Shown: in pieces, positions 1-64,000 of the stretch
Layout: each line of letters begins with the position of its first letter
Numbering within the stretch: position 1 is the first letter of the stretch
From: Ochrobactrum teleogrylli
GTDB taxonomy: Bacteria > Pseudomonadota > Alphaproteobacteria > Rhizobiales > Rhizobiaceae
Assembly: GCF_006376685.1 (NCBI RefSeq)
Contig: NZ_VEWL01000001.1
Span: forward strand, 124,001 to 188,000
Reading direction: 5' to 3'
DNA length: 64,000 nucleotides
Position numbers and translations under genes: made by a program
The notes under the pieces: generated by a model
The model's input: only the letters and a program-made list of their open reading frames with translations
Database searches by the model: none
Told to the model about the DNA's origin: nothing

Positions 1-808
1 TGACGTGTTCTTCTGCGACGTCTGGGGCGTGGTGCATAATGGCGTTGCTGCACATCCGGCTGCTGTCGATGCGCTGAAGCGCGCCCGCGCCAGAGGCGTC
101 ACGGTCATTCTCGTCACAAATTCTCCGCGCCCGCATCCGGGTGTCGAAGCGCAGCTGGAAATGCTGGGCGTGCCTGCGGATACCTATGACCGTGTCGTCA
201 CCTCCGGCGATGTGACCCGCGATCTGATCGCCGAAGGTCCGCGCAAGGTTCTGCATATCGGTCGTGAGAACGAATTGTCGATCTATGATGGGCTGGATGT
301 GGAGCTGGTGGAAGAATTCGAGGCCGATGGTGTCGTTTGCACCGGTCTTGCCGATGACGATGTGGAAACGCCTGCCGATTACGCCGATCTGCTGCAGCGT
401 CTGCGTTCGCGCAATCTGCCTTTCATCTGCGCCAATCCCGACATCATGGTCGAGCGCGGTCCGCGTCTTGTCTGGTGTGCAGGCGCTCTTGCGCGCGATT
501 ACGGCCAGCTGGGCGGGCGCACGTTGATCGCCGGCAAGCCGCATCGCCCGATCTACGAGGCGGCGCTCCATGCGGCGGAAGAAATTCGCGGCGGAGCCGT
601 CGACAAAAGCCGTATTCTCGGCATTGGCGACGGTGTGCTGACCGATGTGAAGGGCGCTGCCGGTTTCGGTCTCGATGTGCTCTATATTTCGGGCGGCGTG
701 CACGCTGCCGATTATGCGGATAACGGGGCCGTCGATCTTGAGAAGATGGAAGCGTTTCTGGAGAAACACGGCCATCGCCCGGTCGCCTCGCTTTATGCAC
801 TCGTCTGA
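1..808 (+). CDS. HAD-IIA family hydrolase (partial, 5' end outside window)
   Basis: The reading frame is open from the first base, so the N-terminus lies outside the window. The visible protein starts with the HAD motif DVWGVVHNG, which carries the nucleophile Asp near the N-terminus. It later shows the motif III lysine in GKPHRPIYEAAL and motif IV GIGDGVLTDVKGA with the Mg-binding acidic residues. This layout fits HAD class IIA phosphatases of the NagD/TIGR01459 type, which dephosphorylate small phosphorylated metabolites; the substrate is unknown. The gene ends 42 bases before ribF and may be co-transcribed with it. An internal GTG at position 5 is not the real start, because the motif I strand would be truncated. 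Confidence 0.85.
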   Translation, partial: DVFFCDVWGVVHNGVAAHPAAVDALKRARARGVTVILVTNSPRPHPGVEAQLEMLGVPADTYDRVVTSGDVTRDLIAEGPRKVLHIGRENELSIYDGLDVELVEEFEADGVVCTGLADDDVETPADYADLLQRLRSRNLPFICANPDIMVERGPRLVWCAGALARDYGQLGGRTLIAGKPHRPIYEAALHAAEEIRGGAVDKSRILGIGDGVLTDVKGAAGFGLDVLYISGGVHAADYADNGAVDLEKMEAFLEKHGHRPVASLYALV

Positions 809-850
809 TCAGCAAGCCCCGATATAAGCCAGTCAAGACTCAGGCACACC

Positions 851-1840
851 ATGACGAACTCTGATTTCCAACGCCTTTCGGGAACCGACACCCTGCCGGA
901 GCGCCTGCGCAATTGCGTGGTGGCCATCGGCAATTTCGATGGCGTTCATCGCGGACATCAGGCCGTGCTCGAGCGGGCGCTGGAAATCGCGGCCAAGGAA
1001 AATCTGCCTGCGGTCGTGCTGACATTCGAGCCGCATCCGCGCAGCTTCTTCAAGCCGGACGAGCCGATCGACCGCCTCACCGATGCGCGTGAAAAGGCAT
1101 CGATCCTGCGGCATATGGGCTTCCATGCGGTGGTGGAACAGCCTTTTACCGCTGAATTCTCCAGCCAGTCGGCGGAGGATTTCGTGCAGCATATACTGGT
1201 CGAAAAGCTTCATGCCAGCCGTGTCGTGACTGGCTATGATTTCCATTTCGGAAAAGGTCGGCGCGGCACGCCGGAATTTCTCCTGCAGGCAGGCGAGGGC
1301 GCTGGTTTCCACGTGACGCTGGTCGATGCCTTTACCGATGAGGGCGACAATCTCGTTTCGTCCACGCGGGTTCGCAATCTGCTTTGCGACGGCGATGTTG
1401 CCGGAGCGGCAGGTTTGCTCGGCTATCGCTATGCCGTTTGCGGCGAAGTCATCCACGGCAAGAAGCTTGGACGCACGCTGGGCTTCCCCACGGCCAATAT
1501 GCAGGTCAGCGCCCAGACCAGCTTGAAACATGGCATCTATGCCGTCCGCTTCCGCAGGCAGGATGGCAGTCTGCATGACGGCGTCGCCAGTTTTGGTCGC
1601 CGCCCGACGGTGGATAGCGACGGTAAGCCGCTTCTTGAAACATTCCTGTTCGACTTCTCCGGCGATCTCTACGGCGAAGACGCCTGCGTTTCGTTCTTCG
1701 GCTTTTTGCGGGGTGAAGTGAAGTTCGACGGGCTGGACGCGCTGATCGTGCAGATGAAGCGCGATGAAGAAGAGGCCCGCGCCTTGCTGGCCGGCGCGCG
1801 CCCGCTTTCAGAGCTGGATCGCGCTCTTTCTTTCGAGTGA
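851..1840 (+). CDS. ribF: Bifunctional riboflavin kinase / FAD synthetase
   Basis: A 329-residue cytoplasmic protein that phosphorylates riboflavin to FMN and then adenylylates FMN to FAD. The N-terminal nucleotidyltransferase domain shows IGNFDGVHRGHQAVL (about residues 26-40) with the HxGH-like signature. The C-terminal riboflavin kinase domain shows GKKLGRTLGFPTANM (about residues 205-220). Length matches bacterial RibF. The ATG at 851 gives an N-terminus leading directly into the first domain. I see no FMN riboswitch-like structure in the short gap upstream. Its stop is followed after about 110 bases by an OmpV-like gene. Confidence 0.95.
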   Translation: MTNSDFQRLSGTDTLPERLRNCVVAIGNFDGVHRGHQAVLERALEIAAKENLPAVVLTFEPHPRSFFKPDEPIDRLTDAREKASILRHMGFHAVVEQPFTAEFSSQSAEDFVQHILVEKLHASRVVTGYDFHFGKGRRGTPEFLLQAGEGAGFHVTLVDAFTDEGDNLVSSTRVRNLLCDGDVAGAAGLLGYRYAVCGEVIHGKKLGRTLGFPTANMQVSAQTSLKHGIYAVRFRRQDGSLHDGVASFGRRPTVDSDGKPLLETFLFDFSGDLYGEDACVSFFGFLRGEVKFDGLDALIVQMKRDEEEARALLAGARPLSELDRALSFE

Positions 1841-1953
1841 ATTGTAAAGAGCTATTTTTCTACCTAAGATTTAAGTTAAATTTTACGTATTTCGGTCAGA
1901 GAGTGTTAAACACCTTGCGCATTTTCGAGGTGCTGTTTGTCGGAGATCTTGTT

Positions 1954-2793
1954 TTGCGTATTCTCTCACTGGCCCTCGTTGCAGGCACTCTCATTCCCTT
2001 CGGTTCCATCGCTTATGCCGCCGATGTGCAGCAGACCGATATCTATGCCGCGGAGACGGTTCAGCCGACCCGCAAGCATTTCTGGTCTGGTGACTGGTAT
2101 CTGAAGGTCGGCGCCGCCGGGCTGGTTGCGCCCAAGTTTGAAGGCTCGAACAAATATCGCTTTTCCGCGCAGCCGCTGATTTCGCTCGGCCGTCAGGGCG
2201 AGTCGACGCGGTTTTCCTCGCGCAACGACAATGTCTCTTTCGCACTGATCGACAACAACCGCATCCGCGCCGGTCTGGCAGGCAAGCTGCTGTTCGAACG
2301 CGACGACGACATTCACGGACTGAAAGACACCAAGTTCGGCGGTGAAGTGGGCGGCTTTGCCGAAGTCTATCCGACCGACTGGATGCGCGTGCGCGGCGAG
2401 GTGCGCCAGGGCATTCGCGCCCATAAGGGCGTGGTTGCCGACATTTCCGCTGACGCCTTTTATGATGTCACGCCAGTCATCCGCGTTTCTGCGGGTCCGC
2501 GCGCGACCTTCGCGTCGAAGGACTATTTCAAGACCTATTACGGCGTCGATGCCGAGGAATCCGCGGCTTCCGGCCTGTCGGAATATAATCCCGGCGGGGG
2601 TTTCAAATCGGCCGGTTTCGGCGGCGCCATCAACTGGAAGGCGACCGACAAGATCGATACCAGCCTGTTCGGTGAATATACCCGCCTGCAAGGCCCGGCG
2701 AAGGATTCGAGCATCGTCAAGGAGCGCGGCTCGCGCGACCAGTTCATGGTTGGCGTGTCGGCGACCTATCGCTTCGACTTCTCGCTTGACTAA
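1954..2793 (+). CDS. MipA/OmpV family outer-membrane protein
   Basis: A predicted outer-membrane beta-barrel of about 279 residues. From the TTG at 1954 the protein begins with a classic Sec signal peptide (LRILSLALVAGTLIPFG...AYA, cleavage near AYA/ADV), and GGAG lies at 1942-1945, 8 bases upstream. The open frame extends back to an ATG at 1837 overlapping ribF, but those 39 residues would bury the signal peptide, so I prefer 1954. The body has alternating amphipathic strands rich in Tyr, Gly and charged residues and ends in an aromatic strand (FMVGVSATYRFDFSLD), typical of MipA/OmpV scaffolding or osmotic-response porin-like proteins. The precise function is unknown. Confidence 0.82.
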   Translation: MRILSLALVAGTLIPFGSIAYAADVQQTDIYAAETVQPTRKHFWSGDWYLKVGAAGLVAPKFEGSNKYRFSAQPLISLGRQGESTRFSSRNDNVSFALIDNNRIRAGLAGKLLFERDDDIHGLKDTKFGGEVGGFAEVYPTDWMRVRGEVRQGIRAHKGVVADISADAFYDVTPVIRVSAGPRATFASKDYFKTYYGVDAEESAASGLSEYNPGGGFKSAGFGGAINWKATDKIDTSLFGEYTRLQGPAKDSSIVKERGSRDQFMVGVSATYRFDFSLD

Positions 2794-3116
2794 GACCATT
2801 CGGCAGCCAATGCCGATGCTACTGTGAAGATATTCAGGGGCAGAGATGCAGTTTTATTGCGTCTTTGTTCCCCTGGCCTCTTTATTCCTGCAAAGCTCAT
2901 TGCTAAAAGCGTGCCCATGATGACGGATTTTCGGCTTATCATGACGGCCATACGAATTATTGGCCCGGCCTCCCGCTTTGCCTGAATGGCTGTTTTGCCA
3001 GGCAATAACTGGTGCGGAGGTCCGGGAACGACCGGCTGTGCTCTTACAGTCCCCCTGTTATCGTTGATCCACATGCCCGCCATTTCTGGCCGAGGCTCCA
3101 CAGGCGAATACCCATC
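2794..3116. other. Intergenic region before ileS
   Basis: About 320 bases without a convincing gene. An imperfect inverted repeat (CAGGGG...TGCA against TGCG...CCCCTG, roughly 2834-2878) could end the OmpV transcript, but it lacks a T-run. I looked for a T-box or other riboswitch ahead of ileS and saw no specifier loop or conserved T-box sequence. The ileS promoter presumably lies here. Confidence 0.4.
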
Positions 3117-6029
3117 ATGACCGAGACGACCAAGATCGATTACTCAAAAACCCTCAATCTGCCGCAGACAGAATTTCCGATGCGCGCGGGCCTGCCGCAG
3201 CGCGAACCGCTGTTCGTCGAGCGCTGGGAGGGGATGAACCTTTACAAGAAGCTGCGCGAGCAGGCGAAAGACCGCCCGCTCTATGTGCTGCACGATGGCC
3301 CGCCCTATGCCAACGGCAATATCCATATCGGCCATGCGCTGAACAAGATCCTTAAGGACGTCATCACCCGCTCGTTCCAGATGCGCGGCTTCAACTCGAA
3401 CTATGTTCCGGGCTGGGATTGCCACGGCTTGCCGATCGAGTGGAAGATCGAGGAAAAATATCGCGCCGAAGGCAAGAACAAGGACGAAGTGCCGATCAAC
3501 GAATTCCGCAGGGAATGCCGGGAATTCGCCGCCAACTGGATCAAGGTCCAGACGGATGAGTTCAAGCGCCTTGCTATCCTCGGCGATTTCGAAAACCCCT
3601 ATACCACGATGAACTTCCATGCTGAATCGCGTATCGCTGGCGAGCTTCTCAAGTTCGCGGCTTCCGGTCAGCTTTATCGCGGTTCCAAGCCGGTGATGTG
3701 GTCGGTTGTCGAACGCACCGCGCTCGCCGAGGCCGAAGTCGAATATCACGATGTCGAGTCGGATATGATCTGGGTCAAGTTCCCGGTCGCTGGTCAGAGC
3801 GAACTTTCTGGCAGCGATGTGGTGATCTGGACGACCACCCCATGGACCATCCCCGGCAACCGCGCTGTGTCCTATTCGTCGCGTATCGCATACGGGCTTT
3901 ATGAAGTCACGGAAGCCGAGAATGATTTTGGCCCGCGTCCTGGCGAAAAGCTCATCTTCGCCGACAAGCTGGCCGAAGAAAGCTTCGCCAAGGCAAAGCT
4001 TCAATTCAAGCGCCTGCGCAGTGTTTCGTCCGATGAGCTTGGCAAGGTCGTGCTCGATCATCCGCTGAAGGGCTTTGGCGGCGGCTATGAGTTCGCAGTG
4101 CCGATGCTCGACGGTGACCATGTGACCGACGATGCGGGCACGGGCTTCGTCCACACCGCGCCAAGCCATGGTCGCGAAGACTTTGAAGCCTGGATGAACA
4201 ATGTTCGCGAGCTGGAAGCGCGCGGTATCGATCCGAGCATCCCGTTCCCGGTCGACGATGGCGGCTACTATACCAAGGACGCGCCGGGCTTCGGTCCGGA
4301 TCGCGAAGGCGGCCCCGCGCGCGTCATCGACGACAACGGCAAGAAGGGCGACGCCAACAAGTCGGTGATGGATCAGCTCATCGCGCGTGACAAGCTCTTC
4401 GCCCGTGGTCGCCTGAAGCACTCCTATCCGCATTCCTGGCGTTCCAAGAAGCAGGTCATCTTCCGCAACACGCCGCAATGGTTCGTCTATATGGACAAGA
4501 ACCTTGGCGACGGCACCACACTGCGTTCGCGCGCGCTGAAGGCCATCGACGATACGCGTTTCGTCCCGGCTGCCGGTCAGACGCGCCTGCGCTCGATGAT
4601 TGAAGGCCGCCCGGACTGGGTGCTTTCACGCCAGCGCGCATGGGGCGTGCCGATCTGCGTTTTCGTGGATGAGGAAGGCACCATCCTTCAGGATGATGCG
4701 GTCAACAAGCGTGTTCTCGATGCTTTTGAAGCCGAAGGTGCCGATGCATGGTTTGCCGAAGGCGCGCGCGAGCGGTTCCTCGGCAACCGCGCCAATGAGC
4801 CTTGGGTGCAGGTGCGCGACATTCTGGACGTGTGGTTCGATTCCGGTTCGACCCACACCTTCACGCTGGAAGACCGCCCGGACATGAAGTGGCCCGCAGA
4901 CGTCTATCTCGAAGGCTCGGACCAGCATCGCGGCTGGTTCCATTCGTCGCTTCTCGAAAGCTGCGGCACGCGCGGTCGCGCGCCATATAATGCCGTCGTG
5001 ACCCATGGCTTCACCATGGACGAGCACGGCAAAAAAATGTCGAAGTCGCTCGGCAATACGGTAACGCCGCAGGACGTCATTAAGGAATCCGGCGCGGATA
5101 TCCTGCGTCTCTGGGTCATGACGACCGATTATTGGGAAGATCAGCGTCTCGGCAAGAGCATCATCCAGACCAATATCGACGCCTATCGCAAGCTGCGCAA
5201 CACCATCCGGTGGATGCTGGGCACGCTGGCGCATGATGAAGGCGAAAACGTCGCTTATGCCGATCTGCCGGAACTTGAACGCCTGATGCTGCATCGTCTG
5301 ACCGAACTGGATGAAGTCGTCCGCTCCGGCTATGATGCCTTCGATTTCAAACGCATTGCGCGCTCGCTGATCGATTTCATGAACGTCGAGCTTTCGGCCT
5401 TCTATTTCGATATCCGCAAGGACGCGCTTTACTGCGATGCGCCGTCTAGCGTGCGCCGCAAGGCCGCATTGCAGACCGTGCGCGAAATCTTCGACCGCCT
5501 GACGACCTGGCTGGCACCCATGCTGCCTTTCACCATGGAAGAAGCATGGCTCGACCGTTATCCGCAGTCGGTTTCGGTTCATGCCGAGCAGTTCCGCCCG
5601 ACGCTGGCCGAATGGCGCGACGACGTGCTGGCTGAAAAGTGGCGCAAGGTGCGCGCGGTTCGCCGCGTCGTGACCGGCGCTCTCGAACTGGAACGCGCCG
5701 ACAAGCGCATCGGTTCGTCGCTGGAAGCTTCCCCGGTGGTCCATATCTCCGACAAGAGCCTGAGCGATTCGCTCGATGGTCTCGATTTTGCGGAGATCTG
5801 CATCACCAGCGGCATCTCGTTCAGCGATGCAGCGGCACCGGAAGGCGCTTTCACGCTTGGCGATGTGAAGGGCGTGGCCGTTGTGCCAGCGCGTGCCGAA
5901 GGCGAAAAATGCGCGCGTTCGTGGCGCTATACCACCGATGTGGGTTCCGACCCGGAATTCCCGGAAGTGTCGGCGCGCGATGCCGAAGCACTGCGCGAAT
6001 TGAAGGCGCTCGGCAAGCTCAACGCCTGA
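3117..6029 (+). CDS. ileS: Isoleucyl-tRNA synthetase
   Basis: A class I aminoacyl-tRNA synthetase of 970 residues that charges tRNA-Ile in the cytoplasm. The HIGH signature is in [14 protein letters not shown] (about residues 70-80) and the KMSKS signature in [15 protein letters not shown] (about 640). The large insertion between them is the CP1 editing domain, with the TTPWTIPGN motif near residue 240. The C-terminal anticodon-binding domain is present. The ATG at 3117 ([16 protein letters not shown]) gives the usual alphaproteobacterial length; upstream in-frame codons add an unrelated Pro/Arg-rich stretch. A strong hairpin with a T-rich tail follows the stop. Confidence 0.97.
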
Positions 6030-6042
6030 TTGCAGAGATCGC

Positions 6043-6080
6043 AATCCGCTCCGGTTTCATCCGGGGCGGATTGTTTGTTT
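6043..6080 (+). terminator. Rho-independent terminator after ileS
   Basis: A GC-rich inverted repeat, AATCCGC...CCGG paired with CCGG...GCGGATT around a short loop, is followed by GTTTGTTT. It lies just after the ileS stop codon and separates ileS from the lipoprotein gene. Confidence 0.7.
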
Positions 6081-6281
6081 GCGTGACAGGGGTTGCAGCC
6101 TTGCGCGTGAACATGGTGAAATAGCGGTTAATGCCGGATTGCCGCATGAGTTGCTCTCATGTACAAGGCAGTCCTCGGATAAATTTACGATCTGCCTTGG
6201 AGTTGCCGGTTTTTTGAGGCAAGGCACGCTGGAGCAAGCCTCGCGAACAAAGAATCGACAGGCGTAAAAGAAGTGGCGCTA

Positions 6282-6956
6282 ATGAAGATTGACGGACGAG
6301 TTCTGATACTTATGACGGCTGTAGCGGGTCTTTCGCTGTCAGGCTGCATGTCATCGCCAACCTATGGAACGGACAAGACGTCGGGCGCACAGCTCCTCGA
6401 CGACGTTTCCAATATGGCGAGCTTCGGCCAGGGCAAGAACAAGAAAGAACGCATCGACTACAAGCCGCGTCCCGATCTTGTACGTCCGGCTCCGGGCGAC
6501 AAGGGTCAGCTCCCTGCGCCGCAGGACAATGTTGCAAGTGCGGGTGGTGCAAACTGGCCAGAATCGCCGGAACAGCGCCGTAAGCGCCTGCGCGATGAAA
6601 TCACGGCCAACCGTGACAATCCGAATTTCGTCTCTCCGATCGAAGCTGACGGCCCGGTTGCAAGCAATTTGCAGACGGCGCTGCCGGGCGGCAACAGCCG
6701 CCGCGAAGAATATGATTCCCGTTTACCGAACGCCGATCCCAAGAAGATCGCCGCGCTGAAGGCAGAGCGTGCGGCGCAGACGCAGGGGTCGGCTACCAAC
6801 CGCAAATATCTGAGCGAGCCGCCGCTTGCCTATCGCCAACCGGCGTCCACCGCCGCTACCGGCGAACTGGGTCAGGATGAGGCGCAAAAGGAACGCGAGC
6901 GCAAGAAGGCCGCTGGCAAGTCCAAGGGCTGGCGCGATTATCTTCCCTGGAACTAA
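6282..6956 (+). CDS. Putative lipoprotein of unknown function
   Basis: A 224-residue protein with an N-terminal hydrophobic segment ending in the lipobox LSGC at about residues 19-22, so it is predicted to be lipidated on Cys and anchored in a membrane. The rest is hydrophilic, rich in Pro, Ala, Lys and Arg, low in predicted structure, and ends in a Lys/Arg-rich stretch before GWRDYLPWN. I recognise no catalytic domain. AAGAAG at about 6267-6272 sits 9 bases before the ATG at 6282; the GTG at 6273 is less well spaced. It is flanked by terminators on both sides, so it is probably monocistronic. Confidence 0.75.
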   Translation: MKIDGRVLILMTAVAGLSLSGCMSSPTYGTDKTSGAQLLDDVSNMASFGQGKNKKERIDYKPRPDLVRPAPGDKGQLPAPQDNVASAGGANWPESPEQRRKRLRDEITANRDNPNFVSPIEADGPVASNLQTALPGGNSRREEYDSRLPNADPKKIAALKAERAAQTQGSATNRKYLSEPPLAYRQPASTAATGELGQDEAQKERERKKAAGKSKGWRDYLPWN

Positions 6957-6984
6957 TTTTGGAATTATTCTGTAACAGTTTTCG

Positions 6985-7021
6985 CAGCCATGGCGCGAAT
7001 ATCCGCCGTGGCTGTTTTGTT
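6985..7021 (+). terminator. Rho-independent terminator after the lipoprotein gene
   Basis: CAGCCATGGCG pairs with CGCCGTGGCTG (one G-U wobble) around an 8-base loop and is followed by TTTTGTTT. It lies 29 bases after the lipoprotein stop. Confidence 0.85.
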
Positions 7022-7184
7022 TCGGACATAATAGAGATATACTCTTTCAAGATGAATAAAGGTATTGTTTCGTAATAAATTTATTTTTTTAATATTGTTC
7101 GAGATGACATCTATTTGATTTCAATCAAAGACATCATCGCTGGCATAAGGCACCGTGCCACTTTCAGTTTTAGGATACAGTTCA

Positions 7185-7745
7185 ATGGCCAACGCAAACA
7201 CGATCTGGGACAGCCGCAATGGTTATGGCGTTGTCTCCCGAAGCTTTCACTGGTTGATGGCCCTCTTGTTTCTCTGGCAGTTCATGTCGGCCATTCTGCG
7301 CGTCTTCGCCAAGGACAGCGCGATATATAGTTTCTTCTGGTCGATGCATCACCAGCTCGGTTTCGCATTGCTGGTGCTGGTTTTGTTGCGTGGCGTCTGG
7401 GGTATTTTGAATCTCGGTCGCCGTCCGCAGACAGACGGTCTTGTGGGCAAGATGGCATCGCTCGGGCATCTGGCGATTTATGGGCTGATGTTTGCCGTCC
7501 CGGCGCTCGGCTTGTTGCGTTCTTATGGCAATGGGCATGGCTTTTCGTTTCTCGGTCTGCAAATTTTCGCGGAGACAGGCGTGAAAAATGACGCGTTGAC
7601 ATCTCCGGGCAATGCTTTGCACGGCTTGTTCGGCTGGGTTCTGCTGGCGGTCATCGGCTGCCATGTCTTCATGGCGCTTTTCCACCATTTCGCGCTGCGT
7701 GACGACACACTGCGCCATATGACGGGGCATAAGGCTCGCGGCTGA
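7185..7745 (+). CDS. Cytochrome b561 family protein
   Basis: A 186-residue inner-membrane protein with four hydrophobic segments. Conserved histidines sit in or beside them: SRSFHWLMA, HHQLG, GNALHGLFG and GCHVFMALFHHF, the pattern of bacterial cytochrome b561 (CybB-like), which binds two b-type hemes and moves electrons from ubiquinol. AGGA at 7172-7175 lies 9 bases before the ATG at 7185, which I choose over the upstream frame extension. The next gene lies on the opposite strand and converges, so it is likely a single-gene unit. Confidence 0.85.
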   Translation: MANANTIWDSRNGYGVVSRSFHWLMALLFLWQFMSAILRVFAKDSAIYSFFWSMHHQLGFALLVLVLLRGVWGILNLGRRPQTDGLVGKMASLGHLAIYGLMFAVPALGLLRSYGNGHGFSFLGLQIFAETGVKNDALTSPGNALHGLFGWVLLAVIGCHVFMALFHHFALRDDTLRHMTGHKARG

Positions 7746-7759
7746 TAAGCCCCCGTGTC

Positions 7760-8380
7760 TTACAGGAATTTGAGGATAAAGAACCCCGGAAGAAGACATA
7801 AGGCGGCGCAGAGGCAATAGGTAAAGCCAAAGCAATCGCGCCAGATTCTGGCCACTTCGGCTTGATCCTTATGGTCCGGTTTGGACGCCGCCGTTTTTGC
7901 GCGAATGCGTGTGATGATCTTTGCAAGACCTGCTGCGACGCCAATAACCAGCAAAGCCCCCGCCAGAAATAGCAGTTCAATAAGATATATGGACCGGGTC
8001 ACCAGCCCTGTTCCATAGGCCCAGCTGTATATTTGCCTCTGAAAAGATAATGGCCCGAACGCCAGCAGCAGGGAGAAAGCGGCGATACAATAGAGACCAA
8101 AGCGTTTGCACCTAATGCTGACGGGCGCTGGTGGCTGGCTTTCAAACTCTGCCAACTGGCGGCGAAAGCTTCGCGCCTGAATCCAGGGCATGTAAAAAAT
8201 CGCAATGACGCCGACCAGAATATAATTCAGCACATCTTCCGCCGAGATTGCCAGTGCGGGAAAATATCGATTGATAACAATGACCGCGCCCAGCCAGCTG
8301 AGAAGCAGGACAGCGATCAGCGGCATGAGAAGCGCAAATACCAGAATATTCTGTCGGCGGCTTACGGTGGGCTCGGACAT
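7760..8380 (-). CDS. Small multi-pass membrane protein of unknown function
   Basis: A 206-residue protein starting MSEPTVSRRQN, with about five hydrophobic segments: VFALLMPLIAVLLLSWLGAV, a DVLNYILVGVIAIFYM segment, FGLYCIAAFSLLLAFG, a SIYLIELLFLAGALLVIGVA segment and a C-terminal FTYCLCAALCLLPGFFI. I do not recognise the family. Its ATG lies only 5 bases after the tadA stop codon on the same strand, so the two are almost certainly co-transcribed. The longer open frame upstream of this ATG reads through tadA in another frame and is an artefact. Confidence 0.7.
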   Translation of the reverse strand: MSEPTVSRRQNILVFALLMPLIAVLLLSWLGAVIVINRYFPALAISAEDVLNYILVGVIAIFYMPWIQARSFRRQLAEFESQPPAPVSIRCKRFGLYCIAAFSLLLAFGPLSFQRQIYSWAYGTGLVTRSIYLIELLFLAGALLVIGVAAGLAKIITRIRAKTAASKPDHKDQAEVARIWRDCFGFTYCLCAALCLLPGFFILKFL

Positions 8381-8385
8381 ACCGG

Positions 8386-8859
8386 TCAGCGTTTCTCGCG
8401 AAAAAAATCCTTGAGGATTTTCTGCGCTTCGCCTTCCGAAAACCCTGCATAGATTTCCGGTACATGATGACAGGTCGGCTGGGTGTAGAAGCGTGGGCCG
8501 TGTTCGACGCCGCCGCCTTTGGGGTCGGATGCGCCGTAATAGAGGCGGCGGATGCGCGCAAAGGAAATTGCAGCCGCGCACATGGCGCAGGGTTCCAGCG
8601 TCACGTAGAGGTCGCAATCGACAAGCCGCTCCGATTGCAGGGCCTCACCAGCCTGGCGAATGACCAGCACTTCGGCATGGGCGGTCACGTCGTTCAGCTC
8701 CCGCGTGCGGTTTCCCGCGCGGGCGATGATCTGCCCTTCATGAACGACAACAGCGCCAATCGGCACTTCGCCGCGCGCGCCTGCAGCACGTGCTTCATCC
8801 AGCGCGGCGCCCATCGGTGTTGCCATGTCGGTAACGGTTGCGGGTGCCCGCTCTTTCAT
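8386..8859 (-). CDS. tadA: tRNA-specific adenosine deaminase
   Basis: A 157-residue zinc deaminase that converts A34 to inosine at the wobble position of tRNA-Arg(ACG). The active-site motifs are HAEV with the catalytic Glu (about residues 60-63) and PCAMC with two zinc cysteines (about 91-95), joined by the typical GEVPIGAVVV strand. On the minus strand GGAG stands 5 bases before the ATG at 8859, which decides this start over a GTG two codons upstream. It is followed by a small membrane protein gene in the same unit. Confidence 0.92.
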   Translation of the reverse strand: MKERAPATVTDMATPMGAALDEARAAGARGEVPIGAVVVHEGQIIARAGNRTRELNDVTAHAEVLVIRQAGEALQSERLVDCDLYVTLEPCAMCAAAISFARIRRLYYGASDPKGGGVEHGPRFYTQPTCHHVPEIYAGFSEGEAQKILKDFFREKR

Positions 8860-9049
8860 GCGCACTCCATTTCGTGCATTGATCGGGAAATTTCGCTCGC
8901 AAGCACTGGAGCGATTTGTTACTGCATAATTCTCGAAATCGAAACCGATTTGCGAACAGATTTATACGGCGTTTTCGTTCCAGACATTCCTTTGCCTGCT
9001 TTCGACGGTGCAAGGCGATACGGAAACGCTGCTGAGAGGCCAATACCAG

Positions 9050-10903
9050 ATGACTAAAGACGACGATAACAAGGGCGGCAAGCCGCCTCATGGCCGTAGT
9101 GGACGCCCCGAGGGTCGTTCGGGCGGACGCCCGGCTGGACGCGGCGGCGACCGCCCCGGCCGTGACAGCCGACCGCGCCGCGATGAAGGCGACCGGGATG
9201 ACGCGCGCCGCGCCGGTCCGCGCCGGGGTGCCCCGCGCGATGTGGAAACCGAAGAAGATACCAGCGAACGCATCGCCAAGCGTCTGGCGCGTGTCGGCAT
9301 CGCTTCGCGCCGCGAAGCGGAAACGATGATCGCCGCCGGGCGTATCGCGGTCAATGGCAAGGTGCTGGACAGCCCTGCGGTCAATGTGAAGCGTACCGAC
9401 GTCATCACCGTTGACGGCAAGCCGCTAAAACAGGCCGAGCGCACCCGCCTGTGGCTCTACCACAAGCCTGCGGGTCTCGTGACCACCAATCGCGATCCGG
9501 AAGGTCGCCCGACCGTGTTCGACGCTCTGCCAGCCGAAATGCCGCGCGTGCTGTCGGTTGGCCGTCTTGACATCAACACCGAAGGGCTTCTGCTGCTCAC
9601 CAATGATGGCGGGCTGTCGCGGGTTCTGGAACTGCCATCTACCGGCTGGCTGCGCCGCTATCGCGTGCGCGCCCATGGCAAGGTCACGCAGCCGCAGCTC
9701 GATGAATTGAAGAACGGTATCGCTGTCGATGGCGTGTTCTATGGCAGCATCGAAGCCGAGCTTGAGCGTGTTCAGGGCGCGAATGTCTGGATCAATATTG
9801 GTCTGCGCGAAGGCAAGAACCGGGAAGTGAAGAACATTCTTGGCGCGCTCGGTCTGACGGTCGGTCGCCTGATCCGCGTGTCCTTCGGCCCGTTCCAGCT
9901 TGGCGATCTTGAAGAAGGCGCTGTGCGCGAAATCAAGGGGCGCACGCTGCGCGATCAGCTGGGCGACAAGCTGATTGAAGATTCCGGTGCCGATTTCGAC
10001 GCGCCGATCTTCAACGAGTTCTCCAATGCCGCTGTGCAGGGCCGCACCCGTCGCGAGATGGAAGAAGCTCAACCGGAACAGGAAGGCGAAACCCGCCGCG
10101 CACCGCGTGAGCGCGAGTGGATTTCCAGCCGCCCGGAACGCCGTCGCGGACGTGAGGAAAAGACCGAAAAGGTCGAGCCGCGCCGTCGCGGCAACGCCAA
10201 TGTGTGGATGGCGCCCGGCGCACGTCCAAAGGGCGAGAAGGCCGCTGCCAAGCCTGCTCGCGTCGAACATCAGATGCCGCATCGCGGCGCGAAGTTCAGC
10301 GGCGACATGCAGGTGCGTCCGCGCCGTTCGGACGATGCGGAGCAAGGTCGCGAAGAGGGCGGCGAGCGCCGTTACAACAAGCGTCTGGAAGGCCAGCGTT
10401 CAAGCGGTCCGCGCGCTGGCGGCAAGCCGGGAGCGGAAGGTCGCTCTTACGGCCCTCGCGCCGAAGGCTCTCGTTTTGAAGGTGGTCGTGCGGAAACGCG
10501 CGAAAAGCGCGAGGATGGGCACAAGGAGCGTCGCCCCGGCAAGCGTGAGCGCGCTGAGCTGCGCGATGCAGCTTCCGGCGAGCGCTCGCAGGGCGGTTTT
10601 GAGGGTCGCAAGACGTTCAAGTCTGACAAGCCATATAAGTCCGACAAGCCGGGCGGTGCGCGCGGTGAGGGCCGTTTCGGCGGTTCCGATCGCGACACGC
10701 GTTCAGGCGCGCGCAGCGGTGGCGCTCCACGCGGTTTCAGCGACGGCCCGCGTCGCGGTCCTGAAGGTGGAAAGCCAGCTGGCAAATCGGGCGGCAAGCC
10801 TGGTGGACGCCCGGGTGGAAAGCCGACCGGTGGCAAGCCCACCGGCGGAAAACCAGGCGGCGGTGGCAGATCGGGAGGCGGCGGTGCGGATCGTCGGCGG
10901 TAA
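9050..10903 (+). CDS. rluB: RluB-type 23S rRNA pseudouridine synthase with long disordered tail
   Basis: A 617-residue protein. Residues 1-75 are a Gly/Arg/Asp-rich disordered head. An S4 RNA-binding domain follows ([18 protein letters not shown]), then an RsuA/RluB pseudouridine synthase core with the catalytic Asp in [17 protein letters not shown] (about residue 180). After about residue 325 the chain becomes a 290-residue Arg/Gly/Lys-rich tail ending in repeated GKPTGG/GKPGG units. RluB modifies U2605 of 23S rRNA; related RluE/RluF or RsuA activities cannot be excluded. GAGAGG lies 10 bases before the ATG at 9050. The 3' end overlaps the rsmD start by 20 bases, so translation is coupled. 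Confidence 0.85.
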
Positions 10904-11444
10904 GTTTCGCGGTCGCCCGCTTGTAACACCGTCCACCAACGCCATTCGCCCCACTACGGACCGCACGCGCGAGAGCCTGTTCAATGTTCTCGCGCACAGC
11001 TTTCCCGACAAGGTGGAAGGCGCGCGTGTGCTTGATCTCTTCGCAGGCACCGGCGCGCTTGGTCTTGAAGCCCTTTCGCGCGGCGCGCGATACGCGACCT
11101 TCGTGGAGGAATCCGCGGAGGGCCGGGGGCTGTTGCGCCAAAATGTCGAGGCGCTCGGCTTGCAGGGCCACACGAAGATTCTCCGCCGTGACGCCTGCCA
11201 GCTTGGCATTGTCGGCACGATGGAACCGTTCGATCTGATCTTCGCAGATCCACCTTATGGGCGGCGCATGGGCGAAAAAGCATTTTTATCGGCACTTCAG
11301 GGCGGCTGGCTTAATCCTGACGCACTTTTGGTGCTTGAAGAGGCTGCCGAAGCTTCGCTCGAGCTTGACGAACAATTTGTTGTGCTTGACGAGCGGAACT
11401 ATGGCGGCACAATCATTCGGCTCATCCAAATCAAAGCCGATTGA
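10884..11444 (+). CDS. rsmD: 16S rRNA (guanine966-N2)-methyltransferase
   Basis: A 186-residue SAM-dependent methyltransferase acting on G966 of 16S rRNA. It begins [13 protein letters not shown] with a GTG start; GGGAGG at 10873-10878 precedes the GTG by 5 bases. Motif I is [20 protein letters not shown] and the catalytic motif is FADPPYG, both diagnostic for RsmD. The start lies inside the end of the pseudouridine synthase gene in a different frame, an arrangement that ties two rRNA-modification genes together. The long open frame upstream in this phase is only a shadow of the Arg-rich tail. Confidence 0.95.
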
Positions 11445-11519
11445 GATGATTTGCAGCGGTGTTTGCCGTCGCGTTCTTTTTGTGCGGCGACGGTGTCGCC
11501 GATATTGATTTGAAGCATG

Positions 11520-11540
11520 CCGCCCGGAAAGGTCGGGCGG
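11520..11540. repeat. Perfect inverted repeat in the M16 peptidase leader
   Basis: CCGCCCG and CGGGCGG form a 7-bp perfect stem around a 7-base loop, about 28 bases before the M16 start. There is no T-run. It could be an operator or a leader hairpin. Confidence 0.4.
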
Positions 11541-11568
11541 AAATGAAACCGATTGGAGATGTCGCTTG

Positions 11569-13122
11569 GTGAATAACACCTCCCTCCGACGCCTGTTTTT
11601 ATCGACCGCTCTTGGTTTCGCGCTGGCTTTGCCGCTCGCAACCGGCTCCGTTGAAGCTCAAAATCAACCCCCTGCCCAAACCGATGCCGCCGAGCCAGCG
11701 CCCGCGCCACAGGCGCAAGGCGATCAGGCTGATCAGGCGGCTCTGCCGGAAATCACCCAGTCGGATGGCGTCAGCAATTTCACCTTGCCCAATGGCCTGA
11801 AAGTCGTGGTCATTCCCGATCATCGCGCGCCGGTGGTGACGCAGATGATCTGGTATCATGTCGGATCGGCAGACGAAGTGCCGGGCGTTTCCGGCATTGC
11901 GCATTTTCTTGAACATCTGATGTTCAAGGGTACGAAAACCCATCCGGCAGGGGAATTTTCGGCCAAGGTCGCGTCGATCGGCGGCGAAGAAAACGCGTTC
12001 ACCTCCTATGATTACACAGCCTATTATCAGCGGGTTTCGCCGGAAGCGCTGGAAATGATCATGGATTTCGAGTCGGACCGGATGGAAAATCTGGTGCTGA
12101 ACGATGAAGCCGTGACGACCGAGCGCGAAGTCATTCTGGAAGAACGCCGCATGCGCGTCGATTCCACCCCGGCGGCCATGCTCAATGAAAACACCGATGC
12201 GGTGCTGTTCTATAACCACCCCTACCGCAAGCCGGTGATCGGCTGGCGGCAGGAAATGGAAAAGCTGAGCCTCAAGAACGCCATCGATTTCTATCAGCAA
12301 TATTACACGCCGAACAATGCCACGCTGGTCATCGCCGGTGACGTGACGCCGGAACGCGTGCGTGAATTGACGCTCAAGACCTGGGCCCGCGTACCGAAGC
12401 GCGCTGAAGTTCTGCCGCGCGACCGCCCGCAGGAGCCTGAAAAACATGCCGCACGCGTGGTGACGCTGCATGATGCGCGCATCAGCACGCCTTCCTTCCG
12501 CATGTCATGGCTGGTTCCTTCCTATGCCAATGAAAAGCGTTTTCCCGGTGTGAAGCCGGGTGATGCGCCGGCGCTCGATCTCTTGAGCGAAATTCTCGGC
12601 GGCTCGACCCGTTCGCGCCTTTATCAGACGCTGATCGTCAAAAACGGCATCGCGGCCAACACGGGCGCAGCCTATGGCGGTGATGCGCTGGATGACGGCA
12701 CGTTCTCGGTCTATGGCTCACCGCGCGACGGCGCAACGCTGGGCGAGGTCGAGAAGGCGGTGGAAGCCGAGCTTGCGCGCATCGTCAAGGACGGCGTGAC
12801 CCAGACCGAACTGGATCAGGCGCGCAATCGCTTCCTGAAGGCGGTTATTTTCGCGCGTGACAGTCAGGCCGGTATGGCGCGGATTTATGGTTCGACGCTT
12901 TCTGTTGGCCAGTCCGTGGACGATATCCAGAAATGGCCAGACCTTATCAAATCCGTGACGGTGGATCAGATTCGTGATGTGGCCGAGCGGTATCTCGTCA
13001 AGGACCAGTCGGTGACCAGCTACCTCCTGCCACCCGATGCCGAACCGGAAAATGCCCGTGAGAACCCCAACGCGCCCGCAAGCGGTGCCAGCGGCAATGG
13101 TGCAGAGGGAGCGATCCAATGA
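11569..13122 (+). CDS. M16 family zinc metallopeptidase (catalytic subunit)
   Basis: A roughly 517-residue exported peptidase. The N-terminus has a signal peptide (LRRLFLSTALGFALALPLA...VEAQ) and a Pro/Ala/Gln-rich linker. The inverted zinc motif HFLEH is present in GIAHFLEHLMFKGTKTHPAG, with the distal Glu in the following helix, so this subunit should be active. Family members degrade peptides or process proteins. GGAGAT at 11555-11560 is 8 bases before the GTG at 11569; a TTG at 11566 is an alternative. Its last four bases overlap the start of a second M16 gene (ATGA), giving a coupled pair. Confidence 0.9.
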   Translation: MNNTSLRRLFLSTALGFALALPLATGSVEAQNQPPAQTDAAEPAPAPQAQGDQADQAALPEITQSDGVSNFTLPNGLKVVVIPDHRAPVVTQMIWYHVGSADEVPGVSGIAHFLEHLMFKGTKTHPAGEFSAKVASIGGEENAFTSYDYTAYYQRVSPEALEMIMDFESDRMENLVLNDEAVTTEREVILEERRMRVDSTPAAMLNENTDAVLFYNHPYRKPVIGWRQEMEKLSLKNAIDFYQQYYTPNNATLVIAGDVTPERVRELTLKTWARVPKRAEVLPRDRPQEPEKHAARVVTLHDARISTPSFRMSWLVPSYANEKRFPGVKPGDAPALDLLSEILGGSTRSRLYQTLIVKNGIAANTGAAYGGDALDDGTFSVYGSPRDGATLGEVEKAVEAELARIVKDGVTQTELDQARNRFLKAVIFARDSQAGMARIYGSTLSVGQSVDDIQKWPDLIKSVTVDQIRDVAERYLVKDQSVTSYLLPPDAEPENARENPNAPASGASGNGAEGAIQ

Positions 13123-14471
13123 AGACCATAATCATGCTGAACTTCAAACGCGTCTTTGCTTCTCGCGCTCGCTCGTTCGCAAGCGTTCTGGTCGCATCCA
13201 TGACGCTTCTCGTGATTTGCGCATTGCCTGCGCGCGCCATCGAAATTCAGGAAGTCGTCTCGCCGAAGGGCATTCATGCCTGGCTGGTGGAGGACAGTTC
13301 GGTGCCACTGGTATCCATGCGCTTCTCGTTCAAGGGCGGCACGTCGCAGGACCCCGCAGGCAAGGAAGGCCTCGCCAATCTGATGACTGGCCTGTTCGAT
13401 GAAGGCGCTGGCGATCTCGATTCCGATGCGTTTCAGGAACGGATCGATAATCTTGGCGCCGAAATGAGCTTCACCGCCACGCAGGACGCCGTTTCCGGCG
13501 GCGTTCGCATGCTGGCGGAAAATCGCGATGCGGTGATGGACCTCGTGGCGCTGGCGGTCAACAAGCCGCGCTTCGACCAGCCCGCCATTGATCGCATTCG
13601 CAGTCAGGTCGTGGCCAGCATCGAGGCTTCACAGCGCAGCCCCGGCACCATTGCCGCTCGCCGTTTCGCGGAAGTGCTTTATGGCAACCATCCCTATGCG
13701 CGTCCCGACGAAGGTACGGCGAAATCGCTCCAGACGATCACCCGCGACGATCTGGTGACGTTCCATCGCAAGAATTTCGCCCGCGACCGGCTGACCATCG
13801 GTGTGGTCGGCGCGATCAATGCCAAGGACCTTGGCGTGATGCTCGACAAGGTGTTCGGCGATCTGCCCGCAGCGGCTGAGCTTGTGCCGGTGCCTGACGT
13901 CAAGCTGGCGCTCGGCACCACTACCAGCCTCTCCTTCGATGTGCCGCAGACGTCGATCCGGTTTGTCTATCCGGCAATCCCGCGCAAAGACCCGGACTTC
14001 TTCGCGGCCTATCTGATGAACCACATTCTGGGCGGCGGCTTCACCTCGCGGCTTTATGCCGAAGTGCGTGAAAAGCGCGGTCTCGCCTATTCGGTTTCGT
14101 CGCAGCTGGTGTTGCATGACCATGTCACGGCCTTGGTGATCTCCACCGCGACACGCCCGGAAAAGGCACAGGATTCGCTCAAGATCATTCGCGAGCAGGT
14201 GGCAGCCATGGCGAGCGACGGTCCGACGGAAGCCGAACTTGCCGCCGCGAAAAGCTTCCTCAAGGGGTCTTACGCGGTGAACAATCTTGATTCTTCGGGC
14301 GCGATTGCCGAAACACTGGTCAGCTTGCAGGATGCGGGACTGCCGCGCGATTATATCGACAAGCGCTCGGCGCTTATCGAGGCGGTGACGCTCGATCAGA
14401 TCAAGGCTATTGCCAAGAAGCTGCTCGATGCCGAACCGGCAATACTGATTTACGGACCTGCTAAGAGTTGA
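13119..14471 (+). CDS. M16 family peptidase, non-catalytic partner
   Basis: A 450-residue M16 homologue with a signal sequence ending near LPARA. Where the catalytic subunit has HxxEH, this protein has DPAGKEGLANLMTGLF, so both zinc histidines and the Glu are absent. It keeps the Gly-rich and Arg/Tyr region (EVREKRGLAYSVSS) that M16 beta-type partners use in substrate binding. The ATG overlaps the stop of the upstream M16 gene, which fits an obligate heterodimer like the alpha/beta mitochondrial processing peptidase arrangement. It is followed directly by a long palindromic repeat. Confidence 0.9.
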   Translation: MKTIIMLNFKRVFASRARSFASVLVASMTLLVICALPARAIEIQEVVSPKGIHAWLVEDSSVPLVSMRFSFKGGTSQDPAGKEGLANLMTGLFDEGAGDLDSDAFQERIDNLGAEMSFTATQDAVSGGVRMLAENRDAVMDLVALAVNKPRFDQPAIDRIRSQVVASIEASQRSPGTIAARRFAEVLYGNHPYARPDEGTAKSLQTITRDDLVTFHRKNFARDRLTIGVVGAINAKDLGVMLDKVFGDLPAAAELVPVPDVKLALGTTTSLSFDVPQTSIRFVYPAIPRKDPDFFAAYLMNHILGGGFTSRLYAEVREKRGLAYSVSSQLVLHDHVTALVISTATRPEKAQDSLKIIREQVAAMASDGPTEAELAAAKSFLKGSYAVNNLDSSGAIAETLVSLQDAGLPRDYIDKRSALIEAVTLDQIKAIAKKLLDAEPAILIYGPAKS

Positions 14472-14663
14472 GGCTCTGCGATATTCGGGCAATGGCGGCC
14501 TGCAAATGGCGTGGTTTGAGTTTATGCGCATGATCTCATCCGAAAAGTCTGCAACTTTTCGGGATCATACGACTTCCGGTGCTCATGTACTTTAAGTACA
14601 CTCCGCTTCGGTTCTCAAACCCCACCATTTTCGGCTCCCCATAGCCCGAATCTCACCAGAGCC
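14472..14663. repeat. Long mosaic palindromic intergenic repeat (copy A)
   Basis: A nested palindrome begins at the base after the M16 stop codon. The outer arms are GGCTCTG (14472-14478) and CAGAGCC (14657-14663). A second pair is CAAATGGCGTGGTTTGAG (14503-14520) against CTCAAACCCCACCATTTT (14614-14631). An internal palindrome pairs CCGAAAAGT (14540-14548) with ACTTTTCGG (14554-14562), flanked by ATGATC and GATCAT. GTACTT-T-AAGTAC lies at 14587-14599. The half from about 14573 to 14635 is clearly similar to copy B near 45.3 kb. Such palindromic mosaics are known between genes in Rhizobiales (RIME and Bru-RS elements); I cannot confirm the class. Confidence 0.75.
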
Positions 14664-14704
14664 TTGGGCGCCTAAAAACCGAAGATTCCTCTCAAGGGGA
14701 TAGA

Positions 14705-15571
14705 GTGTTGGATAACGCCATGCCGTCATCGCCCCGCATTGCCGTCGCTTTCGGCGGCGGCGGCGCGCGCGGCATTGCGCATCTGCATATCATCGAAACG
14801 CTGGACGAGCTGGGCATCAGGCCCGTGGCCATCGCTGGCTCATCCATCGGATCGATTGTCGGCGCGGGCATGGCGAACGGCATGCGCGGCACGGAAATAC
14901 ACGACTATATGGCGGCGATCTTCAATCGCCGTTCGGAAGTTGCGCGCCGCATGTGGCAGACGCGTCCATCCCGCTGGGTTGAACTGCTGAAAGGCGGCTT
15001 TCGCGTCAGCCAGTTCAACATCGAGAAAATTATCGATGCCTTTCTTCCGGCATCGCTGCCCGCCAATGTGGAAGATCTCAAGATTCCCATGAGCATCACG
15101 GCGGCGGACTTCCACGCCGCCAAGGAGGTTCAGATTGTCGATGGGGATTTGCGTTCCGCTATTGCGGCTTCCTGCGCCATTCCGCCGGTTTTCGCGCCGG
15201 TGCGCCGCAATGGCCGCATTCTTGTCGATGGCGGTCTCTTCAATCCGGTGCCGTTCGATCTTCTGTTCGACAAGGCCGATATCGTCATCGGCATTGATGT
15301 CGTTGGGGCGCCGCCCGGTGATGACGACTATATGCCGACGACATTCGAAGCGGTCATCGGCGGTAATCAGCTGACCATGTGTTCGATCATCGAGAACAAA
15401 TTCCGCATTCGCCCGCCGCATATTTTTCTGCGACCGGATGTCGGCCGCATCGGGCTGCTCGATTTCCTGAAATTCGATCAGATTCTCGACCAGAGCGCCG
15501 GGGTTCGCGAGGAACTGAAACAGGCCCTCGACCGCATTATCGAGGGCGATAATCTTCCGACGCTGTCCTAG
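14705..15571 (+). CDS. Patatin-like phospholipase (RssA/NTE type)
   Basis: A 288-residue serine hydrolase. The oxyanion-hole motif is AFGGGGARG (about residues 15-23), the nucleophile Ser is in GSSIGS (about 47-52) and the dyad Asp is in the DGG of ILVDGGLFNPVPF (about 177). These are the hallmarks of bacterial patatin-like acyl hydrolases, which cleave phospholipid or lysophospholipid acyl chains. There is no signal peptide, so it is likely cytoplasmic or membrane-associated. AGGGGA at 14695-14700 is close to GTG 14705 and well spaced for TTG 14708; ATG 14720 is too far. It converges on the antiporter gene with 8 bases between the stops. Confidence 0.88.
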   Translation: MLDNAMPSSPRIAVAFGGGGARGIAHLHIIETLDELGIRPVAIAGSSIGSIVGAGMANGMRGTEIHDYMAAIFNRRSEVARRMWQTRPSRWVELLKGGFRVSQFNIEKIIDAFLPASLPANVEDLKIPMSITAADFHAAKEVQIVDGDLRSAIAASCAIPPVFAPVRRNGRILVDGGLFNPVPFDLLFDKADIVIGIDVVGAPPGDDDYMPTTFEAVIGGNQLTMCSIIENKFRIRPPHIFLRPDVGRIGLLDFLKFDQILDQSAGVREELKQALDRIIEGDNLPTLS

Positions 15572-15579
15572 CTCCCGCT

Positions 15580-17424
15580 TTATTCGGCGGGAATTGCATC
15601 TTCCATCGTATCGTCATTGGCGGCAGGCGAAGGCGCATCCACCGTCTTGTCTATGCGCTGGCCTTCACGCGTCGGCTTGACCAGAGGTTCAGGCGTAACG
15701 GGCTTGTTGAACAGCAAATGCCGCCCGGCCATGATGCCTTCCGACGCCTGAACATGCAGCCGGTCCTCGTCGCGCTGGCGCACATCCTCGCGGATGGCAT
15801 AGGCGTTGTTCTCGGCCATGCCGAGACCTTCCAGCGTGCGCTGCCCAAAAAGCAGACCGGATTCGAAAGTTTCGCGCAACTCGTATTCCACGCCCTGCGC
15901 CCGCAACTGCAACGTATGCTCGCGGTCATAGGAGCGTACGAACAGGCGCACATCCGGATAATCCGACTGGATCAGGCTGACGATATGGTTGGTCGTTTCC
16001 TTATTGTGTGTGCACACCGCGACGATCTTGGCCTTGCGGATACCGGAAGCTTCCAGCACATCCTTGCGGGTGCCATCGCCGAAATAGATGCGGAAACCGA
16101 ACTTGCCTGCTGCGCGTACGCGGTTGGGCGATTTGTCGATCACCGTCACGTCGATACCGCCAGCCAGCAGGATCTGCGATGCGATCTGGCCATAACGCGA
16201 GAAGCCGATCATCAACACGTCGGAACCGGCGCCTTCGAAATCCTCTTCGATTTCATCGACGGGCTTGTCCTTGATGAGAAGCTTCGAACCGATGGCCACC
16301 GAAAGCGGGGTCAGCGCCATGGACACGGTGACAGCCGCCACCAGTTCAGAGCCAAGCGCGCTGGAGATGATCGCCGCAGCCGAAGCAGCGGAGAACAAAA
16401 CGAAGGCAAACTCGCCGCCCTGCGGCAGCAGGAAAGCGATGCGCACGGCGTCGTTATGGCTGGAGCGGAAGATGCGGCACAGAACATAGATGACGGCGAT
16501 CTTTGCGACCATGAACACCGGCACGGCCAGAAGGATCGTCTTCCAATATTCCAGAATTACGCTGAGATTGAGCGACAGGCCCACCGCGACGAAGAACAGG
16601 CCGAGGAAAATACCGCGGAACGGTTCGATGTCGGCTTCCAGTTCGTGACGATAGGAGGATTCCGCCAGCAATACGCCAGCGATGAATGCGCCCATCGCCA
16701 TCGACAGACCGGCGGCCTGCAACAGTCCCGCCGAACCCAGCACGACGAAGAGCGCGGCGGCAATCATAACCTCGCGCGCGCCGGTATTGGCGATGATGCG
16801 GAACATCGGGTTGATCAGATAGCGCCCGGCAATGACGAGCGCGGCGATGGCCGCAACCGCCGTTGCCAGATGAAAGCCCGCGCTTGCCTGCGAGGGTTCA
16901 TTCGGCGAGAGGGCCGGAATGATCGCCAGAATTGGAACGATGGCGAGGTCCTGAAACAACAGGATCGCGAAAGCGCGCTGCCCATGCTTCTGGTTGGTCT
17001 CGGCGCGATCCTCCAGCACCTGCATGGCGAAGGCCGTCGAGGAAAGGGCAAGACCGAAGCCGATGATGATCGCGGCCTCCGGGTTGAGGCCAGCCAGATA
17101 AATCCCGAGCGCGGTGAGAACCGCGCCACATAGCAGAACCTGTGCCGCGCCAAGCCCGAAGATGGCGTGGCGCAGCGCCCAGAGCCGCGACGGCTTCAGT
17201 TCGAGGCCGATGATGAACAGCAGGAAAACCACGCCAAGCTCGGAAAAGTGCAGGAATTCCTCGCCATCGGCGATGAGGCGCGCGACGGGGCCAATCGTGA
17301 TGCCAGCGGCCAGATAGCCCAGCACTGTGCCAAGCCCCAGACGCTTGAACAGCGGCGCGGCGATGATGGCGCCGCCAAGGATCATCAGGGCCTGTAGGTA
17401 GAGATTTCCACCGGTCGGAATCAT
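15580..17424 (-). CDS. Kef-type monovalent cation:proton antiporter with TrkA-N domain
   Basis: A 614-residue CPA2-family inner-membrane antiporter. The N-terminal 390 residues form about 12 membrane segments with the family motif HFSELGVVFLLFIIGLEL and the ion-binding region around FGLALSSTAFAMQVL. A cytosolic TrkA-N/RCK domain follows (VLMIGFSRYGQIASQI, Gly-rich nucleotide loop at about residues 415-430). Kef systems export K+ in exchange for H+ and are often gated by glutathione adducts; KefB and KefC cannot be told apart here. The ATG at 17424 begins right before the first membrane segment. It is divergent from pmbA. Confidence 0.9.
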   Translation of the reverse strand: MIPTGGNLYLQALMILGGAIIAAPLFKRLGLGTVLGYLAAGITIGPVARLIADGEEFLHFSELGVVFLLFIIGLELKPSRLWALRHAIFGLGAAQVLLCGAVLTALGIYLAGLNPEAAIIIGFGLALSSTAFAMQVLEDRAETNQKHGQRAFAILLFQDLAIVPILAIIPALSPNEPSQASAGFHLATAVAAIAALVIAGRYLINPMFRIIANTGAREVMIAAALFVVLGSAGLLQAAGLSMAMGAFIAGVLLAESSYRHELEADIEPFRGIFLGLFFVAVGLSLNLSVILEYWKTILLAVPVFMVAKIAVIYVLCRIFRSSHNDAVRIAFLLPQGGEFAFVLFSAASAAAIISSALGSELVAAVTVSMALTPLSVAIGSKLLIKDKPVDEIEEDFEGAGSDVLMIGFSRYGQIASQILLAGGIDVTVIDKSPNRVRAAGKFGFRIYFGDGTRKDVLEASGIRKAKIVAVCTHNKETTNHIVSLIQSDYPDVRLFVRSYDREHTLQLRAQGVEYELRETFESGLLFGQRTLEGLGMAENNAYAIREDVRQRDEDRLHVQASEGIMAGRHLLFNKPVTPEPLVKPTREGQRIDKTVDAPSPAANDDTMEDAIPAE

Positions 17425-17661
17425 GCTGTGCGCTCTTGTGGTTCGGAGACGGACGGGTCTCGCGACGTGAGGATTTGGAGAAATGTGGACGGGCTTGCCT
17501 TGATGCCCCCCGATTTCGGCAATATAGAAGCAAGATATGGCTGCAATCAGCCCAATGTCGACCAAATTGACGATATTTTTTTAGCAAGTCCCGGTCACGA
17601 CCCGTTGCACAATGCAATGTCCGGTCAGGCGGAGGCGAGCTTGCCAAAGCGGGATTATGCA

Positions 17662-19005
17662 ATGATTTCAGATAATTCAGCGGAAAAGCTGGTCGAGCGC
17701 GCGGCCCAGTTGGTGAAGGCTGCCGAACGTGCTGGCGCCGATCATGCCGATGCCGTGGTGATGCGCGCCCGCTCTGTCAGCGTCTCGGTAAGGCTTGGCA
17801 AGGTTGAGGGAACCGAATCGTCGGAGAGCGACGATTTTGCGCTGCGCGTTTTTGTCGGTCGGCGGATCGCCAGCGTTTCGGCCAATGCGGGTGCCGATCC
17901 GGACCGTCTGGCGGAGCGCGCCGTCGCCATGGCGCGTGTTGCGCCGGAAGATCCCTATGAAGCGCTTGCCGATCCGGCGCTGCTGGTGAAGTCGCCGCGC
18001 GATCTCGATCTTTACGACACGACCGAAATCGACACCGACCGTCTGACGCAGGATGCGCTGGCGACGGAAGCAGCAGCGCTTGAAGTCAAAGGCGTGACCA
18101 ATTCCGGCGGCGCGGGCGCATCGCGCAGCCTCGGCGGGCTGGTGCTTGTCACCTCCACCGGCTTTGCTGGCCATTATGCCGCCACGCGCTTCGGTCGCTC
18201 GGTTTCGGCCATTGCGGGCGAAGGCACCAGGATGGAGCGCGATTATGATTTCAGTTCGCGGCTGCATTTCGCCGATCTCGATACGCCGGACGCTATCGGT
18301 CGTCGTGCCGGTGAGCGCGCAGTGCGCAGGCTTGGCGCGCGACAGGCGAAGACCGGCCCGGTCACGGTAGTCTTTGATCCGCGCCTCGCACGCGGTATTG
18401 CCGGGCATTTGGCCAGCGCCATTAATGGCGCGTCGGTTGCGCGCAAGACGAGCTTTCTGCGCGACAGCCTGGGTAAGCAGATATTGAAGCAGGGCATCAA
18501 CGTCACCGATAATCCGCTGCGCATGCGCGGCTCGTCGTCCCGTCCGTTCGACGGTGAAGGCATTGAGGGCCAGCCGCTGACCATGATTGAGGATGGCGTG
18601 CTGCAACACTGGCTGCTGTCCGGTTCCAGCGCCCGCGAACTGGGCCAGACGGGCAACGGACGCGGCGTGCGCTCGGGGTCCGGTGTTTCACCTGCCTCGA
18701 CCAATTTTGCCATCGAGCCGGGCACGCAGTCGCCGGAAGACCTTATCCGCGCTGTCGGCACGGGCTTTTATGTGACAGAAGTGTTCGGGCAGGGCGTCGA
18801 TATGATCACCGGCCAATATAGTCGTGGCGCTTCCGGTTTCTGGATCGAAAATGGCGAGCTGGCCTATCCGGTCAGCGAAGTCACCATCGCGTCGAACCTC
18901 AAGGACATGTTCCTCAATCTGACACCTGCATCGGATATCGACCGCAATTTCGGGATGACCGCGCCTACCCTCGTGATCGAAGGCATGACCCTTGCCGGAA
19001 ACTGA
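17662..19005 (+). CDS. pmbA: TldD/PmbA family metallopeptidase subunit
   Basis: A roughly 447-residue PmbA (TldE) homologue. In other bacteria TldD/PmbA form a heterodimeric zinc protease that matures microcin B17 and degrades small peptides such as CcdA. The body carries the family signatures GRSVSAIAGEGTRMERDYDFS, the conserved central block with ARGIAGHLASAINGASVARK, and the C-terminal EGxxxxPVSEVTIASNL-like strand. PmbA lacks the HExxxH zinc site of TldD, and none is seen. The start is uncertain: ATG 17662 gives a typical length, but GGAGG at 17631-17635 points to a TTG at 17641, and ATG 17617 is also in frame. Its stop overlaps the next gene. Confidence 0.88.
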   Translation: MISDNSAEKLVERAAQLVKAAERAGADHADAVVMRARSVSVSVRLGKVEGTESSESDDFALRVFVGRRIASVSANAGADPDRLAERAVAMARVAPEDPYEALADPALLVKSPRDLDLYDTTEIDTDRLTQDALATEAAALEVKGVTNSGGAGASRSLGGLVLVTSTGFAGHYAATRFGRSVSAIAGEGTRMERDYDFSSRLHFADLDTPDAIGRRAGERAVRRLGARQAKTGPVTVVFDPRLARGIAGHLASAINGASVARKTSFLRDSLGKQILKQGINVTDNPLRMRGSSSRPFDGEGIEGQPLTMIEDGVLQHWLLSGSSARELGQTGNGRGVRSGSGVSPASTNFAIEPGTQSPEDLIRAVGTGFYVTEVFGQGVDMITGQYSRGASGFWIENGELAYPVSEVTIASNLKDMFLNLTPASDIDRNFGMTAPTLVIEGMTLAGN

Positions 19006-19789
19006 CAAACAGAGCGAAGCCCGTGCAGAACTGGCGCTGTTGCGCGATGCCGCCCGCGAGGCCGGACGCATCGCCATGCGTTATTTCGGGCGCTCGCCGG
19101 AAGTCTGGTTGAAGGACGGTCACTCGCCAGTGAGCGAGGCCGACCTTGCGGTGGACCGCTATCTGAAAGACGTGCTTTTGACGGCGCGCCCCGATTATGG
19201 CTGGATTTCCGAAGAAACCACCGATGACCGCGCCAAGGCAAAGCGGCGGCGCGCTTTCGTCGTCGATCCCATCGACGGCACCCGTGCCTATATTGCCGGT
19301 CAGGACCAGTGGTGCGTGAGCATCGCGATTGTGGAGGACGGCAGGCCGATTGCCGGGGTTTTGGAATGTCCGGTTCGCAAAGAACTGATCGAGGCCGGGC
19401 AGGGACTTGGTGCGGTGCAAAACGATGCGCCGATCCATGTCAAACTACCGCCTGAAGGCGGGACGCTCACCATCGCTTCGGCGCGTAGCGCAACGACCAT
19501 ATTTCCAGAAACATGGCGCGACAGGGTCAAGCTGCATGCCTATGTGCCGTCGCTTGCCTATCGTATTGCGATGGTGGCACGGGGCGATATTGCGGGCACC
19601 TTCATTCGGCCAAATTCGCATGATTGGGATCTGGCTGCAGCCGATCTCATCTTGAGTGAGTCGGGCGGGGCTATTCTGACAAACGATGCTCTTCCGCTCA
19701 TTTATGGCGGTCCGACGCGGAGCCACGGCGCTCTTGTCGCGGCCAGCGGGAATTTGCTGCGTGAAATGTTGAGTGTTGTCGCGGAGTGA
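18992..19789 (+). CDS. Inositol monophosphatase superfamily, CysQ-like 3'(2'),5'-bisphosphate nucleotidase
   Basis: A 265-residue Mg-dependent phosphatase. Metal-binding motifs are present: DGHSPVSEADLAVD near residues 42-54, ISEET near 71 and DPIDGTRAY near 91-99, with the C-terminal SHDWDLAAADLIL. CysQ-type enzymes recycle PAP/PAPS from sulfur assimilation; inositol-phosphate or sugar-phosphate specificity is also possible. Translation appears to start at TTG 18992, inside the last 14 bases of pmbA, because no in-frame ATG precedes the first domain. The overlap implies coupling to pmbA. Confidence 0.85.
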   Translation: MPETDKQSEARAELALLRDAAREAGRIAMRYFGRSPEVWLKDGHSPVSEADLAVDRYLKDVLLTARPDYGWISEETTDDRAKAKRRRAFVVDPIDGTRAYIAGQDQWCVSIAIVEDGRPIAGVLECPVRKELIEAGQGLGAVQNDAPIHVKLPPEGGTLTIASARSATTIFPETWRDRVKLHAYVPSLAYRIAMVARGDIAGTFIRPNSHDWDLAAADLILSESGGAILTNDALPLIYGGPTRSHGALVAASGNLLREMLSVVAE

Positions 19790-19838
19790 CCGTTGGGTTA
19801 ATCATGCCGCGAACCAAAATTGTTCAGGGATTATTGTC

Positions 19839-20090
19839 ATGAGTGTCGAAGGCGACAAAAAGCAGCTTCTTCATCTGGTATTCGGCGGCGAGCTGTCCAA
19901 GCTTGGAACCGTACAATTCCGCGATCTCGAAAACCTCGATATCGTCGGCATCTATCCCAACTACGAATCCGCAAAAGCCGCCTGGAAGGCCAAGGCTCAA
20001 GCGACTGTCGACAACGCTCATATGCGTTATTTCATCGTGCACCTGCATCGGTTGCTCGATCCCGAAGGTGTGACCCTGCAGGCGGACTGA
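19839..20090 (+). CDS. DUF4170 family small protein
   Basis: An 83-residue cytoplasmic protein matching the short alphaproteobacterial DUF4170 family: HLVFGGELSKLGTVQFRDLENLDIVGIYPNY followed by a helical AKAAWKAKAQATVD segment and RYFIVHLHRLLDPE. The function is unknown. AGGGA lies about 10 bases before the ATG at 19839. It stands between the CysQ-like gene and the lipid A gene block on the same strand, within 30-50 bases of each, so it is probably part of that operon. Confidence 0.8.
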   Translation: MSVEGDKKQLLHLVFGGELSKLGTVQFRDLENLDIVGIYPNYESAKAAWKAKAQATVDNAHMRYFIVHLHRLLDPEGVTLQAD

Positions 20091-20116
20091 GCAGTTTGCC
20101 CGGTCCAGACCAACAT

Positions 20117-20908
20117 ATGACGGAAGTCGAAGAGCGGTCCGTTCAGCCCGCGGCCCAGCCCGACAGGCGCAAGAAAAAAGACGGCCTTGCCAAGCGTCTT
20201 TGGAAGCGCGTGCGCGGGCCGCTGGCGCAGTCGGCTGTCGTCAAGTCGATATTGGTCTGGCTCATCACGAGCTATTTCAAGCTTGTCTATTATACCAACA
20301 CGCGGCTGAAGGGCTCGGCTGATCCGCAAGCGCTGGTCGGCAAGGACGATCCTTTCATCGTGACCTTCTGGCATGGCCAGCATCTGATGGGGCCGTTCAT
20401 CTGCCCCAAGGGGATCGAACTGGTCGCCATGTTTTCGCGCAGCGCCGATGCGGAGCTGAACGCCCGCGTCGCTGAAAAGCTCGGTCTCATGACCGTGCGC
20501 GGGTCCGGCGGGCGCAGCTCGCGGGCACAGCCAGAAAAAGGCGGTGCGCGTGCGCTTCTCACCTTGAAGAATGCGCTGAAAAAAGGACAGTCGGCATCGA
20601 TCATCGCCGACATTCCCCACGGCACGCCGCGTGAGGCCGGCGAGGGGATCATTTTGTTGGCGAAATTGTCCGGGCGACCGATCATTCCGGTTGCTTATGC
20701 CTTCTCGAGAAATCATGTTTTGGAGAAGTCATGGGACAAGACGACGATTCCACTGCCTTTTGGACGGTCCGTTGTTGTGCGCGCCGACAATGTCTGGGTA
20801 GATGCCGACGCCGATGAAACGCAACTGGAAGAAAAACGCATGGAACTGACGCGCCTGCTGAATGACGCCACGGTGCGCGCCTATGCGGCATTGGAGAAAG
20901 CGAAATGA
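20117..20908 (+). CDS. DUF374 lysophospholipid/lipid A acyltransferase-like protein
   Basis: A 263-residue protein with a basic N-terminus, one hydrophobic anchor (ILVWLITSYFKLVYYT) and a DUF374 acyltransferase core. FWHGQHLMGPF supplies the H(x)n catalytic-type His, VRGSGGRSSRAQPEKGGARAL resembles the phosphate-binding block and IADIPHGTPREAGEGI the family motif. DUF374 proteins belong to the LPLAT acyltransferase superfamily. Its position just upstream of waaA (ATGA overlap) and lpxK suggests it acylates a lipid A or phospholipid intermediate at the inner membrane; the substrate is inferred from the neighbours only. Confidence 0.82.
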   Translation: MTEVEERSVQPAAQPDRRKKKDGLAKRLWKRVRGPLAQSAVVKSILVWLITSYFKLVYYTNTRLKGSADPQALVGKDDPFIVTFWHGQHLMGPFICPKGIELVAMFSRSADAELNARVAEKLGLMTVRGSGGRSSRAQPEKGGARALLTLKNALKKGQSASIIADIPHGTPREAGEGIILLAKLSGRPIIPVAYAFSRNHVLEKSWDKTTIPLPFGRSVVVRADNVWVDADADETQLEEKRMELTRLLNDATVRAYAALEKAK

Positions 20909-22245
20909 GCGAACGCTGGGCGCGCAATATATTGTCAGCCTATCGCATGTTCGGCTCCGCCGCCTATCCCTTCATGGGGCCTTACATTGCCTATCGCGCG
21001 TCGCGCGGCAAGGAAGAGCGGCAGCGCCGTGGTGAGCGTTATGGCAAGTCAGCCGTCGCCCGCCCACAAGGTCCGGTCATCTGGGCCCATGCGGCAAGTG
21101 TCGGCGAAAGTGTTGCCATCACGCCGCTGATCGAAAGCATTGCCTCCACCGGCATTCATGTCGTGATGACCACTGGCACGGTGACATCTGCAAAGCTTGT
21201 GGCCGATCAGCTGGGCTCCAAGGTCATTCATCAATATGCGCCGCTCGACCTGCAACCGGCGGTCAACAAATTCCTCAATCACTGGAAGCCGGACCTCGCC
21301 ATCGGCTGCGAATCCGAAATCTGGCCCGCGACGGTGCTGTCGCTGGGCGGTCGTCATATTCCGCAAGTGCTGGTCAATGCCCGCATGTCGGATCGTTCCT
21401 TTGCCAGATGGCAAAAGCGGCCCGCGCTGGCCGAAGCCTTGTTCGAAAATTTCGCTCATGTCGTGGCCCAGTCGGAACTCGACGGCGACCGTTTCCGCAC
21501 GCTTGGCGCCCGCCCGGTCAGCGTGTCGGGCAATCTGAAAGTCGATACCACGCCGCCGCCTGCTGATCCGCAAGCGCTCTCCATGTTGCAGCGGCAGATC
21601 GCCGGACGGCGCAGCTGGGCTGCGATCTCTACCCATGATGGAGAAGAGGCAATCGCCGCAGAAGTGCATCAGATGCTGAAGGTGCGCTATCCGCATCTCG
21701 TGACGATCATCGTGCCGCGTCATCCGGATCGCACGCCTGCCATCGAAGCGATGCTGGCGGAAAAGGGGCTGAAAGTCACCAGACGCAGCAGTGGCTTGGC
21801 CGTTGAAGCGGATACCGATATTCTGCTCGGCGATACAATTGGCGAAATGGGGCTTTATCTGCAATTGACCGAGATTGCCTTCATCGGCAATTCGCTGACC
21901 AAAGAAGGCGGGCACAATCCGCTGGAACCGGCGATGATGGGTACAGCTGTGCTGACTGGCAAGAATGTGCAGAACTTCCGCGAGTCCTTCCAGCGCCTGA
22001 TCAAGAATGGCGGCGCGCGCATCGTGAAGGACAGGAACATGCTCGCCGGGGCGATCAATTTCCTGTTCAACAATCCGCAGCATCTGCGCGGCATGATCAA
22101 TGCGGGCGTCAACACCGTGAAGGATATGCGCGGCGCGCTTGATCGCACGCTTGTCGCGCTGGAGCCGTTCATCCAGCCGCTTGTGCTGCAGGCGCAGTTC
22201 CCCGGCAATCGCAACGAGGTTGCCTACGTCCACGGCGGCATCTGA
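20905..22245 (+). CDS. waaA: 3-deoxy-D-manno-octulosonic acid (Kdo) transferase
   Basis: A 446-residue GT30 glycosyltransferase that attaches Kdo from CMP-Kdo to the lipid A precursor at the cytoplasmic face of the inner membrane. After an N-terminal membrane-contact segment it shows the conserved WAHAASVGESVAITPLIE motif with the catalytic Glu (about residues 54-70), then IGCESEIWPATV, and later FIGNSLTKEGGHNPLEPA (about 331-348). Length is typical. The ATG overlaps the stop of the DUF374 gene, and lpxK starts one base after its own stop, forming a tight lipid A operon. Confidence 0.96.
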   Translation: MSERWARNILSAYRMFGSAAYPFMGPYIAYRASRGKEERQRRGERYGKSAVARPQGPVIWAHAASVGESVAITPLIESIASTGIHVVMTTGTVTSAKLVADQLGSKVIHQYAPLDLQPAVNKFLNHWKPDLAIGCESEIWPATVLSLGGRHIPQVLVNARMSDRSFARWQKRPALAEALFENFAHVVAQSELDGDRFRTLGARPVSVSGNLKVDTTPPPADPQALSMLQRQIAGRRSWAAISTHDGEEAIAAEVHQMLKVRYPHLVTIIVPRHPDRTPAIEAMLAEKGLKVTRRSSGLAVEADTDILLGDTIGEMGLYLQLTEIAFIGNSLTKEGGHNPLEPAMMGTAVLTGKNVQNFRESFQRLIKNGGARIVKDRNMLAGAINFLFNNPQHLRGMINAGVNTVKDMRGALDRTLVALEPFIQPLVLQAQFPGNRNEVAYVHGGI

Positions 22246-22246
22246 T

Positions 22247-23269
22247 ATGGCGAGCGAAGCGCCGCCATTCTGGTGGGAAAAGCTCGACTGGCGCGCAAGA
22301 TCACTGGCCCCTGCCGCCTGGATTTACGGGTCTATCGCCGGGCGACGCCTGATCCGCTCCGAACCACCCAAAATCGCTTTGCCCGTTCTCTGTATCGGCA
22401 ATTTCACCGTCGGTGGGGCAGGCAAGACGCCCACGGCGATTGCCTTTGCCAAGGGCGCGAAGGCGCGCGGGCTGAAGCCCGGCATCGTCTCGCGCGGCTA
22501 TGGCGGGAGCTATAAAGGGTTGCATGTCGTTGACCCCGGCCATGACAGCGCCCGCTATGTCGGTGATGAACCGCTTTTGCTGGCGCGCCATGCGCCGGTG
22601 GCGCTTTCGCCCGACCGGGTGAAGGCCGCGCAGCATCTGCAATCGCTTGGCTGCGATTTCATCATCATGGATGACGGGTTCCAGAGCGCGCGGCTCCATG
22701 CCGATTTCGCGCTTTTGGTGGTGGATGCGGGGCGGGGCATCGGCAATGGCCGCGTCATCCCGGCGGGTCCATTGCGCGCGCCGCTGACCGACCAGATGCG
22801 CAAGACCGACGCGCTGTTGCGGATCGGCAAAGGCGATGCGGCGGATTTCGTGATCCGTCAGGCGGCCCGCGCCGGACGGCCGATCTATGAGGCCGCGCTT
22901 TTGCCTTCATCGTCGGCTACTGTTGCGGGGCAGCGTTGGCTGGCCTTTGCCGGTATCGGCAATCCCGACAAGTTTTATGCAAGTCTTGCACAGGCTGGCG
23001 GCGTCATCGCGGAAACGCGCTCGTTTCCCGATCATCACAGCTTTGAACCCGATGAAATCCGCGACCTGATCGATACGGCCCGCAGGCAGGGGCTGGGGCT
23101 GATCACCACGGCAAAGGACCATGTGCGTCTCGCCACAATGGTCGGTGTGCCGGCTGAATTTTTGTCGAAACTGGCGGTTCTCGATATCGATCTGAAATTC
23201 GAGCGCACGGATGCGCTCCATCATATCCTTGATACGGTGATCGAGCGCTTTAAAAGCCGGTCTTTATAA
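22247..23269 (+). CDS. lpxK: Tetraacyldisaccharide 4'-kinase
   Basis: A 340-residue membrane-associated P-loop kinase that phosphorylates the 4' position of the lipid A disaccharide. The Walker A is GNFTVGGAGKTPTA (about residues 50-63), followed by GIVSRGYGGSYKG, the VGDEPLLLARH block and IMDDGFQSARLHAD, all diagnostic for LpxK. The ATG lies 1 base after the waaA stop. It ends 5 bases before the oppositely oriented DUF2093 gene. Confidence 0.96.
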   Translation: MASEAPPFWWEKLDWRARSLAPAAWIYGSIAGRRLIRSEPPKIALPVLCIGNFTVGGAGKTPTAIAFAKGAKARGLKPGIVSRGYGGSYKGLHVVDPGHDSARYVGDEPLLLARHAPVALSPDRVKAAQHLQSLGCDFIIMDDGFQSARLHADFALLVVDAGRGIGNGRVIPAGPLRAPLTDQMRKTDALLRIGKGDAADFVIRQAARAGRPIYEAALLPSSSATVAGQRWLAFAGIGNPDKFYASLAQAGGVIAETRSFPDHHSFEPDEIRDLIDTARRQGLGLITTAKDHVRLATMVGVPAEFLSKLAVLDIDLKFERTDALHHILDTVIERFKSRSL

Positions 23270-23274
23270 GGAAA

Positions 23275-23514
23275 CTAAGCCTTCTTGCGGCTGCGCATTT
23301 CGGGATTGAACTCAAGCTCACGCTCGAAGGAAATGAGGCCGGTCGCATAGGCTTCCTGCCGCGCAACGCTCCAATATTTCAATTCGTCCAGCGGAATCTG
23401 CGCGCCGGTAACGGCACAGAGCACATAGGAACCGTGCTTGACGATTTCATAGTCGCCGTCGAGATAACGCAGGACAGCTTCGGAGGATGAGCGGGGCGAT
23501 TCAAATCTGTTCAT
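23275..23514 (-). CDS. DUF2093 domain protein
   Basis: A 79-residue protein matching the small DUF2093 family: an EAVLRYLDGDYEIVKHGSYVLCAVTGAQIPLDELKYWSV core and a basic C-terminus (EMRSRKKA). The function is unknown. In alphaproteobacteria this family is repeatedly found next to lpxK, as here. It starts at an ATG at 23514 and is separated by about 80 bases from the end of mutL on the same strand. Confidence 0.85.
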   Translation of the reverse strand: MNRFESPRSSSEAVLRYLDGDYEIVKHGSYVLCAVTGAQIPLDELKYWSVARQEAYATGLISFERELEFNPEMRSRKKA

Positions 23515-23596
23515 GTGTGTAAAACCTTTGCACTGAACTCTAGCAAGTGCGAACCTTGGCGTCCAGCGGCGCTGAAGGTGCTTATACCAAATCCTG

Positions 23597-25456
23597 TCAA
23601 CGTCTGCCGAAAAGCCGCTCGATATCGCTCAGCTTCAGCTCGATATAGGTCGGGCGTCCGTGATTGCATGTGCCGGAACCGGGCGTTGCCTCCATTTCGC
23701 GCAACAATGCGTTCATTTCCTCGGGCTTCAGACGGCGTCCTGAACGTACCGATCCATGGCAGGCCATGGTGGCCGCAACATGGTTGAGCATGGCCTGCAA
23801 TCCGTCGGCGGTTTCATGCTCGGCAATCTCGTCGGCCAGATCGCGGATCAACTGTTGCACGTTCATTTCGCCAAGCATGCCGGGTGTCTCGCGCACAGCG
23901 ATAGCGCCGGGACCAAACTGCTCCACGCCCAGCCCGAACCGGGCCAGCGTTTCCGCATGACTTGCCAGCCGCTCGGCGTCTTCCTCCGCCAGATCGACCA
24001 CTTCCGGGATCAGCAGCATCTGCCCCGGTATCGGGCGCGAGTGCAGTGCGTTTTTGAGCGCTTCATAGACCAGCCGTTCATGGGCCGCATGCTGGTCCAC
24101 AATGACGAGGCTGTCTTCGGTTTGCGAGACGATATAATTGGCGTGAATCTGCGCGCGGGCAGCACCCAGCGGTTTTTGCTGCAATTCGACCGGGGCTTCG
24201 CTCATGGTCGCGCGCGCATCGGCTGTCGGAATATTCACGACATCGATTGTCGCCTGCTCGCTTTCGTGGAAGGCAGGCGCGTTGCCGAAATCAAGCGGTC
24301 TATGCGCCGGATGTGCAGTCTGCGGCGACCACTCGCTGCGCGGGCTTGGGCGCTCAGGCCGCCAGCTTGTCGAGGCATAATTGTTCGAAGACCGCTTTGG
24401 TTGAAACCCTTCGGCGCGGAAAGCCTGCAACATGGCTTCTGCGCCGCCGGTTGCCGGACGGATGCCGGATTGGGACAGCGCCTGCTTGATCGCGCCCACG
24501 ATCAGGCCGCGCACAAGGCCGGGATCGCGAAAACGGACATCGGCCTTGGCCGGGTGCACATTCACATCGACGAGCGCCGGATCGAGCGTCAAAAACAGCA
24601 CGGCGACCGGATGGCGGTCACGCGCAATGACATCGGCATAAGCGCCGCGCAGCGCGCCGAAAATCTGCTTGTCGCGCACCGGACGGCCATTCACATAAGC
24701 AAACTGGTGCTGTGCATTGCCGCGATTATGGGATGGTATGCCGACAAAACCGGCAAGCCGCACACCGTCACGCTCGGCATCGATGGAAAGCGCGTTTTCG
24801 CCGAAATCCTGACCGAGAACCTGCCCGATCCGCTCCAGCGTGGCATCGGTGCCCGCGCCAGTCGCGGGCATTTCCAACGGCGTGCGGTCGGTGCCGGACA
24901 GCGAAAAGCGCACATGCGGGAAGGCAATGGCAATGCGCTTCAGCACATCGGTGATGGCGGAGGCTTCGGCACGGTCCGTCTTCATGAATTTGAGACGGGC
25001 GGGCGTGGCGTAAAAGAGATCGCGCACTTCGGCTATCGTGCCGCGATTGAGCGCCGTGGGGCGCGGGCCTTCGAGATGACCGCCGGAAACAGAAACCTCA
25101 AATCCGGCATCCGCATCCTGCGGACGTGATTTCAAGGTCAGTTTGGCGACCGAGCCGATGGAGGGCAGGGCTTCGCCACGAAAACCCAGCGCACGAATAT
25201 CGTGCACGTCATCGGAGAGCTTGGACGTGCAATGGCGCGAAACCGCGAGCGGCAACTCGTCGACGGGAATGCCGGAGCCGTTGTCGGTGACGCGCAGCAG
25301 CGTCTTGCCGCCGCCGCCGGTCACAACCTCGATGCGGGTCGCGCCAGCGTCGATGGCATTCTCGACCAATTCCTTGATCACGCTGGCGGGGCGCTCGATG
25401 ACCTCGCCTGCTGCGATCTGATTGATGATGGTTTCGCTTAAATGTCGAATGGGCAT
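23597..25456 (-). CDS. mutL: DNA mismatch repair protein MutL
   Basis: A 619-residue GHKL ATPase that links mismatch recognition by MutS to strand removal. The N-terminus [19 protein letters not shown], the [12 protein letters not shown] (N-box) motif, TDNGSGI and [13 protein letters not shown] are all present. A variable Pro/Ser-rich linker (about residues 340-430) joins the C-terminal dimerisation domain ([30 protein letters not shown]). The DQHAxxERxxYE motif near residue 450 is of the type linked to endonuclease activity in MutL lacking MutH partners. The ATG at 25456 is the family start; upstream codons are unlike any MutL. Confidence 0.96.
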
Positions 25457-25531
25457 GAAGCGATTATAGGCAGATTCGCACGCGGCGGTAATAGCGCCGC
25501 GCGCCGCGTCCCGGCCCACTGTGGACTGGCT

Positions 25532-27562
25532 TCAGGCGGCTTGCGCCTCGCCCTTCTTGTCGAGGCCGAGGTGAATGGCGGGCGCGGGCCGCCCAAGCAG
25601 GAAGCCCTGCACCTGATTGCAGCCTTCTTCCTGCAAAATATCCATCTGCGTCTGCGTTTCCACACCTTCGGCCAGCACCGGAATATCGAGGCTCTGGCCC
25701 AGCGCCAGAATCGCCCGCACGAAAGCCTTCGATTGCACGTTCTGGTCCAGATCGGTGACGAAGCTGCGGTCGAGCTTGATCTTGTCGAATGGGAAGGAAC
25801 GCAATGTCGCCAGCGACGAATAGCCGGTGCCGAAATCATCGATGGCGATGCTGACGCCAAGCGCCTTGAGTTCACGCAGGATATGCAGCGCGCGCGCCTT
25901 GTCGCGGATGATCGCGCCTTCGGTCACTTCAAGCTCCAGCAGTTTTGCCGGTAGGCCGGTTTCGTTCAAAATATTTTGAACTGTGTCCACGAGGCCGGTA
26001 TGGCTGAGCTGTAGCGGGGAAATATTGACCGCTATCCTGCGGGAAACGGGCCAGCTTGCCGCTTCTTTGCAGGCTGCACGCAATACCCATTCGCCGAGCT
26101 GCGTAATGACGCCCGATTCTTCGGCTATCGGAATGAACAGGGTTGGCGGCACCAGACCCTGCACGGGGTGACGCCAGCGCAGCAGAACTTCATAGCCCGA
26201 TATGCCGCCATCCTTGATGCTGCGCTGGACCTGAAAATTCAGGAAGAACTGGTTTTCGTCAATCGCCGTCCAGACATCGCGTGCCAGCGCAGCACGCTTG
26301 CGCGCCGCTTCATCCATGCTGCTTTCATAGTAGCAAATCTTGTTCTCAATGTTCTGTTTGGCGCGATACATGGCCATATCCGCATTGGACAGAAGCTTTT
26401 CCACATCCTCGGCGTCGGTTGGATAGATTGCGATGCCGAGGCTTGCGCCGGGGCGCACAACGGCATTGCCAAGGTCCACAAGATCGCTAAGCGCTATGTT
26501 AAGTCGTGAGACGAAGCTGCGCAGATCGTCCTCATCCTGAAATGTCTTCAGGGCTGCAAATTCATCGCCGCCGAAGCGACCGATCAGCTCGCCGCTTTCC
26601 AGATGTTCGGTCATGCGGGCCGAAATCTCGCAAAGCAGCCTGTCACCCGCGGCGTGGCCATAGAGGTCATTGACCTCCTTGAAGCGATCCAGATCGATGC
26701 CGATCAGTGCAATGCGGTGGTCGCCATTATCGGCATTGACCTTTTCGCGGCTGAGGCGTTCGACGAACTGGGTGCGGTTGGGCAATCCGGTCAGCGAGTC
26801 GTGACGGGCAATGTGTTGCAACTGCCGCAGGTTGGAAGACTGGACGTGGCTGTCGATCAGGTAACTGGCAAGGGCAGTGCCAAGCACAATCAGGCCGACT
26901 CCGCCGACAGAAGCGGCAAGGGTGAACTTGTCGGCAAGCTCCGCTTCTTGCAGATAGTTCATCGGCGTCACGGTCAGCGCCGCCATGCCGGTGAAATGCA
27001 GGCTGACGACGGCTGCGGTAAAGGCCAGAACCGCCAGACGGTAGGAGGTCGGGTAGCGACACCGCATCAAAAACTGGCCGGAGAGCGAGCCAAACAACAC
27101 GGCAAACACGATGGATGCATAGAAATAATCCATGTTCCATTCGATCAGCCCGTCCACGCGATAGGCGAGCATGCCGATATAGTGCATGGTGGCAATTGAT
27201 GCGCCCACCATGGCGCCGCCGATGACGGGGGCAAAGCGGGGAAAGCCGCCGGTCATGACCACGAAGCCGATTCCCGTGCCGACAACGGCAATCGCCAGCG
27301 ACAGGATGGTAAGGTCTGGCAGAAGCACCACGGGCGCGCTCGGCTCATAGGCCAGCATGGCGACGAAATGCGTGCACCAGGCGGTTGAGCCAGATGCGAT
27401 CGCCACCAGAAAATGCCAGCCATAGCGCACGAAGCCATGACATCTGGCGGCCTTGCGGACGAGATTGAGCGTGATCGCGGAACCCACGAGGCAGATCAGC
27501 GCTGCCAACGTTGTCAGCCACGCGTCATGCTGCGTGGCAATGCAATTGAGAACGGTCATCAT
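25532..27562 (-). CDS. MHYT-GGDEF-EAL cyclic-di-GMP signalling protein
   Basis: A 676-residue inner-membrane protein. The N-terminal 230 residues have seven membrane segments with repeated MHYT-type motifs (THFVAMLAY, MHYIGMLAY, LHFTGMAAL), a proposed sensor of oxygen, NO or CO via metal. A GGDEF diguanylate cyclase domain follows with intact GRFGGDEF but ESGE in place of the RxxD inhibitory site. The EAL phosphodiesterase domain has EVLLRW instead of EALLRW but keeps the Glu, NISP, ELEVTE, DDFGTGYSS, KLD and EGVET residues. Both activities are therefore possible. Start is ATG 27562 or 27559. Confidence 0.92.
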   Translation of the reverse strand: MMTVLNCIATQHDAWLTTLAALICLVGSAITLNLVRKAARCHGFVRYGWHFLVAIASGSTAWCTHFVAMLAYEPSAPVVLLPDLTILSLAIAVVGTGIGFVVMTGGFPRFAPVIGGAMVGASIATMHYIGMLAYRVDGLIEWNMDYFYASIVFAVLFGSLSGQFLMRCRYPTSYRLAVLAFTAAVVSLHFTGMAALTVTPMNYLQEAELADKFTLAASVGGVGLIVLGTALASYLIDSHVQSSNLRQLQHIARHDSLTGLPNRTQFVERLSREKVNADNGDHRIALIGIDLDRFKEVNDLYGHAAGDRLLCEISARMTEHLESGELIGRFGGDEFAALKTFQDEDDLRSFVSRLNIALSDLVDLGNAVVRPGASLGIAIYPTDAEDVEKLLSNADMAMYRAKQNIENKICYYESSMDEAARKRAALARDVWTAIDENQFFLNFQVQRSIKDGGISGYEVLLRWRHPVQGLVPPTLFIPIAEESGVITQLGEWVLRAACKEAASWPVSRRIAVNISPLQLSHTGLVDTVQNILNETGLPAKLLELEVTEGAIIRDKARALHILRELKALGVSIAIDDFGTGYSSLATLRSFPFDKIKLDRSFVTDLDQNVQSKAFVRAILALGQSLDIPVLAEGVETQTQMDILQEEGCNQVQGFLLGRPAPAIHLGLDKKGEAQAA

Positions 27563-28101
27563 GGAATGAAATAGCCCCGATAGCCTTTAGAAGCGAGGTC
27601 AGGGCACTGGACTGCCCAAAGTGATTGGCTTGGTCTCAATGGCGGTCAGTGGTGATCCGACAGATAAACCTGGCTGTGCAAGGTCGGTCTTTACAAATGC
27701 AGAAACTGGACCGGGATCGCGCAGCCGACAGGCGCAGGCCTTGTCACCGCACGGCGGCATGTCATGATCGCGTTACCCATCCTGGCCCCCCAGCCAAATC
27801 CGGCTCAATTTCGATGGGCCTTGGTTGCATAGTATTTCCTGATTAGCGGTTAACGCGAATATCAAGATTGTGATTGGGAGATCATTTTCACAAGAATGTT
27901 ATAAGAAAGCATCTGCTGTTACAGCGTTTTCGAAAATGAACCGGCATTGCCTGGTGGATGAAGTGTCATACTGCCCGATAATTAAGAGTATATGGTCTAC
28001 ATCTTTAAATGATCGCATCTTCAGATGTTGAATAGGGCCTCTTGGTTCTGTGGTTAAATTCCGTTATTGCAGGCGTTGTTAATATGGTGGGGATACCGGG
28101 C
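27563..28101. other. Intergenic region between divergent genes
   Basis: About 540 bases with no convincing gene. It lies between the MHYT-GGDEF-EAL gene and the tandem hydrolase gene, which are transcribed away from each other, so promoters for both should be here. The right half (from about 27830) is AT-rich. I see no strong inverted repeat or RNA structure. Confidence 0.4.
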
Positions 28102-29877
28102 ATGGGCGACGGCGTGGAAACTATACCATCTTCCAAGCCTCTGGAGGGCACGGCGGCGGCCAGTCCGATTGTCTTTTCCGACACTCTGGGCCTGTTTCAG
28201 CGTGCTTATGGTACGGGGCTCGATACGGTCGTCGTCTTCGCCAGCCCATGGGGGCTGGAAGAACTTTGCACGACCCGGAAATTCTGGCGTATCATTGCCG
28301 ACAGGCTGTCTCAGCATGGGATTGCATCCTTGCGCTTCGACTGGCCGGGCACCGGCGACGGGCGCGATGACATTGATTTTTCTTCCGGTCTGGAACGCTG
28401 GCGAAAGGCGCTGATCGAAGCGGCGGACAAGGCGCGGCTTTTGTCGGGCGCGAGCCGTGTTGTCATCATCGGGCAGAGCCTTGGTGCGGCGGTTGCTGCT
28501 GAAACGGCTCCACATATTGAAGGTCTGGCGGCGCTGGCGCTGCTGGCACCGGTGATTTCCGGTCGGTTTTACACCCGCGAGTTGGCGGTGTGGTCGAGCA
28601 TGGTCGATGCCGATCTCGGCCTTCCCGATGCGCAGCGGATCAAGGGGGCGGTTTCCATTGCATCCCTGACGATGACGCCCGAAATTGCCGCAGATGTGAA
28701 GAAGATCAATCTCCTGTCGCTCTCTGAAAAGCCTGCGGACACGTGCCTTCTGCTAGCAAGGGCCGACCGCCCGAACGATGCGGAACTGGCCGGGCATCTG
28801 GAAAAGCTCGGCGTGGCAGTCACGGTGGAAGCCTTCACCGATTACGACAAGCTGATTTCCAACCCGGTTATTTCGCACCTGCCGTTGAATGTTGCCGACA
28901 GACTGGTCGATTGGGCAGTGCCGCTTGCGGATGGCAGACCGGCCCAAAAAAGTGCCGATGAAACCAACCTCGGTGGGCAGATCAGGGGCGACGGCTTTGT
29001 CGAAATGCCGGTGGCCTTCGGCCCGAACAATCGTCTGTCGGGTGTGCTCTGCAAACCCTTGGGCGACAGCAAGGGGCATACGGTCCTCTTCCTCTCGTCC
29101 TCTTATGATCGGCGCGTTGGATGGGGCCGCACCACGGTCGATATGGCGCGCAGATTGGCGCGGGACGGTGTTTCGTCGCTGCGCTTTGATATCGCCAATG
29201 CCGGTGACAGCCCGCCCATTCCGGGCATGCCGGAACAGGTGCTTTATACCCATGCGCCGGAAATGGATGTCGCTGACGCGCTGGATTATCTGGATGCCAT
29301 CGGGCTGGGGCGTCCGGTTGTGGCGGGGCGGTGCAGCGGCGCTTTCCTCGGGCTGCATTGCGCGGTGCTGGACGAGCGGATTTCGGGTGCCGTGCTGGTC
29401 AATCCGGTGACATTCTATTGGGCGCCGGAGCTTTCGGTCGAAGATGTGGTACGGGAAGGCAATCGGACGCTGGAAGATTATGGCAGCCGCGCCATGCGAC
29501 TCGATACGTTCAAGCGCCTGTTTCGCGGAGAACTCGATATTCGCGCTATCCTGCGCAACCTCGCACGCGGTGTCGGCGGACGTATTCGCGGATTGGCGCG
29601 CAAGCTTTTGCGCAGCCGCACCGTTGAAGGCCGGGCAATCTATTCCGCTTTCGATGAATTGAAATTGCGGCAGGTGCCGCTGACGCTGATCTATGCCGAG
29701 AAGGACAGCGGCCGCGAGTATTTCAATTACTATTTCGATCAGGCAGGCGACAAGGTGCAGGGCTTTGACAATGTGAAAGTCGCAGTCATTCCGGACGCCG
29801 ATCACAATCTGACGCCCGAACATGCGCGCAACGTCTATATCGACGCCATCCGCGCGCTGGCTTTAGAAACGCGTTAA
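28102..29877 (+). CDS. Tandem alpha/beta hydrolase protein (Ser and Cys nucleophile elbows)
   Basis: A 591-residue cytoplasmic protein made of two alpha/beta hydrolase domains in a row. Domain 1 (about 30-290) has the core ASLRFDWPGTGDG and the nucleophile elbow GQSLGA with Ser126. Domain 2 (about 310-585) has SSLRFDIANAGDSPP and the elbow GRCSG with Cys411 at the nucleophile position, as in dienelactone hydrolases; a late ADHNLTPEHAR supplies a candidate catalytic His. GGGGA at 28089-28093 is 8 bases before ATG 28102, chosen over TTG 28042 and ATG 28084. Its stop overlaps the stop of the convergent GH2 gene, suggesting membership of the neighbouring pathway. A thioesterase or acyl-transfer role is inferred. 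Confidence 0.75.
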   Translation: MGDGVETIPSSKPLEGTAAASPIVFSDTLGLFQRAYGTGLDTVVVFASPWGLEELCTTRKFWRIIADRLSQHGIASLRFDWPGTGDGRDDIDFSSGLERWRKALIEAADKARLLSGASRVVIIGQSLGAAVAAETAPHIEGLAALALLAPVISGRFYTRELAVWSSMVDADLGLPDAQRIKGAVSIASLTMTPEIAADVKKINLLSLSEKPADTCLLLARADRPNDAELAGHLEKLGVAVTVEAFTDYDKLISNPVISHLPLNVADRLVDWAVPLADGRPAQKSADETNLGGQIRGDGFVEMPVAFGPNNRLSGVLCKPLGDSKGHTVLFLSSSYDRRVGWGRTTVDMARRLARDGVSSLRFDIANAGDSPPIPGMPEQVLYTHAPEMDVADALDYLDAIGLGRPVVAGRCSGAFLGLHCAVLDERISGAVLVNPVTFYWAPELSVEDVVREGNRTLEDYGSRAMRLDTFKRLFRGELDIRAILRNLARGVGGRIRGLARKLLRSRTVEGRAIYSAFDELKLRQVPLTLIYAEKDSGREYFNYYFDQAGDKVQGFDNVKVAVIPDADHNLTPEHARNVYIDAIRALALETR

Positions 29878-32324
29878 AACCAGACGGTGCGCGACGATCC
29901 GGCAATGCGAATTTCGCCGGACGGTTTGCCTTCGCCACCATGGCGGGGCAGAAGCGCGACGCGCTTCGTCTCGCCGGGAGCGAGATGGAACCAGTTTTCC
30001 GTTGCCCGCCAGCCTTCGGCGTCAATGCTGACCGATTGCGCCAGCACGGCTGTGCTGAGATCGAGAAACCAGTTGCCGCTCTCTTCCACGACACTGCATT
30101 CAATTGTCGCGTCGTGAAAGGCTTTGGTGCGCCCCTGCGGAAAATGAAAGGCCTCGGCGATAGTGGCTTCGCTGCGTTTCAACCGGGCGACCGTCACGTC
30201 ATGGGCCGGGGGGCCGAAGCGATAGGCATAAGTCGTATCGAAAAATGCGCCGAACAATTCGGTTGCCGGTATTGTGACACCGGAACGCGCTGTCAGCGAA
30301 AGATCGCGGTGACCGCTCACGACGGGTTGCCCCCCGGCGCGCAGGCAAGTGAGTTCCAGTGTCAAATCGGCGTCATGCGGTTGTTCGTTCAGCACGTGAA
30401 TGGCAAGCCCGTTGACGCCTTCGTCGGTCAGGCCAACCTGCACCGGGCGAAAAGCGCGTTTCAGCCCATACCACGAGGGTTTGGGTTCACAGGTCGCATC
30501 GACCACGCCCCAGCCGGCACCGGGCAACACATCCTGAAACGTCCAGACCAAGGCACCGAAGCAGGTGCTTGCCGGTCGTCGCCATTCGGCGAAAGTCGCC
30601 TCCATCACTTCCGCCGTGACGGCGCGGGAAAGGTGTAGATATTGCTCCATATCCTCCCGCCGCAAGCGGGCCGGATCATAGCCATAGAGCATTTCCAGAT
30701 AGGTATCGCGCACGTCCTCGAAATCCCATGACACGCCGCGATCACGCGGAACACGCGCTTTCCAGCGCGGATCATGGACGGCGGGCACGTCGAGATGCGC
30801 CTTGAGCGTGCGTGCCTCCGGGACATTGGAAAAAGCAAGGCTTTCGGTCGCAAAGCGCACTTCGGCGCGGCGCGCATCGTCCAGCGGCCTGCAATAGGCG
30901 CTGACGCCATAATAATGGCTGACGCCTTCGTTGCTGATGAAGGGCAGAGCGCCATCACAGGGCGAGTTCGGCACATAGGGAATGCCGGGACAGAGTTTGC
31001 GCGCAACGGCGGGCAAAATCTCTTCGGTCAGCGCGCCTTTCCAGATTGTCTCGGGCAGGCCCATCATGGCGCCTTGCTGATAAATCTCACTGCCGCCGCA
31101 CAACACGGTGAGCGAAGGAGCATGGCGAATGGCGGAAAGAAGTTGTTGCGTCTCCGCCTGTACCTTGGCGACGAAGCCTTCGTCTTTCAGCGGATAGTCG
31201 AAATTGGCGAACATGAAGTCCTGCCAGACCATGATGCCGAGCTCGTCGCAAACGGCATAAAAGTCAGGCGTTTCATAAGCCGTAATGCCGCTGACGCGCA
31301 GCATGTTCATGCCAGCGTCCTGCGCAAGCTGCAGCCACGGTTGATAGTCGGCGCGTGCGCCCGGCAGCCGGACTATATCGGCGGAACTCCAGACAGCACC
31401 GCGACAAAAAATTTTCTCGCCATTAATCACCAGCGCGAAGGATTTTCCGTCCGCACCGCGATCAACGCCGATACGGCGAAAGCCGGTTCGGCCAAGCTTC
31501 TGCTTTTCATTGCCAAGCGACAATTCCACTTGATGGAGTGTCGGCGTGCCATGGGTATGCGGCCACCACGATTCCACGGCGGGGATGGTCAGCTGTGCCT
31601 GCCAGCGGCTATCCGCTTGTCTGTCACAGGCGATCTGCGAACCCGCGCAATGCAGGGTCAGATTTTCAGCCTTGCCTTCGTAAGTAAAACTAACGGCAAG
31701 TTCTCCGTCGCCATTTTCATGAAACGTGGATTGGATGGAGATATTGCTGACCGCTTCCGCGTCGGGTCGGCTGATCGTCACTGGCCGCCAAGGGCCGACA
31801 GCGTGAATTTCCGGGCACCAGCCCGGCATATGGCCGAGCGCGGTGGTGCGGATCAGGCGCAAGCCTTGCGTATTCATCAACTGCGTGCGCCAGCGTGCGC
31901 GCGGGCCCTTTTGCTCCAGCCGGGGGCCAAGAGCGCGGAAACAAAGCGCCAGCTCATCCGCGCCCGTCAGCGTGACGGGAAGGTCGTGGGCGAGGAACAT
32001 GCTGTCGCTGTTGTGAACCAAAGCGCCGTTCAGATAGACTTCGCAGATCGTGGCAAGGCCCGCAAAATGCAACACCGCCTCACCGGCTGTTTCGGTAAGG
32101 TCGAGAAAATACCACGCATCCTGATTGTGCAGCGGTGTCGGAGCAGTGCGGCTGAAACGCCCTGCTTTTTCCAGCGCTTCCGCGACCGTGCCCGGAACCG
32201 GCGCATCGAGATACGCCCCGTTGCGCGGCACATCAGCGGGCGACGCGGCCTCATTGGCTGCGGTCAGAAAAAGCCGCCAGCCTTCGGCAAGCGGGCGGCT
32301 TGATGCAGCTTGTTCAGGCAGCAT
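29874..32324 (-). CDS. GH2 family glycosidase, beta-mannosidase-like
   Basis: An 816-residue protein with the GH2 layout: a jelly-roll sugar-binding domain (about 15-190), an Ig-like domain (about 190-290) and a TIM barrel (about 295-620) followed by C-terminal beta domains. The barrel keeps FRRIGVDR, GMNMLRVSG and WQDFMFANFDYP, typical of beta-mannosidases. The acid/base position reads CGGSE (Glu413) where the family usually has GNNE or GNE, and the nucleophile candidate is Glu494 in FATESLAFSN. There is no signal peptide, so it acts in the cytoplasm. The ATG at 32324 overlaps the DUF1839 gene by 11 bases; a TTG at 32345 is possible. It is the last gene of the carrier-protein operon. Confidence 0.82.
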   Translation of the reverse strand: MLPEQAASSRPLAEGWRLFLTAANEAASPADVPRNGAYLDAPVPGTVAEALEKAGRFSRTAPTPLHNQDAWYFLDLTETAGEAVLHFAGLATICEVYLNGALVHNSDSMFLAHDLPVTLTGADELALCFRALGPRLEQKGPRARWRTQLMNTQGLRLIRTTALGHMPGWCPEIHAVGPWRPVTISRPDAEAVSNISIQSTFHENGDGELAVSFTYEGKAENLTLHCAGSQIACDRQADSRWQAQLTIPAVESWWPHTHGTPTLHQVELSLGNEKQKLGRTGFRRIGVDRGADGKSFALVINGEKIFCRGAVWSSADIVRLPGARADYQPWLQLAQDAGMNMLRVSGITAYETPDFYAVCDELGIMVWQDFMFANFDYPLKDEGFVAKVQAETQQLLSAIRHAPSLTVLCGGSEIYQQGAMMGLPETIWKGALTEEILPAVARKLCPGIPYVPNSPCDGALPFISNEGVSHYYGVSAYCRPLDDARRAEVRFATESLAFSNVPEARTLKAHLDVPAVHDPRWKARVPRDRGVSWDFEDVRDTYLEMLYGYDPARLRREDMEQYLHLSRAVTAEVMEATFAEWRRPASTCFGALVWTFQDVLPGAGWGVVDATCEPKPSWYGLKRAFRPVQVGLTDEGVNGLAIHVLNEQPHDADLTLELTCLRAGGQPVVSGHRDLSLTARSGVTIPATELFGAFFDTTYAYRFGPPAHDVTVARLKRSEATIAEAFHFPQGRTKAFHDATIECSVVEESGNWFLDLSTAVLAQSVSIDAEGWRATENWFHLAPGETKRVALLPRHGGEGKPSGEIRIAGSSRTVWF

Positions 32325-33294
32325 CGCGGCCAAGTTCTGTTGCAAGCGCCCCCGTCATGCGATCCCATGCTTCGGCGGCAGGTGTCAGCGCGCTTGCCAG
32401 TGCGTCGAATTTCTTGCGCATCACGGCACGCGCAAGCTGGAATTGCACGGCCTTGGCCGTTTCGGCGATCTGGATCGCATCGGCGGCAGCAGCGGTGAAA
32501 CGCTTGCCTTCGCCCAGCCATTGCAGATGGCTTGCAGCCAGTTCGAAATTTGCACCAAGTTGGCGCAGCGTGTTGAACGCATATTTGTGAAAGAAGCCGA
32601 AGGGGCGTTCGGCGATGGCTTCTACCTGCGCCGGAAACACAGCGGCGAAGGCGCGGATCGGATTGGCCTTGGGCCTGCGCGCAAAATGGCGTGGCAGCAG
32701 AATTTCTGCCACGCGCCGCTGATGCGCTTCACCGGGCATTTCCTTCGGGAACTTCGCAAATTCCGTATAGGGCAGGAAGGGTAGGTCTGCTTCTGTCAGA
32801 TGGCGCTGAAAGACACCGTCAAAATCCTCGCCCTCCAGATGGTAGAAACCGCCATTGTGGAAATAATCGAGCGAGCGGTTCCCAACATCCATGCGGTTGA
32901 TCGCGATGGTGGTCTTGCCATGTTCGGTGCGATAGCTCACGCCCTGCGTGTCAGGCATGAAATAGCTGTCCATCTCCACCATGCACAGCCGTCCGCGCCC
33001 GATCTGTTCCGCGATATGGCCTTCCACACTGTCGAAGATCGCAAGTTCCGTTGCCCGCACACCATAGAGCGCTTCGAGGTCTTCCAGCGGCACCTTGAAG
33101 AAGGTGAACTGGTCGCCCTCGAAATCCTGCGTCAGGGTAAAGCCCAGCATCGCTTCGGGCACGACCCGAAGCGATGCCAGCACTTCGATCCAGAGATCGA
33201 CATAGCAATTGGTTTCGGGCCAGATGCGTGTCTGCGCATGCAGCGCATGCGGCGCGTAGGTTTCTGGCGAGATATGCGGAAAGACTGCCTGCAT
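32314..33294 (-). CDS. DUF1839 family protein, candidate cysteine acyltransferase
   Basis: A 326-residue protein of the DUF1839 family. Near the N-terminus Cys30 lies at the start of a hydrophobic helix (ETNCYVDLWIEVLASL), followed by the FTLTQDFEGDQFTFFK block, and His125 lies in a strand pair (MVEMDSYFMPDTQG, then TEHGKTTIAI). This Cys-helix and later His pattern resembles papain/C39-like folds such as the BtrH N-terminal domain, which transfers an aminoacyl chain from a carrier protein in butirosin synthesis. That resemblance is my reading of the sequence, not a search result. It follows the ligase gene by 41 bases and overlaps the GH2 gene. A Shine-Dalgarno site for ATG 33294 is weak. Confidence 0.75.
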   Translation of the reverse strand: MQAVFPHISPETYAPHALHAQTRIWPETNCYVDLWIEVLASLRVVPEAMLGFTLTQDFEGDQFTFFKVPLEDLEALYGVRATELAIFDSVEGHIAEQIGRGRLCMVEMDSYFMPDTQGVSYRTEHGKTTIAINRMDVGNRSLDYFHNGGFYHLEGEDFDGVFQRHLTEADLPFLPYTEFAKFPKEMPGEAHQRRVAEILLPRHFARRPKANPIRAFAAVFPAQVEAIAERPFGFFHKYAFNTLRQLGANFELAASHLQWLGEGKRFTAAAADAIQIAETAKAVQFQLARAVMRKKFDALASALTPAAEAWDRMTGALATELGRDAA

Positions 33295-33335
33295 AACCTT
33301 GATCGATCCTCGTTTCACTCCGGTCGGATTATGCT

Positions 33336-34244
33336 TTAACCCCACAATTCGTTGCGTACGCTTTCTGGCCAGGCTTTGACGTCGAGGCCGTGATGATGGA
33401 ACAGCGCCAATGCGATGCGCTCCAGTCCGAAACCGACGCAAGCCGTGTGCGCGACTTCACCGTCATGTTGCGACAGGCCCCATTTCACGCCGAACTGGTC
33501 CTGATGATAGTTGAAGCTCATGCAGGCGGTTGGCTTTTCGACGCTGGTGATCGGGATCAGCAATTCGAATTTCAGGTTCTGGTCGCGCTGGTTGTTGACC
33601 AGCAAACGACCCGCGCGTCCAAAGAAAGGATCGTTCGCCACGTCGATTTCAACTGGCAGGCCGACTTTCTTCATCATGTCCGTGCCGCGCTCTATCCAGA
33701 GCTGGCGGAACTCCATCACATCGGCTTCCGTGCCCATGCGCACATATTCGCGCATGCGGAACAACTGCTGGCGGGCAGGGTCCACCGAAGGTTCATGGCG
33801 GAAGCAATAGGATTGCAGGTCATAGAGGCCGCCGCCCTGCGGCAGCGGACCGCGCTTGGCAATGGTCGGATAAAGCGGGTAGCAGGCGGCGGGCGTCAGG
33901 ACGATGTCCGTTGCCTTCTGCTCCAGCGTCCAGTCTTGCCCCTCATCCATGCATTTGATGAGGTTGATATGATCCAGCTCGCAACCGCAGAAGCTGTGCA
34001 CCGTGCCGGCCAGCTGCGGGAAGCTCTTCATATAGCCGCTTTTTTCGAAGTAAGCGCGATTGAGGCCGGGCGGAAAGCGGATCGCTTCGGCACCATCGCC
34101 GCCGCCGGTGCGGTCAATGAGGCGCTCGAAGGCCACGATGACATCTTCAAACTGGCCGGAACGTCCGTAGAGGCCGTCCACGCCGGTTTCAATCAGCAGT
34201 CCGGCATCGAAAAGCCGGTTGAGAAAAGATCTTTGCGCGTCCAT
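33336..34244 (-). CDS. Amino acid:[carrier protein] ligase (truncated SerRS-like)
   Basis: A 302-residue class II synthetase core without the N-terminal tRNA-binding arm of seryl-tRNA synthetase. Motif 2 is at residues 148-170 (FRHEPS...[10 protein letters not shown]) and motif 3 at 271-282 ([12 protein letters not shown]). Cys121, Glu166 and Cys269 stand where archaeal-type SerRS and the carrier-protein ligases bind zinc. Homologues from Bradyrhizobium and Agrobacterium are known to load small amino acids on the phosphopantetheine of a dedicated carrier protein instead of tRNA. The carrier-protein gene two positions upstream in the same operon fits this. The ATG lies 4 bases after the upstream stop. 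Confidence 0.88.
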
Positions 34245-34248
34245 GGCG

Positions 34249-35421
34249 TTATCCCAAGAGGCTTGTGTTCTGTTTGTGAATGAGCAGCATGGTCGCCGTA
34301 TTGCCGAGGATGCGCTCGTTGGAAATCATCAATTGCGCCGAATGCGCATCGCGCAAATGGCGGCCAAGGCTATAGGGCGTGCCATTCTTGTAGCCCATGA
34401 TGCCGCACACCAGCATGGCGTGGTTGATGACCTGCAGAATGGTCTGCGATGCGGCAATCTTCAGATTGTTCATCGCTATGGCAAAGCCCATGGAAGCGAG
34501 CTTGTCGGCGTCGTGCTTCGCGTCCTTATAAGTCTTGAGGCAGGCGACGATTTCCGATTTCAGCATTTGCAGCATGTTGGAGGCTTCCGCGACGCGCAAA
34601 GCGCCCGGCTGCGGTGCGCCCGGATTGCGGCGCGCTGCGGCACGCACAAAAGCCTGCGCGCGGTTCACTGCGTCCACAGCGATGCCGTACCAGAGCGAAC
34701 TCCACAATGTATGCGACTGCGCCAGCATCGATTGCGCGGCAATCTCGGCAAATGGATGCGGCAGGATCTGCACCTTGTCCGCTTCGCCGCGAAATACAAA
34801 GCCTTCCGAACAGGTGCCGCGCATGCCCAGCGTGTCCCATTCATTGGTCTTTTCCAGCGTGTACTGGTCTTTGCGGAAAACGGTCATGACCTGATCGGAC
34901 GAGGCCGCATCTTTATGCGAACGCGACGTGATCAGGATGGCATCGGCATAGACGCCATAGGAAATAACCGTGGCGTTCTTTTCCAGACGGCAGGTGTCGC
35001 CGTCGATTTCAATTGCGCAGATGGAATTGCGCAGATCGCCGCCAATGCCGCCTTCCGTGGTGGCGGAAGCAAGCAGCAACTGCTGGTCCGCAACGTCGCG
35101 CATGAAGCCGCGATGCCATTCGACCGATTGCCCATGCTCCACAAGGCTCGATAGCTTGATGTGGTGCATGGCGAAGATCATCGCGCTTGCAGCGCAGGAT
35201 TGCCCCAGAATGCAGCAGAGTTCTGCAATCTTGTCGATCTCCGCGCTTTCGCCGCCCAGATCGCGCGACACCTGAATGCCCAGCAATCGTTCGGCCTTCA
35301 TCGCATCGATGGCTTCGCGCGGAAAGCGCCCTTCCTTATCGACTTGATCAGCGAATTTTCCGGCGATGGCTGCTACGCGACCGGCACGCTCGGAAAGGCT
35401 GTTCCCCCCGCCTGCATTCAT
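34249..35421 (-). CDS. Acyl-CoA dehydrogenase-like flavoprotein of the carrier-protein operon
   Basis: A 390-residue protein with the acyl-CoA dehydrogenase fold: N-terminal helical domain ([19 protein letters not shown]), the central beta domain ([30 protein letters not shown]) and a C-terminal helical domain ([19 protein letters not shown]). In ordinary dehydrogenases the C-terminal block reads RDAxxxxIYEGTNEI with the catalytic Glu; here the aligned position is Ile, so alpha,beta-dehydrogenation may use another base or the enzyme may be an oxygenase/oxidase of the same fold. The ATG overlaps the stop of the carrier-protein gene by one base (TAATG). A carrier-bound aminoacyl substrate is inferred from context. 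Confidence 0.85.
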
Positions 35422-35672
35422 TATGCGGCCTCGTTATCCTTGAGGATGCTGGTGATCGTCTGTTCAATCGCGCTGATGCTCGCAAAGGATTTGCGGTTCA
35501 GAAACTGATCCGGAAATTCGATGTCGAATTTGTCTTCAAGGCCCAGCATCAGCTGCACCGAGGCGAAGGACGACAGGCCCGCCGTATAAAGATCGGCATC
35601 GTCTGCAATGTCGGTCACGGCTATGGGCAATCCGCCGACCTTGGCCAGAATTTCCCGAATGGATTCATTCAT
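35421..35672 (-). CDS. Acyl carrier protein of the amino acid:CP ligase system
   Basis: An 83-residue acidic four-helix carrier protein. The phosphopantetheine site aligns as GLSSFASVQLMLGLEDKF, with Ser35 as the attachment residue; the usual preceding Asp of DSL is Ser. An LSSF-type site separates these dedicated aminoacyl carriers from fatty-acid ACP. It is the first gene of a tight minus-strand operon (carrier protein, flavoprotein, ligase, DUF1839, GH2), and its start faces a 375-base intergenic region shared with a divergent permease gene. Confidence 0.88.
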   Translation of the reverse strand: MNESIREILAKVGGLPIAVTDIADDADLYTAGLSSFASVQLMLGLEDKFDIEFPDQFLNRKSFASISAIEQTITSILKDNEAA

Positions 35673-36047
35673 AATTCATTTCCCCGCTCTTGGTGCGCGT
35701 CGACGCAAGCGTTTTTATCCGGCGCACCTTTGCCTAAAAGCTCTTGAGGGTCTGCAACCCCTGCTTGAGGCGATATTAGCACCAGCAAGCCTTTATATTA
35801 TGTTGACAGGACAGGGTGGTTCCCGGTCAAATATGCAAAGCGTCGCATATAGTTAAATATTAATGATCTTCGCGGTTAATGTCGGAACATAAAGGTGGCT
35901 TCGAAGCATTAATTGAGCTTATGTGGAAGCTGGATTTAAATTTATCGATATTTATGACGTGGATATTCGTATTCTCTTATTGATCGAATAATATTATTTG
36001 ATAATAAAAAGAGAATTGCGAAAGTTGAATCTCCATGAAGTCTTGAA
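35673..36047. other. AT-rich divergent promoter region between carrier-protein operon and AEC permease
   Basis: About 375 bases without a supported gene, falling to high A+T after about 35790. It should hold the promoters of the carrier-protein operon (leftward) and the AEC permease (rightward). No clear operator palindrome stands out. Confidence 0.4.
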
Positions 36048-36983
36048 ATGATCGATATCATTTACGTTATAACGCCGATATTCGCGCTCATGGCATTTGG
36101 TTTTATTGCTGTGAAAACGGGGTTCTTTCCCGCTTCTGGTGTCGGCAGTCTCATTTCCTTCGTGAATAATTTTGCGACGCCCTGCCTGCTGTTTTACTCA
36201 ATTACGACGAGCGACTTTCGTTCCGCCTTCGATCTCAAGATCATCGGCCCGTTTTATGTCGCGGCGATTATCTGCTTTGTGCTTGGCATTACCATCGCCC
36301 GCAAAGTCTATGGAAACCGCCCGGGCGAGAGCGTGTCTGTCGGTTTCTCCGGCACATTCACCAACACGGTGCTGATCGGCCTGCCGATCATGACGCGCGC
36401 CTATGGCGATCAGGCGCTGCCGGTTACCTTGTCGATCATCGGTCTGCATGGTGCGATCCTGCTGACGGTCGGCATGATGACGATGGAGCTTGTGCGTCGT
36501 GATGGTCAGGTCTTGAGCAAGACGATTATCGTCGCCTTGCGCCGCATCGGTTCCAATCCGCTGATCTGGGGTATTGCCACCGGCATCATCGGCTCCAGCC
36601 TCGGGATCAAACTCATCGAGCCTGCGGATGCGTTTTTCTCGATGATGGCGCAGGCGGTCGTGCCGGTTTCGCTGTTTGGTATCGGCGGCGCGCTGACTCA
36701 GTTCAAGCTGTCGGAAAACTGGAAACAGGCTCTGATCGCATCGATCATCAAGCTGATGGTGCATCCAGCACTTGCCTATGCGCTGATGATCGGCGTGCTG
36801 AAAGTTCCGATGGAACTTGCGCGTTATGGCGTGCTGCTTGCAGCCATGCCCGCCGGTGTGAACGTCTATATATTCGCAACTTATTATAACCGCGCCTCTG
36901 GTGTGGCGGCCAATGCCATTCTCATCGGCACGCTGCTTTCAGCGGTCACCATGTCGTTCTGGCTATATATTCTCGCGGTCTAG
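36048..36983 (+). CDS. AEC (auxin efflux carrier) family permease
   Basis: A 311-residue inner-membrane protein with about ten membrane segments in two halves, beginning MIDIIYVITPIFALMAFGFIA. The family-like features are the NNFATPCLLFYSI segment, GFSGTFTNTVLIGLPI with its Asn/Thr crossover, and the C-terminal AAMPAGVNVYIFATYYNRA. AEC members export or import small organic acids and related metabolites. It is divergent from the carrier-protein operon, so it might move that pathway's product or precursor; this is inference. It converges on the EamA gene, 14 bases apart. Confidence 0.88.
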   Translation: MIDIIYVITPIFALMAFGFIAVKTGFFPASGVGSLISFVNNFATPCLLFYSITTSDFRSAFDLKIIGPFYVAAIICFVLGITIARKVYGNRPGESVSVGFSGTFTNTVLIGLPIMTRAYGDQALPVTLSIIGLHGAILLTVGMMTMELVRRDGQVLSKTIIVALRRIGSNPLIWGIATGIIGSSLGIKLIEPADAFFSMMAQAVVPVSLFGIGGALTQFKLSENWKQALIASIIKLMVHPALAYALMIGVLKVPMELARYGVLLAAMPAGVNVYIFATYYNRASGVAANAILIGTLLSAVTMSFWLYILAV

Positions 36984-36997
36984 CGAACACGCCCGTC

Positions 36998-37894
36998 TCA
37001 GACGGCGCGCCTGCGCTTCGCGGAGATTTCGTAGCGTTCCCAACCGACGAGAACAAAGCTGGAAGCGACGATCAGCAAGGCGCCAACGAAGACGTTTGTT
37101 GCCGGAATTTCCGCCCAGATCGCATAGCCATAGACAAAGGCCCAGATGAGACCGGTATATTCGACCGGAGCAAGCGCCGATGCGGGCGCGTGACGAAACC
37201 CTTCGTAGAGAAGATACTGGCCAAGCGTTGCGATCAAGCCGAGGCCGAACATGAGCGCCCAGCCCATACCATCCGGCCATTGCCAGAGCCATGGAAAGGA
37301 AACTGCGCAGGCAATGCCGAAGATCAGGCTGGTTGCGAACATCTGCGTCAGCGTTGTTTCACTGCGGCTGACGAGCCGGATCAGGATCGTGCTCCATGCC
37401 CAGCAAAAGCCAGCCACCACGCACATGATGGCGGGTATCAGGTTTGGCGAATGGCCCGGATTGGCCGCGATGACAACACCCACAAAGCCGCCGAAACAGG
37501 CAATCCAGCGTCCGGTTCCAATCCGCTCCTTCAAAACGAGAATGGACAGAAACATGACCATGATCGGTGCGGAGAAATAAAGCGTGGTCAATTCGGCAAG
37601 GCCAAGAAACTTGGCCGCATTATAAAACAAAAGCCATGCAAACAGCATCAGCCCGGCGCGCAGGACAAGCGTGCCGCGATAGGGGCTGTGCATGATCGAC
37701 GGGTGGCGGTAATAGCGCACCAAAGCGCCGGTAATCACCAAAATGACCAGACTGCGCATGAAGAGGATTTGGGGCACGGCATAACTGGCGACGAGCCATT
37801 TCACCAGTGCATCCTGCAAGGCAAAGCATGCATAGCCAGCCGATGCCAGCGCAATTCCGACCAGCGGCTTTGTTTCCTGCATGCCCGTCGACAT
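36998..37894 (-). CDS. EamA/DMT superfamily transporter
   Basis: A 298-residue inner-membrane protein with ten hydrophobic segments and the two EamA repeats (about 10-145 and 155-285). Signature regions include ALQDALVKWLVASYAVPQILFMRS, ALIVLKERIG-like SILVLKERIGTGRWIACFGGFVGV and EYTGLIWAFVYGYAIWAEIP. DMT transporters of this kind often export amino acids, nucleotides or metabolites; the substrate is unknown. The ATG at 37894 opens directly into the first helix. Confidence 0.88.
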   Translation of the reverse strand: MSTGMQETKPLVGIALASAGYACFALQDALVKWLVASYAVPQILFMRSLVILVITGALVRYYRHPSIMHSPYRGTLVLRAGLMLFAWLLFYNAAKFLGLAELTTLYFSAPIMVMFLSILVLKERIGTGRWIACFGGFVGVVIAANPGHSPNLIPAIMCVVAGFCWAWSTILIRLVSRSETTLTQMFATSLIFGIACAVSFPWLWQWPDGMGWALMFGLGLIATLGQYLLYEGFRHAPASALAPVEYTGLIWAFVYGYAIWAEIPATNVFVGALLIVASSFVLVGWERYEISAKRRRAV

Positions 37895-38194
37895 AATAAC
37901 CCGCCAAACCGTTATTTTAAAACGAGCAATTACCGCTGCCGCAAGGCAATGTCATGTCAAAAATAATGATTGATTGATCAGCGTTTGTGACAGGACGCGA
38001 CCACAAACCATCTTCTACTCATGCGCGCAGTGATATTCAGGCATTCCATGCAGTGTTGAAAGTTGTTTTCTAAAGACAATGTAAAATACGACATATGCCG
38101 TATTTTAAATGTTTCTGTATGTCTATTCAATGTTCTCTTGTCGCCAATGCATTTTAGTGACAGAAAATAAACTGTTCGGGGCAAGGGGGACATC
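37895..38194. other. Intergenic region before the autotransporter
   Basis: About 300 bases between the divergent EamA and autotransporter genes, rich in A+T. Promoters for both genes are expected. I see no gene and no strong hairpin. Confidence 0.35.
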
Positions 38195-41100
38195 GTGCGG
38201 TCGGGGACACTAGCGGGGATGCGTGGCGCGCCGGGATGGCGCTATCTTTGTGCGATGATAGTCGGGCTTTTTGCCTTGATATCCGGCTCATTGGCGGCTC
38301 AATCTGCACCGATCGCCTACCCATATCAAACTACCGGATTTAAGAATTCGTCTTTCAGTGGCCAGCTTTCGGCGACTGGTGCCGGTAATCTGACTTTTGT
38401 ACTGGGAACCAACGCGCAGGATGGCCGCGTTTTTATAAATTCCGGCAGCGGAATCTTTACTTATACGCCTGACCCGGGGTTCATCGGGGTCGATACGTTC
38501 ACTTATCAGGTATCGGATGATTATGGTATTAATACTGCCCGTGTAACTATCAATATAGTGGATTCCGCGGAAGTAACGTCAGTGTCTGTTCCTGGACCAG
38601 GCTATTACAAAGCTGGTGAAAAGTTGAACTTTTCTGTAATTTTTGATCGAAATGTCACCGTACAGGGGGTTCCGTCCATACCTGTCGTCATAGGCCAAGT
38701 CACCCGAAGCGCGGTTTATCAGGGAACAGCCGGGGGTAAGGTCCTGACTTTTTCCTATACTGTCCAGCCCGGCGATATAGACATGAACGGTATTAGTCTC
38801 GCCTCAATGATAGATTTGAACGGCGGTAATATTTTCAATAGCGCAAACGAACCATCGAATCCTCGGCTCAACAATGTTGGTGCTACGAACGGGGTTCTTG
38901 TTAGTACAGCCAATCCAACAGTGGTGCTTTCGACGTCATCGCCCGCCTCCAGCGACGAGAAGATCATTACCATCACTTTCTCGGAAGCGGTCTTGGGACT
39001 GGAAGAGAGCGATTTCAAGATATCCACTACAGGACTCCATGAAATTACGTATCGTTTGGATTCATCCGTTAACAATATAGTTTATACGCTTCGAATGCAG
39101 GTAAAGAGTAGTGAATCGGTCCAAATACAACTACCAGATAACGCTGCCGTGAGTTTTTTTGGAAATAAAAGTCTTGCGTCCAACATATTGGATATTTCAG
39201 TTGTTAAATCATCCGATGCGAATTTGCAGAATCTTATTCCCAGCACAGGTACTTTAACGCCCGCCTTTGCTCCCAACACAAACGCATACACGTTGAATGT
39301 CGCAAACGATGTGGAGAGCATTTCGTTCATCCCATCGCTTGCAGATATCAACGCAACGGCTGTCGTCAATGGGGCTTCAACGCCCAATGGAACGTCCAGC
39401 GCTGCAATCCCATTGGTGGTGGGGAGCAACACGGTTACCACGACTGTTACCGCGCAGGATGGAACCACCACGAAGAGCTATACGGTCAATGTCATTCGCG
39501 CGCAGTCCGGCAATGCCGAACTGGTGGGCCTTGTTCCGAGCGCTGGATCTCTTGACCCGGCATTTTCGCCGAACGCGACGACTTACGCGCTGACGGTTCC
39601 AACCGAAACATCGTCGTTACAACTAACACCCACTTCTGCTGATCCGACGGCAACCATCGCGGTCAACGGGGCAACCGTTGCGTCCGGTAGCGCGAGCAGT
39701 GCGTTTCCGTTGGGCATCGGCAATACGACCCTAACGGTTGTCGTCACTGCGCAAAATGGAACGACACGCAGCTATACGGTGAATGTCACGCGCGCTGTGT
39801 CGGCAGATGCAACGCTTGCGAGCCTTGTTCCGAGCGTCGGATCGCTGGACCCGGCATTTGACAAGGAGACGCTCAGCTATTCTGTCAACGTCGAGAATAG
39901 TGTCGAGAGCATTTCATTCGTGCCAACCGTTTCCGAGCCTTCCGCCCGGGTAAGTGTTGCAGGAAGCAATGTTGCGTCGGGAAGTTCAAGCGCTCCGGTG
40001 GGGTTGGGGGTTGGTGCGAATACGGTTTCGATTGTTGTAACGGCCCCAAGCGGCGCCAATCGCAGCTACACGGTGGTTGTCAGCCGTGCGGCGCTGGTCT
40101 TCCCGGACCCGACGCTTGATCCCGAAGTGATCGGCCTGTTGAACGCGCAGACAAGTGCGGCACGACGTTTTGCGCAAGTTCAAACCCGGAATTTTCAAAA
40201 CCGGCTTGAGCAATTGCATGATGAAGGCGACCGCAGAAAGTCCAGTCTCGGTGTACGGCTCGGCGGGCAGGCGTCCAACGCGGCACCGGTGGACCAGTCC
40301 GACCGGTCTTCTTCAGCGTCTGCAACGCCCAATGCGGCCCTTGGCTATGCGCCCGAAAAGCGCAATGCTTTTCCGGGCAGGGCGATCGGCCTGAAGGACC
40401 CGGAACAGCCCGCACCAGCTTTGGACCCTGACCTTGGACCATTCGCATTCTGGAGCAGCGGCTTCGTCAATTTTGGTGAGCGCGATAGTGGCAAGCTCGA
40501 TCTGGACTATACGCTTGTGGGCGTGAGTGGCGGTATCGACTATCGGTTTTCGGGACGGTTCGTGGCCGGTTTTGGCGTAGGCTATGGGCGGGATCGGACC
40601 GACATTGGTGACAACGGCACGGAAAGCCGTGCCAATGCTTACAGCGCCGCCGTCTATGGCAGTTTCAAGCCGCTCGACAATTTCTTTATCGATGCGCTGG
40701 TGGGCGGCAGCATTCTGGATTTTGATTCCATCCGTTTCATCACGACAGACGGAAGTTTGACCGACGGCAAACGCGACGGCAGCCAGATGTTCGGGTCTCT
40801 GACGGTGGCCTACGAATTTCGTCAGGAAACCTGGCTGGTTTCACCCTATGGCCGGTTGGAAATGTCGCGTTCCTGGCTCGATGGCTATGCCGAAGGCGGA
40901 GACAGCATCTATCGGCTGACCTATGGCGATCAAACCGTGGACACCGTCACGGGTGTGGTTGGTCTGCGCGCCAATTACGCCATCGACTACACATGGGGCC
41001 GTTTGACGCCGGGTGTGCGGGCAGAATACGCGCATGATTTTCAAGGGGCGAGCCGGGCCGCAATGGGCTACAGCGCACTCGGTGGGCTTCCTTATGCGCT

Positions 41101-41260
41101 CGACATCGAAGGCGAGAGCAGCGATAGCGGAAATGTCGGTCTGTCGCTTGATTTCAGTTTCGAAAATGCCTGGACCACCGGCGTAGAATATCAGACCGGC
41201 TTCGGCGGCTCTGGCGCGCGAGACCACGCATTCGCACTGCGGGTCGGTGCGAAGTTCTGA
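38195..41260 (+). CDS. Autotransporter with Ig-like and cadherin-like beta-sandwich repeats
   Basis: A 1021-residue surface protein. After a signal peptide (AMIVGLFALISGSLAAQSA) comes a bacterial Ig-like/cadherin-type domain (DGRVFINSGSGIFTYTPDPGFIGVDTFTYQVSD, about residues 70-125) and a second beta domain (about 130-345). Three tandem repeats of about 92 residues follow (about 345-630), each starting LxxLxPSxGxLxPAF and ending GTxxSYTVxVxRA. A linker leads to a C-terminal autotransporter barrel (about 740-1021) ending in an aromatic strand at RVGAKF. It is probably an adhesin displayed on the cell surface. AGGGGGA at 38184-38190 precedes GTG 38195 by 4 bases; ATG 38219 is an alternative. 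Confidence 0.87.
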   Translation: MRSGTLAGMRGAPGWRYLCAMIVGLFALISGSLAAQSAPIAYPYQTTGFKNSSFSGQLSATGAGNLTFVLGTNAQDGRVFINSGSGIFTYTPDPGFIGVDTFTYQVSDDYGINTARVTINIVDSAEVTSVSVPGPGYYKAGEKLNFSVIFDRNVTVQGVPSIPVVIGQVTRSAVYQGTAGGKVLTFSYTVQPGDIDMNGISLASMIDLNGGNIFNSANEPSNPRLNNVGATNGVLVSTANPTVVLSTSSPASSDEKIITITFSEAVLGLEESDFKISTTGLHEITYRLDSSVNNIVYTLRMQVKSSESVQIQLPDNAAVSFFGNKSLASNILDISVVKSSDANLQNLIPSTGTLTPAFAPNTNAYTLNVANDVESISFIPSLADINATAVVNGASTPNGTSSAAIPLVVGSNTVTTTVTAQDGTTTKSYTVNVIRAQSGNAELVGLVPSAGSLDPAFSPNATTYALTVPTETSSLQLTPTSADPTATIAVNGATVASGSASSAFPLGIGNTTLTVVVTAQNGTTRSYTVNVTRAVSADATLASLVPSVGSLDPAFDKETLSYSVNVENSVESISFVPTVSEPSARVSVAGSNVASGSSSAPVGLGVGANTVSIVVTAPSGANRSYTVVVSRAALVFPDPTLDPEVIGLLNAQTSAARRFAQVQTRNFQNRLEQLHDEGDRRKSSLGVRLGGQASNAAPVDQSDRSSSASATPNAALGYAPEKRNAFPGRAIGLKDPEQPAPALDPDLGPFAFWSSGFVNFGERDSGKLDLDYTLVGVSGGIDYRFSGRFVAGFGVGYGRDRTDIGDNGTESRANAYSAAVYGSFKPLDNFFIDALVGGSILDFDSIRFITTDGSLTDGKRDGSQMFGSLTVAYEFRQETWLVSPYGRLEMSRSWLDGYAEGGDSIYRLTYGDQTVDTVTGVVGLRANYAIDYTWGRLTPGVRAEYAHDFQGASRAAMGYSALGGLPYALDIEGESSDSGNVGLSLDFSFENAWTTGVEYQTGFGGSGARDHAFALRVGAKF

Positions 41261-41261
41261 C

Positions 41262-41290
41262 AAAAGGCGGACGGGAGGGCCGCTTTTATC
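41262..41290 (+). terminator. Likely terminator after the autotransporter gene
   Basis: AAAAGGCGG pairs with CCGCTTTT (one bulged base) around an 8-10 base loop, followed by ATCTTATC. It begins at the base after the autotransporter stop. Confidence 0.55.
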
Positions 41291-41376
41291 TTATCGCGCG
41301 CTTTGCGGGTTCATTTCGCGGAACAAAAGCGGAGCATCTCCATTAATAAGGTGACCAATTATTAGCCGGATGCACT

Positions 41377-43293
41377 ATGGACCGTTATGGTGGGGTTCCT
41401 AATCGAAATCTGCCGTTGAACTCAGCCAACACCAGGTTGCCGACTTTGGCCGCGATGGCCGGGGTCATTGCCATATTCTATTTCGCCAAAGATGTTTTCC
41501 TGCCGCTGGCCATAGCGATTTTGCTCACTTTCATGCTGGCGCCGATTGTGGCCTTCCTCCGCCGGCTGCGGCTGCCGAGGCTGGTGGCGATCATCACCAG
41601 TGTTGCCGGGGGCTTCCTGATCATCGCGATTTTCAGCGCGATCCTGGCCTTTCAGGTGACGGAGGTTGGGCAGAACATCGCGACCTACCAGTACAACATC
41701 ATTGAGAAAATACGGAATTTGAAGAAGGCAGGCACGGAAGGCGGGATCATCGACCGCTTGAACCGCTTCGCCGAACGGGTAGGGGCCGAGATCAACAGTC
41801 CGGAAGAAAAGCCGGATGTTCCCGGGATCAATCCGGAGCCGGAGAGAAAACCGGTGCTGGTTGAAGTCTTCTCGCGCCGCAGCCCCATCGAAACGCTGGA
41901 AAACATTCTGGGGCCGCTGATCAGCCCGCTGGCGACAACCGGCCTTGTCATCGTGGTCGTGGTTTTCATGCTGCTTGAAAGGGAAGAACTGCGCGACAGG
42001 TTTATCCGGCTTGTCGGTTATGGCGACTTGCATCGGACCACCGAAGCCCTTCAGGAAGCTGGTAGTCGCGTCGGTCAATATCTGCTGACCCAACTCATGG
42101 TCAATATCGCCTATGGCGTGCCATTGGGCATCGGCCTGTGGCTGCTTGGCATACCCAATGCGCTGTTGTGGGGCATGCTCGCTATAGTGCTGAGATTTGT
42201 GCCCTATATCGGGCCGGTGATTGCTGCGGTGATGCCGATATTTCTGGCATTTGCGGTTTCGCCCGGCTGGACATTGCTCATCTGCACCATCGCGCTTTTC
42301 ATCATTGTGGAACTCATCAGCAATAACGTCATCGAGCCGTGGCTATACGGCTCGCGAACAGGACTGTCCCCCCTTGCAATCATTGTATCCGCGATCTTCT
42401 GGGCATGGCTCTGGGGACCTGTTGGGCTGGTACTCTCCACGCCGCTGACGGTTTGTCTCGTGGTGCTGGGGCGGCATGTGCCGCAGTTTGAGTTCTTCGA
42501 GATATTGTTTGGCGATGAGCCGGTGCTCGACCCGGAGGAGAGGCTCTATCAACGCCTGCTTGCGGGAGACCCGATCGAAGCAACGGATAATGCGGAAGAA
42601 ATCCTCGAAGAGAAGTTTCTGGTTGAATATTACGGCACCGTTGCCATCCCGGCAATTCTTCTCGCGGAGCAGGACAGGGCGCGCGGCGCGCTGAATGAAA
42701 AGCAGTTGAAGGACGTCACCAGCAGCGCAGATATGCTTGTTGCCAATCTTCGCATGATTGCAAATGAAGAACTGGATAATGATGAAGATGTGACGGTCGA
42801 TGCGACCACCAAGGAAAAGGCCAAGGTCGAACTTCCATCCGGTGAGGGGAGAACTGTCGTCTGTATCGGCGGCCATGATGCGCTGGATGACATTAGCGCC
42901 GAAATGGTGGCTCAGGTGCTGTCCGTACAGGGTGCGCGCGCCACTGTCATCGGCCATGCGGGCTTGTTGCCAAGCCAGTTGAAAAAAGAGGCTGTCGCCG
43001 AGGCGTCCGCTATCGTGGTCTGCTATCTCAATGTGGAGTACGCGACACGCGGAAGGTTCTCTATCCGCCGTTTGAAGCGTCTTAATCCAGATGCGTTGAT
43101 CGGTGTTGCCATATGGTCCCTTGGGCAGACGAGAGACGGCAAGGAAGGCGCTGAACTCCAAAATAGAATCCGGGCGGATTTTGTTGCCTCCGGGATCGTT
43201 GACGTTGTGATCAACTGTCTCGCGGATGGAGAACCGCCGAAGCTTCGCTTGTCGGATACATCAAGCGACAAGCAACGCGCGCCAAAGGAATAG
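41377..43293 (+). CDS. AI-2E family transporter with long C-terminal cytoplasmic extension
   Basis: A 638-residue protein. The first 380 residues are an AI-2E/PerM (formerly UPF0118) membrane domain with about eight segments, the GxxxGLGLWLLGIPNALLWGMLA-like block, FVPYIGPVIAAVMPI and the GLSPLAIIVSAIFWAWLWG signature. Unlike the usual 350-residue family members it continues for about 250 residues: a linker with GDEPVLDPEERLYQRLLAGD, an acidic segment (NEELDNDEDVTVD) and an alpha/beta domain beginning TVVCIGGHDALDDISAEMVAQVL, which looks Rossmann- or B12-binding-like. The transported substrate is unknown; some family members are Na+/H+ antiporters. Confidence 0.85.
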   Translation: MDRYGGVPNRNLPLNSANTRLPTLAAMAGVIAIFYFAKDVFLPLAIAILLTFMLAPIVAFLRRLRLPRLVAIITSVAGGFLIIAIFSAILAFQVTEVGQNIATYQYNIIEKIRNLKKAGTEGGIIDRLNRFAERVGAEINSPEEKPDVPGINPEPERKPVLVEVFSRRSPIETLENILGPLISPLATTGLVIVVVVFMLLEREELRDRFIRLVGYGDLHRTTEALQEAGSRVGQYLLTQLMVNIAYGVPLGIGLWLLGIPNALLWGMLAIVLRFVPYIGPVIAAVMPIFLAFAVSPGWTLLICTIALFIIVELISNNVIEPWLYGSRTGLSPLAIIVSAIFWAWLWGPVGLVLSTPLTVCLVVLGRHVPQFEFFEILFGDEPVLDPEERLYQRLLAGDPIEATDNAEEILEEKFLVEYYGTVAIPAILLAEQDRARGALNEKQLKDVTSSADMLVANLRMIANEELDNDEDVTVDATTKEKAKVELPSGEGRTVVCIGGHDALDDISAEMVAQVLSVQGARATVIGHAGLLPSQLKKEAVAEASAIVVCYLNVEYATRGRFSIRRLKRLNPDALIGVAIWSLGQTRDGKEGAELQNRIRADFVASGIVDVVINCLADGEPPKLRLSDTSSDKQRAPKE

Positions 43294-43508
43294 TGCGGTC
43301 TCGACACACGGTCTGGTTCAGACATGGGGCGCAGTCACCGATCTGACGCGACCCCCACAACTACATACTATGCTGTTCCACATATGTCTGATGGCAGTGA
43401 AACTAGGCCACGCCGCTCACGGCTATGCAGCGGATTTCGGCGCTTCATCAATTTCATTACTGTGTCTCATGTGGTCCACATCAATATATTTAATTAAGGA
43501 TTTGAAAA

Positions 43509-44153
43509 ATGGATACGAATTTTATTGGTTCTGTCATTCACGCACTGCCCGTCGAAGATATGATCGGCGGGCCGCTGCAGGCCATGATTAAGGCTCAGCT
43601 ACAGGCGAGCCACAGCTATGCAGAATTTCTGTTAAAGGTATGTATTAAGGACGGCGTCGCTATTGCCGTTCAGTTCGATTACGACGAGACCGTAATCAAC
43701 GAGCAAGATGGAACTCCATCTACGCTCAAGAAGACTATGCGTATTCCTTTGCTTGCAACTATTGCTCACCCCAATATTTGCATTGAAGAGGGTACTATTG
43801 ATTTTGAGCTGGAAGTTACGCAAGCAGAAAAATCCCAGAGCACGACTAAGGCTGATGCAACGGCCGAAGGCAGCATCGGCTGGGGGCCTTTCAGCGTTAA
43901 ACTAGCAGGTCGCGTATCGCATAAGTCCGAACAAACGCGATCAACGGACACCCGGGCGAAGTATAGCATTCATACCCAGGTAAAGCGTCAGCCTGCGCCG
44001 GAAGCGCTGCTGCGAGTCATTGACTTCCTGACAGACGCTGCCACCAAGCCTGTGATGCACAAGGATGTCAAAGCCGTGGATTTCCCTAAGACGGATCCAA
44101 AGAACCTGATGCTCACTCCTGGCGAAAATAATAATGGAGGCGACACAAATTAA
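43509..44153 (+). CDS. DUF2589 family protein (first paralogue)
   Basis: A 214-residue soluble protein. The N-terminus IHALPVEDMIGGPLQAMIKAQLQASHSYAEFL is the DUF2589 hallmark (IGGPL-A---AQ--A), followed by a long beta-rich segment (IPLLATIAHPNICIEEGTIDFELEV), a Ser/Thr/Ala linker and a second amphipathic region (KYSIHTQVKRQPAPEALLRVIDFL). The tail is Asn/Gly-rich. The function of DUF2589 is unknown. AAGGAT lies 7 bases before the ATG. Codon use is more A+T-rich than the flanking core genes, and the gene starts a small accessory cluster with a second DUF2589 gene and a lysozyme gene. Confidence 0.82.
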   Translation: MDTNFIGSVIHALPVEDMIGGPLQAMIKAQLQASHSYAEFLLKVCIKDGVAIAVQFDYDETVINEQDGTPSTLKKTMRIPLLATIAHPNICIEEGTIDFELEVTQAEKSQSTTKADATAEGSIGWGPFSVKLAGRVSHKSEQTRSTDTRAKYSIHTQVKRQPAPEALLRVIDFLTDAATKPVMHKDVKAVDFPKTDPKNLMLTPGENNNGGDTN

Positions 44154-44220
44154 GCCAATAATAAAAAAATTAATTACAAATATTAATATTAAATAGTATT
44201 AATTAATAAAATTGAATCGA

Positions 44221-44251
44221 GGTGAGAAGATCGCTGGGCGATCTTCTCACC
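44221..44251. repeat. Perfect 13-bp hairpin just upstream of the second DUF2589 gene
   Basis: GGTGAGAAGATCG (44221-44233) and CGATCTTCTCACC (44239-44251) form a perfect stem with loop CTGGG. It is followed by CCAAAAGG, which supplies the Shine-Dalgarno of the gene at 44266, and preceded by a very AT-rich stretch. On the plus strand there is no T-run, so it is more likely an mRNA-stabilising or translation-controlling leader hairpin than a terminator. Confidence 0.6.
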
Positions 44252-44265
44252 CAAAAGGTAGTCTT

Positions 44266-44829
44266 ATGTCTATAAAAGATTGGTTCTATAAAAAGACCGG
44301 AATTGAAGAATCGGATACTTCTTCAAAAGATCATGGATCTAATTTTTTTCAAAGTAATCGACCGGTATTATCAATAGATGAAATTGCACTCGGTATGCAG
44401 CACGCAGCCATGGCAGCAAACCGATTGGTCGCGCGTCAATACTTGCAGGCTATGGAGCCTTTCTTTGACGACATTGGCGATGGGCGCCTTAAGCCTAAAG
44501 TCGTTGATATCGAGCTGGATGACGACCATCAAATCAAAATCCCTCTAGTGGCGATGTCTACGCCTCGCGGGCTTCTTCTGGAAAAGATGAAAGTATTCTT
44601 GACCGTCTGTACAGAAGCCATCGAGCCAATGGACGCCTCTGCTCTTTCCGGGGAAGAAACGACGAACCGCTTTATTGTAAGCCTCTCTCCAACTGCGCAT
44701 GACAAAAATGGGCGCTGCCCCAGCCATGTAGATATCGAGATGGAGTTTGCATCGTTTGAGCCGCCGGAAAGCGTGATGCGTTTGATCGACGAGTACACAC
44801 GTCACATACAGCCCGTTCGTCAATCGTGA
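44266..44829 (+). CDS. DUF2589-like protein (second paralogue)
   Basis: A 187-residue soluble protein beginning MSIKDWFYKKTGIEES. The segment LSIDEIALGMQHAAMAANRLVARQYLQAMEPFF resembles the DUF2589 N-terminal helix, and IPLVAMSTPRGLLLEKMKVFLTV matches the family's central beta strand, so I read it as a divergent paralogue of the gene before it. The C-terminus has SHVDIEMEFASFEPPESVMRLIDEY. AAAAGG lies about 8 bases before the ATG at 44266, just after a perfect hairpin. The stop overlaps the Shine-Dalgarno of the lysozyme gene, implying coupled translation. Confidence 0.72.
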   Translation: MSIKDWFYKKTGIEESDTSSKDHGSNFFQSNRPVLSIDEIALGMQHAAMAANRLVARQYLQAMEPFFDDIGDGRLKPKVVDIELDDDHQIKIPLVAMSTPRGLLLEKMKVFLTVCTEAIEPMDASALSGEETTNRFIVSLSPTAHDKNGRCPSHVDIEMEFASFEPPESVMRLIDEYTRHIQPVRQS

Positions 44830-44839
44830 GGTTATTATT

Positions 44840-45289
44840 ATGGAGCAACAACGAAGAATAGGTCAATCTGGTCTAAATTTGATTAAAGAGTTTGAAGGTT
44901 TGAGGCTCGAGAAATACAAAGATGCTGTAGGAAAATGGACTATCGGCTATGGCCATTTAATACTGCCTTCAGAGCGATTTGACCGGCCTTTAACGGAATT
45001 GGAGGCAGAGGATTTACTTCAAAGTGATTTGAGGAAATTCGAAGGGGGCGTCATCCAGTATGTCGCCGTCAGTATGAACCAGAATCAATTCGATGCTCTC
45101 GTATCATTCGCATTCAATCTAGGGCTGGCCAATCTGAAAGGCTCAACGCTGCTTCGCCTCCTGAACCACGGTCAATATACAGAAGCTGCAGAACAATTTT
45201 TGCGATGGAACAAGGCGGGTGGAATGGCGTTGCCCGGTTTAACGCGCAGACGGGCCGCTGAGCGCGATCTGTTCTTGAGAGCGCCTTAG
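44840..45289 (+). CDS. Phage-type lysozyme (GH24 endolysin)
   Basis: A 149-residue muramidase of the T4/P21-like GH24 family, which cuts the MurNAc-GlcNAc bond of peptidoglycan. The catalytic Glu is in IKEFEGLRL (about residue 18), the Asp in YKDAVGKWTIGYGH (about 28) and the Thr six residues further; NQFDALVSFAFNLG and LTRRRAAERDLFL complete the fold. No Sec signal or N-terminal anchor is visible, and no holin or spanin gene is nearby, so how it would reach the wall is unclear. GAGG at 44828-44831 is 8 bases upstream. A long palindromic repeat starts on its stop codon. Confidence 0.92.
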   Translation: MEQQRRIGQSGLNLIKEFEGLRLEKYKDAVGKWTIGYGHLILPSERFDRPLTELEAEDLLQSDLRKFEGGVIQYVAVSMNQNQFDALVSFAFNLGLANLKGSTLLRLLNHGQYTEAAEQFLRWNKAGGMALPGLTRRRAAERDLFLRAP

Positions 45290-45429
45290 AGCCTGTTCCA
45301 AATGTCGCCCTGTGTGGCTGCAAATGGCAATTTTCTGCGTTCCGGTGCTCACGTACCTTGAATACGCTCCGCTCCGGTACTCGAAAATCACCATTTTCGC
45401 ACACACATGCCGCTTTTTGATTCAGGCTC
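45289..45429. repeat. Long palindromic intergenic repeat (copy B)
   Basis: Outer arms GAGCCTG (45289-45295) and CAGGCTC (45423-45429) enclose inner arms around CAAATGGCAATTTTC (about 45321-45335) and GAAAATCACCATTTT (about 45383-45397). The centre (TCCGGTGCTCACGTAC, then CTCCGGTACTCG) closely matches the same part of copy A at 14.57-14.64 kb. As in copy A, the element starts at the stop codon of the upstream gene. It may also act as a transcript end. Confidence 0.75.
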
Positions 45430-45609
45430 TTAAAAATAGGGAAGAAATTAATCGAGATATTTTTATATAATTTAAACTATGAGGAATAAACAATGTTTAA
45501 TCTATGGGGCGTAATTTTTAGAAATAATTTGGACTTAATGATATTTAATATAAATTACTGCATATATATACTTTATTAATTGATTCGTCTATTTTAAGTG
45601 GATAATAAA
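45430..45609. other. AT-rich region before the LuxR-type regulator
   Basis: About 180 bases of very high A+T between repeat B and the regulator. No gene or hairpin stands out; a promoter is expected. Confidence 0.3.
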
Positions 45610-46260
45610 ATGAATTTACTAATTATAGACAGCCATGATATATATTTACGAGGGACAATGCATGGCTTAAAGAACATCGACAAAAAGTATTGTATTTACG
45701 GGTGTAATTCGATTTCAGATTGGTCTGAAGACATCGAAAACTTGATATTGTCAGCGGTGTTAATTGCCGGTGACTGTTCCCCATCAATCCTGACGGGGTC
45801 ACTTGAAAAGATTAAAGAAAAACTGCCACTCGTTCCAATAATATTGATGGTTGGCGATGACGGTAGCTTTCGCTGCGGTGGATTTGATAGTTACAATATA
45901 AAATCAGTTATCAAGAGGAGTACCTCAATCGACGGTTTACACGATGTAATATCCGTTATTAATTCCGGGTTCACGTGTTACTCGAATGAGATAAATTCCA
46001 TGGGGAACCGGCGTAGGAACTCCGGCTTGTTGAGCAATAGGAAAGAAGAGATACTTAGGCTCGTATTGGACGGTTGCACGAATAAGCAAATTGCCAAGAT
46101 TTTGAATATTAGTCCCGGAACGGTAAAGTCACATATAGAATCTATTCTTGTAAAGTTGAATGTTAATAGCAGAATCAAGGCTGCTACAACCTACTTCATG
46201 AACGGCCATGCTGCGGATAATTTATCAGTGGTTAGCGATCGAAATTTTGGAGTTGAATGA
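45610..46260 (+). CDS. LuxR/NarL-type response regulator with degenerate receiver
   Basis: A 216-residue DNA-binding regulator. The N-terminal 120 residues resemble a receiver domain (LLIIDSHDIYLRGTMHGL), but the second acidic residue is Ser and the strand that should carry the phosphoacceptor Asp reads VLIAGDCSPS, with no Asp at the expected place; the conserved Lys is kept (VIKRS). The C-terminal helix-turn-helix is canonical: LSNRKEEILRLVLDGCTNKQ through ISPGTVKSHIESILVKLNV. It may act without phosphorylation. Base composition is A+T-rich like the preceding lysozyme cluster. A weak GGA precedes ATG 45610; GTG 45598 is possible. Confidence 0.82.
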   Translation: MNLLIIDSHDIYLRGTMHGLKNIDKKYCIYGCNSISDWSEDIENLILSAVLIAGDCSPSILTGSLEKIKEKLPLVPIILMVGDDGSFRCGGFDSYNIKSVIKRSTSIDGLHDVISVINSGFTCYSNEINSMGNRRRNSGLLSNRKEEILRLVLDGCTNKQIAKILNISPGTVKSHIESILVKLNVNSRIKAATTYFMNGHAADNLSVVSDRNFGVE

Positions 46261-46512
46261 TCGTGCCCTTGGAGGATTCGCAAAGGTCATTACCTCGCCC
46301 AAATAGCGGCTTAAGCAGGCCGCTTGTCCAGAGAAGACGCTGATGGCTGAAACGGGAGGTGAGCGCCAATTGCGCCACGCCCGTTACGGTCGCGAGCAGC
46401 CGGAGAGGGGGCATTTCATGCACGGTCCGGCAAGGTCTCGGCGTTCTTTCCTTGTGGTCAAGGCTATCGGAGCTATGATCTGGCTTCGATACAAACCAGC
46501 GGGAGAGCGACC

Positions 46513-47829
46513 ATGGCAGATTCACCATCCAATATTGCGAAGCGGAGCGTCGTCGTAGACGGTTTTACCAATAGTGTTCTGGACCCGTCCGAACCGATGT
46601 TGGGTCCATTGCAGAATGGCGGCACGATCATCGCCAATACCGCGCCAGGTTGCTGGGGGCCGATGATTACGCCGCGTCTCCGCGGTGGACACGAAGTGAC
46701 CAAGCCAGTCTATATTGAGGGCGCAGAGGTTGGCGACGGTGTTGTCATCCGCATTCGCGATATTTCAGTAACCTCGTTGGCAACAGCGTCCGGTCACGAC
46801 GCCGTTTCGAACAAATATTGTCTCGGCGATCCGTTTGTCGCGGCGCGCTGCCCTGTCTGTGAAGAAGTTTGGCCCGAAACGCATATTGAGGGCGTGGGGC
46901 AGGATTCCGTACGCTGCAACAAATGCGGGACGGCGATAAAGCCATTCGAGATTGTGCATGGTTACACGGTGGTGTTCGACGAAGCGCAGGATGTTGGCCT
47001 GACGGTCAACAAGGACGCTGCGGAACGCATCGCCAAGAATGCCAATCACTATGCGTCGCTGCCCGATCAATCGGTACAGCACTCCGTGTTGAACTACGCT
47101 CCGGCTGATCTCGTCGGCGCCATTGTGCGCATGCGGCCATTCCTCGGGCAGTTGGGCACAACCCCTTCGAAGGCTATGCCGGATTCCCATAACGCTGGCG
47201 ACTTCGGCGCGTTCCTTGTCGGTGCGCCGCACCCTTATGCCTTGAGCCAGGAGGAATTGCAGAAGCACAAGACCGATGGGCACATGGACATCGATGCGGT
47301 GCGCGCCGGCGCCGTTCTGGTTTGCCCCGTCAAGGTTCCAGGCGCTGGCGTCTATATGGGTGACATGCACGCTGCCCAGGGGGATGGCGAAATCGCAGGG
47401 CACACAATGGATGTGGCCGGAAGCGTCACCCTGCAGGTCGAGGTGCTGAAGAGCTATAATAATGACGGTCCCGTGCTGTTTCCGCTGCTTGAGGATCTGC
47501 CGCCATTGGCAAGGCCCTTCACGGAGGAAGAAAAGAAACGCGGTGCAAAATTGGCTCAACAGTGGGGTGTCAAAGTCGTTGAGGAAGTGGCGCCGATTTC
47601 CGTCATTGGCACGGCGGCCAATATGAACGCGGCTATTGTCAATGGCCTGGAAAGAGCGGCAAAGCTGCTGGATATGACCGTTTCGGAAGTGCGCAACCGG
47701 GCTACGATCAACGGCGCTATCGAAATCGGACGCGATCCGGGCGTAATTCAGGTGACTTTTTTAGCGCCTTTGACGAACCTTGATAAAGCCGGTCTCGGGG
47801 ATATCGCGCGCCAACAATATAATCTTTAA
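46513..47829 (+). CDS. Acetamidase/formamidase family protein with zinc-finger-like insert
   Basis: A 438-residue amidase-family protein hydrolysing short amides such as formamide or acetamide to the acid and ammonia. Family features include GDGVVIRIRDI, MPDSHNAGDFGAFLVGAPHPY and the metal-binding-type block AGVYMGDMHAAQGDGEIAG. An insertion at about residues 113-140 contains two CxxC pairs, CPVC and CNKC, 27 residues apart, which looks like a zinc ribbon and is not part of the simplest family members I know. The ATG is preceded by GGGAGAG about 6 bases upstream. It is probably monocistronic. Confidence 0.85.
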   Translation: MADSPSNIAKRSVVVDGFTNSVLDPSEPMLGPLQNGGTIIANTAPGCWGPMITPRLRGGHEVTKPVYIEGAEVGDGVVIRIRDISVTSLATASGHDAVSNKYCLGDPFVAARCPVCEEVWPETHIEGVGQDSVRCNKCGTAIKPFEIVHGYTVVFDEAQDVGLTVNKDAAERIAKNANHYASLPDQSVQHSVLNYAPADLVGAIVRMRPFLGQLGTTPSKAMPDSHNAGDFGAFLVGAPHPYALSQEELQKHKTDGHMDIDAVRAGAVLVCPVKVPGAGVYMGDMHAAQGDGEIAGHTMDVAGSVTLQVEVLKSYNNDGPVLFPLLEDLPPLARPFTEEEKKRGAKLAQQWGVKVVEEVAPISVIGTAANMNAAIVNGLERAAKLLDMTVSEVRNRATINGAIEIGRDPGVIQVTFLAPLTNLDKAGLGDIARQQYNL

Positions 47830-47981
47830 CGGCAAGTCCTGCTCGCGCTCGAAGGGTGCGGGCAGGATAAACACATATTCGAGGCCGGTTATTTGCATTC
47901 AAGATGCACACAAGCGCGGCAGACATACTATTTGTAATGGGGAAGAAACTGATTGAAAACACAAGGCTTTCGGAGATCGAA

Positions 47982-48056
47982 TGGTGGGCGTAACAGGGAT
48001 TGAACCTGTGACCCCTACAATGTCAATGTAGTGCTCTCCCGCTGAGCTATACGCCC
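47982..48056 (-). tRNA. tRNA-Val (anticodon GAC)
   Basis: Read on the minus strand, the 75-base gene folds into a complete cloverleaf. The 7-bp acceptor stem is GGGCGTA/TACGCCC with encoded CCA. The D arm is GCTC/GAGC and the anticodon stem CTACA/TGTAG, with loop TTGACAT giving anticodon GAC. The T arm is ACAGG-TTCAATC-CCTGT. GAC reads the valine codons GUC and GUU. Confidence 0.96.
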
Positions 48057-48179
48057 ATTCGATGTGGCGCATACACCATATCGCGTTGCGCCCGTCAATG
48101 CCCTTTTATGAAGTTTTTTCGTCTTTTTGTTGAAGACTTTTCAAAAGCCCGGAAAACCGCGCCTTGGCCAGTGATCGCC

Positions 48180-48542
48180 TCAGGCGGCGATCAACATTTT
48201 TTCGATTTCGTTCACCAGGTCGCGCAGATGGAACGGCTTGGAAAGCACTTTCGCGTCGCGCGGAGCGTCAGAATCAGGGTTCAAAGCGACAGCTGCGAAT
48301 CCCGTAATGAACATTATTTTCAGGTCTGGATCGATTTCCGTCGCACGGCGCGCCAGTTCAATCCCATCCATTTCCGGCATCACGATGTCGGTCAGCAGCA
48401 GTGAGAACGGCTCTTCCTGCAGTCGTTCATAGGCGCTGGCGCCATTATCGAAGTGAGTCACGTGATAGCCGGCCTTTTCCAGTGCTTTCACGAGAAAGCG
48501 CCGCATATCGTTGTCGTCTTCAGCAAGAAGAATTCTTTTCAT
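48180..48542 (-). CDS. cpdR: Single-domain response regulator CpdR
   Basis: A 120-residue stand-alone receiver protein. The acidic pocket is AEDDND (about residues 7-12), the phosphoacceptor Asp is in LLLTDIVMPEMDG (about 52) and the conserved Lys is in VLSKPFHLRDL (about 100). Sequence and length match CpdR of Caulobacter and Brucella, which in its unphosphorylated form directs ClpXP to cell-cycle substrates such as CtrA and is phosphorylated through the CckA-ChpT relay. The ATG at 48542 is preferred over an upstream in-frame start because it begins the first receiver strand. Confidence 0.92.
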   Translation of the reverse strand: MKRILLAEDDNDMRRFLVKALEKAGYHVTHFDNGASAYERLQEEPFSLLLTDIVMPEMDGIELARRATEIDPDLKIMFITGFAAVALNPDSDAPRDAKVLSKPFHLRDLVNEIEKMLIAA

Positions 48543-48847
48543 TGGTCCGTCCGAATTTCCCATCGTTCGCTCCAGTGCTTGGACAGCGTGAACGATTCAA
48601 TTTTCCACTCTAGAAAACGCTTCTTTGGTAAATATGAAATGAATGCTCGCGCGAATGTTAATTGTTATGGCATGCATTTGGCAACAACCTGTCATTTGTG
48701 ACGGGATTGCCGCAGTTTTCAGTTCGTGATCGAATTCGGCGTACCCTGTTGGTATTTGCACCCGCGCAGCGGTTGACGTAATTTGTCGAGCCTGCCGGTG
48801 TGCTGTGTCCAGCGCCGCAAACAAGACATGCATAGACGGATCAAAAT

Positions 48848-49738
48848 ATGAGTTTGGAGCGTGATTTCAGCCTGATACCGCCTTTCGAGGTGAATGCTCC
48901 GGCAGAGCAGCGAATTCCGTTCGTATTCAACTCGCCGCATAGCGGTCGTTATTATCCGCAATCCTTTCTGGAATTATCCCGCCTCGACAGTCTCAGCATC
49001 CGCCATTCCGAAGATTGTTATGTGGATGAGTTGTTCGCGTCTGCCGTGCGGCTCGGTGCCCCGCTGCTGAAAGCACATTTCCCGCGCGCATTTCTCGATG
49101 TGAATCGCGAAGCCTACGAGCTTGATCCGCGCATGTTCACCGAAACCTTGCCGCCCTTCATCAACAGCCAGTCGGCGCGTGTCGCCGGTGGTTTGGGCAC
49201 AGTGCCGCGTCTGGTGGGCGAGGGGCAATTGATCTATCCGGGGCGAATCCCCCTTGCCGAAGCCTTTTACCGCATCGAAAGCCTCTACAAGCCCTATCAC
49301 CGGACGCTTGAAGGTCTGTTGCAATCGACCCGCGACCGGTTCGGCTATGCGGTTCTGATCGATTGTCATTCCATGCCGGGGGGTGTGCGTCCGGGGGAGG
49401 TGGGCTCCCGCCCGGATTTCATCATTGGCGACCGATTCGGACGCTCCTGCAGCGAGCGTCTCACGCAGACGGCCATCGAGCTGCTGCGTGAACTGGGCTA
49501 TTCGGTTGCGCATAACAAACCCTATGCGGGCGGTTTCATCACCGAGCATTATGGTCGGCCAGCCGTTGCGTGCCATGCCTTGCAGATTGAGATCAATCGC
49601 AGTCTCTATGTGAACGAGCAGTCGCTGCACAAACTTGCGGGCTTCGAGACATTATGTGGCGATCTGCATCAGTTTCTGAGCGATCTCACATCGCTTCCGG
49701 ATGATTTGTTCATCGCGCCGCCGCTGGCTGCCGAATAG
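48848..49738 (+). CDS. N-formylglutamate amidohydrolase family protein
   Basis: A 296-residue hydrolase of the FGase family, which cleaves N-formyl-L-glutamate (histidine degradation) or related N-acyl amino acids. The conserved regions are FNSPHSGRYYP, the RHSEDCYVDELF metal/active-site block, FPRAFLDVNREAYELDP, VLIDCHSMPG and CHALQIEINRSLYVNE. There is no hut gene next to it, so its role here is unproven. GGAT lies 7 bases before the ATG. The 3' neighbour is a small RNA on the opposite strand. Confidence 0.9.
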   Translation: MSLERDFSLIPPFEVNAPAEQRIPFVFNSPHSGRYYPQSFLELSRLDSLSIRHSEDCYVDELFASAVRLGAPLLKAHFPRAFLDVNREAYELDPRMFTETLPPFINSQSARVAGGLGTVPRLVGEGQLIYPGRIPLAEAFYRIESLYKPYHRTLEGLLQSTRDRFGYAVLIDCHSMPGGVRPGEVGSRPDFIIGDRFGRSCSERLTQTAIELLRELGYSVAHNKPYAGGFITEHYGRPAVACHALQIEINRSLYVNEQSLHKLAGFETLCGDLHQFLSDLTSLPDDLFIAPPLAAE

Positions 49739-49772
49739 GTAAGGCCGCAACCAATCCGGGTCTCATGCCGAT

Positions 49773-49861
49773 AAAAAGAGCCGCGCTCGAGCAATACGAA
49801 CGCGGCCAAAGACTAGGGAGGAAATGCCCCGAAAGGCATCGACAGGAAGACCTGTCTAGTC
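49773..49861 (-). ncRNA. suhB/mmgR-like small RNA
   Basis: On the minus strand a short RNA can be drawn with clear structure. An outer stem AAAGACTAG/CTAGTCTTT (49808-49816 with 49856-49864) encloses two hairpins, ACAGG/CCTGT and ATGCC/GGCAT. The strand between them carries the single-stranded motif TTTCCTCCCT known from the alphaproteobacterial mmgR (suhB motif, alpha-r8) sRNAs. It ends in a GC-rich terminator stem (GCCGCG/CGCGGC) followed by CTTTTT. A TTGACG...TAGCTT promoter with 17-base spacing stands upstream. Exact ends are estimates. The anti-Shine-Dalgarno-like motif suggests base pairing with mRNAs. Confidence 0.8.
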
Positions 49862-49864
49862 TTT

Positions 49865-49893
49865 AAGCTACGCGCTAAAGCTGGTTGCGTCAA
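49865..49893 (-). promoter_or_regulatory. Sigma-70-type promoter of the small RNA
   Basis: On the minus strand TTGACG (49888-49893) and TAGCTT (49865-49870) are separated by 17 bases and lie just upstream of the small RNA. Confidence 0.65.
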
Positions 49894-49926
49894 GAAAATG
49901 CGCATCTTTTTTGGGCGAATTTTTTC

Positions 49927-49945
49927 TTGCTCAATAATTGAGCAA
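49927..49945. promoter_or_regulatory. Perfect inverted repeat between sRNA and IMPase gene
   Basis: TTGCTCAAT-A-ATTGAGCAA is a 9-bp perfect inverted repeat with a single central base. It lies about 75 bases upstream of the sRNA start and just before the IMPase gene, so it could be an operator for either. Confidence 0.45.
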
Positions 49946-49992
49946 AATTAGCATGGATGCACAAGTTGCAGCCATGTCATGGAAACAGGAGG

Positions 49993-50781
49993 ATGAGGTT
50001 GCTCATCGACAAGGCATTTTTTTCCGAAGTGGCAGCGGCAGCGGCGGCTGAAACTTTGCCGCGCTTTCGTCAGTTGAACGCGGTGGACAACAAATACAGC
50101 GTCGGTTTCGACCCTGTTACCGAAGCGGACCGTGCTGCGGAGAGGGCGATTCGTGCCGTTATCGGCCACCGTTATCCGGAGCACGGCATTCTGGGCGAGG
50201 AATATGGCCCCGAAAATACCGACCGCAGCCACGTCTGGGTCATCGACCCTATCGATGGCACGCGCGCCTTCATATCGGGTTTGCCGGTTTGGGGTACGCT
50301 GGTCGGCCTGACGGTGGATGGCGATGCGCGCGCCGGGATGATGTCGCAGCCTTTCACGGGCGAGCTTTTTTATAGCGACGGCGAGGGCGCCTATCTGCTG
50401 CGTGAAGGCGATGGCGACGGGCCGCGCCGTCTTTCCGTGCGCAAGGGCGCGGCACTGGCGGATGCGACGCTGTTCACCACAACGCCTGCCCTGTTCAAAG
50501 GCGAAAACCGCAAGGGGTTCGACCGGCTTGAAAGCGCTGTGCGCCTGTCGCGCTATGGTGTCGATTGCTACGCCTTTGCCATGCTTGCGGGCGGCTATGT
50601 CGATATCGTTGTCGAGTCCGGCTTGCAGCCTTACGATATCGTGGCGCTGATCCCGATAATCGAACAGGCGGGCGGCGTGGTTACGCGCCGCGATGGCGGC
50701 CCGGCGGAAGAGGCTGGCGATATCGTCGCAGCCGCGACGCCGGAACTGCACAAGGCCGCGCTTGAACTGCTGAACGGCTAA
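49993..50781 (+). CDS. hisN: Inositol monophosphatase superfamily, histidinol-phosphatase (HisN) type
   Basis: A roughly 262-residue Mg-dependent phosphatase. Motifs are DPVTEADRAAERAIR (about 40-54), GILGEEYG (about 66-73), WVIDPIDGTRAFISG (about 83-97) and GLQPYDIVALIPIIEQAGG (about 215-233). The GLP-VWGTLVGL block fits the HisN-type histidinol-phosphate phosphatases; other IMPase substrates are possible. The start is odd: AGGAGG at 49987-49992 directly abuts ATG 49993 but is ideally placed for TTG 49999. ATG 49957 is also in frame. Confidence 0.82.
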   Translation: MRLLIDKAFFSEVAAAAAAETLPRFRQLNAVDNKYSVGFDPVTEADRAAERAIRAVIGHRYPEHGILGEEYGPENTDRSHVWVIDPIDGTRAFISGLPVWGTLVGLTVDGDARAGMMSQPFTGELFYSDGEGAYLLREGDGDGPRRLSVRKGAALADATLFTTTPALFKGENRKGFDRLESAVRLSRYGVDCYAFAMLAGGYVDIVVESGLQPYDIVALIPIIEQAGGVVTRRDGGPAEEAGDIVAAATPELHKAALELLNG

Positions 50782-50786
50782 ACTCT

Positions 50787-50826
50787 GGTTTGGGGAATCG
50801 GCAAGCTTGGGCTGATTCCCCAAACC
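50787..50826. terminator. Bidirectional hairpin between convergent genes
   Basis: GGTTTGGGGAATC and GATTCCCCAAACC form a perfect 13-bp stem with a 14-base loop that itself can pair (GGCAAGCTTGGGC). It lies between the IMPase stop and the end of the convergent lipase gene. T-runs are weak on both sides. Confidence 0.65.
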
Positions 50827-50832
50827 GTCTTG

Positions 50833-51837
50833 TCAGACGCCGGAAAATTCAGGCTCAATGGTTTCCGGCATGGTCTCTACATCCGACGAACCGGGAATGA
50901 AGGCGTCGAACGCGGCCCAGAGCTGTTCGCGATAGAAATCGGCTTCCTGCAACAGTTCGTGACGCCCGCCATCGATGGTAATCAGTGAGACATTGCGCGT
51001 GCGCGCCGCAAAGCGCTCCAGCACCGGCGTCGAGACGACGCGGTCATCGCCTGCGGCAATGATCAGCACGGGCACGCTGGGGCTTTCCTCATAGAAGTCC
51101 GGCTGATTGATGCGGCGTGCCGTTTCAAGCGCCCCCCATACCCAGCGCACGGTTGGGCCGCCCAGCGCCAGATTGGGAAAGAGCCGCGTGATTTCCGTGT
51201 TGCGCATAAAGCGCGCGGGGTCGCTGGTCAGCGGATTTCCCGCAAATGGCCGTGCTGTCAGCCTTTTTTTGCCGGACGCATAGAGCGTGCCAAGCCCGAT
51301 GCGCCGCAGCGTGGCGGCCATGCGGCGCACAACATCATCGCTCAGTTTCTGCGCAGCAAGGCCCATGAACGGAGCGCACAGCACCATGCGCGTAATGCGG
51401 GACGACAGGCTACCCATCGAGGCCAGGGCCACCATGGCGCCGGAAGAATGGCCGAGAATATAGAAGGGCGGCGGGCAGTCGGGCAAAACGATGTCGATCA
51501 GAAAATGATCGAGATCTTCCTGATAATCGTCGAAACTGCGAACATAACCGCGAAGCCTGTCCGGCAGCAGCCGATGCGAGCCGCCCTGTCCGCGCCAGTC
51601 GAAGGTGGCGGCGACAAAGCCGCGCGCCGCAAGCTCGGTCATAGTCTCGAAATATTTTTCGATGAATTCGTTTCGGCCTTGCAGCACAATCACCGTGCCG
51701 CGCACAGGGCCAGTTTCCGGCTTCAGGATGCTATAACGCAATGTCCTGTCGGGATAGTCGGAATGGCTTGTGAAAAAGCCCGACCGTATTCCATGCGGAA
51801 TTGGATTCGCATCGGTTTCGAACAGCAGTTCCGACAT
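50833..51837 (-). CDS. Alpha/beta hydrolase, lysophospholipase L2-like
   Basis: A 334-residue serine hydrolase. Conserved features are VIVLQGRNEFIEKYFE, the ATFDWRGQGGS loop, the nucleophile Ser in GHSSGA (about residue 140), the Asp in AAGDDRVVS (about 275) and the His in DGGRHELLQE (about 301). This matches the PldB/monoacylglycerol-lipase group that removes acyl chains from lysophospholipids. No signal peptide is seen. It has its own promoter region upstream, beyond a terminator that closes the PepSY-like gene. Confidence 0.86.
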   Translation of the reverse strand: MSELLFETDANPIPHGIRSGFFTSHSDYPDRTLRYSILKPETGPVRGTVIVLQGRNEFIEKYFETMTELAARGFVAATFDWRGQGGSHRLLPDRLRGYVRSFDDYQEDLDHFLIDIVLPDCPPPFYILGHSSGAMVALASMGSLSSRITRMVLCAPFMGLAAQKLSDDVVRRMAATLRRIGLGTLYASGKKRLTARPFAGNPLTSDPARFMRNTEITRLFPNLALGGPTVRWVWGALETARRINQPDFYEESPSVPVLIIAAGDDRVVSTPVLERFAARTRNVSLITIDGGRHELLQEADFYREQLWAAFDAFIPGSSDVETMPETIEPEFSGV

Positions 51838-51913
51838 CCGTTGCGCAGCCTTTCCCGAATGATAATGCCCTGATCGTTTCCGTTATTATGCGCGAAATGA
51901 TGACAAAAAGTAA

Positions 51914-51939
51914 CCGGAAGTTCGCTTGCGAACTTCCGG
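51914..51939 (-). terminator. Rho-independent terminator of the PepSY-like gene
   Basis: CCGGAAGTTCG and CGAACTTCCGG form an 11-bp perfect stem with a 4-base loop. On the minus strand it is followed by TTACTTTTTG. It lies about 60 bases after the stop of the gene at 51998-52384. Confidence 0.85.
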
Positions 51940-51997
51940 CCAAAGGATCGTCAGCGGCAAGGGACGTTGCCGCCAGACGTTCCGTATTTTGAGATGG

Positions 51998-52384
51998 TTA
52001 GTAACGGTCGGGACGGCGTTCGCCGACGATGCGTCCGGAGAAGGCGTCGACCATGACGATCACACGACGACCGTTCGGGCGTGTGGCGCGGACAAAATAG
52101 GTGTCGCGATCCCTGCGCATGTCACCGACCGCATAGCCGCGGCGTTCCAGCATACGGGTCACTTCACGCGGGCGCATCGTGTCGCGATCACCCCAGTCGG
52201 GGCGGCGGTCCGGGCGTCCATAGCCGGGAGGCGGTGCATCCGGGCGCGGCGGGCGGGGGCGATAACCATCATTGTCGTAATACTGAACCTGGACGCGCAA
52301 GCCCGAGCTGTCTGCAAGGGAAGGGGTCGCAAAGCCGGTAGCGACGGTGGCAAGTGCGGCAAAAGCGAGAACAGCTTTTTTCAT
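51998..52384 (-). CDS. Secreted PepSY-like small protein
   Basis: A 128-residue periplasmic protein with a signal peptide (MKKAVLAFAALATVATGFA, cleavage near SLA/DSS). The mature part has a Pro/Arg/Asp-rich linker (PRPPRPDAPPPGYGRPDRRP), then a PepSY-like domain: REVTRMLERRGYAVGDMRRD followed by strands TYFVRATRPNGRRVIVMVDAFSGRIV. PepSY domains often inhibit proteases or bind metals. The function here is unknown. AAGGA precedes ATG 52384; an upstream in-frame start at 52423 would displace the signal peptide. Confidence 0.8.
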   Translation of the reverse strand: MKKAVLAFAALATVATGFATPSLADSSGLRVQVQYYDNDGYRPRPPRPDAPPPGYGRPDRRPDWGDRDTMRPREVTRMLERRGYAVGDMRRDRDTYFVRATRPNGRRVIVMVDAFSGRIVGERRPDRY

Positions 52385-52590
52385 AACCGTGATCCTTAAT
52401 AGAACCTGTCGAGTGACAGGCATGACGGGACATTAGCCCCAAGCAAATGAACGCTCGTGGAAGATGATGTTCATTTTGGGTTCACGTCGTGCGTTGCCCC
52501 CAAAAATGTAGCCCGCTACGGATCAGGAGTTGTTACGCGAAGTGACATGCCGTGTAGGCAATGCCGGATCGGCACTTGTTTGAAAACGGC

Positions 52591-52619
52591 CTTGAAAAGC
52601 AAAACAGCCATTCCCAAAT
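52591..52619 (+). promoter_or_regulatory. Probable RpoH (heat-shock sigma) promoter of the sHSP gene
   Basis: CTTGAAA at 52591-52597 and CCCAAAT at 52613-52619 leave 18 bases between CTTG and the -10-like element, close to the alphaproteobacterial RpoH pattern CTTG-N17/18-CYTATnT. It lies about 160 bases upstream of the sHSP start, leaving room for a structured leader. Confidence 0.55.
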
Positions 52620-52689
52620 GAGTTTTGCGGTCGCCACAAAGGGGCCGCCGGCATCAAGGAATTCGCCAATAAGGGAGTTTCGCCGCCAT

Positions 52690-52774
52690 GTATGATCCCG
52701 GACACCGCAAAGCGGTTTTTAGACAAGGATCATACCGAACCATGCATCATGTCGCTCTAAAGGAGGGCTAACAC
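52690..52774 (+). promoter_or_regulatory. ROSE-type RNA thermometer in the sHSP leader
   Basis: The leader has a 9-bp perfect stem GTATGATCC (52690-52698) with GGATCATAC (52727-52735), enclosing a smaller CCGC-AAA-GCGG hairpin. Just before the start codon GTCGCTCT (52751-52758) can pair with the Shine-Dalgarno AGGAGGGC (52761-52768), partly through G-U pairs. An anti-SD strand containing Y-GCU directly 5' of AGGAGG is the hallmark of rhizobial ROSE elements, which open at heat-shock temperature to allow translation. Confidence 0.7.
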
Positions 52775-53245
52775 ATGCGTCACGTAGATTTTTCCCCGCT
52801 TTATCGTTCCACGGTTGGTTTCGACCGGCTCTTCACCATGCTTGATTCGCTCGCTTCGCCGGAAGGTAGCCAGTCCTATCCGCCGTATAATATCGAGCGC
52901 ACCGGTGAGAACACCTATCGTATCACCATGGCCGTTGCGGGCTTTTCCGAAAGCGAACTCGAAATCGAAGCGCATCGCAACCAGCTGACCGTGAAGGGCC
53001 AGAAGGCTGACGAAAAGGCGTCCGATATCGGTGAAGTGCTTTATCGCGGTATTGCTTCGCGTGCTTTCGAGCGCCGCTTCCAGCTTGCCGATTTTGTCGA
53101 AGTCGCTGGTGCAAGCCTCAAGAATGGCCTTCTGCACATCGACCTCAAGCGCGAGATTCCTGAACAGATGAAACCGCGCAAGATCGAAGTCGCCAAGGCT
53201 GGTTCCGACAGCGCTCAGCAGATCGAAGCGAAAACCGCGCACTAA
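52775..53245 (+). CDS. Small heat-shock protein, Hsp20/IbpA family
   Basis: A 156-residue alpha-crystallin-type chaperone that holds unfolding proteins. The N-terminus RHVDFSPLYRSTVGFDRLF is typical of the IbpA/HspA class, the alpha-crystallin domain spans about residues 37-130 (YNIERTGENTYRITMAVAGF ... AGASLKNGLLHIDLKREIPE) with the conserved AxLKNGLL motif, and a short C-terminal tail follows. AGGAGG lies 8 bases before the ATG but appears sequestered in a ROSE-type hairpin, and a heat-shock promoter candidate lies further upstream. A terminator follows the gene. Confidence 0.95.
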   Translation: MRHVDFSPLYRSTVGFDRLFTMLDSLASPEGSQSYPPYNIERTGENTYRITMAVAGFSESELEIEAHRNQLTVKGQKADEKASDIGEVLYRGIASRAFERRFQLADFVEVAGASLKNGLLHIDLKREIPEQMKPRKIEVAKAGSDSAQQIEAKTAH

Positions 53246-53270
53246 GTGCGGATAAACCTATAGATATGAG

Positions 53271-53301
53271 AAAGGCGGCGCTGCAAAGCGCCACCTTTTT
53301 T
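53271..53301 (+). terminator. Rho-independent terminator after the sHSP gene
   Basis: AAAGGCGGCGCT pairs with AGCGCCACCTTTT (one bulge) around a 3-4 base loop and runs into TTTTTT. It sits between two convergent genes. Confidence 0.85.
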
Positions 53302-53303
53302 GT

Positions 53304-54353
53304 TTAAGCGATCATGTCGCCGAACCGATCCACATCTTCTTCCGTATTGGCGAAGCTAGTCACGAAGCGGGCGAAAATCTCGCCCTCGCTGATGCGGTTT
53401 TCTTCCGAATGCGGCGGGTTCCAGTCGTAGAAGATCGCTCCGGCATTACGCAGGCGGTCGTAAACCGACTGTTTCATGATGGCGAAGACTTCATTGGCTT
53501 CCGGCTTCCAGGCAAGCCGCATCTGGCTCGATGCATTGACGTGCCCCGCGAGACGGGCCGCCAGCGCGTTCGAATGACGCGCCAGTTCCAGCCAAAGGTC
53601 GTCCTGCAGATAGGCGTCGAACTGGGCCGCCACAAAGCGGGTCTTCGAAAAGAGCTGCGCCGCGCGCTTGCGAATGAACGGTAGGTCCTTGGCGCGTGCC
53701 GGGTCCATAAAGACCAGCGCTTCCGCGCACCAGCAGCCATTCTTGGTGCCGCCGAAGGAAACGATGTCCACGCCCTGTTTCCAGGTCATTTCAGCCGGCG
53801 TCATATCCAGACTAACCAGCGCATTGGCGAAGCGGGCGCCATCCATATGCAGCGGCAGACCGGCATCGCGGCAGATTTTGGAAATGGTGGCGATTTGTTG
53901 CGGTTGATAGAGCGTGCCGACTTCCGTAGCCTGCGTGATGCTGACGGCCATCGGCTGTCCGGCATGGACGAAAGCCGGGTTGAAGCGCTTCAGTTCGCGC
54001 TTGAGAAGCTCGGGGTCGATACGGCCCAATGCGCCATCGATCGGATGCAGCCGCGCGCCGCCGGTAAAATATTCAGGCGCGCCGCATTCATCCTCTATGA
54101 CATGCGCTTCGCGGTGCACCAGCGAAACGCCGCCCGGACGGTTGACGCTGGCCAGCGCCAGCGAGTTGGCGGCCGTTCCGGTGCCGACGAAAAAGACGGC
54201 CACTTCGCGCTCGAACACCTCGTTGAAACGTTGCTCAACGCGCTTGTCGAGTTCGCTAGCGCCATAGGCGGCGGCAAAACCGGCTGCATGCAGCGAAAGG
54301 CTTTCGGCGATTTTCGGATGGGCGCCCGCCCAGTTGTCTGAAGCAAAATGCAC
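53304..54353 (-). CDS. ltaE: Low-specificity L-threonine aldolase
   Basis: A 349-residue PLP enzyme that splits threonine or allo-threonine to glycine and acetaldehyde. It begins with a GTG codon (MHFASDNWAGAHPKI), with GGAG about 6 bases upstream on the minus strand; the in-frame extension upstream is not family-like. Conserved segments are FFVGTGTAANSLAL, HREAHVIEDECGAPEY, LHMDGARFANAL and SFGGTKNG, where the Lys binds PLP. SDN-WAGAHP at the N-terminus is typical of the aldolase I fold family. It converges on the sHSP gene. Confidence 0.9.
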   Translation of the reverse strand: MHFASDNWAGAHPKIAESLSLHAAGFAAAYGASELDKRVEQRFNEVFEREVAVFFVGTGTAANSLALASVNRPGGVSLVHREAHVIEDECGAPEYFTGGARLHPIDGALGRIDPELLKRELKRFNPAFVHAGQPMAVSITQATEVGTLYQPQQIATISKICRDAGLPLHMDGARFANALVSLDMTPAEMTWKQGVDIVSFGGTKNGCWCAEALVFMDPARAKDLPFIRKRAAQLFSKTRFVAAQFDAYLQDDLWLELARHSNALAARLAGHVNASSQMRLAWKPEANEVFAIMKQSVYDRLRNAGAIFYDWNPPHSEENRISEGEIFARFVTSFANTEEDVDRFGDMIA

Positions 54354-54637
54354 GGTTGTCTCCACTCGCAACGATTCCAGTGTGTCAGCGACAGCTGCTG
54401 CCGACTGTCTATAACGGGACTTGAGAAAGGCGATAATACTGAAAATGATGAAAAAACGGACGCGGCCTGTCACTTTTCCATGCTTTGTGCGTTCACCTTA
54501 AGCCGCGCCAAACTGACGCAATAAGCCGTATGCGTAATTAAAAGTCTCAAAGATATGTGCGTGCGACATTTTATTACGGAAGTTGCTGAGAAAAATTGCG
54601 TTTCCATCTTGTGAGGCAATTTGAATTCTGTCATACG

Positions 54638-54665
54638 TAATTAGGACAGCAATGCTGTCCAATTA
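54638..54665. promoter_or_regulatory. Operator-like inverted repeat upstream of gltB
   Basis: GGACAGC (54644-54650) and GCTGTCC (54654-54660) are perfect arms around AAT. Outer TAATT and AATTA extend the symmetry, with one unpaired A on each side. No T-run follows, so a regulator-binding site is more likely than a terminator. Confidence 0.5.
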
Positions 54666-54956
54666 GAAGCTGAGGCAGACGGAAAACATGGGTTGAACCC
54701 CGCGCCGCCGGTTTCAGAAATAAAAGCGCTGTGCTGCCAGGCCAATGGCCTGACGGTCACCGGCGCTCCGACTGTGACAGGGGAGATTCGAGTGCGCCTT
54801 TATTTGGCGGGCTGGGTGTCGTCTGTCCGAGCCTGATGAGAATAAGGCGCTAAACATCGTTCCTCGCACCGGCTTTGCCCGCTTGGCTCTGCCATTTGCC
54901 CGGAACCTCGTCCAACGCCTTGTCGATAAGGCTTTCCATAGAATGAATACACCAGC

Positions 54957-54976
54957 GAGATGGTTGTCACCATCTC
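54957..54976. repeat. Perfect hairpin about 50 bases before the gltB start
   Basis: GAGATGGT and ACCATCTC form an 8-bp perfect stem around TGTC, directly before a TATACT sequence. It may be an operator or leader hairpin. Confidence 0.4.
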
Positions 54977-55028
54977 GGTATATACTGATCGCGCGCCTCA
55001 TGAAGAGGGCCAAACGGAGGGAATGACG

Positions 55029-58000
55029 ATGACGCATTTGACGCCATCTGTAACGAATGTGGTTTCTCACAACGTGCAGAACGAAAACGTCAAAGCTGCG
55101 ACGACGGCTTCCACCCGAACGACGCGAAAAACGAAAGCGGCAGGCGTCCCACCTGCTCAAGGTCTTTACGATCCGCGCAACGAACATGATGCGTGCGGCG
55201 TTGGCTTCATTGCCCATATGAAGGGCAAGAAGTCGCATGAGGTCGTGGAAAACGGCCTCAAGATGCTGGAAAACCTCACTCATCGCGGCGCCGTGGGCGC
55301 TGATCCGCTGATGGGCGACGGCGCTGGCATTCTCGTACAGATTCCAGATCGCTTTTTCCGCGAGGAAATGGCGCGGCAGGGCATCGACCTGCCGCAGCCG
55401 GGCCATTATGGCGTGGGTTACCTATTCATGCCGCGCGACGCCCAGCTGCGCGCCCATGCGGAAGAAATCGTCAAGGAAGTGATCGCTGCCGAAGGCCAGC
55501 AGTTCATCGGTTTCCGTGAAGTGCCGGTCGATAACTCGTCGCTGTCGAAGGCGCCGGATATTGCCGCGACCGAACCATTCCATGTTCAGGTTTTCATCGG
55601 GCGCAACCCGATGCTCGAAACCGACGACGAGTTCGAACGTCGCCTGTTCGTGCTGCGCAAGGTCATTTCCAACCGCATCTATCAGGAAAATGACGGCGAC
55701 GATAACGGCTTTTATGTCGTGTCCATGTCGGCGCGCACGGTCGTCTATAAGGGCATGTTCCTGGCTTATCAGGTCGGCGCCTATTATAACGATCTGCGCG
55801 ATCCCCGCTTCGAAAGCGCGGTGGCGCTGGTTCATCAGCGTTTCTCGACCAACACCTTCCCCTCCTGGCGTCTGGCTCACCCTTACCGCATGGTTGCGCA
55901 TAACGGTGAAATCAACACGCTGCGCGGCAATGTGAACTGGATGGCGGCGCGTCAGGCTTCGGTCGATAGCGAACTGTTCGGCAACGACATTTCCAAGCTC
56001 TGGCCGATTTCCTACGAAGGCCAGTCGGATACGGCTTGCTTCGACAATGCGCTCGAATTTCTGCATCAGGGCGGCTACAGCCTCGCCCATGCGATGATGA
56101 TGCTGATCCCGGAAGCATGGTCCGGCAACAAGCTGATGTCGGATGACCGCCGCGCCTTCTACGAATATCACGCTGCCCTGATGGAGCCATGGGACGGTCC
56201 TGCTGCCGTGGCCTTCACCGACGGTCGCCAGATCGGCGCGACGCTGGACCGTAACGGCCTGCGTCCGGCCCGTTACATCGTGACCGACGACGATTTCGTC
56301 ATTCTGGCTTCGGAAGCTGGCGTTCTGCCGGTGGACGAAAAGAAGGTCGTCAAGAAGTGGCGTCTTCAGCCGGGTCGTATGCTGCTCATCGATATGGAAG
56401 AGGGCCGCATCGTTTCCGACGATGAAATCAAGTCGCAGATCGCGCAGAAGCATCCCTACAAGCAGTGGCTTGGCAACACCCAGCTCATTCTGGAAGACCT
56501 CAACCCGGTCGAACCGCGTGCGTTGCGCAAGGATGTGAGCCTGCTCGACCGCCAGCAGGCCTTCGGCTACAGCCAGGAAGACACCAAAATCCTGATGTCG
56601 CCGATGGCGACCACCGGTCAGGAAGCTATCGGCTCGATGGGCACGGATACGCCGATTTCGGCCATGTCCGACAAGTCGAAGTTGCTGTTCACCTATTTCA
56701 AGCAGAACTTCGCGCAGGTCACCAACCCGCCGATTGATCCTATCCGTGAAGAACTGGTGATGAGCCTCGTCTCCTTCATCGGTCCGCGCCCGAACATTTT
56801 CGACCTGATCGGCAATTCGCGTCGCAAGCGTCTGGAAGTGCGCCAGCCGATCCTGACCAATGGCGATCTGGAAAAGATCCGCTCCATCGGTCATACGGAA
56901 GATCGCTTCGACACCAAGACGCTCGACATCACCTATAATACGGGTGAGGGTGCAGCCGGTATGCATGGCGCCATCGAGCGTCTGTGCGACCGCGCCGAAG
57001 CGGCTGTTCATGGCGGCTACAACATCGTCATCCTGTCCGACCGTCAGGTCGGTCCGGACCGCATTCCGATCCCGGCTCTGCTGGCGACGGCTGCCGTGCA
57101 TCATCATCTGATCCGCAAGGGTCTGCGTACCTCGGTCGGCCTCGTGGTTGAATCGGGCGAACCGCGCGAAGTGCATCACTTCGCCTGCCTTGCCGGTTAT
57201 GGTGCGGAAGCGATCAACCCGTATCTCGCTTTCGACACGCTGCTCGACATGCATCGCCGTCGCGAATTCCCGCCGGAAGTCGATGAATATGAAGTGGTCA
57301 AGCGCTACATCAAGTCGATCGGCAAGGGCATTCTCAAGGTCATGTCCAAGATGGGCATCTCGACTTACCAGTCCTATTGTGGCGCGCAGATTTTCGATGC
57401 GGTCGGCTTGCAGTCGAGCTTTGTCGACAAGTTCTTTTTCGGCACGGCGACCAGCATCGAAGGTGTTGGTCTGGACGAAATCGCGGAAGAGACCGTGCGC
57501 CGTCACACCGATGCCTTCGGTAATGACCCGGTTCTGCTGACCTCGCTCGAAGTCGGCGGCGAATATGCCTACCGTATGCGCGGCGAGGCGCATTTGTGGT
57601 CGCCGGATGCGGTTGCCAAGCTGCAACATGCAGTGCGCACTTCGAACCCGGACACCTTCACCGAATATACCAGCATGCTCGACTCCAAGTCGGCACAGGC
57701 CAAGACCATTCGCGGCCTGTTCGATATTCGCTTTGCCGAAGAACGCGGCCTCAAGCCGGTTTCCATCGACGAAGTCGAACCTGCGGCTGAAATCGTCAAG
57801 CGCTTCTCGACCGGTGCCATGTCCTTCGGCTCGATCTCCAGAGAGGCGCATACCACGCTGGCGCGCGCGATGAACGCCATTGGCGGCAAGTCGAACACGG
57901 GTGAAGGTGGCGAAGAGCCAGATCGTTTCTATCCGCTGCCGGACGGCAAGCCGAACCCGGAACGCTCTGCGATCAAGCAGGTGGCGTCGGGCCGTTTCGG

Positions 58001-59780
58001 TGTGACGACGGAATATCTGGTCAACTCCGATCTGATCCAGATCAAGGTTGCGCAGGGTGCAAAGCCGGGCGAAGGCGGTCAGCTGCCGGGTCACAAGGTC
58101 GATGCGACCATCGCCAAGACCCGTCACTCGACGCCTGGCGTTGGCCTAATTTCGCCGCCGCCCCACCATGACATCTACTCGATCGAAGATCTGGCGCAGC
58201 TGATCTACGACCTGAAGAACGTCAATCCGGCTGCCGATATTTCGGTCAAGCTGGTCTCGGAAGTGGGTGTCGGCACGGTTGCCGCCGGTGTTGCCAAGGC
58301 ACGCGCCGACCACATCACCGTATCGGGTTATGATGGTGGCACGGGCGCTTCGCCGCTCACCTCGCTGAAGCATGCCGGTAGCCCGTGGGAAATCGGCCTT
58401 GCCGAAACCCACCAGACACTGGTGCTGAACGGGCTTCGCTCTCGCGTGGCCTTGCAGGTCGATGGTGGTTTGCGCACTGGACGCGACGTGGTCATTGGCG
58501 CGCTGCTCGGTGCCGACGAGTTCGGCTTCTCGACAGCTCCGCTGATTGCTGCTGGCTGCATCATGATGCGTAAGTGCCATCTGAACACTTGTCCCGTCGG
58601 CGTGGCGACGCAGGACCCGGTTCTGCGCAAGCGCTTCAAGGGCACGCCGGAACATGTCATCAACTTCTTTTTCTATCTGGCGGAAGAAGTGCGTGCGCTG
58701 CTGGCCTCGATGGGCTTCACCAAGCTGGAACAGATCATCGGCGAGACCGAGCTTCTGGAAAAGCAAACGATGATCGATCATTGGAAGGCCAAGGGTCTCG
58801 ATTTCAGCCGCATCTTCTACAAGCCTGAGGCCGAAAAGCACGAGATCTACTGGACCGAGCGTCAGCATCATCCAATCGAGGACGTTCTCGACCGCAAGCT
58901 GATCGAGCAGGCCCTGCCTGCGCTTGAAGACCGCAAGCCCGTCAAGATCGACATTGGCATCAAGAACGTTGACCGTTCTGCCGGTGCCATGCTGTCGGGC
59001 GAAGTTGCCAAGCGGTTCCGCCACAAGGGTCTGCCGGACGACACCATCGCCGTCACGCTTCGCGGCACGGCTGGCCAGTCCTTTGGTGCGTTCCTGGCAC
59101 GCGGCATCTCGTTCGAACTGATCGGCGATGGCAACGACTATGTCGGCAAGGGCCTTTCGGGTGGCCGCATCGTCATCCGTCCGCCGGAAGATACGCGTAT
59201 CGTCGCCGAAGATTCCATCATCGTCGGCAATACGGTGCTCTACGGTGCGCTTGAAGGCGAGTGCTACTTCCGCGGTGTTGCAGGCGAACGTTTCGCCGTG
59301 CGCAACTCCGGCGCGGTCACGGTTGTCGAAGGTGTGGGTGACCATGGCTGCGAATACATGACCGGCGGTGTCGTCGTGGTTATCGGTCAGACGGGTCGCA
59401 ATTTCGCGGCGGGCATGTCGGGCGGTGTCGCCTATGTGCTCGACGAGGAAGGCGATTTCGCCCAGCGCTGCAATATGGCGATGGTCGAGCTGGAACCGGT
59501 GCCGGAAGAAGACGACATTCTCGAAAAGCTGCATCACCATGGCGGTGACCTCATGCATAAGGGCCGTGTGGACGTTTCGGCCAATATGACCCATCATGAT
59601 GAGGAACGTCTGGTGCAGCTGATCGCCAACCACCTGCATTACACAGGCTCGACGCGGGCGAAGGACATTCTCGACAATTGGGAGAGCTATCGTCCCAAAT
59701 TCGTGAAGGTCATGCCGGTCGAATACCGTCGCGCTCTGGAAGAGATGGAGCGTGCGCAGATCGGTGTCGCGGCTGAGTGA
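55029..59780 (+). CDS. gltB: Glutamate synthase (NADPH) large subunit
   Basis: A roughly 1583-residue iron-sulfur flavoprotein that makes two glutamates from glutamine and 2-oxoglutarate. The class II amidotransferase Cys is in [10 protein letters not shown] after a propeptide of about 50 residues. Then come the central domain, the FMN-binding synthase domain ([33 protein letters not shown]) with the 3Fe-4S cysteines in [20 protein letters not shown], and the C-terminal beta-helix domain ([20 protein letters not shown]). GGAGGG at 55016-55021 is 7 bases before ATG 55029; ATG 55023 is too close. gltD follows after 159 bases. Confidence 0.96.
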
Positions 59781-59794
59781 TCCTGACAAGCGGA

Positions 59795-59814
59795 GCCCGA
59801 CCTTCGGGTCGGGC
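59795..59814 (+). other. Intercistronic C(UUCG)G hairpin between gltB and gltD
   Basis: GCCCGACC and GGTCGGGC form a perfect 8-bp stem closed by the tetraloop TTCG, just after the gltB stop. No T-run follows, so it is more likely an mRNA-stability or processing element than a full terminator. Confidence 0.5.
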
Positions 59815-59939
59815 GCCCTTCGCCATATGAAGAGATAACAACGTCCTGACATGCCTGCGCGTTAAAGATAACGCGGCGGACAGGGCAACTTCCGGCAAAG
59901 CAGACCATGCGCTGGTCTCAGGCCGAGGGGAGTAGAAGA

Positions 59940-61394
59940 ATGGGTAAGGTAACTGGTTTTCTAGAGATCGACCGTCAGGTGGCAAAGTACCAGCCAGCGT
60001 CGGATCGTATCCGCCACTTCCGCGAGTTCACCATTCCGATGACGGATGGTGAAGTGCAGAAGCAGGCTGCGCGCTGCATGGATTGCGGCATTCCGTTCTG
60101 CCATGGGCCAACGGGCTGCCCGGTGCACAACCAGATCCCGGACTGGAATGATCTAGTCTATAACAACAACTGGGATCAGGCGATCCGCAACCTGCATCTG
60201 ACCAATAATTTTCCGGAATTCACCGGTCGCGTCTGCCCCGCACCTTGCGAGGAAGCCTGCACGCTGAACCTCGAAGACACGCCGGTTGCGATCAAGACGG
60301 TCGAGCAGGCGCTGGGCGACAAGGCCTATGAGCTTGGCTATATCGTGCCGCAGCCTGCCGCCAACAAGACCGGCAAGTCGGTTGCCATCATCGGTTCCGG
60401 CCCGGCTGGGCTTGCCGCTGCACAGCAGCTGGCGCGTGCCGGTCACATGGTCGATGTCTATGAGCGCGAAAGCCGCCCCGGCGGTCTGCTGCGTTACGGC
60501 ATTCCGGATTTCAAGATGGAAAAGCACCACATCGACCGCCGCGTGGCGCAGATGGAAGGTGAGGGCGTCCGCTTCCTGTGCGGCGTGAATATCGGCGTCG
60601 ACAAGCCGCTGCGCGGTCTTCTCGATACCTATGATGCCGTGCTTTACAGCGGCGGCTCCGAAACCCCGCGCCCCGCAGGCATTCCCGGTGCCGATCTGGA
60701 AGGCGTTTTCGACGCCATGCCTTATCTGGTGCAGCAGAACCGCCGCGTCGGTCGCGAAAACATTGAATCCGTCGCCTGGGCTTCGGCTCCGATCCTCGCC
60801 GGTGGCAAGCATGTCGTGGTGGTCGGCGGTGGCGATACCGCTTCGGACTGCGTCGGCACGGCCTTCCGTCAGGGTGCGGTCAATGTGACCCAGCTCGACA
60901 TCCGCCCGCAGCCGCCGGAAAAGGAAGACAAGCTCAGCGTCTGGCCTTATTGGGCGACCAAGATGCGCACCTCTTCCAGCCAGGCTGAGGGTGCTTCGCG
61001 CGAATTTCAGGTCGCAACGCTGGAATTCATCGGCGAAGAAGGCCGCCTGACCCATGTGAAGTGCTGCCAGGTGGACGAAAAGCGCAAACCGATTGCCGGT
61101 TCGGAATTCTTCATCAAGGCCGATCTTGCATTCATTGCCATCGGCTTTGCCGGTCCGGGCGAAGACAGCGTGGTCAAGGAATTGGGCGACAAGCTCGACA
61201 TTGTTACCGATCGTCGTGGCTCGAAGTCGGTCAAGGCCAATGAGCAGGACTATCGCACCAATGTCGACAAGCTCTATGCCGCAGGCGATGTGCGCCGGGG
61301 TCAGTCGCTGGTCGTCTGGGCAATCCGCGAAGGCCGTCAGGCCGCACATGCAATCGACGCGGATCTGATGGGAAGCTCTGTCCTGCCCCGTTAA
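59940..61394 (+). CDS. gltD: Glutamate synthase (NADPH) small subunit
   Basis: A 484-residue subunit that passes electrons from NADPH through FAD and two 4Fe-4S clusters to GltB. The N-terminal cysteines are in ARCMDCGIPFCHGPTGCPVHN-like spacing and CPAPCEEAC. The FAD-binding motif is VAIIGSGPAGLAAAQQLARAG (about 147-167), the NADPH site VVVVGGGDTASDC (about 292) and the C-terminal AAGDVRRGQSLVVWAI. GGGGAG at 59927-59932 is 7 bases before ATG 59940. A strong terminator follows. Confidence 0.96.
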   Translation: MGKVTGFLEIDRQVAKYQPASDRIRHFREFTIPMTDGEVQKQAARCMDCGIPFCHGPTGCPVHNQIPDWNDLVYNNNWDQAIRNLHLTNNFPEFTGRVCPAPCEEACTLNLEDTPVAIKTVEQALGDKAYELGYIVPQPAANKTGKSVAIIGSGPAGLAAAQQLARAGHMVDVYERESRPGGLLRYGIPDFKMEKHHIDRRVAQMEGEGVRFLCGVNIGVDKPLRGLLDTYDAVLYSGGSETPRPAGIPGADLEGVFDAMPYLVQQNRRVGRENIESVAWASAPILAGGKHVVVVGGGDTASDCVGTAFRQGAVNVTQLDIRPQPPEKEDKLSVWPYWATKMRTSSSQAEGASREFQVATLEFIGEEGRLTHVKCCQVDEKRKPIAGSEFFIKADLAFIAIGFAGPGEDSVVKELGDKLDIVTDRRGSKSVKANEQDYRTNVDKLYAAGDVRRGQSLVVWAIREGRQAAHAIDADLMGSSVLPR

Positions 61395-61413
61395 GAGACA
61401 AGCGATTAAACTG

Positions 61414-61445
61414 AAAAAGCCCGGAGGAAACTCCGGGCTTTTTTG
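61414..61445. terminator. Strong bidirectional terminator after gltD
   Basis: AAAAAGCCCGGAG pairs with CTCCGGGCTTTTT around GAAA, giving a perfect GC-rich stem with T-runs in both directions. It serves gltD and the convergent permease gene. Confidence 0.95.
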
Positions 61446-61458
61446 TGTTTGTTGGCGA

Positions 61459-62862
61459 TCAGCTTTGGCTGCGCCGTGTCTTCATCACCAGATAGGCGAT
61501 GGCGAGAAACACGAACCAGAATGGCGTGACCTTCAGGGCTGCTGCGGTATCTGGTTCCTGCGCCAGCGCCCACAAAATGAAGGCGAAGAAGGCGAAGACC
61601 ATGACCACGGCGGCACGTCCGCCCGGCATTTTGAACGTGGACTTTTCATGCAGATCAGGGCGCTTGCGGCGATATTGCAGGTAAGACGCAAGAATGATCG
61701 ACCAGATGAAGATGAAGAGCAGCGCCGAGATCGTGGTAACGATGGTGAAAGCTTCGATGATGCTCTGGCCTGCATAGAGCAGAACCACGCCTGCCAGCAG
61801 GAAGATGCACGAGAAGAACAGCGCGTTGACCGGCACCTTGCGGTTGTTCAACTTGCCGAGCGCCTCCGGCGCCAGCTTCGAGGTGGCGAGGCCGTAGATC
61901 ATGCGCGAGGTTGAGTAGATGCCCGAATTCGCGCTCGACGTTGCCGAGGTGAGCACCACGAAATTCACCACATGGGCGGCGATGCCGAGACCGGCCAGCG
62001 AGAACATGGCGACGAACGGGCTGGAGCTTGGATCGACCTGATCCCAAGGGATCACGGTGATGATCACAAACAGCGCACCGAGATAGAACAGCACCACGCG
62101 GATCGGGATCGAGTTGATGGCTTTTGGCAAATTGCGCACCGGGTCCTTGGTTTCGGCGGCGGCGGTGCCGACGAGTTCGATGCCGACAAAGGCGAAGACC
62201 GCGATCTGGAAACCGGCGACAAAGCCGAGGAAACCGTTGGGGAAGAAGCCGCCATGGTTCCACAAATGCGCGACCGAGGCCCGGCTGCCGTTCGGCAGGG
62301 TAAAGCCGGTCGAGAGCATGTACACGCCGGCGATGATCAGTGCGACGATGGCGACGATCTTGATCAGCGCGAACCAGAATTCGATTTCACCGAAATTGCG
62401 AACGGTGGGCAGATTGAGCGCGAGAAGCGTGAAGATCAGCCCAAGTGCCGGTATCCAGAGCGCCAGTTCAGGAAACCAGAACGAGACGTAACCCGATACG
62501 GCCACCACGTCTGCCACGCCCGTCACGATCCAGCAGAGCCAGTAGGTCCAGCCGGTGAAGAACTGCGCCCATGGGCCGAGATAATCGCCCGCGAAATCTG
62601 CGAATGAGCGATATTCGAGATTGGACAGCAGGATTTCACCCAATGCGCGCATCACGAAGAACAGCATGAAGCCGATCACCGCATAGACGAGCAGGATCGA
62701 AGGGCCAGCCAGCGAAATGGTCTTGCCCGAGCCCATGAAAAGGCCGGTGCCAATCGCGCCGCCAATGGCGATCAGTTGCAGGTGTCTGTTGGATAGATTG
62801 CGCGCAAGGTGGGTATCCTCCTCCCGATCGGAATCGACAGAAGGTTTGGATGCGATGTTCAT
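61459..62862 (-). CDS. cycA: D-serine/D-alanine/glycine transporter-type amino acid permease
   Basis: A 467-residue APC-superfamily inner-membrane permease with twelve membrane segments. Long stretches look very similar to E. coli CycA: the N-terminal LIAIGGAIGTGLFMGSGKTI, the FTGWTYWLCWIVTGVADVVA segment, AVFAFVGIELVGTAAAETKD and SATSSANSGIYSTSRM. CycA imports D-alanine, D-serine, glycine and related amino acids by proton symport. The ATG at 62862 gives a 20-residue polar head before the first segment. It converges on gltD and is probably monocistronic. Confidence 0.88.
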   Translation of the reverse strand: MNIASKPSVDSDREEDTHLARNLSNRHLQLIAIGGAIGTGLFMGSGKTISLAGPSILLVYAVIGFMLFFVMRALGEILLSNLEYRSFADFAGDYLGPWAQFFTGWTYWLCWIVTGVADVVAVSGYVSFWFPELALWIPALGLIFTLLALNLPTVRNFGEIEFWFALIKIVAIVALIIAGVYMLSTGFTLPNGSRASVAHLWNHGGFFPNGFLGFVAGFQIAVFAFVGIELVGTAAAETKDPVRNLPKAINSIPIRVVLFYLGALFVIITVIPWDQVDPSSSPFVAMFSLAGLGIAAHVVNFVVLTSATSSANSGIYSTSRMIYGLATSKLAPEALGKLNNRKVPVNALFFSCIFLLAGVVLLYAGQSIIEAFTIVTTISALLFIFIWSIILASYLQYRRKRPDLHEKSTFKMPGGRAAVVMVFAFFAFILWALAQEPDTAAALKVTPFWFVFLAIAYLVMKTRRSQS

Positions 62863-63065
62863 TCAAACGCCTCTTTTTATCGAGCAGATGCCAGATAGAC
62901 CGCATCCGCAATTGTGCGCCCAATTGGACGAACGGTGCTTTCTGATAAACGATGAGAACGATGATGGAAACAGCGCGGAATATAATAATTAGGCTAAGAT
63001 TTGACGCGGAAAGCTCTATTCAAAGCGCTAATATACTATTGATATAACGAGTAGTAGGCTATCTA

Positions 63066-64000
63066 TTAGGGATTTGCGCTTGGGCGCGGCCATGAAAAAT
63101 CATCGGCGCGACCGGGTGCGGGTTTTTTCTCGACAGGTGCCGGGCGGGTATTTTGGGGGCGTACACCAAGATTGCCGCCGAGCAAAACGCCGCTCTCGTC
63201 CTTATTGATGTCGCGCAGGCTGACGGGTGCGACCCGGTCCACGGGTTTGGACGGGTCTTGCGCACCGGCAGCCGGGAGAGGCTGGCCCTCTTCCTTGCCG
63301 CCGCCAAGATAGGCGCGCAGCGGCTTTTCCGCATAGAAGGCAAGCTTGCGCTTGCCAGCCGAAGTGATGTTGATGCCGTCATTGCCGCGCAGGCGCGCCG
63401 TCTGACCGTTGATGTCGAAACCGGTCTGGGTGAAATTGCCGTCTTCATCGATAAAGCCGTCCCAGACATCGGCAAACTTGCCGCCCGCCTTTTCCGTGGT
63501 GGTGCGGTAGATTTCATTCAGCGCCAGCATGTCCTGTGACATGCCTTTCGGACGGAAGGCGGGCTGCCCGACCCAGACCAGCGGATAATGGCGGTCATTG
63601 ATCGCCTTGACGAACTGGTCCACGCGCTTTTGATATTCCGCAGTCCATTCCGGCGAACGTGCGGCGAGGCTGGTGCCATTGGCCGTGATCGCCTGACGAT
63701 CGTTGGAGCCGATCATCACGACGACGGCGGCAGGCTTTTCCTCATCCAGTATCTTGCCGATATTTTCCGGCCAGTTGAAATAGTCCTCACGCACAAAGCC
63801 CGACGAACCGTTGATGCGGGTTGTGACCGTCAGATCCGGATCGGACGCAAAGGCCACATCGAGCCCTTCGGCAAGGCCGCTGCTGATGAAATCACCGACC
63901 ACCAGCACCTTTTTTGCATCCGGGTTTTTCTCGATGACAGGCACGGTGGGCACTGCCACCTGTGGCGCGGCTTTGCGGGTGACGGGAGACGTCGCCTTGG
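63066..64000 (-). CDS. DUF459/SGNH hydrolase family protein (partial, 5' end outside window)
   Basis: The frame is open to the right edge, so the N-terminus is missing; the visible part has about 311 residues. It opens with VLVVGDFISSGLAEGLDVAF, an SGNH block I-like strand with Asp-Phe-Ile-Ser, then VVVMIGSNDRQAI (the GxND-like block III) and INITSAGKRKLAFYAEKPLR near the C-terminus, which replaces the usual DxxH. These fit the DUF459 branch of SGNH/GDSL hydrolases, often periplasmic and possibly acting on cell-envelope glycan acyl groups. A Pro/Lys-rich tail ends the protein. The upstream Pro/Ala/Lys-rich residues suggest a linker after an unseen signal or anchor. Confidence 0.78.
   Translation of the reverse strand, partial: KATSPVTRKAAPQVAVPTVPVIEKNPDAKKVLVVGDFISSGLAEGLDVAFASDPDLTVTTRINGSSGFVREDYFNWPENIGKILDEEKPAAVVVMIGSNDRQAITANGTSLAARSPEWTAEYQKRVDQFVKAINDRHYPLVWVGQPAFRPKGMSQDMLALNEIYRTTTEKAGGKFADVWDGFIDEDGNFTQTGFDINGQTARLRGNDGINITSAGKRKLAFYAEKPLRAYLGGGKEEGQPLPAAGAQDPSKPVDRVAPVSLRDINKDESGVLLGGNLGVRPQNTRPAPVEKKPAPGRADDFSWPRPSANP

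What the first reader, a model, noticed from the sequence alone, without database searches (positions are those of the whole stretch)
28102..35672. Candidate undescribed aminoacyl-carrier-protein pathway
Five minus-strand genes with overlaps or gaps of at most 41 bases encode a dedicated carrier protein, an acyl-CoA dehydrogenase-like flavoprotein, a tRNA-synthetase-derived amino acid:carrier-protein ligase, DUF1839 and a GH2 glycosidase; a tandem alpha/beta hydrolase gene converges on them with overlapping stops. The ligase family is known biochemically in Bradyrhizobium and Agrobacterium, but I know of no assigned end product. My model: the ligase loads a small amino acid on Ser35 of the carrier, the flavoprotein oxidises it, DUF1839 moves it to an acceptor (perhaps a glycoside) and the GH2 enzyme trims the sugar.
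Basis: partly seen in the sequence, partly recalled or inferred. Interest (0 to 1): 0.88.

Follow-up and report, generated by a model that had tools for sequence, protein, structure and literature searches.

The report
Operon attaching amino acids to sugars
A conserved set of six bacterial genes probably loads a small amino acid onto a carrier protein and then joins it to a sugar, possibly one of the sugars of a surface or biofilm polysaccharide; the idea was already in print as a prediction, but the sugar and the product are still unknown.

Summary
Observation confirmed. Five minus-strand genes (carrier protein, ACAD-fold flavoprotein, aa:CP ligase, DUF1839, GH2) are packed at 29874-35672; a tandem alpha/beta hydrolase converges on them. 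All five are in order in 80 of 80 named loci, and DUF1839 adjoins the ligase in 16 of 16 genomes that carry it (398 sampled).

It is not undescribed: a 2010 note (PMC2922099) reported this neighbourhood and predicted attachment of an amino acid to a cell-surface sugar amine, with Atu2574 (by position, DUF1839) forming the amide.

Open: the amino acid, the flavoprotein's reaction, the acceptor, GH2's role. The window's genome lacks that Wzx.

The parts
35421..35672 (-). dedicated aminoacyl carrier protein, phosphopantetheine site Ser35
   Evidence: PF00550 and NF005480 over cut-off; phmmer E 2.6e-31 to aminoacyl carrier protein 4h2w_C and 2.7e-31 to Atu2571 2jq4; S35 kept in at least 97% of 105 sequences
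34249..35421 (-). ACAD-fold flavoprotein; dehydrogenase or group-D monooxygenase, probably acting on the carrier-bound amino acid
33336..34244 (-). class II aaRS-derived amino acid:carrier-protein ligase
   Evidence: NF005479 512.1 bits, cut-off 357; E 2.3e-97 to Bll0957-type structures; C121, E166, C241 kept in at least 97% of 107 sequences
32314..33294 (-). DUF1839, predicted carrier-protein-dependent amide synthetase (aminoacyl transferase) of CcbD/CtaG fold
29874..32345 (-). GH2 beta-mannosidase-like glycosidase, no signal peptide seen by eye
   Evidence: PF22666, PF00703, PF17753; E 3.7e-53 to beta-mannosidase 5n6u; E420 and E501 in 95 of 95
28042..29877 (+). tandem alpha/beta hydrolase (hydr2-like plus hydr1-like); C-terminal domain with Cys431 nucleophile
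   Evidence: TIGR03101 at 53-237 and TIGR03100 at 332-599, both below cut-off; C431 in 75 of 75; position 146 Gly in 58, Ser in 13, Arg in 4 of 75; homologue fused to Wzx in 13 of 80 named loci

Best explanation
The operon is an aminoacyl-glycoside synthetase. (1) The ligase activates a small amino acid (glycine or alanine; that choice is recalled from work on relatives) and loads it on the Ser35 phosphopantetheine of the carrier protein: strongly inferred from close characterised relatives. (2) The ACAD-fold flavoprotein oxidises the carrier-bound amino acid, either by monooxygenation, perhaps on nitrogen, or by dehydrogenation: inferred. (3) DUF1839 takes the aminoacyl group on its active-site Cys and passes it to an amino group of a sugar, forming an amide, as CcbD does in lincosamide synthesis: inferred from fold, conserved residues and operon. 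(4) The sugar belongs to a glycan building block; in Burkholderia probably the c-di-GMP-controlled Bep exopolysaccharide, elsewhere unknown. (5) The tandem hydrolase, with its Cys nucleophile, does a second acyl transfer or proof-reading step at the flippase stage, and GH2 hydrolyses or remodels unfinished glycosides in the cytoplasm: weak inference.
Against: No product or acceptor is known. The window genome has no homologue of the Rhizobium Wzx or of the GumK-like transferase, and 43 of 80 named loci show no polysaccharide gene within 10 kb, including all 13 nearest loci, L049-L061, and 11 of 14 Agrobacterium-named ones. The 37 of 80 figure has no background control. The B. cenocepacia stretch L223 shows no hydrolase homologue. 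No amino-sugar biosynthesis gene was recognised in the operon. DUF1839's triad seems permuted (T/S where His is expected, PMC10318531), and in two genomes the copy beside the ligase lacks the Cys, so catalysis is unproven. The window DUF1839 has no BtrH_N match. The profile search ranks dehydrogenases above N-oxygenases for the flavoprotein, and an acidic residue is kept at position 369.
Confidence: 0.55

Rival explanations
1. The cassette makes a small diffusible aminoacyl-sugar (a lincosamide-like metabolite, signal or antimetabolite), not a polysaccharide decoration; GH2 frees or trims the sugar and transporters export it.
For: Five- or six-gene cassettes without recognised polysaccharide genes beside them in the window, Azospirillum and a conjugative Rhizobium plasmid among transposase genes; 43 of 80 named loci without polysaccharide genes within 10 kb. 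In the window two transporter genes, Mem_trans and EamA, lie just upstream. CcbD makes an antibiotic, CtaG too (recalled).
Against: Hydrolase-Wzx fusions and the place inside Burkholderia exopolysaccharide loci. The two upstream transporters are kept only in L049-L051, 3 of 80 loci.
Confidence: 0.22
2. The carrier is only a workbench for amino acid modification: ligase loads, flavoprotein oxidises, and DUF1839 and/or the hydrolase release a free modified amino acid (for example N-hydroxy- or dehydro-amino acid); the glycosidase serves another step.
For: 12 of 28 ligase genomes keep flavoprotein and ligase without DUF1839 or GH2, with a weak carrier match in 9 of the 11 whose regions I fetched; papain-fold and alpha/beta hydrolases often hydrolyse thioesters (recalled).
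Against: DUF1839 matches CcbD-class transferases over its full length; GH2 follows DUF1839 in 16 of 16 genomes, which is unexplained here.
Confidence: 0.13
3. A Dlt-like route: the aminoacyl group is put as an ester on a glycan by the hydrolase's Cys domain, DUF1839 being an accessory or editing enzyme.
For: Carrier weakly matches DltC models (30 and 22 bits, below cut-off); invariant Cys431; a distant ligase locus has an MBOAT protein nearby (L163).
Against: No MBOAT or DltD-like gene among the operon proteins scanned; hydrolase not in the fetched flank in 15 of 80 loci; it sits beside Wzx in the two cases found apart from the core.
Confidence: 0.06
4. An ordinary nonribosomal peptide system, as first suggested for these ligases.
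For: Carrier protein and amino acid activation.
Against: No adenylation, condensation or thioesterase module in the nine proteins scanned; the glycosidase and polysaccharide links; the 2010 note argues against it (PMC2922099).
Confidence: 0.04

Closest known systems
aa:CP ligase / aminoacyl carrier protein pairs of Bradyrhizobium (Bll0957) and Agrobacterium (Atu2571 carrier; its ligase Atu2573 is recalled)
   Same: Orthologous ligase and carrier: E 2.3e-97 and 2.6e-31 to the solved structures; the whole five-gene order is kept in Agrobacterium-named loci such as L074, L076 and L079.
   Different: No product is known for either; PMC9437257 says the biological role remains unknown (passages).
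Prediction of Biol Direct 2010 5:48 (PMC2922099)
   Same: Same gene neighbourhood; same idea of an amide between amino acid and sugar amine made by the conserved ORF Atu2574, with a redox enzyme doing monooxygenation.
   Different: In the passages I saw there is no fold for Atu2574, no mention of the tandem hydrolase, and no link to Bep or c-di-GMP.
Lincosamide synthetase component CcbD/LmbD
   Different: 13% identity; CcbD has a Cys-His-Glu triad, DUF1839 an apparently permuted one; lincosamide genes use a stand-alone adenylation domain, not an aaRS-like ligase.
Butirosin BtrH
   Same: A papain-fold ACP:aminoglycoside acyltransferase (PMC10318531, passages).
   Different: The window DUF1839 has no BtrH_N match; one Burkholderia-like homologue gives E 0.15 only.
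Exosortase A (XrtA) exopolysaccharide accessory set: hydrolase 2, hydrolase 1, PLP decarboxylase, ACP
   Same: Same two hydrolases, there usually separate genes; Cys nucleophile in hydrolase 1 in 10 of 10 over-cut-off members and in the fused L194; decarboxylase and an ACP-like protein beside them in L214, the one locus scanned.
   Different: Scores below cut-off in the window; the XrtA locus has a PLP decarboxylase, and no ligase, flavoprotein or DUF1839 was seen in the proteins scanned.
Bep exopolysaccharide of Burkholderia cenocepacia (Bcam1330-1341, BerA, BerB)
   Same: Bcam1334 is listed as a TIGR03100 hydrolase; in L129 and L223 the five core genes lie between a sigma-54 activator and two CRP/FNR regulators; G324 (L149) has export protein, Wzc, acyltransferase, hydrolase, Wzx and glycosyltransferases as in the Bep list.
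   Different: The core genes are not mentioned where I searched; identity with Bcam1343-1347 is my gene count. L223 itself shows no hydrolase homologue and only a 31% identical Wzc.

Membership tests
aa:CP ligase (NF005479) | curated model score over cut-off | tested here: met
   512.1 bits, cut-off 357
aa:CP ligase (NF005479) | class II SerRS-like core without the tRNA-binding domain | tested here: met
   302 aa; only residues 113-299 match the C-terminal part of 518-aa type-2 SerRS models
aa:CP ligase (NF005479) | zinc-site residues conserved | tested here: met
   C121, E166, C241 kept in at least 97% of 107; that these are the zinc ligands is recalled
aa:CP ligase (NF005479) | loads an amino acid on the vicinal carrier | not testable with these tools
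   carrier gene two genes upstream; assay needed
CcbD/CtaG carrier-dependent amide synthetases | fold over the full length | tested here: met
CcbD/CtaG carrier-dependent amide synthetases | nucleophilic Cys at the start of the core helix | tested here: met
   C31 in 94 of 96, one best copy per locus; exceptions L130 and L057, the latter a broken frame; a further Cys-less copy in L132 is outside the count
CcbD/CtaG carrier-dependent amide synthetases | catalytic His and acid in canonical places | tested here: inconclusive
   H126 and H147 in 96 of 96, T129 and T130 each 95 of 96; PMC10318531 reports His and Thr/Ser exchanged; geometry not measured
CcbD/CtaG carrier-dependent amide synthetases | amide formation from a carrier thioester | not testable with these tools
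   assay needed; CtaG's own reaction is recalled, CcbD's is
BtrH (PF14399) | match to the BtrH_N profile | tested here: not met
   no hit listed at E up to 10 for the window protein; E 0.15 for L130
acyl-CoA dehydrogenase | ACAD domains | tested here: met
   27.9 and 24.7 bits, cut-offs 22.9 and 22.4
acyl-CoA dehydrogenase | catalytic Glu at one of the two canonical positions | tested here: not met
   I/V at 366 and S/A/T/C at 236 in 105 of 105; positions set by hand, the Glu positions recalled; residue 369 is Asp or Glu in 104 of 105 and might stand in
group-D flavin monooxygenase / N-oxygenase | closer to monooxygenases than to dehydrogenases | tested here: inconclusive
   best single-sequence PDB hits DnmZ and KijD3, profile search favours dehydrogenases, model slightly favours DszC/TdsC/MsuC
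GH2 beta-mannosidase | acid/base and nucleophile Glu | tested here: met
   E420 and E501 in 95 of 95, assigned by hand; the residue before the acid/base is Ser in 93, Asn in 2
GH2 beta-mannosidase | acts on beta-mannosides | not testable with these tools
   assay needed
exosortase A hydrolases 1 and 2 (TIGR03100, TIGR03101) | score over cut-off | tested here: not met
   78.4 of 168.45 and 57.8 of 202.75
exosortase A hydrolase 1 (TIGR03100) | Cys nucleophile elbow | tested here: met
   75 of 75 in this family; 10 of 10 over-cut-off TIGR03100 members
nonribosomal peptide synthetase | adenylation and condensation modules | tested here: not met
   none in the six operon proteins and three flanking ones scanned

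The most novel reading that the evidence does not exclude
An unrecognised class of biofilm and surface polysaccharides in plant-associated Proteobacteria carries an oxidised small amino acid (for example N-hydroxyglycyl or a dehydroaminoacyl group) in amide linkage. It is put on a sugar by a tRNA-synthetase-derived ligase plus a lincosamide-synthetase-like enzyme, and in Burkholderia it is switched on with Bep by c-di-GMP through BerA and BerB.
Probability: 0.22. Interest if true: 0.85.

Novelty: new variant of a known kind. Interest (0 to 1): 0.62.

Why it matters
The role of aa:CP ligases has stayed open since their biochemistry was published (2010, 2013; PMC9437257 says unknown, passages). 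Giving DUF1839 a precise model enzyme (CcbD) and placing the operon at a known biofilm polysaccharide locus turns a general prediction into direct tests: which amine does DUF1839 acylate, and does the Bep-type polysaccharide carry an amino acid? It would also join three lines that have not been joined in the text I saw: aaRS-like ligases, lincosamide-type amide synthetases, and exosortase-type Cys hydrolases in exopolysaccharide assembly.

Tried and rejected
Flavoprotein as amino-sugar nitrososynthase: the best single-sequence PDB hits are DnmZ and KijD3, but the profile of 40 sequences ranks dehydrogenases first and the model is nearly tied between monooxygenases and dehydrogenases (stretches 122-132, 196-199 and 201-205 of that model have pLDDT under 50). 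Left open.

Partner polysaccharide in the window genome: looked for the Rhizobium-type Wzx and the GumK-like transferase of L062 in G000 and 11 further genomes. Wzx in 4 of 12, GumK-like in 3 of 12, neither in G000. So that particular polysaccharide is not required for keeping the operon. L063's genome was not held and not searched.

BtrH as sequence relative of DUF1839: no hit for the window protein. I fetched BtrH relatives (7 of 120 genomes) and listed their frames, but did not run the profile-profile comparison, because the fold search gave a clearer answer.

Small protein next to the ligase in the second type of locus (L136:10411-11286): no Pfam family for its clustered homologues in L134 and L142, best PDB match E 0.64. 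Not explained.

Acyltransferase genes near the core in L148, L149 and L221 are only weakly alike; not counted as a conserved partner.

Three further open frames over 1000 aa end in the hydrolase (L067, L072, L121) but show no Wzx match at the front; not counted as fusions.

No background rate of polysaccharide genes was computed for the 37 of 80 count; three of the 80 loci (L053, L087, L119) are shorter than the full flank. Papers: ten searches; the two Mocibob papers themselves were not read (2010 not held; 2013 not tried). No functional study of the operon turned up in these listings. Fold searches give no evidence on families they do not list.

I left the odds as they were.
Full report
What is there. 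Going down the minus strand from 35672 to 29874 they are: carrier protein, ACAD-fold flavoprotein, amino acid:carrier-protein ligase, DUF1839, GH2 glycosidase. Junctions are overlap 1, gap 4, gap 41 and overlap 32. A plus-strand tandem alpha/beta hydrolase ends on top of the GH2 stop. The nearest named genomes are Ochrobactrum and Brucella-genus species: 11 of the 13 nearest loci carry these names, the other two are named Rhizobiales bacterium. The residue numbers I give for DUF1839 count from the codon at 33297; the first ATG is at 33294.

Conservation. In the 80 best of 305 related loci all five genes occur in the same order and on the same strand, 80 of 80, and the hydrolase lies within the fetched flank in 65 of 80, 52 of them on the opposite strand. 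These 80 are the closest relatives, so I also used an even draw of 398 genomes of the phylum: ligase at E 0.001 or better in 44, over its cut-off in 28; DUF1839 in 16. All 16 lie within the 28, with a DUF1839 match within 126 bases of the ligase match. The flavoprotein sits next to the ligase in all 28 over-cut-off genomes; DUF1839 and GH2 in the same 16 of 28. So there are two types of locus. In Azospirillum sp. B510 and Mycetohabitans rhizoxinica all six genes run in one direction with the hydrolase directly after GH2. On a conjugative plasmid of Rhizobium leguminosarum the five genes lie among transposase genes without an annotated hydrolase. These are 3 annotated records out of 59 plasmid records with DUF1839; a fourth record I opened, Burkholderia cenocepacia, carries no annotation there.

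Prior art. A note added in proof to Biol Direct 2010 5:48 (PMC2922099, passages) describes this neighbourhood of the SerRS-like ligase: ACP, a redox enzyme, a highly conserved uncharacterised protein, a glycosidase and liposaccharide genes. It predicts that the conserved protein (Agrobacterium Atu2574; [quoted passage not shown] A 2023 survey (PMC10318531, passages) places DUF1839 among papain-like folds with a C-(T/S)-H site and suggests glycan processing. A 2022 review still calls the biological role unknown (PMC9437257, passages).

Ligase and carrier. Both are orthologues of proteins with solved structures: ligase E 2.3e-97 to 4h2w and 1.3e-92 to 3mey, carrier E 2.6e-31 to 4h2w_C and 2.7e-31 to 2jq4, Atu2571. 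Loading of glycine or alanine is recalled from that literature (the review's table names Ala, Gly and Ser); no call shows which amino acid this ligase takes.

Flavoprotein. It has the ACAD fold but non-acidic residues at both positions where acyl-CoA dehydrogenases carry the catalytic Glu, in 105 of 105 (positions set by hand, the Glu positions recalled). Three residues further on, position 369 is Asp or Glu in 104 of 105, so a displaced base is possible. Single-sequence search puts N-oxygenases DnmZ and KijD3 first, the family profile puts dehydrogenases first, the model (pLDDT 81) puts DszC/TdsC/MsuC monooxygenases first by about 1.3 Z units. A precedent for ACAD-fold oxidation of an assembly-line-tethered amino acid, ColB1, is in the same list by its title. 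I lean to monooxygenation, without proof. If the substrate is glycine, alpha-beta desaturation is impossible, which also points to nitrogen or alpha-carbon chemistry (inference).

Tandem hydrolase. Its two halves correspond to exosortase-A hydrolases 2 and 1 (below cut-off). In 75 aligned members the N-terminal nucleophile position is Gly in 58, Ser in 13 and Arg in 4, while the C-terminal elbow has Cys in 75 of 75, with D555 and H588 kept in at least 93%; the Mycetohabitans and Azospirillum proteins have it too. The true exosortase-A hydrolase 1 proteins also have Cys there: 9 of 10 over-cut-off loci by pattern, the tenth by reading its sequence (G-E-C-D-S), and the fused L194. In L214, the one such locus scanned, hydrolases 2 and 1 stand with a PLP decarboxylase and an ACP-like protein. 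In the two searched genomes where Wzx lies away from the core, the hydrolase is beside that Wzx. The hydrolase is therefore linked to polysaccharide translocation.

Polysaccharide context. In a Burkholderia cenocepacia record (L223) the order is sugar transferase, CRP/FNR, CRP/FNR, the five core genes, a sigma-54 activator 96% identical to that of L129, a small gene, ManC, glycosyltransferases, and further on a Wzx; no hydrolase homologue was found in that stretch and its Wzc is only 31% identical to that of L149. The Bep papers list Bcam1334 as a TIGR03100 hydrolase, Bcam1336 as the Wzx-type transporter, Bcam1340 as ManC and Bcam1341 as a predicted acyltransferase, BerB as Bcam1342 and BerA as Bcam1349 (PMC3584217 and PMC5552954, passages). 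Counting genes in L129 and L223, the five core genes would be Bcam1343-1347 and the first CRP/FNR gene Bcam1348. This is my inference; four of those five numbers were searched in PMC3584217 and do not occur, and the words acyl carrier protein do not occur in PMC5552954. In 37 of 80 named loci at least one polysaccharide gene lies within 10 kb, in 29 a Wzx (no background control). Against this, all 13 nearest loci (L049-L061) and 11 of 14 Agrobacterium-named loci have none, and G000 lacks both the Wzx and the GumK-like transferase. The acceptor in the window organism is unknown.

Distant ligases. Weak relatives of the ligase in other families sit near functional counterparts: L168, one gene away from a BtrH_N protein, with ATP-grasp, NRPS parts and a protein with a carrier domain and a weak haem-oxygenase-like match; L167 beside AurF N-oxygenase, a thioester reductase-like protein and a carrier protein; L163 near an MBOAT protein and a PIG-L deacetylase. 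These are single loci, the L168 match is partial, and they suggest, without proving, a recurring theme: aminoacyl carrier, oxygenase, acyl transferase.

Verdict. A real, well-conserved operon with a specific and testable mechanism: aminoacyl transfer from a carrier to a sugar amine by a CcbD-class enzyme. The broad idea was published in 2010. New here, as far as my searches go, are the CcbD/CtaG assignment, the Cys-nucleophile hydrolase with its Wzx fusion and exosortase parallel, and the position at the Bep c-di-GMP locus. Product, amino acid and acceptor remain open.

Noticed in passing
L132:8401-9381 and L132:13232-14452; L130:10435-11421 and L032: Two Burkholderia-like genomes carry two DUF1839 copies: the one beside the ligase lacks the nucleophile Cys, the other has it. 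Possibly an active/inactive pair.
   Followed up: partly
L167:7189-12766: A weak aa:CP ligase relative sits with AurF N-oxygenase, ketosynthase III, thioester reductase-like protein, rubrerythrin-like protein and a carrier protein: an unassigned biosynthetic cluster.
   Followed up: partly
L168:356-16309: A partial aa:CP ligase relative near a BtrH_N protein (a MatE gene between), ATP-grasp, carbamoyltransferase, NRPS parts and a phosphopantetheine protein with a weak haem-oxygenase-like match.
   Followed up: partly
L163:6411-14849: A ligase relative of about 400 aa near MBOAT, DUF1574-like and PIG-L proteins, reminiscent of a Dlt-like glycan aminoacylation system.
   Followed up: no
window 25532-27562: An MHYT-GGDEF-EAL c-di-GMP protein lies next to the operon; EAL-type matches also lie near some other loci (L099, L104, L106, L221).
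   Followed up: no
L224:5767-22062: The five-gene operon lies between transposase genes on a conjugative Rhizobium plasmid, so it may move as a unit.
   Followed up: no
L062:5560-8372: In about 40 of 80 named loci EF-P, a class II lysyl-tRNA-synthetase-like protein and a radical SAM protein (EpmA- and EpmB-like, names recalled) lie just upstream of the carrier gene; probably a coincidence.
   Followed up: no
L057: Several core genes are split into shorter matches in this Brucella cytisi record, from frameshifts in the assembly or real decay.
   Followed up: no
window 38195-41260: A 1021-aa autotransporter with three cadherin-like beta-sandwich repeats.
   Followed up: no
L134:8285-9373 and L136:10411-11286: A conserved protein of about 290 aa without a Pfam match (homologues in L134 and L142 were scanned) follows the ligase in several loci of the second type; it might be the acyl acceptor or transferase there.
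   Followed up: partly
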